This document shows, piece after piece, positions 1 to 21,765 of a stretch of DNA of 21,765 nt. The position numbers and the translations under genes were made by a program. The DNA is from Dehalococcoidia bacterium (GTDB lineage: Bacteria; Chloroflexota; Dehalococcoidia; Dehalococcoidales; RBG-16-60-22): assembly GCA_030615035.1 (NCBI GenBank), contig JAUXAC010000016.1:1-21765 (forward strand), given 5' to 3'. Each line of letters opens with the position of its first letter. Position 1 is the stretch's first letter. Under the pieces are notes generated by a model. It was not told the DNA's origin, searched no databases, and worked only from the letters and a program-made list of their open reading frames with translations.

Positions 1-82
1 AGCGGTTAGAAAACAAGCGATAATTAGACCTAGTGCCTTAGGTGCCCCCAAAGTTCCCCTTAAAATTTCCTGCTAGGCGGTA

Positions 83-111
83 TTGACAAATAGTCGCAAA
101 GGTGCTATAGT
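83..111 (+). promoter_or_regulatory. Sigma-70 type promoter
   Basis: A consensus -35 box TTGACA (83-88) and a -10 box TATAGT (106-111) are separated by 17 bases, the optimal spacing. The predicted transcription start is about 117-119, directly before the ATG at 120, so the transcript of the next gene would have almost no leader. There is no Shine-Dalgarno sequence in the bases before that ATG, which agrees with a leaderless mRNA. Confidence 0.7.
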
Positions 112-119
112 CTTGACGT

Positions 120-320
120 ATGGTCACTCAATTGGAACCTGGGGAAGTCCTCACTGTAAACGCAGCCAGTGAGGAAATTGGTATCCATCATGCTACCCTC
201 TATCGTTGGGCAGAGGCCGGCAAAGTCGCCTTTGTTCGGTTTGGCGGTATTATGTTCATTCCTGTAACAGAAGTACAAAGGCTAAAGAAAGAGAAAAAGA
301 ATCAAGCCGCTGAGGATTAG
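120..320 (+). CDS. Small HTH DNA-binding protein, excisionase/MerR-like
   Basis: A 66-residue protein whose residues about 11-58 read as a winged helix-turn-helix of the excisionase/MerR type: 'LTVNAASEEIGIHHATLYRW' is helix-turn-helix, followed by the short wing 'VRFGGIMFIPVTEVQRL'. Such proteins bind short DNA sites as transcription regulators or as recombination directionality factors. The tail is Lys-rich. The gene lies directly behind a strong promoter and appears leaderless. It sits about 1.9 kb to the left of the integrase and is separated from it by a hydrolase gene and a tRNA, so it may be a host regulator rather than the phage excisionase; the sequence alone does not decide. The fold assignment is from motif reading and its target is unknown. 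Confidence 0.75.
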   Translation: MVTQLEPGEVLTVNAASEEIGIHHATLYRWAEAGKVAFVRFGGIMFIPVTEVQRLKKEKKNQAAED

Positions 321-414
321 TCAACGGCTTGCTCAAAGGGGCTAGAGGCTAGATGACCTCACCACCTTTCTGTCATTTTACTACAGCCTCAGGCCTTTAG
401 GCAAGGGGCAATAA

Positions 415-504
415 ATGAAAGAGCAGGGCGGACTAGGTCACTGGCTGGAGGAGAGATGCCATCGGGAGCATCTTTCACTGAGGCAGGCGGCTGCAGGGGA
501 GTGA
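415..504 (+). pseudogene. Truncated XRE-type HTH fragment (29 codons)
   Basis: An ATG-initiated reading frame of 29 codons ends in TGA just before the hydrolase start. Its peptide begins MKEQGGLGHWLEERC and ends LSLRQAAAGE. This resembles the first helix and the start of helix 2 of XRE/Cro-type repressors ('LG.WL...R....LSLRQAA'), after which the normal recognition helix is missing. I read it as the 5' remnant of a regulator, or possibly a leader peptide translated just ahead of the hydrolase. No strong ribosome binding site precedes it. The short length makes the assignment tentative. Confidence 0.35.
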
Positions 505-511
505 GTTGAGG

Positions 512-1393
512 ATGGCAAAATTTATACCGTGGAACAGTCAACCGTTGAGGAGCTGGGCCAGGAAATATGCTACCGGGAAATTCGTCAACCTAGAAGGTCA
601 TTCCACTCACTATGTTGAGAAGGGCAAAGGTGACCCGGTTATTCTCCTTCACGGCTTTGGCGCCGACTCATACTCCTGGAACAACAATATAGACGCCCTG
701 GCCAAAAGTTTTAAGGTTTATGCTCTTGACTTATGGGGATTCGGGTATAGTACTCGGGAGCCCTTGGACTACGGCTACCCCCTCTATGCTAGTCAGCTCC
801 TCAGCTTCATGGATGCTCTCAATGTACAGAAGGCTTCTCTAGCCGGCCAGTCGGTGGGTGGAGGCACCGCCATCTATTTTTGCGTTCAACACAGGGAAAG
901 GGTAAACAAAATTATTTTGGTTAGCTCAGCTGGAATGCCCAATCCTCCGATATTGGCACACCGAATTATAGCCTTGCCCGGGTTGGGGGAGTGCCTGCTT
1001 AGTCTTAGGACTGATCTCATTCGGAAACTGATGATCAAAAGGGTTTTCCTCTACAATAAGAAAATCACGCAAGACTACTTTGACAATCTTACTCGTTTTC
1101 AGAAGATCCGGGGGACCAATGAAGCCTTTTTAAAGATTCTGCGTTTAAGGTTCTTTGACACGTTGATGGATGAGGTCTGTAGGCTGGGGAAGATGGATGT
1201 GCCTGTTCTCATCGTATGGGGCCGTCACGACAGGGGCATCCCACTGGAGCGCGGACAAGCAATGCACCGAATCTTGAAAGGCTCCCAGTTAAGAGTCTTT
1301 GACCGGTCGGCACATGAAGCTCATGATGAGCAGCCGAAAAAATTTAACCGGCTTGCCATTGGCTTCCTAGCGTCAGATAGAGGGGGAGATTAG
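512..1393 (+). CDS. Alpha/beta-hydrolase fold enzyme
   Basis: A 293-residue protein of the usual length for the alpha/beta-hydrolase superfamily of esterases, lipases and C-C bond hydrolases. The oxyanion-hole motif HGFG is at 47-50, the nucleophile elbow G-Q-S-V-G places Ser114, the acid follows 'VLIVWGRHD' at Asp240, and the His is in 'RSAHEAHDEQP' at His268, so the catalytic triad is complete. There is no signal peptide, so the enzyme is cytoplasmic or peripherally attached. The substrate cannot be read from sequence. I use ATG 512 rather than TTG 506 because purine-rich GGGGAGTGAG lies about 7 bases upstream of the ATG. The stop codon overlaps a possible GTG start of the next ORF. It is probably a host gene outside the prophage. 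Confidence 0.88.
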   Translation: MAKFIPWNSQPLRSWARKYATGKFVNLEGHSTHYVEKGKGDPVILLHGFGADSYSWNNNIDALAKSFKVYALDLWGFGYSTREPLDYGYPLYASQLLSFMDALNVQKASLAGQSVGGGTAIYFCVQHRERVNKIILVSSAGMPNPPILAHRIIALPGLGECLLSLRTDLIRKLMIKRVFLYNKKITQDYFDNLTRFQKIRGTNEAFLKILRLRFFDTLMDEVCRLGKMDVPVLIVWGRHDRGIPLERGQAMHRILKGSQLRVFDRSAHEAHDEQPKKFNRLAIGFLASDRGGD

Positions 1394-1587
1394 TGCCTCA
1401 TCCTTATTGTCCAATTAAGAAAGAGTATTCAGGGAGATGTAGATTGTGTCCGCTTCCGCCGGTCGAAAGGCTAAAGGTCTGCAATTTCTATAAAGGTCAA
1501 GTGCGAAGTGGTGTACCCTGGACAAGGGACCGATATCAATGGAAAAAGTCTGAACAAGTGCAGTGGAACACAGGGAAAGAGGGATAA
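1393..1587 (+). CDS. Small Cys-containing protein, unknown
   Basis: A 64-residue ORF starting with GTG that overlaps the hydrolase stop by one base (TAGTG), an arrangement typical of translational coupling. Cysteines at 6, 16, 19 and 30 could bind a metal ion or Fe-S cluster ('CRLCPLPP'). The C-terminal half is rich in Trp, Lys and Gln and has no recognisable domain. It is followed by tRNA-Gln on the opposite strand and by a rightward terminator at 1867-1903, which would end this transcript. I do not recognise the family. The coupling and the Cys pattern support expression, but a short GTG-started ORF could be spurious. Confidence 0.5.
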   Translation: MPHPYCPIKKEYSGRCRLCPLPPVERLKVCNFYKGQVRSGVPWTRDRYQWKKSEQVQWNTGKEG

Positions 1588-1634
1588 AGGATTAAATATG
1601 CTAGGATACCCTAAAGTGAGCAACTCAAAAAATC

Positions 1635-1708
1635 TGGCTGGGGAACCAGGATTCGAACCTGGCCTACCTGGTCCAGAGCCAGGCGTCCTACCGCTAGACT
1701 ATTCCCCA
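1635..1708 (-). tRNA. tRNA-Gln (anticodon CTG)
   Basis: Read on the minus strand, this is a complete cloverleaf of 74 nt including an encoded CCA. The acceptor stem is TGGGGAA/TTCCCCA with discriminator G. The anticodon stem is CCTGG/CCAGG around the loop CTCTGGA (anticodon CTG, codon CAG). The T-arm is CCAGG-TTCGAAT-CCTGG. U1-A72 is normal for tRNA-Gln. It lies 364 bp from the integrase start, which suggests tRNA-linked integration. However, its 3' end points away from the integrase, so this is not the classical geometry of a phage integrated into a tRNA 3' end. Confidence 0.93.
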
Positions 1709-1720
1709 GCGACCCCACAG

Positions 1721-1767
1721 AAAACAAAAAGGATTGGGCAGAAGATCCAGAGTCTTCTGTCCAATCC
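1721..1767 (-). terminator. Rho-independent terminator, leftward
   Basis: A 15-bp stem (1731-1745 with 1753-1767) contains a single G-U type pair and a 7-nt loop. On the minus strand it is followed by TTTTTGTTTT (1721-1730). No leftward coding gene is visible to its right, so it would end either read-through from the prophage side or an unannotated small RNA. It sits only 12 bp ahead of the 5' end of tRNA-Gln. Confidence 0.75.
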
Positions 1768-1866
1768 CCTCTGCCCCATAATACCACCACCGACTCACCA
1801 AGTGCAATACATTTGCTACCTAGTATCGCTATGTAACGAAGTTCTAACACAGAGGGAACGAAAGTA

Positions 1867-1903
1867 CCAGCTAGGCCGAGCGTGGCCAGCTGGCATTTTT
1901 TTT
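1867..1903 (+). terminator. Rho-independent terminator, rightward
   Basis: CCAGCT-A-GGCC pairs with GGCCAGCTGG (10 bp, one bulged A, 6-nt loop). It is followed by CA and eight T residues at 1896-1903. This is a strong intrinsic terminator that would end the rightward transcript of the hydrolase and the small Cys ORF before it reaches the integrase. Confidence 0.85.
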
Positions 1904-1934
1904 GCATCCACCACGAGAGGCCAGGGCTACAATA

Positions 1935-1956
1935 TCATTACCGACGACGGTAATGA
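1935..1956. repeat. Perfect 9-bp dyad, 4-nt loop, upstream of integrase
   Basis: TCATTACCG-ACGA-CGGTAATGA is a perfect inverted repeat about 120 bp upstream of the integrase ATG. No T-run follows on either strand, so it is not a terminator. It could be an operator for a dimeric repressor, an integrase or excisionase arm site, or an mRNA hairpin in the integrase leader. The rest of 1588-2072 carries only tRNA-Gln and the two terminators; I see no convincing gene in it. Confidence 0.5.
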
Positions 1957-2072
1957 GACCGTTCCACTAACAGCCCCGCCAACGCTACGGGAAACCATTC
2001 CCCGCTCCGCTGACGAGACCGACATGAAATGGCCCCATCAACGCTGCCGGAATCTGTTACGGAGGTGGCATC

Positions 2073-2981
2073 ATGCTAACTGACCAAGCCATTCAGGAAT
2101 TCATGCTCAGCCGCGGGGGACTCCGCCTCAGGACCCAGAGGGAGTATCGGAAGCACTTAATGCTCTTTCAGAGGTCGTCCTCCCCCGATTTACCCACGGC
2201 CCCCCAGCCCATTCAGTCCTGGCTCAACAGCTTCCAGGGGGTGACTCCGGAAACTGTCCACTCCCGCTTCCGCACCATCAGGGCCTTCTACAACCAGATA
2301 CATCTCTGGCATCCCAAAATCCCCAATCCCATGCCCTTGGTCAGGCCGCCGCGGCTACAGCCAAAGGCGATGCGCACCTTCACTGAGGAGGAGCTCTACT
2401 CCATATTCACCCTGCCTCTTCCCCTGAGTACCCGGACGATGGTCACGTTGTTCTTGGACACTGGCATCAGGGCCCAGGAATGCGCCGGACTCACCTGGGA
2501 TGACGTGCGGTCGAACTACATCATAGTTAGCGGAAAGACCGGCGAAAGGGACGTCCCCATCAATGAGATGACCTTCCGTCTTCTTCAAGCGCTGAAGGCC
2601 GAATCAGATCATAACCACTATGTCTTTCAGGGTAAGCGGGGGCCCCTCACCTATGAGGGAATATACAAGACCATCCGCCGCATCTGCCGCCTGGCAAATA
2701 TAGACGGTAGACGCTCCTCTCCGCAGACATTTCGCCATACGTTTGGCACCGAGTACGCCTCAAGCGGAGCCTGTGACCCCAAGACACTCCAAGACATCAT
2801 GGGACACCGGGATTTCAAGACAACCCTCCGGTATATCCACAACAACCGGAAGCGAAATATTGAGAATCACCAGCTCTGCACCCCGCTCAGGCTGATCGCT
2901 ACCGCTGCCCAGGGGGTTTTATTCGATACCAGCCAGGCCGTAAAAGAGGCTGAGGAGATACTGGAAGGGAGATCTAAATGA
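2073..2981 (+). CDS. int: Tyrosine recombinase/integrase
   Basis: A 302-residue site-specific recombinase of normal phage-integrase length. Residues about 1-80 form a SAM-like core-binding domain ('LRTQREYRKHLMLF'). The catalytic domain follows from about 100. Active-site residues visible are Arg133 (TGIRAQE), Lys155 (SGKTGERDVPI), Arg221 (TFRHTFGT), His245 (MGHRDF) and the nucleophile Tyr254 (TLRYIH). The first position of the usual HxxR box is Gln218 instead of His. It would catalyse integration and excision of the element by a DNA-3'-phosphotyrosyl intermediate. The ATG follows GGAGGTGGCATC. Its TGA overlaps the next ATG (ATGA), so the two genes are coupled. The gene marks the left side of the prophage. 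Confidence 0.93.
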   Translation: MLTDQAIQEFMLSRGGLRLRTQREYRKHLMLFQRSSSPDLPTAPQPIQSWLNSFQGVTPETVHSRFRTIRAFYNQIHLWHPKIPNPMPLVRPPRLQPKAMRTFTEEELYSIFTLPLPLSTRTMVTLFLDTGIRAQECAGLTWDDVRSNYIIVSGKTGERDVPINEMTFRLLQALKAESDHNHYVFQGKRGPLTYEGIYKTIRRICRLANIDGRRSSPQTFRHTFGTEYASSGACDPKTLQDIMGHRDFKTTLRYIHNNRKRNIENHQLCTPLRLIATAAQGVLFDTSQAVKEAEEILEGRSK

Positions 2982-3625
2982 CTACACAAGCACAGATTGA
3001 GGGTCTGGGCGAATTCTCCCAGTGGGGATTTACGGGAGATGGTTACAACCTATACCGAGATGATGCGACTGATACAGGAAACATAGATGAGGTATATGGG
3101 ATTTGGACTTTAACCCCCGACAAAATAGACCTACCTAATACCGGAGCCAAAATGGGCCCCCTCACGGTAATGTGGGGCGAGAGTCCTGACACCTGGTATT
3201 GGTCAACAGAAGCAAGGGGTTACAATCTTCCGGAGCCAGAGCCGCCAAAACCGGGGTCTATAGCGCAACCAGGGCCATGCTTCGGCAACCTCATAGTGAT
3301 AGTCTGCGGGAACACTCATAGTTATGCCTGGTCTGATGAAATCAGCCTGGCTGAGTATTACACCGGTATGCCGCTTCAAGGTAAGACTTTAGCCGAAGAT
3401 GTCGCGGCAACAGGGTGTGGCTACGAACTGGTTATCCCGGCAGGCACCGAGGTAACGGGGCTAGAAGGTGGTTACGCATCCTTCATAGAAATCAAGAAGG
3501 CCTCGTATCCGAACAGTTACCTGATCATAGCTCCGAACTTTGTCCTGAGTGCACCGGCCATCCTCTACCTGGACGGGGTCGAGGTTATGCGCTTTACCAG
3601 GGTGGTCGGTGGAGCAGCGAGCTAA
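2978..3625 (+). CDS. Unknown protein coupled to integrase
   Basis: A 215-residue protein starting within the ATGA overlap with the integrase, so it is almost certainly translated from the same message. It is acidic and rich in Gly, Tyr and Trp. A Pro-rich hinge ('EPEPPKPGS') near residues 85-94 splits it into an N-terminal part containing 'YGIWTLTPDKIDL' and a C-terminal beta-rich part with 'LIIAPNFVLSAPAILYLDGVEVMRFTRVVGG'. There is no signal peptide, HTH or catalytic motif that I recognise. The hinge and beta-rich halves would suit a two-domain accessory or virion-type protein, but the position beside int could also mean a superinfection or host-interaction function. I do not recognise the family. 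Confidence 0.75.
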   Translation: MTTQAQIEGLGEFSQWGFTGDGYNLYRDDATDTGNIDEVYGIWTLTPDKIDLPNTGAKMGPLTVMWGESPDTWYWSTEARGYNLPEPEPPKPGSIAQPGPCFGNLIVIVCGNTHSYAWSDEISLAEYYTGMPLQGKTLAEDVAATGCGYELVIPAGTEVTGLEGGYASFIEIKKASYPNSYLIIAPNFVLSAPAILYLDGVEVMRFTRVVGGAAS

Positions 3626-3704
3626 TCCGTTGACTTAGCTCATCAGCTCTATGTTGGTGGGCTAGGATGAGCGGGTAAGGAGATAAAGAGAGGGGAGGTG
3701 AGAG

Positions 3705-3896
3705 ATGAAGTGTTTGTTACTAGCTTTCGTGTTTGCCCTGATTGCAGTGTTTGGCTTCGGCTTCGTCTATGGGCAAAGCGTTTATGAACCTCAAGTGGTT
3801 GTGGTTGAGAAGAAGCTGATAGTGACCATTGAGAAGACTGTGGAAATGGAGGACGGCTGGAAGAAAATCTCTGGAATTGACATATCATGGAGGTAG
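3705..3896 (+). CDS. Small exported or membrane-anchored protein
   Basis: A 63-residue protein starting MKCLLLAFVFALIAVFGFGFVYG. The hydrophobic stretch at residues 3-22 behind one Lys looks like a signal peptide or N-terminal membrane anchor. The mature part is about 40 residues with a hydrophilic, partly beta-prone sequence ('VVVVEKKLIVTIEKTVEME'). The ATG has a strong ribosome binding site, GGGGAGGTGAGAG, directly upstream. It opens the run of small genes after the integrase pair, following 79 bp in which I see no convincing promoter. A role at the envelope, such as exclusion of other phages, would fit the size and position but nothing proves it. Confidence 0.65.
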   Translation: MKCLLLAFVFALIAVFGFGFVYGQSVYEPQVVVVEKKLIVTIEKTVEMEDGWKKISGIDISWR

Positions 3897-3909
3897 ATAC
3901 AGAAAGACC

Positions 3910-4176
3910 ATGCCTAAGTACGCCTTAATCTGCGTGCCAGTAACTCACCCGGGCTACGTGGTCCCCGGCAGCACCATGGACATGTGTTCAAACCCCACCT
4001 GCGGAAAGCCGGTCTGGGTAGCCCCCAGCGCCCAGCAAATCCTACAGGACCAGCCAGAAACTGAGATTTTATGCTTTGCCTGTGCCTTCGCCCGGATATC
4101 CAAAGAGGGCGGGGAAATTGAGGAGCAACTCCCAGAGCAAGAGACTGAAAAAGAGCAATACCGGAGAAGGAACTGA
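3910..4176 (+). CDS. Small zinc-ribbon-like protein
   Basis: An 88-residue protein beginning MPKYALICVPVTHPGY. Four cysteines, at 26, 31 (CSNPTC), 55 and 58 (CFAC), form two knuckles suitable for a zinc ribbon, and the C-terminal 25 residues are highly charged (Glu/Gln/Arg). The reading frame is open back to 3829, but the longer N-terminus has no ribosome binding site and overlaps the previous gene, so I prefer ATG 3910. GGAGG lies about 15 bases upstream, rather far. Its TGA overlaps the next ATG by one base (TGATG). It may bind nucleic acid or another protein; the family is not recognised. Confidence 0.65.
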   Translation: MPKYALICVPVTHPGYVVPGSTMDMCSNPTCGKPVWVAPSAQQILQDQPETEILCFACAFARISKEGGEIEEQLPEQETEKEQYRRRN

Positions 4177-4448
4177 TGTCTACCAACATAGAGGCAGAGG
4201 GCAAAGCCATCGCTGAGCAGCTGGGAGAGGAGGTTTTTTATAACGGCCCGCAATACAAAGGAGATAGGTTTTGCTTTCACCACTTTACCGACAGGGTGAC
4301 TGGGACTACTTTTAGCGCTATAACCCTTAAAGAAGTAAAGGCACGGCTGGTTGAGGTGAGAAAGAATTTTGGCACCAGCCCCCCGGTATTCGAGGCTAGA
4401 GCCTGCGTCATACGGTGGCACGGCGACAAGCCTATATTCAGGTGGTAA
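4176..4448 (+). CDS. Small phage protein, unknown
   Basis: A 90-residue protein translationally coupled to the gene before it through TGATG. It has an alpha/beta-looking N-terminus ('EGKAIAEQLGEEVFYNGPQ'), a central 'FHHFTDRVTGTTFSAITLKEVKARL' and ends in 'IRWHGDKPIFRW'. There are two single Cys residues, no membrane segment and no catalytic signature. After its stop comes a seven-codon mini-ORF (4453-4476, MIKRKKQ) whose TAG lies in the first repeated hairpin. I do not recognise the family. Confidence 0.65.
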   Translation: MSTNIEAEGKAIAEQLGEEVFYNGPQYKGDRFCFHHFTDRVTGTTFSAITLKEVKARLVEVRKNFGTSPPVFEARACVIRWHGDKPIFRW

Positions 4449-4469
4449 AGCGATGATTAAAAGAAAGAA

Positions 4470-4487
4470 ACAGTAGCCGAATACTGT
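4470..4487 (+). promoter_or_regulatory. Hairpin-RBS element, copy 1
   Basis: ACAGTA-GCCGAA-TACTGT is a perfect 6-bp stem with a 6-nt loop. GGAGG (4488-4492) follows with no gap and the ATG is 6 nt further at 4499. It is one of eight related elements in the window. The TAG of a seven-codon mini-ORF (4453-4476) lies across the end of the 5' arm. Confidence 0.8.
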
Positions 4488-4498
4488 GGAGGTAAAAG

Positions 4499-4708
4499 AT
4501 GCGCATTAAGCAACCATATTGGTTTACCGGGCTTTTCGGCACTATAGGCATTGTCACGGGCGAGGACGAAGTGACCGGAAAGAAGAAGGCTTATATTGGA
4601 ACAGCGCCAGGTTTCGATGAAGACGCTGACTCGCAGCATATTGCAAAAACCGGCTCACCGGTAGTCCCCAGGCAAATAGCCGAAATCCTGGAAGACCTAA
4701 AAGATTGA
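4499..4708 (+). CDS. Small phage protein behind hairpin 1
   Basis: A 69-residue protein starting MRIKQPYWFTGLFGTIGIVTG. The first half is beta-rich with alternating Gly and hydrophobic residues, like a small barrel or SH3-like strand set. The second half is acidic ('FDEDADSQH') and ends in a short helix ('RQIAEILEDLKD'). There are no cysteines, no membrane anchor and no signature that I recognise. Translation is set by GGAGG directly behind hairpin copy 1, and its TGA stop overlaps the first base of hairpin copy 2. It is the first of four small genes each preceded by such a hairpin. Confidence 0.7.
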   Translation: MRIKQPYWFTGLFGTIGIVTGEDEVTGKKKAYIGTAPGFDEDADSQHIAKTGSPVVPRQIAEILEDLKD

Positions 4709-4726
4709 CAGTATTAGCCTACTGTC
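4707..4726 (+). promoter_or_regulatory. Hairpin-RBS element, copy 2
   Basis: GACAGTA-TTAGCC-TACTGTC is a perfect 7-bp stem with a 6-nt loop, followed at once by GAGGAGGG (4727-4734) and an ATG at 4739. The loop differs from copy 1 while both arms are kept, so pairing is conserved rather than just sequence. The TGA of the upstream gene (4706-4708) overlaps the base of the stem. Confidence 0.8.
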
Positions 4727-4738
4727 GAGGAGGGAAAT

Positions 4739-4915
4739 ATGAAAGTCATTCATTTGAGAGATGCACAACTACGTAGTCAGCCTCTCCACTTTGATTCCAG
4801 ATGCAACCCTGGAGCTACACGGCTTACCGATAAAGTCGAGGAGGTCACTTGTAAGACCTGCCTGCGTATGCTCAAAAGAGCCGAGAAGGCAAACCAATTA
4901 AGAGATAAACAGTAG
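4739..4915 (+). CDS. 58-residue protein with Cys motif
   Basis: A short ORF beginning MKVIHLRDAQLRSQPLHF and ending ANQLRDKQ. Cysteines at 22, 38 and 41 ('CNPGA' and 'CKTC') together with His5 or His17 could form a small zinc site. The CKTC knuckle followed by a basic helix ('LRMLKRAEKANQ') recalls one half of a treble-clef or zinc-ribbon finger, so a small nucleic-acid or protein-binding role is plausible. The ATG lies 4 nt after GAGGAGGG behind hairpin copy 2. Its own stop codon, TAG in the context CAGTAG, is inside hairpin copy 3. Size and spacing match its neighbours, which supports a real gene. Confidence 0.7.
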   Translation: MKVIHLRDAQLRSQPLHFDSRCNPGATRLTDKVEEVTCKTCLRMLKRAEKANQLRDKQ

Positions 4916-4926
4916 TCTTATACTGT
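4909..4926 (+). promoter_or_regulatory. Hairpin-RBS element, copy 3
   Basis: ACAGTA-GTCTTA-TACTGT is a perfect 6-bp stem with a 6-nt loop, followed by CGAGG. The TAG stop of the upstream gene (4913-4915) lies inside the hairpin. Sixteen of its bases (AGTAGTCTTATACTGT) are identical to copy 4, which stands 344 bp downstream, beyond the next gene. Confidence 0.8.
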
Positions 4927-4930
4927 CGAG

Positions 4931-4948
4931 GTATTCCTAAGAGAATAC
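4931..4948 (+). repeat. Second, unrelated hairpin before an RBS
   Basis: GTATTC-CTAAGA-GAATAC is a perfect 6-bp stem with a 6-nt loop, the same geometry as the ACAGTA family but a different sequence. GGAGGG follows at 4951-4956 and the ATG is at 4961. The 9-mer GTATTCCTA recurs at 5227-5235, just after the next gene, where it again begins a small hairpin (ATTCC-TACA-GGAAT, 5229-5242). Confidence 0.6.
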
Positions 4949-4960
4949 TCGGAGGGTAGT

Positions 4961-5218
4961 ATGTCTGAAGTATTTGAAAAAGTAGCCGTTGAAGATATCC
5001 CAAAGCACGGGGGACCTGGCACGAAAGACCCGATGGTGGCTGAGATTCTTGCCTTACCTCCTTATGTGGCTATAAAAAAGAAGTATATTACCCATGTGGC
5101 AGCTCAAAAGAAAATGAGAAGCCTACTCACCAATTTTCACTCTTATATCGACGTCAGGATTCATACCAGGATTATTCGGAATGAAGACGACTGCGATCTA
5201 TATGTCTGGAGGCGATAG
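4961..5218 (+). CDS. Small phage protein in a repeat-flanked unit
   Basis: An 85-residue protein starting MSEVFEKVAVEDIPKHGGPG. It is basic in its second half ('AIKKKYITHVAAQKKMRSLLTNFHSYIDVRIHTRII') and ends in Trp-Arg-Arg. The pattern of a basic helix followed by beta strands could suit a nucleic-acid-binding protein, but no named domain is visible. The gene is bracketed by two kinds of repeat: hairpin copies 3 and 4 of the ACAGTA family and two GTATTCCTA hairpins. This suggests that it moved in as a unit. The ATG has GGAGGG at good distance. Confidence 0.7.
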   Translation: MSEVFEKVAVEDIPKHGGPGTKDPMVAEILALPPYVAIKKKYITHVAAQKKMRSLLTNFHSYIDVRIHTRIIRNEDDCDLYVWRR

Positions 5219-5252
5219 AAGCATAAGTATTCCTACAGGAATGATTAAATAA

Positions 5253-5270
5253 ATAGTAGTCTTATACTGT
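5253..5270 (+). promoter_or_regulatory. Hairpin-RBS element, copy 4
   Basis: ATAGTA-GTCTTA-TACTGT pairs over 6 bp with one U-G pair and a 6-nt loop. GGAGG (5271-5275) follows directly and the ATG is at 5281. The preceding gene ended at 5218, so here no natural stop codon lies in the stem. A tiny ATGATTAAATAA frame just upstream shares ATGATTAAA with the mini-ORF before copy 1. Confidence 0.75.
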
Positions 5271-5280
5271 GGAGGCTGAA

Positions 5281-5475
5281 ATGATAAGTTATTGTGACGA
5301 TTGTGGGGAATATCTAGGAGATACGGTCAACGGCAAATTATTCAAATTCGGTAAGCTAGTAACAGGTGAGCATATATGCCCAGGGATGTCTTTTCCCAAG
5401 AAGGTTGGGGTGGACGAACTACCACCCATTAAAAAGCCCATACCAAATGTGTTTGAAAGACAAACTAAACAGTAG
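5281..5475 (+). CDS. Small zinc-binding protein
   Basis: A 64-residue protein starting MISYCDDCGEYLGDTV. Cys5 and Cys8 form a clear CxxC knuckle. A third Cys at 33 ('GEHICPGMSF') and His31 could complete a zinc site, giving a rubredoxin-like or zinc-ribbon finger. The C-terminal third is Pro- and Lys-rich. I take ATG 5281, 5 nt after GGAGG, rather than GTG 5269, which lies inside hairpin copy 4. Its last codons, AAA CAG TAG, run into hairpin copy 5, the same arrangement as for the 58-residue gene. The partner is unknown. Confidence 0.7.
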   Translation: MISYCDDCGEYLGDTVNGKLFKFGKLVTGEHICPGMSFPKKVGVDELPPIKKPIPNVFERQTKQ

Positions 5476-5486
5476 TCGCATACCAT
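5469..5486 (+). promoter_or_regulatory. Hairpin-RBS element, copy 5 (decayed 3' arm)
   Basis: ACAGTA-GTCGCA-TACCAT: the 5' arm and loop length are kept, but the 3' arm TACCAT leaves two mismatches. GGAGG (5487-5491) still follows directly, with ATG at 5498. The TAG stop of the upstream gene (5473-5475) is inside the element. Confidence 0.6.
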
Positions 5487-5497
5487 GGAGGATTGTT

Positions 5498-5722
5498 ATG
5501 ACTAACGAAGAAAGAGCAAGACTAATACAGGAGGGCCGCAACCAGGTGTTATATCTCCTGCTCGCCATCGGTGATGAGAATGTGGCTCATGACCACTGGC
5601 ATCCGGACAGAGCTCAATTTCTATTTGAAGTGAGGAAGGAGATAGTGAATAGACTAAAGCACCCACTGGTGTGGCCACAGAAATATCCGGACTTTGAGGC
5701 GTATAGCTTTACGCCTGGTTAA
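5498..5722 (+). CDS. Small alpha-helical phage protein
   Basis: A 74-residue protein starting MTNEERARLIQEGRNQVLYLLLAIG, likely mostly helical. It contains 'HDHWHPDRAQFLFEVRKEIVNRLKHP', with His at about 30, 32 and 35 close to acidic residues, which could bind a metal, although no known motif is completed. There is no signal peptide or transmembrane helix. Translation starts 6 nt after the GGAGG of hairpin copy 5. The frame is open further upstream (to 5366), but that part overlaps the previous gene and lacks a ribosome binding site, so the ATG at 5498 is preferred. The function is not recognised. Confidence 0.7.
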   Translation: MTNEERARLIQEGRNQVLYLLLAIGDENVAHDHWHPDRAQFLFEVRKEIVNRLKHPLVWPQKYPDFEAYSFTPG

Positions 5723-5728
5723 TATCCA

Positions 5729-5746
5729 ACAGTAGTCGCATAGTGC
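5729..5746 (+). promoter_or_regulatory. Hairpin-RBS element, copy 6 (orphan)
   Basis: ACAGTA-GTCGCA-TAGTGC keeps the 5' arm and the loop of copy 5 but has largely lost the 3' arm. AGAAGGAGGG (5747-5756) follows, yet no ORF of any size starts there; the nearest ATG (5774) gives seven codons. It looks like an abandoned gene start, replaced by the AT-rich repeat block and tRNA behind it. Confidence 0.5.
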
Positions 5747-5756
5747 AGAAGGAGGG

Positions 5757-5836
5757 AATTAACAGATTTGTAAATGGCTATCAATTTATCAATATAGAAA
5801 TATAGAAATATAGCCATAAAAATTAACAGAATTGTA
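5757..5836. repeat. AT-rich block: 16-bp direct repeats around an inverted repeat
   Basis: AATTAACAGATTTGTA (5757-5772) and AATTAACAGAATTGTA (5821-5836) match at 15 of 16 positions. They bracket a perfect 8-bp inverted repeat, ATGGCTAT (5774-5781) and ATAGCCAT (5810-5817), with short ATATAGAA repeats in between. The block is non-coding and directly precedes the tRNA. A recombination core, operator cluster or replication-related site are all possible. Confidence 0.65.
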
Positions 5837-5851
5837 GAAAGGTAGCGGTGT

Positions 5852-5927
5852 CGCGGGGTAGAGCAGTGGTCAGCTCACCGGCTCCATAAGCCGGAGGTCG
5901 TTGGTTCGAATCCAACCCCCGCTACCA
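5852..5927 (+). tRNA. Initiator-type tRNA-Met (CAT) with C33
   Basis: A 76-nt cloverleaf with encoded CCA. The acceptor CGCGGGG/CCCCGCT has C1 opposite U72, hence no Watson-Crick pair at 1-72. The D-stem GAGC/GCTC carries A11-U24. The anticodon stem CCGGC/GCCGG holds loop TCCATAA (anticodon CAT at 5885-5887), and the T-arm is GTTGG-TTCGAAT-CCAAC. The open 1-72 position and A11-U24 are hallmarks of bacterial initiator tRNA, so I call tRNA-fMet rather than elongator Met. Two oddities are visible: position 33 is C where U is nearly universal, and the third of the three anticodon-stem G-C pairs is reversed (C31-G39). It lies between small phage genes, so it is carried by the element. A decayed gene is possible. 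Confidence 0.85.
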
Positions 5928-5958
5928 GGAGGAAAAATCTTAAAGGAGGGATAAACAA

Positions 5959-6888
5959 ATGGTGACACAAGTGAAAGAGCCAGGAGTAATTGAGGAGGTA
6001 TTAGAGCATCCTCTTGTTCGTCTACGCCTAGCGGCCGACGAGCTCGGGATCCCCATTGATATTCGGCCCTGGTGGGGATCTCGAAGGGAGACTAATCGCC
6101 GACTGCACACGGTCTGTGGTGATGGCGATGTCTTCGACGCTTGGGATTGGGAAAGACAGATTGTCAGGCCGTGGTGCCACCGGTGCCGTCGGTTTCTACC
6201 TGAGGAAGAAATCAAGGTAGTCCCTATGCCGCATAAATGGCTCTGCCCCCGCGTAAAGTACCCCCAGGTTCAGGGTGACACCGTCATCTTCTGGGAGGGG
6301 GAGTGTGGGATGAGGCGGAGCACCAAGGGACACAATCACCGCCAGAGCATAGAGCTAATCGACGTTGGTGCCCACGCTTTCCTAGTGAGCCTCAAAACAG
6401 GAATAGCCGGCCGAAACTTTCTCATAGGCAAGGATGATGGGCACCCATTTGCCACGATGATAGCGCGCCGTGTAATCACTGTCCAGGATGCCTTCGATTG
6501 GCTAGTTCCTAAACTCGTCAGAGAGGCTTATATTCTGGGCAAGGAAGTAAAGCGCCAGGGCGACTGGTTTTTCATCCTGGACAAGAACGACCCACTAACA
6601 CGCCAAAACGGTGGCACCATGCGAGTAGTCGGCTCGGACCCGGGTCTCGAAACCAACATCTTATATCACGATGTCCACCTCATTTACAATGGAGTCCAGA
6701 CTAGGCACATCGGCAGCATGGTCGTCCATAAAGGACTGATAAATACCACCTATGGAGCGCCAAGGGTCAAGGGAGAAGTGAGAGCTCCGGACCATCCCAC
6801 GCTGACCCTCGAGAGCTGGCATATTGGCGTTAGGAGAAGAAGCGGCTCAGGGTCGTCGGATGAGACTTCCAGGCCGGGGCTAGATTGA
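5959..6888 (+). CDS. Conserved-looking phage protein with Cys/His pairs
   Basis: A 309-residue protein behind a strong AAAGGAGGG site. The N-terminal half has cysteines at 53, 73, 76 (WCHRC), 96 and 116, which may form a zinc site. The C-terminal half contains 'KRQGDWFF' (198-205), 'HIGSMVVH' (250-257), 'VKGEVRAPDHPTLTL' and 'SWH' (286-288). That order resembles a group of uncharacterised phage and mobile-element proteins I have seen with RQG-W-F, a His-rich middle and a final HP-WH motif, but I cannot name the family. There is no signal peptide or transmembrane segment. It is the largest gene of the small-gene block and follows the tRNA directly. The role is unknown; nucleic-acid binding is plausible. 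Confidence 0.72.
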   Translation: MVTQVKEPGVIEEVLEHPLVRLRLAADELGIPIDIRPWWGSRRETNRRLHTVCGDGDVFDAWDWERQIVRPWCHRCRRFLPEEEIKVVPMPHKWLCPRVKYPQVQGDTVIFWEGECGMRRSTKGHNHRQSIELIDVGAHAFLVSLKTGIAGRNFLIGKDDGHPFATMIARRVITVQDAFDWLVPKLVREAYILGKEVKRQGDWFFILDKNDPLTRQNGGTMRVVGSDPGLETNILYHDVHLIYNGVQTRHIGSMVVHKGLINTTYGAPRVKGEVRAPDHPTLTLESWHIGVRRRSGSGSSDETSRPGLD

Positions 6889-6893
6889 AATTA

Positions 6894-6911
6894 ACAGTAG
6901 TGAAATACCGT
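6894..6911 (+). promoter_or_regulatory. Hairpin-RBS element, copy 7
   Basis: ACAGTA-GTGAAA-TACCGT pairs at five of six positions with a 6-nt loop. GGAGG (6912-6916) follows without a gap and the ATG is at 6924. The upstream gene stops at 6888, so the stem is free of its stop codon. Confidence 0.7.
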
Positions 6912-6923
6912 GGAGGCTAAAGT

Positions 6924-7157
6924 ATGTTCAAGGTGGAAAAAGGGACGACAACTGAGCGCTATTGCCCCAAGGGGCATCAACCAATACCGGACTTATCGCC
7001 CGAGGACGACCGCAAAGTGAAATTTTGCCATATCTGTAGTGCCCCAATCCAAGAGCGCCAGGTACCCTATGATGGCGCCTACTGCGCCAATTGTAATAAC
7101 CGAGTATACCCCTACTGGAATTACTGCCCTTACTGCGGTCAGGCAGGGGATGAATAG
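6924..7157 (+). CDS. Double zinc-ribbon protein
   Basis: A 77-residue protein with paired knuckles. The clearest set is 'CHIC' near residues 35-38, then 'CANC' near 54-57 and 'CPYC' near 68-71, with an extra 'CPKGH' near 14-18. This matches the look of double zinc-ribbon domains, in which CxxC pairs about 10-20 residues apart each hold one Zn ion. Such proteins act as nucleic-acid or protein-binding adaptors. It has no catalytic motif. Translation is from GGAGG behind hairpin copy 7, and a second small Cys protein follows 15 bp later. The zinc assignment is confident; the partner is unknown. Confidence 0.8.
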   Translation: MFKVEKGTTTERYCPKGHQPIPDLSPEDDRKVKFCHICSAPIQERQVPYDGAYCANCNNRVYPYWNYCPYCGQAGDE

Positions 7158-7172
7158 AAAGGAGAAAAGACT

Positions 7173-7376
7173 ATGAAGTGTCCACTACTTATGTTAGCGC
7201 AGAGAGCCCACGACGGAAGCCATACAATACCGATAGCTGATTGCGTCAAAGCTGATTGCGCCTGGTGGGTTGAAACTCAGGCCACGTGTGCTATCAAACA
7301 GCTAGCCCTTAGTCTCGGGTTTATCTCTTTAGATACAACGCAGCTACTCGAGAGGATGTTCCCGGTCAAGAAATAA
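7173..7376 (+). CDS. Small Cys-rich protein
   Basis: A 67-residue protein starting MKCPLLMLAQRAHDGSHTIPI. Cysteines at 3, 24, 29 and 39 within 'ADCVKADCAWWVETQATCAIKQLA' suggest a four-Cys metal site. Its pattern (N-terminal MKC-P, then C-x4-C-x-W-W) resembles the 70-residue product at 10858-11070 (MKVCPYARQRCKWL), so the two may be distant relatives. An AAAGGAGA ribosome binding site precedes the ATG. The gene closes the small-gene block before the DNA metabolism genes. No named domain is recognised. Confidence 0.7.
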   Translation: MKCPLLMLAQRAHDGSHTIPIADCVKADCAWWVETQATCAIKQLALSLGFISLDTTQLLERMFPVKK

Positions 7377-7398
7377 CAACGACCGAGGAGGTGGCAAA

Positions 7399-8163
7399 AT
7401 GCCGGACGATATTGACAAAATAATGTTAAAGCAGATCGCCGAGATCGAGCAGAAGGACGAAGCCCAGGTTTTGGCCGAGCTGGCCGGTGAGCTGATCGAG
7501 GAGATGATCTACACCGTCGAGGTTTACGACCGGAAACGTAAAAAGGCGGTCCGGCTTGCCCGGTTATCCTGGGCCGGCACCAAGGAGGTCGCCAGGAGCC
7601 GCGGTAACATCGTCCTCACCGAGCCGGTGGTCACCGACCTGGACACCACTATCCGGATCATGGTCAAGGCGACGGACCTGACCCGGAACTTTACCGTCTT
7701 TGGCGGCTGCCAGCAGCCGCGAAAGATGAAGGTCAACGACGTCGACAAGGATACCGGCGAGGTAACCGGTTACCACTTCGAGGACGACGCGTACTGTTTT
7801 CAGAAGGGACTCAGCAAGTGTCAGCGTAACGCCCTGTCCCTGTGTATACCAGCCGCTTACGCCGCCAAGTGTATTGCCCGGTTTCTGAGAGCCACCGGCA
7901 AGGGCCAGCTGCTCCCCCAGGAGACAAAGAAGGGCAAGGCAGCGGCCAAGTCTCAGATCAAGCCCCTGGAGGAGTGGGAGAAGATCACCGAGGACATGGT
8001 CCCGGACTACCCTTCCCTGGAGCCGGTTATCTGGAACCTGTGTAAGATGCAGCCAGCTGAGCTCTACAAAGAGCTCGGAGTCAGCTCCCGGGCCGACATG
8101 ACTATTAAAGCCTGGGATGCCTTCTTGACTATTAAGAATCTGAAGCAGCCAAAGAAAGAATAG
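7399..8163 (+). CDS. Possible ssDNA annealing/recombination protein
   Basis: A 254-residue protein directly before the replication initiator, the usual place for phage single-strand annealing proteins. It has an N-terminal acidic helix region, a beta-rich core ('VRLARLSWAGTKEVARSRG', 'IRIMVKATDLTRNFTVFGGC') and 'CFQKGLSKCQRNALSLCIPAA' (about 132-153). The last resembles the 'K-x2-SKAQRNA' segment seen in phage proteins I associate with ERF/RecT-like recombination modules. I infer DNA annealing in recombination-dependent replication; this is not proven by motif. The ATG follows GAGGAGG. Its codons end strongly in G or C, unlike the AT-richer genes around it, which points to a different recent origin. 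Confidence 0.6.
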   Translation: MPDDIDKIMLKQIAEIEQKDEAQVLAELAGELIEEMIYTVEVYDRKRKKAVRLARLSWAGTKEVARSRGNIVLTEPVVTDLDTTIRIMVKATDLTRNFTVFGGCQQPRKMKVNDVDKDTGEVTGYHFEDDAYCFQKGLSKCQRNALSLCIPAAYAAKCIARFLRATGKGQLLPQETKKGKAAAKSQIKPLEEWEKITEDMVPDYPSLEPVIWNLCKMQPAELYKELGVSSRADMTIKAWDAFLTIKNLKQPKKE

Positions 8164-8217
8164 AAGCAGTTATGAGACGAGCTGTTGCGCAAAATATACC
8201 GCTGGCGGGGGGACACT

Positions 8218-9081
8218 ATGCCACGGCGTAGAATGATAGACCCCTTCTTTTGGAACGACCGCAAGCTTGCTAGGCTATCTAGAGATGAGCGTAGCCTCGT
8301 TATAGGCTGTGTAGGCCACGCCGATGATGAAGGCCGATTGGAAGCCGACCCAGCCTATCTTAAGGCAATGATATTTAAGTATGACGAAGACCTGGATAAC
8401 ACGGCGGTTCAAGAATTAAGAGATAAATGCCTCAGCGAAATGTCAACTTGGCCACCTACCCATCCTTACCACATGGTTCTCTATCAAAGTTCAGATGAGG
8501 AGTACATCTTTTTCCCCAACTGGAATGTAACAAATAGGCCTTCCCATCCTTCAAAATCACAGCTACCGCCACCCCCTCCAGAGAGTCTCCCGATATTCTC
8601 TAGAGCTTCTCCAGAGGAACACCCGAAAGCCTCCGCCCTAGGTCAGTCAAGTCAAGGTAAGGGTAGTATAGGTCAGGTCAGTGCAGTTCAGGAGGACTTC
8701 GCGAAATTTCTAGTTTCAGAAAAGGACTTGACTGACTTTTTATTGACGACTTTGACTAAATATATATCCGCCGGGCGGGCGCGGGCTCTTGAAGCTGAAG
8801 GTGGACCAGATAAGCTGTCGCCTGAGACAGAAGCCAAAGTGAGGATGAGTTGGGGTATCCAGGTACTCGAGAAGTGCTGGAAGGATGGCGTTGGCGAGGA
8901 CATACCAACTCGAATATTTGAGGGCGCCAGAGGGGCACTAAAGGATTACCCCCTCGAAGTTGTGGCTAGAGCATTTGCTAAGGGGGTGCGCTACAAAGGC
9001 GGCAAGCATAAAAGCTGGAAGTATATCCAGACTATCATCGATGAGGAGATGGAGAAGCGTGGACGTAGCCCGCCGCATTAG
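8218..9081 (+). CDS. Phage replication initiator / replisome organiser
   Basis: A 287-residue protein. Its N-terminus (MPRRRMIDPFFWNDRKLARLS..., with 'CVGHADDEGRLEADPAYLKAMIF') has the pattern of the winged-helix N-terminal domain of phage replisome organisers, which bind the origin and recruit the helicase loader. A low-complexity linker rich in Pro, Ser, Gln and Gly spans about residues 115-158. The C-terminal part, about 190-287 ('MSWGIQVLEKCWKDGVGEDI...HKSWKYIQTIIDEEM'), resembles a DnaD-like helical domain. The frame also allows TTG 8185, but ATG 8218 has a GGGGGGA stretch before it and begins where the family pattern begins. Unusually, the linker DNA holds an 11-unit pentamer array. RusA follows downstream. 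Confidence 0.78.
   Translation: MPRRRMIDPFFWNDRKLARLSRDERSLVIGCVGHADDEGRLEADPAYLKAMIFKYDEDLDNTAVQELRDKCLSEMSTWPPTHPYHMVLYQSSDEEYIFFPNWNVTNRPSHPSKSQLPPPPPESLPIFSRASPEEHPKASALGQSSQGKGSIGQVSAVQEDFAKFLVSEKDLTDFLLTTLTKYISAGRARALEAEGGPDKLSPETEAKVRMSWGIQVLEKCWKDGVGEDIPTRIFEGARGALKDYPLEVVARAFAKGVRYKGGKHKSWKYIQTIIDEEMEKRGRSPPH
8640..8694 (+). repeat. Intragenic AGNNN pentamer array, 11 units
   Basis: Eleven consecutive pentamers all begin with AG, most as AGGTC, AGGTA, AGTCA or similar, in strict 5-nt phase inside the linker of the replication initiator gene. The array encodes a Gln/Ser/Gly-rich stretch. It is followed by three TTGAC motifs (8728, 8743, 8752) and an AT-rich tract (about 8757-8767). 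This layout is like lambda O, where the origin iterons lie inside the initiator gene, so this is a candidate replication origin. The same step and AGG core recur in the arrays at 13109-13350. Confidence 0.6.
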
Positions 9082-9142
9082 TGAGCTGGGGGGCAAACGG
9101 GTCCGCCGCTGGCTGGATGAGATAGGGAATCTGGAGGAATGA
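9047..9142 (+). CDS. Possible 31-residue overlapping ORF
   Basis: An ATG frame overlapping the last 35 bases of the replication gene and running to TGA 9140-9142, ending '...RISELGGKRVRRWLDEIGNLEE'. The C-terminal part is a plausible amphipathic basic-acidic helix. Alternatively the ORF starts at GTG 9059. It would bridge the short gap to the resolvase gene. There is no clear ribosome binding site, and chance is a real possibility. Confidence 0.25.
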   Translation, partial: RWRSVDVARRISELGGKRVRRWLDEIGNLEE

Positions 9143-9145
9143 GAA

Positions 9146-9538
9146 ATGAGGATTGAAGTTAGCCAGCTGCCGCCGGAAGAGTGCTCGCCCAACTGGAGAG
9201 GGCACTGGTCGCAGCGGTACAAGGCAGCCAAGGCATACCAAGAAGCGGTCTTTTATGAGTGTGTTGACGTGAGGAATACGCTGGAGAGGTTACCCTGGCG
9301 CCCGGGCTTTCCGCCGTTCACCAAAGCACGGCTAACCCTCACTTTCATCTTTCCCCAGTTCCGGGAGCGGGATGAGGATAACTTGAGAGCCATGTTCAAG
9401 CCTGGGCAGGACGCCCTGGTTCAAGCTCAGTTGATACCTGACGATACTCCGGAGCACCTAGTCATGGGTAGTATCAATATCCTGATAGACCGGCGCCGCT
9501 CCCCAGGTACGATTATTGAGCTGGAGGAGGGAAGATGA
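9146..9538 (+). CDS. rusA: RusA-family Holliday junction resolvase
   Basis: A 130-residue protein of the usual RusA length. The family signature is plain: 'SPNWRGHW' near residues 14-21, then 'RERDEDNLRAMFKPGQDALVQAQLIPDD' with Asp76, Asp78 and Asn79, Asp89 and the closing Asp99-Asp100. The acidic residues coordinate Mg for symmetrical cleavage of four-way junctions. In phages RusA resolves recombination and replication intermediates before packaging. GGAGG lies about 9 bases before the ATG. Its stop overlaps the start of the next gene (ATGA). It belongs to the replication and recombination block with the initiator, the possible annealing protein and PolX. Confidence 0.9.
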   Translation: MRIEVSQLPPEECSPNWRGHWSQRYKAAKAYQEAVFYECVDVRNTLERLPWRPGFPPFTKARLTLTFIFPQFRERDEDNLRAMFKPGQDALVQAQLIPDDTPEHLVMGSINILIDRRRSPGTIIELEEGR

Positions 9539-9753
9539 TAAAGATGATAAAGATGATAAAGGGGAAAAGTGCAGCAACAGTAATGGGGATTATACTCACC
9601 TCTGTTTGTGGCTGGGTAGCCATTGTTGGCCTAGTAATAAAGCCAGGTATCTTGATTGGGGCAGCACTATCCCTGGCCGGTGGCGCAGTCATCGGCTGCA
9701 TTGTCGCCTACCTGATTAGAAGGTGGTGGTTCAGGGGAATCCTGACCAATTAA
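9535..9753 (+). CDS. Small two-helix membrane protein
   Basis: A 72-residue protein with two hydrophobic helices, at about 14-34 ('ATVMGIILTSVCGWVAIVGLV') and 38-60 ('GILIGAALSLAGGAVIGCIVAYL'), a short loop, and a positively charged N-terminus and tail ('RRWWFRG'). It starts in an ATGA overlap with RusA behind GGAGGAGGG. The 5' end is three tandem copies of ATGATAAAG, giving three in-frame ATG choices (9535, 9544, 9553) each followed by Ile-Lys. Two-helix size suits a holin or a superinfection-exclusion protein, but its place among replication genes does not favour lysis. The function is not assigned. Confidence 0.65.
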   Translation: MIKMIKMIKGKSAATVMGIILTSVCGWVAIVGLVIKPGILIGAALSLAGGAVIGCIVAYLIRRWWFRGILTN

Positions 9754-9775
9754 AGCGTTGAAGGAGGTGGGAGAA

Positions 9776-10186
9776 ATGATTCGGTATTTCATCAAGGTTG
9801 GTGCCCGGGATAAGCTCTTCAATCTGGCTAACGGTGGTGGCGGATTCCAGACCGTTGAGGTCATGGTGACCAACAACTTTGAGCTGACGGTACCAGAGCC
9901 GGAGCGGCAGTACTGGGTTGAGCTTTACCCCTCGTGGGCAGAAAAGACCATCCACGTGAATGGCTTTGAAGGTGGTGTCCTGATGGGGCTAATTATGCAG
10001 GCCAATGAGGACGCACACGGGGCTCTTTATGATGTTTGGAAGCAGTTGGTGGCGATTAAGAAAGTAATTGAGGAAGAGGCGGGTGTGACAAAGGAGATCC
10101 TGCCAGGAGGGATGATCAGGTGTACCGATAAGCAGGGCCATGTGATTACCAGGGAGCCTTTTCCCGATGAAGTGGAGGGAAACTGA
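9776..10186 (+). CDS. Phage protein, unknown
   Basis: A 136-residue protein starting MIRYFIKVGARDKLFNLANGGGG. A beta-rich N-terminal half ('FQTVEVMVTNNFELTVPE...YWVELYPSW') is followed by a helical half ('GALYDVWKQLVAIKKVIEEEAG') and an acidic end. No named domain or catalytic signature is visible. ATG 9776 is preferred over TTG 9758 because GGAGGTGGG lies just upstream of it. The stop overlaps the next ATG (TGATG), tying it to the zinc protein and PolX that follow. Confidence 0.7.
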   Translation: MIRYFIKVGARDKLFNLANGGGGFQTVEVMVTNNFELTVPEPERQYWVELYPSWAEKTIHVNGFEGGVLMGLIMQANEDAHGALYDVWKQLVAIKKVIEEEAGVTKEILPGGMIRCTDKQGHVITREPFPDEVEGN

Positions 10187-10410
10187 TGGTTACCGCTTTC
10201 CTTACTTGGAAATGCCATATTTGTGGTGAAGAAAGGCCGGACGACAAGATATCCGTAGTCACCAAACCTCTCGTCATCAACGGTCAGGTTTGCGGTGACC
10301 AGAATATCAGATACTGCAACGATAGGCCAGCCTGTATAGAGGGGGCAAAGGATTTTAGCTTTTTCAAAGAGGGGAGCAATGGAAGGAAAGATAGCGCTGG
10401 AAAGAGCTGA
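10186..10410 (+). CDS. Small zinc-finger protein
   Basis: A 74-residue protein coupled by TGATG to the gene before it. 'CHIC' at 10-13 is a zinc knuckle, and Cys36, Cys44 and Cys50 can complete the site. The C-terminal end (about the last 10 residues) is Ser/Lys/Gly-rich and is read in a different frame from the PolX gene, with which it overlaps by 32 bases. This overlap suggests that the tail is not strongly constrained. It may be a nucleic-acid binding accessory of the replication block; no specific family is recognised. Confidence 0.65.
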   Translation: MVTAFLTWKCHICGEERPDDKISVVTKPLVINGQVCGDQNIRYCNDRPACIEGAKDFSFFKEGSNGRKDSAGKS

Positions 10411-10858
10411 GAAAATAGCTGCGGCGGTTGTTAAACGCCTCTCCCCCTACTGTCAACGAATAGAGGTAGCTGGCTCTGTCCGCAGGAGAAAGCCGACGGT
10501 GGCTGACATAGACTTCGTGCTCATCCCCTCTGACCTCTGGAACCTGCATCATGAAATTATGGGCATGGGTCAGGTCAGGATGAGCGGCAACAAGATCATG
10601 CGGGTTATGGTCGGCAGCACCCAAGTCGATATCTACGTCGCTAGTGAGGAAACCTTTGCAACCCTGCTCCTTATCCGCACCGGCTCCGCTGAGAATAATA
10701 TCCGCCTGGCCACCCTGGCTAAGAAAAGGGGATGGCACCTTGCTGCGTCAGGCGATGGGCTGTTTAACGAGAACGGCAGCAGGATCGCGGGGGATAGTGA
10801 GCGTAGTATCTTTGAGGCGCTCGGACTAGAGTATCGAGAGCCTTGGGAGAGAGATTGA
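10379..10858 (+). CDS. Short family X DNA polymerase-like nucleotidyltransferase
   Basis: A 159-residue protein with the palm and thumb motifs of family X polymerases. 'AGSVRRRKPTVADIDFVLIP' supplies the G-S-x-R-R motif and the metal ligands Asp43 and Asp45. 'QVDIYVA' gives the third carboxylate, Asp84. 'RTGSAENNIRLATLAKKRGW' and 'IFEALGLEYREPWERD' are the usual C-terminal signatures. The N-terminal 8-kDa and finger regions and the PHP domain of bacterial PolX are absent, so this is a compact catalytic core, as in viral gap-filling polymerases. It probably fills short gaps in repair, or adds nucleotides without a template. SD GAGGGGAG precedes the ATG; its TGA overlaps the next ATG. Confidence 0.88.
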   Translation: MEGKIALERAEKIAAAVVKRLSPYCQRIEVAGSVRRRKPTVADIDFVLIPSDLWNLHHEIMGMGQVRMSGNKIMRVMVGSTQVDIYVASEETFATLLLIRTGSAENNIRLATLAKKRGWHLAASGDGLFNENGSRIAGDSERSIFEALGLEYREPWERD

Positions 10859-11070
10859 TGAAGGTATGTCCGTATGCTCGGCAACGGTGCAAGTGGCTTG
10901 GTAAAGGCTGCCTCAGAGATGAGGAGCTGCGGCCCTTGTTTGCCTCATCTCCGGAGAAAGCTGTGAGAAAGGTCTGGGCTTGTGACTGGGCTGGGAGCAG
11001 GTTGACCGTAGCTGGCTACCTGATGCACCTCATCGAGAAGGGAAGGTTAAAAGTCTTGGAAAAGGGGTAG
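10858..11070 (+). CDS. Small Cys-rich protein
   Basis: A 70-residue protein starting MKVCPYARQRCKWLGKGCLRD, coupled to PolX by an overlapping stop and start. Cys4, Cys11, Cys18 and Cys42 may form a metal or Fe-S site. The C-terminal half is a likely helix-turn-helix-like basic region ('RLTVAGYLMHLIEKGRLKVLEKG'). It resembles the 67-residue product at 7173-7376 in its N-terminal Cys spacing. It is in the same frame as the next gene, separated by a single TAG and two codons, so a read-through fusion is formally possible. The function is unknown. Confidence 0.65.
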   Translation: MKVCPYARQRCKWLGKGCLRDEELRPLFASSPEKAVRKVWACDWAGSRLTVAGYLMHLIEKGRLKVLEKG

Positions 11071-11076
11071 TTAAAG

Positions 11077-11352
11077 CTGGCTAAGTTAGTAAGAGTTGGT
11101 GAGTGTAACCAGTGTGGGAAATGCTGCGACTCATCTACCTTGCCTGAGAGGATGCAAGTCTATCGACATAGGGGCATTGTGGCACTTATCAAGCTCAAAC
11201 CCTGCCCCCACTTCCGCTACGAGGAGGGCAAGGGCATATGTGAAATCTATCCAGACCGGCCTGAAATGTGCCGATTATTTCCCGTTATGCCAGCTGACAT
11301 CGAGGCGTTGCCAGAGTGCGGCTATAGGTTTATTTGGGTGGAAGGTCTATAG
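11077..11352 (+). CDS. YkgJ-like Cys-cluster protein, probable CTG start
   Basis: A 91-residue protein with 'ECNQCGKCC' at 9-17, followed by 'PCPHF', 'GICEIY', 'RPEMCRLFP' and 'PECGYRF'. This is the eight-Cys pattern of YkgJ/CxxCxxCC proteins, thought to hold a zinc or Fe-S cluster. No ATG, GTG or TTG is available ahead of the Cys motif in this frame. Family members usually read 'MAKLV.VGECNQCGKCC', and here the codon in the place of M is CTG (11077), followed by GCT AAG TTA. AAGGGG lies about 9 bases upstream. A TTG exists at 11140 but would remove the motif. Hence CTG initiation, or read-through of TAG 11068-11070. Confidence 0.75.
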   Translation: MAKLVRVGECNQCGKCCDSSTLPERMQVYRHRGIVALIKLKPCPHFRYEEGKGICEIYPDRPEMCRLFPVMPADIEALPECGYRFIWVEGL

Positions 11353-11374
11353 CTAGCAGAAAGGGGGTGAAGAT

Positions 11375-11893
11375 ATGCCTGAGCCATCTTTTATCAAAAC
11401 AGCCAAAACAGTCAGCCAGACATTGGCTGATTTACGCCGGCTATTCGTCAAATGGGAGGTAGAGGACTGGGAGCCGATACCGGTGGAGAAGGGACCCGGG
11501 TACAGCGTGCGCTACTTTAGAAACAGAAACTGGACAGAGATTAGCTCCTATTACCAGCCAACCAAGGCGATGAATTTAAGGGTTTGCTTTCAGGTCATTG
11601 ACAATATGTTTCGGTGGGAAGCGAGAGGGGTCGGTGGGGTGGTTAAAGGGACTGCCTTTATGGGCGGTGACCTGGTCACTACCAAGATGGGAGCGAGGGA
11701 GTCCTTTGACGAGGCTTGCGCCATTATCGGTGTCGAGCCTGAAACGTCCTGGGAGGAGATTGATAGGGTATACAAGGTCAAGGTTCAGTTCGCCCATCCC
11801 GATAAGGGTGGTGACCCCCAGAGATTTAAGAGGGTTCAGAAAGCCTACGACTATCTCAAGAAAGTTAAAGGACCAAAAGGCGGTGAAAAATGA
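11375..11893 (+). CDS. J-domain protein with a unique N-terminal domain
   Basis: A 172-residue protein. The C-terminal 65 residues form a J-domain: 'SFDEACAIIGVEPETSWEEIDRVYKV' is helix I-II and 'HPDKGGD' carries the HPD triad (141-143) that stimulates DnaK ATPase, followed by 'FKRVQKAYDYLKK' (helix III). The first 105 residues form a mixed alpha/beta domain that I do not recognise ('LRRLFVKWEVEDWEP', 'SVRYFRNRNWTEISSYYQPTKAMNLRVCFQVIDNMFRWEARG'). In known phages a J-domain protein recruits host DnaK to remodel replication complexes. SD AAGGGGGTGA precedes the ATG. It overlaps the next gene by four bases (ATGA). Confidence 0.85.
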   Translation: MPEPSFIKTAKTVSQTLADLRRLFVKWEVEDWEPIPVEKGPGYSVRYFRNRNWTEISSYYQPTKAMNLRVCFQVIDNMFRWEARGVGGVVKGTAFMGGDLVTTKMGARESFDEACAIIGVEPETSWEEIDRVYKVKVQFAHPDKGGDPQRFKRVQKAYDYLKKVKGPKGGEK

Positions 11894-12339
11894 AGCTGAC
11901 AATTTTCCTAATCGTTAATAGCCAGACCGGGGAGTGTAGGGTGAGGAAGAGCCCCTCGGCAAGTCCCTTAGAGTATGTCTTCCAGGTAGATTTAGAGATT
12001 CCCGATAATCCTGTGCCAGTGGTGACTATCAAGATACCGGTGCCAGCGGCGCCGGCAGTGGTTACCGAGGTCAAGCAGATTCCCTTTGGCGTCCCCTGGG
12101 CAATCTCCGAGGGGATAGTAAGGGTCACCGGCCTTAACGACAAAGGGGCAGTAATATTGGACTACACCGATGAGGGGCTGGCACGGCTGTATAAAGAGGC
12201 TGGTGGTGAGGAGCGAGACTTAGACCCCTGGGACCTGCAGCAATACGCACAGAAGAAGTGGGGATTGCCCTTTATCTATGTGGAGCCTCAGCGGTGGGAG
12301 AGGCTTAAAGCCCCCCAGGAGGGAGAACAAGGTGAATAA
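11890..12339 (+). CDS. Phage protein, unknown
   Basis: A 149-residue protein starting MKLTIFLIVNSQTGECRVRKSP, coupled to the J-domain gene by ATGA. It is beta-rich, with a Pro/Val-rich stretch ('IPDNPVPVVTIKIPVPAAPAVV') around residues 37-57 that may be an extended linker. A C-terminal helical region, 'YTDEGLARLYKEAGGEERDLDPWDLQQYAQKKWGL', follows. There is no membrane segment or catalytic motif. The next gene begins inside its last eight bases. The function is not recognised. Confidence 0.7.
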   Translation: MKLTIFLIVNSQTGECRVRKSPSASPLEYVFQVDLEIPDNPVPVVTIKIPVPAAPAVVTEVKQIPFGVPWAISEGIVRVTGLNDKGAVILDYTDEGLARLYKEAGGEERDLDPWDLQQYAQKKWGLPFIYVEPQRWERLKAPQEGEQGE

Positions 12340-12541
12340 CGATATCACGGGTCCGGCGGATAAGGTAACCAACGTTAAAGTGGATCTCGGGCCACGGATA
12401 ATAATGGCCGGCAATGAAGTCCTGGGCACGTCAGACAATATATCTATCGAGGTAGCTGAGTCAACGACCGAGGAGCTGGAGAACCTGAAATCAGCCAACG
12501 AGATCCGGCTGGTGAAGATGTGCGGCTATGACAGGGAGTAG
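12332..12541 (+). CDS. Small acidic protein, GTG start
   Basis: A 69-residue protein that I start at GTG 12332, because GGAGGGAG lies 7-8 bases upstream. The frame is open to 12278, but the extra residues are the antisense-like shadow of the previous gene. It reads 'NNDITGPADKVTNVKVDLGPRIIMAGNEVLGTSDNISIEVAES', a beta-rich small domain, then a short helix. It overlaps the previous gene by eight bases and ends two bases before the next ATG, so all three are one translation unit. The family is not recognised. Confidence 0.6.
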   Translation: MNNDITGPADKVTNVKVDLGPRIIMAGNEVLGTSDNISIEVAESTTEELENLKSANEIRLVKMCGYDRE

Positions 12542-12543
12542 AA

Positions 12544-13104
12544 ATGGAAATACTGCACATAAAACTAAAGGGCGCATCACCTTTGCTGATGAATAACCCG
12601 ATAAGCATGGTTAGAGCTGAAGGTGAAGCCTTGACCCGCAAAGTTATCCCCTCACCCGAGGAGGAAGCAGCCTCAAAGCGGTATCTATTACCTGATGGCC
12701 ATTTCTATGTCCCAGGAATAGCTGTCAGGTCCTCGATGCTACTTGGGGCAAGGGGCTATCGCATAGGGAGAAGACCAGCAAGGGAAATCCTTTCAGCAGC
12801 AGTTATTTTAACCGATGAAGTGTTTCCAATCCTTAGGGATGGGAAACCGATAGCGGGTAGTGACTATTCGATTGAGATTAGAAGAGCAGTGGTCCAACGC
12901 CAGGGGGTGATGCGTGCCCGACCCAAGATTGACCTACCTTGGGAAGTAGAATGTATCTTCGGCTTTAATAGCCAACTAGCCAACCTTGAGCAGGTAAAGA
13001 CAGCACTTGAGACTGCTGGGCAAGCTGTAGGCTTGCTGGACTACCGTCCTGAGAGAAGCGGTTGGTTTGGCAGATTTGAGCTTACTGATATTTGGAGTGA
13101 GTAG
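12544..13104 (+). CDS. Conserved-looking phage protein next to the pentamer arrays
   Basis: A 186-residue protein starting MEILHIKLKGASPLLMNNP. Distinct segments are 'EEEAASKRYLLPDGHFYVPGIAVRSSML', 'RRAVVQRQGVMRARPKIDLPWEVECIF' (about 113-139) and a Gly/Arg end 'GLLDYRPERSGWFGRFELTDIW'. The opening 'SPLLMNNP' and the closing Gly-rich 'GRF' strand recall a group of uncharacterised phage proteins with a ferredoxin-like fold; a distant link to RAMP/Cas7-type RNA-binding folds is speculation. It follows its neighbour by two bases. Its stop codon is 4 bp before the first pentamer array, so the two may be functionally linked. Confidence 0.65.
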   Translation: MEILHIKLKGASPLLMNNPISMVRAEGEALTRKVIPSPEEEAASKRYLLPDGHFYVPGIAVRSSMLLGARGYRIGRRPAREILSAAVILTDEVFPILRDGKPIAGSDYSIEIRRAVVQRQGVMRARPKIDLPWEVECIFGFNSQLANLEQVKTALETAGQAVGLLDYRPERSGWFGRFELTDIWSE

Positions 13105-13108
13105 TTTG

Positions 13109-13178
13109 TGGCGAGGTAGGGTAGGGCAAGGTGTCGTGTGGTCCGGTATGGTGAGGTCAGGCAAGGCACGGCAAGGTT
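13109..13178 (+). repeat. NGGYN pentamer array 1 (14 units)
   Basis: Fourteen consecutive pentamers fit NGGYN without a single insertion or deletion. GG is kept in 13 of 14 units and a pyrimidine at position 4 in all, while positions 1 and 5 vary freely. Near the end come AGGCA, AGGCA, CGGCA and AGGTT. The array starts 4 bp after the preceding stop codon. It contains in-frame stops on the plus strand and so is not coding. Confidence 0.85.
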
Positions 13179-13201
13179 AATTAACTTAACAAATTATTAT
13201 G

Positions 13202-13271
13202 CGGTGGGGTATGGCAAGGTGGGGTCTGGCCAGGTCCGGTCAGGTAGGGCTTGGTGAGGCAAGGCAAGGGA
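13202..13271 (+). repeat. NGGYN pentamer array 2 (14 units)
   Basis: Again exactly 14 units over 70 bp in perfect phase, with GG in all and a pyrimidine at position 4 in 13. It ends TGGTG AGGCA AGGCA then AGGGA. It is separated from array 1 by a 23-bp AT-rich spacer (13179-13201) and begins 93 bp after the start of array 1. Confidence 0.85.
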
Positions 13272-13295
13272 TAAATTTTAATCTTAAGTAGCCTA

Positions 13296-13350
13296 AGGTG
13301 TGGCTCGGCGGGGTCAGGTGAGGCCAGGTAAGGTGAGGCAAGGCAAGGAA
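13296..13350 (+). repeat. NGGYN pentamer array 3 (11 units)
   Basis: Eleven units over 55 bp, with GG in all and a pyrimidine at position 4 in 10. It ends AGGTG AGGCA AGGCA then AGGAA, nearly the same last four units as array 2. The spacer to array 2 is 24 bp and AT-rich (13272-13295), and the start lies 94 bp after that of array 2. The ribosome binding site of the ParB-like gene follows a few bases later. Confidence 0.85.
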
Positions 13351-13367
13351 ATAGAAAGGAGACTAAA

Positions 13368-14027
13368 TTGAAGGTATCTGAATTAATACTGGACTACGAT
13401 TTATATCCTAGGGAGCGAATTGAGCCATTTAATGTTAATCAGATGATCGAGGCATTAACAGCCGGTCGGGAGTTGCCGCCAATCATTGTTGACCGAAAGA
13501 GTCTAAGAGTTATTGATGGCTTTCATAGAGTCAAAGCTTACCAGAAGCTTCATGGGCCGGACGCCGAAATCCCACTTGAGCTTAGAGATTATAAGGATGA
13601 GGCTGAGATGTTTTGTGAGGCAGTTCGCCTCAATGCTAACCACGGTAGGCAACTTTCAAGCTACGACCGGGCAAGGTGCATTGCCAAGGCAGAGGTACTG
13701 AAGCTTGAGCCTGAGGTTATCTCGTCCATGTTAAATATGACTCTCGAACGAATAGGCGAAATGAAGGCCCAAAGGTTTGCCACTTATAAAATGGAACCTC
13801 GGGTGTTGAAAAGGACAACAGCACACCTTGCCGGTAAAGAGCTGTCCGACGATGAAGCGCAATATAATATCAAAGCTGGAGGTATGCACCAAACCTTTTA
13901 TATAAACCAAGTGATAGTTATGCTTGAGGCTGATACCGTCAACTGGGAGAACCAGAAGGTAGTCAATGGTCTGAAGAAATTGTACAACCTTTTGGATAAG
14001 GCTATGATGATAAGCCAGACACAGTAG
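13368..14027 (+). CDS. ParB/Sulfiredoxin-like N-terminal domain protein
   Basis: A 219-residue protein whose first 90 residues follow the ParB N-terminal (ParB/Srx) pattern: 'LILDYDLYPRERIEPFNVNQMIEALTAGRELPPIIVDRKSLRVIDGFHRVKAYQKLHG', with the GFHRxxA nucleotide-binding box at about residues 50-56. In true ParB this domain binds CTP. Here the rest ('LNANHGRQLSSYDRARCIAKAEVLKLEPEVISSMLNMTLERIGEMKAQR') is helical, with an HTH-like part, and could bind DNA. Translation must begin at TTG 13368 behind AAAGGAGA. It lies directly after the pentamer arrays. Partition, transcription control and a ParB-like nuclease role are all possible. Its TAG stop lies in hairpin copy 8. Confidence 0.8.
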   Translation: MKVSELILDYDLYPRERIEPFNVNQMIEALTAGRELPPIIVDRKSLRVIDGFHRVKAYQKLHGPDAEIPLELRDYKDEAEMFCEAVRLNANHGRQLSSYDRARCIAKAEVLKLEPEVISSMLNMTLERIGEMKAQRFATYKMEPRVLKRTTAHLAGKELSDDEAQYNIKAGGMHQTFYINQVIVMLEADTVNWENQKVVNGLKKLYNLLDKAMMISQTQ

Positions 14028-14038
14028 CCGAATCCTGT
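14021..14038 (+). promoter_or_regulatory. Hairpin-RBS element, copy 8
   Basis: ACAGTA-GCCGAA-TCCTGT pairs at five of six positions and has the same loop as copy 1, about 9.5 kb away. GGAGG (14039-14043) follows directly. The TAG stop of the ParB-like gene (14025-14027) is within the element. The next ATG is 14057, unusually far (13 nt) from GGAGG. Confidence 0.7.
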
Positions 14039-14056
14039 GGAGGCTGCCAGAATAAG

Positions 14057-14512
14057 ATGTCAATACGATACCTTGAAGCAGACCGCGTAACGATACCGAG
14101 CAGGGCTCCCCTCTTTGTGGAGGAGGGACACTGCCAGTGGTGCAACAAGCCGCTTACCGGTAAGGCTACCAAGTACTGCCGACCAACCCCTGAAGAGCTC
14201 CACTATTATAATACCTCTCCGTGTGCGATTTATTTCCTTAACTGGTGGTGCTCGCGGCCGGCTTATGTTAGAGCCACCTTCATCAAGGATAATTTTACCT
14301 GCCAAAAGTGTGGCTTCCACCAAATGAGGGAGGATAGACCCTGGCTGCCAGATATATCTCAACTGGAGTGCGACCACATTATTCCCCTGGCCAGGGGAGG
14401 TGAGACCAAGATGGACAATCTCCAGACTCTCTGTAGAGAGTGCAACCGGAAAAAGGGAACCTCGGTGCCGGGTGACCCCAGGCAAAGAAGGCTTGCCTTA
14501 GTATTTGAATAG
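14057..14512 (+). CDS. HNH endonuclease
   Basis: A 151-residue protein with a C-terminal HNH nuclease domain. 'CQKCG' (82-86) and 'CREC' (126-129) form the structural zinc site. 'ECDHIIPLARGGETKMDNLQTLC' supplies the catalytic Asp106-His107 pair and Asn121, followed by the terminal Asn130. The N-terminal part has further knuckles 'CQWC' (26-29) and Cys41, Cys56, Cys65, which suggest an extra zinc finger. In phages such enzymes are packaging-associated nickases beside terminase, or free homing endonucleases. No terminase is visible near by, so homing or host-DNA cutting remain possible. Translation depends on the hairpin copy 8 GGAGG. Confidence 0.88.
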   Translation: MSIRYLEADRVTIPSRAPLFVEEGHCQWCNKPLTGKATKYCRPTPEELHYYNTSPCAIYFLNWWCSRPAYVRATFIKDNFTCQKCGFHQMREDRPWLPDISQLECDHIIPLARGGETKMDNLQTLCRECNRKKGTSVPGDPRQRRLALVFE

Positions 14513-14526
14513 GAGGGTAGAAACCC

Positions 14527-14904
14527 ATGTGGAAGCTAATCAGATATTACCGCCAGCTGTGTATCTGGCTCAGGATACGACGCCACCAGGAGCACACCGC
14601 TTTTAGATTGCCTAGGGGGATGACGGCCAGGGAGTTTTATCAGGCACTTATCCCACTGGGCTATCAGTCGGTCACATTCCCTTACTGTCATGTTTACCCG
14701 GGGCAGATTTTCAGTTGCCGCCGGCTTGTTGGTCCTAAGCAGTACCACCTCCGTCTTTGGAGCGATGGCCATTATACTGGGCATCACGAATGGAATTTTG
14801 AATTTGCCACCAGGGAGCACATGACCGGCGCTGATGTTAATGACCTGGCTGGCTGTCCGCGGGAGCACGATAGGATAGAGGAGCGATTACGCAGTAAGGC
14901 TTGA
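14527..14904 (+). CDS. Phage protein, unknown
   Basis: A 125-residue basic protein starting MWKLIRYYRQLCIWLRIRRHQ and rich in His and Arg. 'HEWNFEFATREHMTGADVNDLAGCPREHDRIEERLRSKA' forms the C-terminal part. Multiple His residues ('HYTGHHEW') could bind a metal. The N-terminal 20 residues form an amphipathic basic helix, with no true transmembrane segment. It follows HNH by 14 bp with an AGGAGGGT site before it. It is the last rightward gene; the leftward operon ends 11 bp beyond its stop. I do not recognise the family. Confidence 0.65.
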   Translation: MWKLIRYYRQLCIWLRIRRHQEHTAFRLPRGMTAREFYQALIPLGYQSVTFPYCHVYPGQIFSCRRLVGPKQYHLRLWSDGHYTGHHEWNFEFATREHMTGADVNDLAGCPREHDRIEERLRSKA

Positions 14905-14915
14905 GCCCACTGTCG

Positions 14916-15254
14916 TTACCGTTGGAGACTCATTCCAAAGAGTGAGCCTAAAGGTATGTAAACAAGTGCCCTGCCTGCTTCATCAAGCCCGGGGATTTCC
15001 AGACAAGCACCGCCAACCCAGGCTCCGATACCAATGAGAATGCATAAGACTGCGCCCCACCAGGGAATTTGCGACTCCTGCCTGGGGTCCGGACTACTTT
15101 CTACCTTATCGTGGCACTTCGGGCACTCATTTGCCGAAGCTGGGAAGCGAATCCTGCACTTAGGGCAATAGTAATATAAAATCGGCGTCCTGGGGTGCCT
15201 CACCGCCCGAAAGACTGCGTATATTAAAAACTTAGGTGGATTTAGCTCTTTCAA
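14916..15254 (-). CDS. Zinc-ribbon membrane protein, TTG start
   Basis: A 112-residue protein beginning at TTG 15254, three bases after the stop of the gene before it. Residues 30-47 carry 'CPKC' and 'CPKCH', a typical zinc ribbon. Two hydrophobic segments follow, about 65-83 ('WWGAVLCILIGIGAWVGGA') and 91-108. It is probably a membrane protein with a cytoplasmic zinc finger. No good ribosome binding site is visible, so translation probably depends on coupling to the upstream gene. It is the last gene of the leftward virion block. The function is unknown. Confidence 0.65.
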   Translation of the reverse strand: MKELNPPKFLIYAVFRAVRHPRTPILYYYCPKCRIRFPASANECPKCHDKVESSPDPRQESQIPWWGAVLCILIGIGAWVGGACLEIPGLDEAGRALVYIPLGSLFGMSLQR

Positions 15255-15257
15255 TTT

Positions 15258-16562
15258 TCAATACCCCAACGGATAGCCGCAATACCAGTATGCGTAATCA
15301 AGCTCGGCTGCCTTCCGTGTAATCCATGCAACCTCGTTATAGCATCTTTCCCTGATTGCCATTAGAGCGTTATTTATCCCCTCATTAGCATAGTAGAGCT
15401 TTACTGAGATAATCTTGGAGTCGGGAGAATACCAGTAGTAATCCCATTCATACCAGATTTCTCTTTGCTCCTCGCTAAGTAAGTCAGGAATATAGCCCAT
15501 GAAACCGTGCTCGGCATCATAGTAACCAGAGCCAGCCCAAGAGCACATCGCATATCCTGAACCAGGTGGGCAGGGGGCAGGACGGTAGCAAGCCCCGGCA
15601 CTATCTATACCGGCAGTTACTCCTTTTTGATACCGTAGCCACAGTCCAGTAATAACTCCCATTACTTCGCCGATGTGGTCTATCTCTGCCTTCTGCTCCA
15701 ATGACTCAGCTATGTTATTATTAGCCAAGCATTCATCATATTGTCTTTGCCGCTCATCCATTATCCTTTTTTGTAGTGTGTTGATTGGTTCAAGCACTTG
15801 GTTTATCAAATTAGTCATTTCCGATGTGTAGTGAATATCTCCGCAGGGGTTCCAATCAAGAGCATTTAACCCCCGGCGGGCCAGAGCCTTGGTTGCGTCG
15901 ATCTCTTCATCAGTGGGCATGCCGGTAATAGTCTTAGAAAGTAGCTGCACATTAAGGATATGCTCTCCCTCAGGTAGCCCGGCATGGCGGACTTCGTCAA
16001 AATAACCACTCTTTGTAATGAACACTGCGATGGTACCTTCTGGATAAGGTGGGATGTCACCGATATAATATTCGCCGAGCGCATTTGTGTAGGCTACTTT
16101 ATCAAGAACCTGAATCTTTACTCCTGTGATAGGTTCTTTGGTTACAGCATCTAAAACTTGTCCCTGGAGGGTAGCTACCCCGGGTACCTCTACCGGTTCC
16201 AGTTTCACATCCAACTTGTTATTACCTTCAGTCAGGGTTACAACTTTGAGGACAGTGTAATAGCCTTGTTTTCTGAACTCTATGCTGTAGTCTCCTATCT
16301 CTAAGTTAGTAAACTCATAGTGTCCACTGGAGTCGGTTTGGGTTACAGCAAAGGCTGTCTCAACTATGACCATAGGGATAGGTTGCCCAGTTTTAGCATC
16401 GGTTACCATACCATATAGATTAGCTAAACCTGGCGGCGGCGTAGGAGGTGCTTCTGGTCGGGTCAAGACATAGATGCCGTAGCCGAGCATGCCCAAGCCA
16501 AATACCCCAGCTACACCTGCTAGAACAAGCTCTGGTTTTACCTTTCTTTCTTCCTCTGGCAT
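15258..16562 (-). CDS. Membrane-anchored protein with two carboxypeptidase-regulatory-like domains
   Basis: A 434-residue protein. An N-terminal membrane helix is at about 12-33 ('LVLAGVAGVFGLGMLGYGIYVLT'), followed by a Pro-rich linker. Two tandem Ig-like (CarboxypepD-regulatory-like) domains follow: 'LYGMVTDAKTGQPIPMVIVETAFAVTQTDSSGHYEFTNLEIGDYSIEFRKQGY' (about 49-115) and 'LQGQVLDAVTKEPITGVKIQVLDKVAYTNALGEYYIGDIPPY' (about 132-205). The C-terminal 220 residues are rich in Tyr and Trp with several Cys. Such Ig-like domains occur on phage surfaces and bind carbohydrates. The membrane helix is unusual for a virion fibre. One base separates its start from the stop of the coiled-coil gene. Confidence 0.75.
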   Translation of the reverse strand: MPEEERKVKPELVLAGVAGVFGLGMLGYGIYVLTRPEAPPTPPPGLANLYGMVTDAKTGQPIPMVIVETAFAVTQTDSSGHYEFTNLEIGDYSIEFRKQGYYTVLKVVTLTEGNNKLDVKLEPVEVPGVATLQGQVLDAVTKEPITGVKIQVLDKVAYTNALGEYYIGDIPPYPEGTIAVFITKSGYFDEVRHAGLPEGEHILNVQLLSKTITGMPTDEEIDATKALARRGLNALDWNPCGDIHYTSEMTNLINQVLEPINTLQKRIMDERQRQYDECLANNNIAESLEQKAEIDHIGEVMGVITGLWLRYQKGVTAGIDSAGACYRPAPCPPGSGYAMCSWAGSGYYDAEHGFMGYIPDLLSEEQREIWYEWDYYWYSPDSKIISVKLYYANEGINNALMAIRERCYNEVAWITRKAAELDYAYWYCGYPLGY

Positions 16563-16563
16563 T

Positions 16564-16854
16564 TTATCCAGTCTCCAGCTTTTCTATTCTTGCCTTCAAG
16601 TCATCTATCTCAGCATACAAATCCCTGCGTACCACAGGTTCGGGTGGTGGTTTCAAAAAGCCCCTTTGTCTAAGTTCAGCTATGTGATTTTCCCAAATTG
16701 TGCTGTGCCTTTGGTCAAACTCGTCTAACGATTTACCGACTTTTAAGACACGATGCTGTGTCGGTTTATTTAGGTCGATTACATCGAAAAATTCGGCTTC
16801 CAGAGTATTCGCTTGGTTAATGTAGTCATTGTCAATTTCTATTTTAGTTCTCAT
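16564..16854 (-). CDS. Small coiled-coil protein
   Basis: A 96-residue hydrophilic protein. The N-terminal half is acidic with mixed helices ('EIDNDYINQANTLEAEFFDVIDLNKP'). A Pro-rich joint ('LKPPPEPVV') at about 67-75 leads to a short coiled coil 'LYAEIDDLKARIEKLETG', likely for oligomerisation. It starts one base from the stop of the tail-like protein upstream and is directly followed by the membrane-anchored Ig-like protein. This position suggests a tail or anchor accessory protein. There is no named family. Confidence 0.65.
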   Translation of the reverse strand: MRTKIEIDNDYINQANTLEAEFFDVIDLNKPTQHRVLKVGKSLDEFDQRHSTIWENHIAELRQRGFLKPPPEPVVRRDLYAEIDDLKARIEKLETG

Positions 16855-16855
16855 T

Positions 16856-17524
16856 TTAACTCCAATACCCTAAAACCTGAAAGTAGATTTCATTACTACC
16901 TCCTCCGTATATTTCAATCACACGGTTGGCATCACATTCACAGATTATAGAGAATGAAAATCTTTCATCCACATTATCAAAGTAAGGAGGGAGCACGTCA
17001 AAACGAGCTAGAGCACTTCCATTCTTCCTTGCCCCCCCACCTTTTATAGAAGGCTCTTTATTTTGCATAGCGAGTAAGACACACACAGCACCAGCGCCGA
17101 TAATACCGCTTAAGTCCCAATCTCCCCAGCCTATACCTGGGTTAAGGTGGTCTTCACCACCAGCAAGTTCTGTAAAAGTTACTGCCGAAGGCACGTCTAT
17201 CTCAGTTGGGTCAGCACCAGCACCTGCACCTTTGCGGAGCTTGTTTAATGTCCAGCGGTGCTTTGCCCCAGTCTCATGGGTAGCTACTTTAGCGTCTGCT
17301 CTAGCGTCTGCCTCAGCGTCGGTGTATCTGGGATGGTGGGCTGAGGCATCCCCTTCATGGGCAACTATCTTGCCATCTATGGTGTCATCCCTGGCGGCAT
17401 CGTTGCCTGTATCTGGCGGGCCGAGAGTTTGTATCCTCTTCGTTCCCCAGTCCTTGTCGGTGTCTATCTCAAGCTGAGAGAGTTTGGTTATACCGGCGGC
17501 TGCTCCTTGTGGCGGATATGGCAT
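16856..17524 (-). CDS. Probable virion structural (tail-fibre-like) protein
   Basis: A 222-residue protein. The N-terminal part reads 'KLSQLEIDTDKDWGTKRIQTLGPPDTGNDAARDDTIDGKIVAHEGDASAHHPRYTDAEADARADAKVATHE'. The 'HEGDASAHHPRYTDAEA' type of sequence is common in phage tail fibres, where it forms trimeric beta or coiled segments. The C-terminal 110 residues are beta-rich ('VTFTELAGGEDHLNPGIGWGDWDLSGIIGAGAVCVLLAMQN'), a likely receptor-binding or knob domain. It overlaps the preceding gene by one base (TAATG). I infer a tail fibre or similar spike. Confidence 0.75.
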   Translation of the reverse strand: MPYPPQGAAAGITKLSQLEIDTDKDWGTKRIQTLGPPDTGNDAARDDTIDGKIVAHEGDASAHHPRYTDAEADARADAKVATHETGAKHRWTLNKLRKGAGAGADPTEIDVPSAVTFTELAGGEDHLNPGIGWGDWDLSGIIGAGAVCVLLAMQNKEPSIKGGGARKNGSALARFDVLPPYFDNVDERFSFSIICECDANRVIEIYGGGSNEIYFQVLGYWS

Positions 17525-18213
17525 TACTCAGCGCCTCCAATCTCGTCAATTAGAAGCCTCTTGATTGTGCCGGTGTTTTTTACCGAATACTTGATATTTA
17601 TGCTGTCTCCCGTTCTCCAGGGCACGGTGAACATATAGGCAGCATCAGCAACAAGAGCGGTCCCAGAATTTAAGTCCTCAGTAATGGGTACTCCACCAAC
17701 AGTTCTAGCTACCCTCAAAATTCCAGTCACACTAACACAGGCATAGATTCTCAGGTAGCTGGGGCTATTGGTGGGCTCGATATCGTCACCAAGCCAGTTA
17801 GCCTCGGCATCAGGTAGAGCAGTATTGAAGATGGCAGCCTTGGCTATGGGAATGAGTTTGGCGAAGTCCTGGACGGTTACAATGCCGAGTAGCCTGGCTG
17901 CCCTGTCGGTCACATCAGAAACTCCAACATATCGCCATATCTCGTAAGTGATACCTGCGGGCACAGTAACCCCTGCTGGCAGAGCGGCGAAGGTAAGCTT
18001 GGTGTCAGTGTTTGAAGTAATTATGCGATGGTAGGGAATCGTGGCTATGGTGAAGTCCACCCGGTCAAGGGTAAATTCATTGGCAACCCAGCTTTTAGTA
18101 GTATCTTCTAGGGTAGTATTAGAGCCACCGGTTGTGGTTCCTGAATCAACTAGAACCTGGTAGGCAGCTCCCAGAATCTGCTGTATATTTTTAATCCCTA
18201 TCCCGCTAACCAT
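17524..18213 (-). CDS. Phage structural protein with SGT-TLxDTTKSW module
   Basis: A 229-residue protein that I start at ATG 18213, overlapping the TGA of the preceding small gene (TGATG). A GTG at 18216 would add one residue. The segment 'VDSGTTTGGSNTTLEDTTKSWVANEFTLDRVDFTIATIPYHRIITSNTDTKLTFAALPAG' (about 22-80) matches a beta module repeatedly found in phage tail and baseplate-type proteins. The C-terminal part ('GILRVARTVGGVPITEDLNSGTALVADAAYMFTVPWRTGDSINIKYSV') is another beta domain. The protein is rich in Thr, Val and Ile, as is usual for virion components. Confidence 0.78.
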   Translation of the reverse strand: MVSGIGIKNIQQILGAAYQVLVDSGTTTGGSNTTLEDTTKSWVANEFTLDRVDFTIATIPYHRIITSNTDTKLTFAALPAGVTVPAGITYEIWRYVGVSDVTDRAARLLGIVTVQDFAKLIPIAKAAIFNTALPDAEANWLGDDIEPTNSPSYLRIYACVSVTGILRVARTVGGVPITEDLNSGTALVADAAYMFTVPWRTGDSINIKYSVKNTGTIKRLLIDEIGGAE

Positions 18214-18386
18214 CACTTCTCCTTGACGATTTCACATTCGCCATGCTTTCCCTCGGTTGGCTGGGGCATAAGGTGGAGCTGACAGCAAGGCATACCAGCA
18301 TAGCTACCGGGAGGATTTATAAATGTTCGTCTGGTGTCTTTTATAACTAGAGCAACACCGTGAGTTTTGCATACCCATTTAACCAT
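18213..18386 (-). CDS. 57-residue Cys-containing protein
   Basis: A short gene. On the minus strand GGAGGGTGTAGCTC precedes ATG 18386, which overlaps the end of the preceding gene by eight bases. Its TGA is read across the ATG of the next gene (TGATG). It encodes MVKWVCKTHG... with Cys6, the pair Cys34-Cys35 ('MPCCQLHLM') and Cys51, with His at 9, 38 and 48, which may bind a metal. It is locked between two structural genes by overlaps on both sides, so it is almost surely translated. The function is unknown. Confidence 0.72.
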   Translation of the reverse strand: MVKWVCKTHGVALVIKDTRRTFINPPGSYAGMPCCQLHLMPQPTEGKHGECEIVKEK

Positions 18387-19014
18387 GAGCTACACCCTCC
18401 AAGGCCTTATACATATACTCTATGATTGGCTGGTAGAACTCATCATAGAAACTCTTTTCAATAATGGTTGACACCTTTACCCATGTAAGCAAAGCATCGG
18501 TAGCTGTTCCATTTATCGTTTCAAATCTAACCGACCTACGCTTTAAAAAATACTCACCAAAATCCATTGGAATTTCCCTGGTTAATTGAATAGGGTATGG
18601 TGTTATTCGCTCATCGTCAGCATAGACATTAACGAGTATATTGGGATCATAGAAATCGGATGAGAGAAGGCCCTCTCTCTCAGTGCTAAGAAGACCTTCA
18701 GGTAGGGTAATAGTATAATCCGTTGGTGCTCCTGCCGCGCAGAGCCAGGCAAAGCTGGTTGTTGGAAACCAAGCCTTGCCTTTTAGCCTCATCGCCTGTA
18801 TTGCCCTATTTAATATTGCAGGGTCAAGGGGAACTGAGACCAAACCAGGGACTATCTTAGGCTCTATAACTATCGGCACCTCGCCGATAATCTGCTCGCC
18901 AATCTCAACCAGCCTCTGGAGTTGCTGAATTATATAATCCAGCTTTACATCCGGGGGAGCAGCTGGGGGTGGTGGGGCTTGCCCTAGTCCTACAGCGTTT
19001 TGTTCTTGAACCAT
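18379..19014 (-). CDS. Probable phage structural protein
   Basis: A 211-residue protein. An N-terminal Pro/Ala-rich stretch ('GLGQAPPPPAAPPDV') precedes a helical segment 'LDYIIQQLQRLVEIGEQIIGEV', likely coiled coil. A beta-rich C-terminal domain of about 120 residues follows ('AWFPTTSFAWLCAAGAPTDYTITLPEGLLSTEREGLLSSDFYDPNILVNVYADDERITPYPIQLTREIPMDFGEYFLKRRSVRFETINGTA'). This order (linker, oligomerisation helix, beta domain) is typical for fibres and decoration proteins. It overlaps the upstream gene by ATGA. The precise virion role cannot be named. Confidence 0.7.
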   Translation of the reverse strand: MVQEQNAVGLGQAPPPPAAPPDVKLDYIIQQLQRLVEIGEQIIGEVPIVIEPKIVPGLVSVPLDPAILNRAIQAMRLKGKAWFPTTSFAWLCAAGAPTDYTITLPEGLLSTEREGLLSSDFYDPNILVNVYADDERITPYPIQLTREIPMDFGEYFLKRRSVRFETINGTATDALLTWVKVSTIIEKSFYDEFYQPIIEYMYKALEGVAHG

Positions 19015-19937
19015 CAGAGGATACCCCCTTGGACCTTTTTTATGAGCTCCCCAGGCACCTCATCCTCAGATACCAAGCCAAAGCGAACCCTCAATAGATT
19101 GGTTAATTTTATCCTTTGAAAGGTATAACGGAAGAGGTGTATACCTGGGGTGCCAGCCGAGATTGTGGTCAATCTTATTTCTCGTAGAGCGGGAATGAAA
19201 CACTCTACTTCGCCGCCGGCTGCTAGGCTGAGGGCATAAGTCTTAAGTTGGGCATAGCCAGCATCATCCCTATCAACGATTAGACGAATGTTGTCTGCTG
19301 GGGTAGTGCCTGGAGCTGCTGCCAACCTGGTGAGTACAATAAATTCATTTGTCTTGGGGTAGATGCTTTCTAAGGTATAGACGGTGTCGGCAACGGCAAT
19401 ATTAACTGACCTTGAGTGTGTTTCCTCACCTAATACATGGTACTCCCTCTCAATCTGCTGGCTGATGGGTAGGGGTAGAATCCCCTTCTCCACCGTATTC
19501 CTGATGCCCAATTCCTCACAGATTGCCTTCTCGCTATTAGAAAGGGTTATGCCGTAGAGCAATTTTTGGGCGATTGTCGGCGGGAAAGCCCACAGCCCGA
19601 AATGGGTGGTGTAGTCAGATACCAGGGCCAGTCCCAAAAAGTTATAGCGGGTTCTTTCCTTGGCAAGGGTTCTCCAAGCACCAACCAGGGACGGCAGCAA
19701 TGCCGCCACATTTTCCTCTACTCTGACATCATCATAAAACAGTCTTAATACCACATTGGCATAGCCTGTTGGCTGCGTGGTCTGGATATTGGTAAGGGTA
19801 ACAATATACGGCTTAAACCTTATCAGTTCAAGAATTGGTGGTGAAACCTCGGCATTGAGAGGGACATCGCCGAACCAGCTATCGGGAATTAGCTCTGGCG
19901 GGTATTTAACCAGCTTGACCGTTGCTTCAGTAATCAT
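19014..19937 (-). CDS. Probable phage structural protein
   Basis: A 307-residue beta-rich protein starting MITEATVKLVKYPPELIPDSWFGDVPLNAEVSPP. The middle contains 'ANVVLRLFYDDVRVEENVAALLPSLVGAWRTL' and a helical 'TIAQKLLYGITLSNSEKAICEELGIRN'. The C-terminal third is 'FIVLTRLAAAPGTTPADNIRLIVDRDDAGYAQLKTYALSLAAGGEVECFIPALREIRLTTISAG', a typical jelly-roll-like sequence. No enzyme motif is visible. GAGGAGGTTAAATC precedes the ATG. It heads the series of overlapping structural genes, after a 52-bp gap from the radical SAM gene. I infer a virion component. Confidence 0.7.
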   Translation of the reverse strand: MITEATVKLVKYPPELIPDSWFGDVPLNAEVSPPILELIRFKPYIVTLTNIQTTQPTGYANVVLRLFYDDVRVEENVAALLPSLVGAWRTLAKERTRYNFLGLALVSDYTTHFGLWAFPPTIAQKLLYGITLSNSEKAICEELGIRNTVEKGILPLPISQQIEREYHVLGEETHSRSVNIAVADTVYTLESIYPKTNEFIVLTRLAAAPGTTPADNIRLIVDRDDAGYAQLKTYALSLAAGGEVECFIPALREIRLTTISAGTPGIHLFRYTFQRIKLTNLLRVRFGLVSEDEVPGELIKKVQGGIL

Positions 19938-19989
19938 GATTTAACCTCCTCTGGTTTTACATTGCATAAAGCCAGGAGTGTAGGTAGGC

Positions 19990-20832
19990 TTATCTCGCTG
20001 CACCACATAGCTCCTTTAGTTCCAAAAAATTATCGGTAAAATGACCCTCGGTGCAGGAACAACAGAGGGGTAATTGTGCCCCTCGCCCCTCATTGTGCAA
20101 AGCCTGATATTCCCGGTGTTTATCTGATTGCCAGACTTCCTCAATGGTATTATTATTCAGGTCTCCGAATACGACCTTGGCAAAAGGGTCAAAGCAGCAC
20201 AGATTTACCCTTCCGTCATACCTTACCGTCATATAGCTTTTAGCCCTTATACACGATGTCTGTCCTTGCCGCATATACGGGTATTGCTCTCCACACCAAG
20301 ACTGATACTGAATTACTGCTCCTCCTGCTTTAATAAAATCTCTGGCTTCCTCGCTGCTAATTTCCGGGCACCCTACCATTGACATTTGGCAGGAGACCCC
20401 AGCCTCCTCCATATATTTGATGGCACGAACAACATGGTGAAAATCATCTAATCCCATGACCTTTTTCCGTGTATCGGGAGTGGTCGCATTCAGTGATACA
20501 TCAATCTGGAGATTGGGTATTTTCCCCAGCTCCCTTATGATTCCCTCAGTAAGCAGGCCGCCATTAGTGTAAATCAGAATTTTTACTGATGGTGACAGGA
20601 TTTCACGAGCAAACCTTAACCTCCCCATGAAGTTTTTATCGCAGAATGGCTCTCCAGTGAGCATTGGAATGAAGAGCTGAAGATTGGGTAGTTCTGCTGC
20701 CTGGCGAACTATCCTCTGATAAAGCTCATCAACCATTGTGCCGAACTCGGTAAACGTGGAGTGAGGGCAGAAAACACAATGCCCATTACAGAGGTTGGTC
20801 GTTTCAACCTGGAGACAAACTAGCGAGTTCAT
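19990..20832 (-). CDS. Radical SAM enzyme with SPASM-like domain
   Basis: A 280-residue enzyme. 'TTNLCNGHCVFC' gives the CxxxCxxC motif (Cys15, Cys19, Cys22) that binds the 4Fe-4S cluster cleaving S-adenosylmethionine. 'MLTGEPF' (GGE-like) and 'DVSLNATTPD' follow the usual TIM-barrel order. The C-terminal part has 'SCIRAKSYMTVRYDGRVNLCCFD' (Cys194, Cys212-213), 'FGDLNNNTIEEVWQSDKHREYQALH' and 'PLCCSC' (257-260), a SPASM or Twitch-type auxiliary cluster region. SPASM enzymes modify peptides or sugars. No precursor peptide is obvious. It overlaps the MTase fusion upstream by ATGA, so both act together, possibly on a glycan or other surface component. It is unusual among phage structural genes. 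Confidence 0.9.
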   Translation of the reverse strand: MNSLVCLQVETTNLCNGHCVFCPHSTFTEFGTMVDELYQRIVRQAAELPNLQLFIPMLTGEPFCDKNFMGRLRFAREILSPSVKILIYTNGGLLTEGIIRELGKIPNLQIDVSLNATTPDTRKKVMGLDDFHHVVRAIKYMEEAGVSCQMSMVGCPEISSEEARDFIKAGGAVIQYQSWCGEQYPYMRQGQTSCIRAKSYMTVRYDGRVNLCCFDPFAKVVFGDLNNNTIEEVWQSDKHREYQALHNEGRGAQLPLCCSCTEGHFTDNFLELKELCGAAR

Positions 20833-21765
20833 AATATTCTCCTTGCTGTTGTCCCAGATATCTCCTCAGTTAGCCCTGCTCCAGCTAAAAGCTCGGGCCA
20901 CTTTTGGCTCCAGTCTATGTGCTGAGGGAAGAGAGCCAGCTGCTCAAAATTATTGTGAAAGAATAGGACCCCATCTGGTTTTAGTGCTTGAGCCAGCATA
21001 ATTAGGTGCTCAGGCAAGTCAGGCAGGTGTTCAAATACATCTATCGCCGCTATGAGGTCGTAAATTTCTCTTTTATCGGAAAGTGAATCTATGAAGCTTA
21101 TCCTTCCATTGCTCCTGAAGTTGGCAAAGTCAGAAACTATGCCCGGTAAATCGAGGTAGTCAACATCGGCGCCTCGCTTATGTAGTAGCAGAGACAGGCT
21201 GCCGATACCACCACCAAAGTCAAGTACCCTCAGTCCTTCTATATTGGGAAGGTAGTTAATAATCTGCTTGAAGGTATCCGAAGCATTCCATTGCGCCAGC
21301 TCAAAGAGGTATTCGGTGTTTTCGGAGTAATACTGTCTGACTTCATCCAGAGTTTGAGGATTTTTTTCCTGCCATCTTTTAGCTGACTCGAGGACGGGAC
21401 TATCCCTCATCTTCCGTTTAATGTAAGCGGGAGTCTTGTGAAGGAACTTGGCCAGATCGCGAGCAATAGGCTCTTCGCCCAGGAACTCATTAGCCTCGGT
21501 GGTATTTTGATATTGAGTAAGAAACTGGCTGGCTCCCACCGGGTCCAGCCGCAGGTGACCGAGGAGGACGGACATATCACACCAGATTTCAAAGCCGTTT
21601 TCCCTTGCCTTATCAGAAAAATATAAATCCTCGCCGCCCTTTTCAAAGGAAAACCAGGGGGAAGGAATCTTTTCGAAGACTTCTCTCTTGACCAAGAGAA
21701 ATCCAGTGCCACAGCCGCCAATCTTAATCAAACCATCGGTGCCTTCAATAGTTGCGTAGGTGATA
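20829..21765 (-). CDS. Glycosyltransferase-methyltransferase fusion (5' part cut by window edge)
   Basis: The frame is open to the window end, so at least 311 residues are seen and the N-terminus is missing. The visible first part ('GGCGTGFLLVKREVFEKIPSPWFSFEKGGEDLYFSDKARENGFEIWCDMSVLLGHL') is the C-terminal half of a GT-A fold glycosyltransferase family 2-like domain, with the acidic 'GEDLYFSDKA' and 'GH' motifs. A helical linker leads to a SAM-dependent methyltransferase: 'LRVLDFGGGIGSLSLLLHKRGADVDYLDLPG' is motif I with the Gly-rich loop, and 'YDLIAAIDVFEHLPD' is motif IV. The protein probably transfers a sugar and methylates it, or methylates a related acceptor. TTG 21731 is not a real start. 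Confidence 0.85.
   Translation of the reverse strand, partial: ITYATIEGTDGLIKIGGCGTGFLLVKREVFEKIPSPWFSFEKGGEDLYFSDKARENGFEIWCDMSVLLGHLRLDPVGASQFLTQYQNTTEANEFLGEEPIARDLAKFLHKTPAYIKRKMRDSPVLESAKRWQEKNPQTLDEVRQYYSENTEYLFELAQWNASDTFKQIINYLPNIEGLRVLDFGGGIGSLSLLLHKRGADVDYLDLPGIVSDFANFRSNGRISFIDSLSDKREIYDLIAAIDVFEHLPDLPEHLIMLAQALKPDGVLFFHNNFEQLALFPQHIDWSQKWPELLAGAGLTEEISGTTARRIL

Follow-up and report, generated by a model that had tools for sequence, protein, structure and literature searches.

What keeps three runs of degenerate pentamers in phase, on one strand, between two genes of a phage? The question is raised by a stretch of 21,765 nucleotides (contig JAUXAC010000016.1 of a Dehalococcoidia bacterium, assembly GCA_030615035.1), called here the window, in which a first, sequence-only reading had described three non-coding arrays of 14, 14 and 11 in-phase NGGYN units. 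Our recount agreed base for base, with GG in 38 of the 39 units, a pyrimidine after it in 37 of the 39, array starts 93 and 94 bp apart, AT-rich spacers of 23 and 24 bp, and near-identical ends of arrays 2 and 3, both of which terminate in GGTGAGGCAAGGCAAGG (Table 1). The longest perfect runs count 8, 13 and 10 units in arrays 1, 2 and 3, respectively, and neither strand of the window has another run of at least five NGGYN units. Stop codons occur in all six frames of 13105-13367, and the interval is therefore non-coding, as had been stated. Array 1 starts 8 nt past the end of the upstream gene, and the neighbours are those named before, a phage gene of unknown function (phrog_4652, now vipr) and a ParB-like gene.

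An origin of the arrays by chance is ruled out by shuffling: the longest run was 2 to 4 units in dinucleotide shuffles of the whole window (n=200) and 1 to 4 units in shuffles of 13100-13360 (n=2000), versus 13 observed, and shuffled sequence, which the earlier reading had named as the finding that could overturn it, never gave more than four consecutive units. Replication slippage was rejected as well, as TRF gives short partial arrays only. Short fixed steps read by a protein filament or ring are known from DnaA-trios and TRAP RNA sites; these resemble the arrays in that respect and differ from them in their motif and in having neither a guide function nor Vipr.

Table 1. Features of the array locus, in positions of the window.
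Feature	Position	Strand	Basis or remark
vipr, 186 aa RAMP/Cas7-like protein, phrog_4652	12544..13104	+	profile, fold model, tblastn
Array 1 (putative vrRNA), 14 units (unit 6 broken: TCGTG)	13109..13178	+	sequence scan
AT-rich spacer, arrays 1/2	13179..13201	+	RNA fold 0 kcal/mol, without folded 3' tail
Array 2, 14 units (13 perfect + AGGGA)	13202-13271	+	
Array 2, predicted guide, 10 units	13203..13252	+	20/20 in L244/L246, 19/20 in L254, L255
Array 2, 3' constant units GGTGAGGCAAGGCAAGG	13253..13269	+	identical to array 3 end; unmatched by target
AT-rich spacer, arrays 2/3	13272..13295	+	RNA fold 0 kcal/mol, without folded 3' tail
Array 3, 11 units (10 perfect + AGGAA)	13296-13350	+	
Array 3, predicted guide, 7-8 units	13297..13336	+	16/16 in L311 (VSGQEHKE)
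Array 3, 3' constant units GGTGAGGCAAGGCAAGG	13332..13348	+	overlaps unit 8 of guide
Candidate vap (VIPR accessory) gene, ParB-like	13368..14027	+	family, synteny, fold

Arrays of this kind are not confined to the window. Scanning viral_contigs for nine GGYNN units, as a sample rather than a census, returned at least 120 stretches, so that the search of phage sequence proposed in the sequence-only reading finds the arrays recurring; counting the window there are 121 sources, which contain 376 arrays of at least eight units, and in 119 of the 121 all arrays share one strand. Among their 5092 units the first G is absent in 1.9%, the second G in 2.6% and the pyrimidine in 1.0%, counts that include a few simple repeats (L032, L114) and in which deviations are visible solely in the remainder of the longer arrays, the search pattern having imposed GGY in nine units; in that remainder the pyrimidine is lost no more often than GG. 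NN is nearly free across the 376 arrays. Two further proposals are borne out by this set, namely that GG and phase are kept while other positions vary, and that degenerate units reflect selection on the 5-nt step and the GG, not slippage. Adjacent arrays are joined by a 4-nt unit in 62 of the 214 gaps of up to 150 nt, joints that recall the staggered arrays of published VIPR systems (PMC13142463). Long staggered arrays occur in L103, L109, L110 and L117, with blocks of about 8-13 pentamers and a 4-nt GGYN joint, i.e. a -1 change of phase. L032 and L114 consist of almost uniform simple repeats (GGCCC and GGCCA), which satisfy the pattern but do not look like VIPR arrays, and L032 distorts the skip test given below.

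The family profile (A1) of the protein encoded upstream of array 1 matches PDB 36pp_D, 'SUSP1 Vipr protein', with an E value of 6.3e-38, and a tblastn comparison of the window protein with Escherichia phage phiSUSP1 gives 26% over residues 1-186 (E 2e-7). Its AlphaFold model (pLDDT 96.2, pTM 0.89) has its best structural matches, by Foldseek and VIA-align, in type VII Cas7 and Csm3. By its profile, the product is a Vipr protein, with a Cas7/Csm3 fold as predicted by the model, and PHROG family 4652, whose function was so far unknown, can now be named Vipr. As a single-protein query against viral_contigs the window Vipr retrieved no relative. The closest viral relative is locus L130 (54%).

Gene and arrays were compared from both sides. 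The array search, which was blind to genes, yielded sources that encode a Vipr relative in 78 of 121 cases, the window among them, and the nearest array shares the strand of vipr in 76 of the 78; among the 43 sources without a relative, some stretches end near the array. For the reverse test, 79 loci were fetched by Vipr sequence alone, keeping the best 80 of 132 relatives and counting near-identical loci (e.g. L169-L171): arrays of at least six units lie within 2 kb of vipr in 62 of the 79, and the near arrays number 208 on the vipr strand and 0 on the opposite one, with 4 in the remaining 879 kb. That arrays occur on either side of vipr, the near ones all on its strand, points to transcripts. 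In 17 of the 79 loci (L131, L151, L161, L173, L174, L176, L180, L184, L185, L187, L188, L189, L191, L193, L194, L197 and L199) runs of six GGYNN units near vipr are absent; in many of these a fainter 5-nt periodicity is seen, with a looser consensus (NGYNN or GTNNN, for example), and 12 of the 17 sit in one 16-row clade of the Vipr tree. One genome (G099) has three vipr genes (L351, L355, L356) with equal match scores and identical arrays in separate places, as if part of a multi-copy mobile element.

Viral Interference Programmable Repeat (VIPR) systems and their vrRNAs were reported in April 2026 (PMC13142463). According to the accessible part of that report, Vipr uses RNAs of alternating GGY and NN, whose NN pair with DNA with one base skipped; the vrRNAs, encoded next to vipr, have about 9-16 GGY/NN repeats in phase, with GGY kept and NN hypervariable, and NN agrees with natural targets when one nucleotide is skipped, in many cases in codon register. 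The report distinguishes types I-VII and accessory genes vap1-6, and includes the SUSP1 and P. fulva systems, of type II (PMC13142463). In the window we find a Vipr RAMP protein, 14, 14 and 11 GGY/NN units beside vipr and a kept GGY, together with computational 1-nt-skip matches in codon register for two of the three arrays, as for one of four tested arrays of L130. The locus is almost certainly a VIPR system. The earlier statement that no named element has this architecture falls with the published vrRNAs (PMC13142463), and the RNA role offered there as one of several options was on the right track. More fully, the sequence comparisons very probably describe a VIPR system of a phage, itself probably integrated, with a ParB-like accessory gene, guides aimed at recombinase motifs and a 3' handle made of pentamers. 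The newly reported class is thereby extended to an uncultured lineage, and for this member specific targets can be predicted.

As far as the accessible report describes them, published systems share with the window a Vipr RAMP, GGY/NN arrays on the vipr strand, a phage setting, a DNA-binding-type accessory gene and 1-nt-skip matches at wobble bases, with mobile elements as likely targets in both (PMC13142463). The window differs in a Vipr just 26% identical to that of phiSUSP1, in semi-constant in-phase 3' units that replace the folded 3' tail, in the ParB-like nature of the accessory and in matches within a tyrosine recombinase family (PMC13142463). Because the invariable structured 3' tail of type II (the SUSP1 clade) was not found in the window, the locus was not filed as type II (PMC13142463). 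Hammerhead ribozymes between arrays, a feature of some VIPR systems, are also absent, the Rfam gathering scan of the window returning two tRNAs only. The RAMPs of class 1 CRISPR (Cas7/Csm3; type VII Cas7) have a 6-nt step, versus 5 nt here (PMC13142463), and the window differs from these systems in having a single small protein. It contains no class 1 repeat-spacer array: apart from the GGYNN arrays, the one family of direct repeats of at least 20 nt is a 36-nt repeat in dispersed copies. No class 1 Cas protein was found among 21 distinct window proteins compared with Pfam and/or PHROGs, nor by PADLOC among 10 proteins around the arrays, where an HNH gene gave one marginal Cas9-HNH match (E 8e-4).

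The gene downstream of the arrays belongs to a ParB-like family set (A3), all 21 members of which have phrog_1033. The predicted structure of its product is similar, along part of the chain, to ParB, Noc and KorB, and its profile matches ParB with an E value of 3.4e-4. Of 157 vipr loci, 24 have a relative of this gene close to vipr, each time on the same strand. A tree of 116 of the Vipr proteins from these 157 loci contains 16 rows with the gene, all inside a 25-row group (support 86/75); all 15 rows of the subgroup that includes the window and L130 have it (support 85/64, which is weak, with a bootstrap that has not settled); L104 is the one carrier outside this subgroup. Compared with nine rows that have a different accessory family, the distribution takes one change, equalled in 0 of 500 shuffles, the 91 rows in neither group being uncounted. 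On these data the ParB-like gene goes with this Vipr clade, an association new here that makes it a candidate accessory. In another Vipr clade a different gene recurs near vipr, with a median length of 173 aa and the motif 'LHxxFxWDD'; it occurs at 17 loci, among them L011, L013, L030, L035, L056, L068, L090, L099, L106 and L117, and is a further candidate accessory.

The ParB-like gene 3' of the arrays, and a replication initiation-like protein encoded at 8185-9081, would also suit a phage replication origin or a parS-like partition site, in which the 5-bp step organises a filament and the ParB-like protein binds. This reading, which includes the origin and the centromere considered earlier, is very improbable, however, since the arrays track vipr (62/79 loci) and its strand (208/208), not ParB, whose family is found at only the minority of vipr loci given above, and since NN is hypervariable and the arrays keep the vipr strand on both sides of the gene. 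Scarcely more credible, and if anything less so, is selection of the arrays as a G-rich DNA structure, either a two-tier G-quadruplex or an R-loop zone as had been suggested: GG does recur every 5 nt on one strand, but the pyrimidine that follows is kept as strictly as GG, which a quadruplex does not need, the arrays stay on the vipr strand (208/208), and the NN of two arrays matches recombinase genes.

The last point concerns the predicted targets of the VIPR guides. In array 2 the guide NN read GG AT AA GG CT CA CC CA AG TT, and this pattern of 10 dinucleotides with a 1-nt skip has 2 exact places in genome_contigs (257 Gb), where about 0.5 places are expected by chance for a 20-base pattern (arithmetic); so small an excess means that array 2 alone proves little and is a lead only. 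One place, L244, is on a Dehalococcoidia MAG contig, inside a tyrosine recombinase (PF00589, E 1e-27), in codon register at GIKGLHPHSL; L246 is the same contig, and array 2 scores 20/20 there. Two genes of phage families (phrog_464, phrog_335) neighbour this recombinase, which fits a mobile element. On the recombinase ORFs 0 of 300 shuffles were as good as array 2; with the contig that picked it set aside, the array still reaches 19/20 in L254 and L255, and 294 other arrays score 18 at most. When 120 of the 690 recombinase proteins found were compared at the amino-acid level, array 2 agreed with them at 10 residues in sense orientation and its shuffles at 7 at most, array 1 reached 7, as did 10 of 60 shuffles, and array 3 had no match to this recombinase subfamily. 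The second exact place of array 2 (L245, Deltaproteobacteria), a 125-aa frame opposite a 269-aa one, was taken as chance.

Matches were then scored, in codon register and on both strands, on 79 unique recombinase ORFs from 393 genomes of the class of the L244 MAG and from 40 stretches, 5 of them closer to the first subfamily and 74 to the second. A match to the L244 recombinase exists in 388 of the 393 genomes, and the second subfamily is found at 1e-40 in 52 of 393. The guide of array 3 (GT TC GG CA GA CA AA, then GA), with a unit number settled after seeing the results, matches 16/16 with 8 units in L311 (0/300 shuffles and 0/422 other arrays as good) and 14/14 with 7 units (0/463 other arrays); in the initial set of 36 ORFs the 8-unit guide reached 15/16, equalled by 4 of 1000 shuffles and 0 of 375 other arrays. 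Over all 10 units the best score of array 3 among 37 loci was 16/20, which 16 of 100 shuffles equalled. The recombinases of L246-L349 are zinc-ribbon tyrosine recombinases, present in 52/393 genomes at E 1e-40 with up to 7 matches per genome, some with in-frame stops.

Array 1, with the NN GA AG AG AA GT GT CC AT GA CA AA AC AA TA, decodes as [DE][SR][SR][KN]VVP[IM][DE][HQ][KN]T. Its best recombinase match is 18/24 (ERRRIVPIDEDT, L250), with 12/300 shuffles as good; on earlier ORF sets 9/100 and 12/1000 shuffles did as well as the array, and so did 3/182 other arrays for 12 units and 42/294 for 10 units. The match is not significant and suggestive only, and a recombinase target for array 1 remains a tentative assignment, somewhat doubtful. 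Of the other arrays compared, the best on recombinases belongs to L130; it scores 18/20 with 10 units and 20/22 with 11 (0/200 shuffles as good). No recombinase match was found for three of L130's four other arrays, for four L121 arrays or for the arrays of five class genomes with a distant Vipr (L350-L356), and the window itself holds none, its best scores being 17/24, 15/20 and 12/16 for arrays 1, 2 and 3. The three window-array matches fall in different recombinase copies and in two subfamilies, not in one gene. Scanned in genome_contigs with 20 bases, array 1 has 0 places, and seed scans of viral_contigs gave 9, 8, 6, 9 and 12 places whose agreement outside the seed is near chance (best 7/12, L205). 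A skip test compared 452 unique arrays with about 2.3 Mb of loci on both strands and is dominated by low-complexity arrays (L032, L039); guides of at least 22 bases had 0, 3, 2 and 0 places for skips 0, 1, 2 and 3 with 3 mismatches, and 13, 23, 13 and 14 with 4 mismatches, skip 1 sharing the codon period.

Could the locus be a true VIPR whose recombinase matches are coincidental, the guides being aimed at some unsequenced phage? The contig of array 2 was chosen by its match, motifs of tyrosine recombinases are very common and array 1 is not significant, all of which favour coincidence. Nevertheless, the sequences used for array 3 and for the L130 array had not been picked by those arrays, which beat all 300 and 200 shuffles, respectively, array 3 beats all 422 other arrays, and every match is in codon register and sense orientation, and we regard coincidence as rather unlikely. 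The recombinase family is, on these matches, probably the target of arrays 2 and 3; the weight of this claim lies on the register, the motif, array 3 and L130, because the exact places of array 2 are near chance. The correspondence of arrays 2 and 3 and of the L130 array with conserved motifs of Dehalococcoidia tyrosine recombinases, with the skip at the wobble base, is new here, and the matches support the notion of a wobble-skipping guide that would recognise a conserved protein motif across divergent mobile elements.

Where the guide ends is suggested by the composition of the arrays. In the interior units of 460 unique arrays NN is near uniform, with position 4 leaning to G (0.34), and in their last three units it is biased to AA, GA and AG; the sequence directly after the array is most often GGA (83) or GGG (73). 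The second-last unit is AA or GA in 45 of the 65 arrays of the window and L121-L139, and for NN composition versus codon positions a uniform model fits best. The run of mismatches begins at the 3' units in L246 for array 2 (from unit 11, the first putative handle unit), in L311 for array 3 and in L289 for the L130 array. From these patterns we infer that the last two to four units of each array serve as a 3' handle of the same pentamers and not as guide, a boundary suggested by match ends and semi-constant units and new here. No structured 3' tail was found, the 3' flanks of the three arrays being no more alike (0.42) than tail versus lead (0.47); these flanks show no conservation and the spacers do not fold. 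Taken over its full length, array 2 has a slightly better fold than its shuffles (6/200 as good), unlike arrays 1 and 3. The interval 12900-13500 has no promoter or terminator consensus, as expected from shuffles.

In the mechanism that we propose, following the published one, each array would be transcribed as a guide RNA, or vrRNA (PMC13142463). Vipr subunits may coat the vrRNA with a 5-nt footprint, presumably one subunit per pentamer. Vipr would keep GGY outside the duplex and expose NN, which would pair with double-stranded DNA, one base being skipped per step (PMC13142463). Arrays 2 and 3, and possibly array 1, would thus be aimed at Dehalococcoidia recombinase motifs, pairing with the first two bases of each codon and passing over the wobble base; rival elements would have their recombinase gene repressed or blocked, and the ParB-like protein might help the RNP to bind DNA. 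The phage, then, is probably equipped with a small RNA-guided weapon for use against competing mobile DNA. A broader conjecture, which we hold in even balance, is that VIPRs of the ParB type have a pentamer handle (GGYRA GGYAA GGYAA GGR) and no folded tail, the handle being built from pentamers and the guides therefore measuring 7-11 units; by wobble-skipping at conserved motifs (the PID motif, the HxLRH box, the tail after the catalytic tyrosine), one phage could hit an entire multi-copy family of tyrosine recombinases in the lineage of its host, that is, protein motifs via DNA.

The window starts with an excisionase-like gene and an alpha/beta hydrolase, whose relatives (120 of 854 listed), where named by taxon, are two Dehalococcoidia and one Deltaproteobacterium, and the integrase adjoins a tRNA-Gln (1635-1708); the phage is likely a prophage of a Dehalococcoidia-like host. 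A tRNA-Met gene lies inside the phage region at 5852-5927. The 36-nt repeat has seven copies (4457-4492, 4695-4730, 4896-4931, 5240-5275, 5456-5491, 6881-6916 and 14008-14043), with an inverted core, ACAGTA...TACTGT, followed by GGAGG, and looks like a phage operator or leader hairpin. A DNA polymerase beta-thumb protein (10379-10855) and a DnaJ-domain protein (11375-11890) both have relatives in L130. Finally, a Radical SAM-type gene lies on the minus strand at 19993-20832, adjoining a gene at 20829-21731 that is methyltransferase-like by its translation alone.
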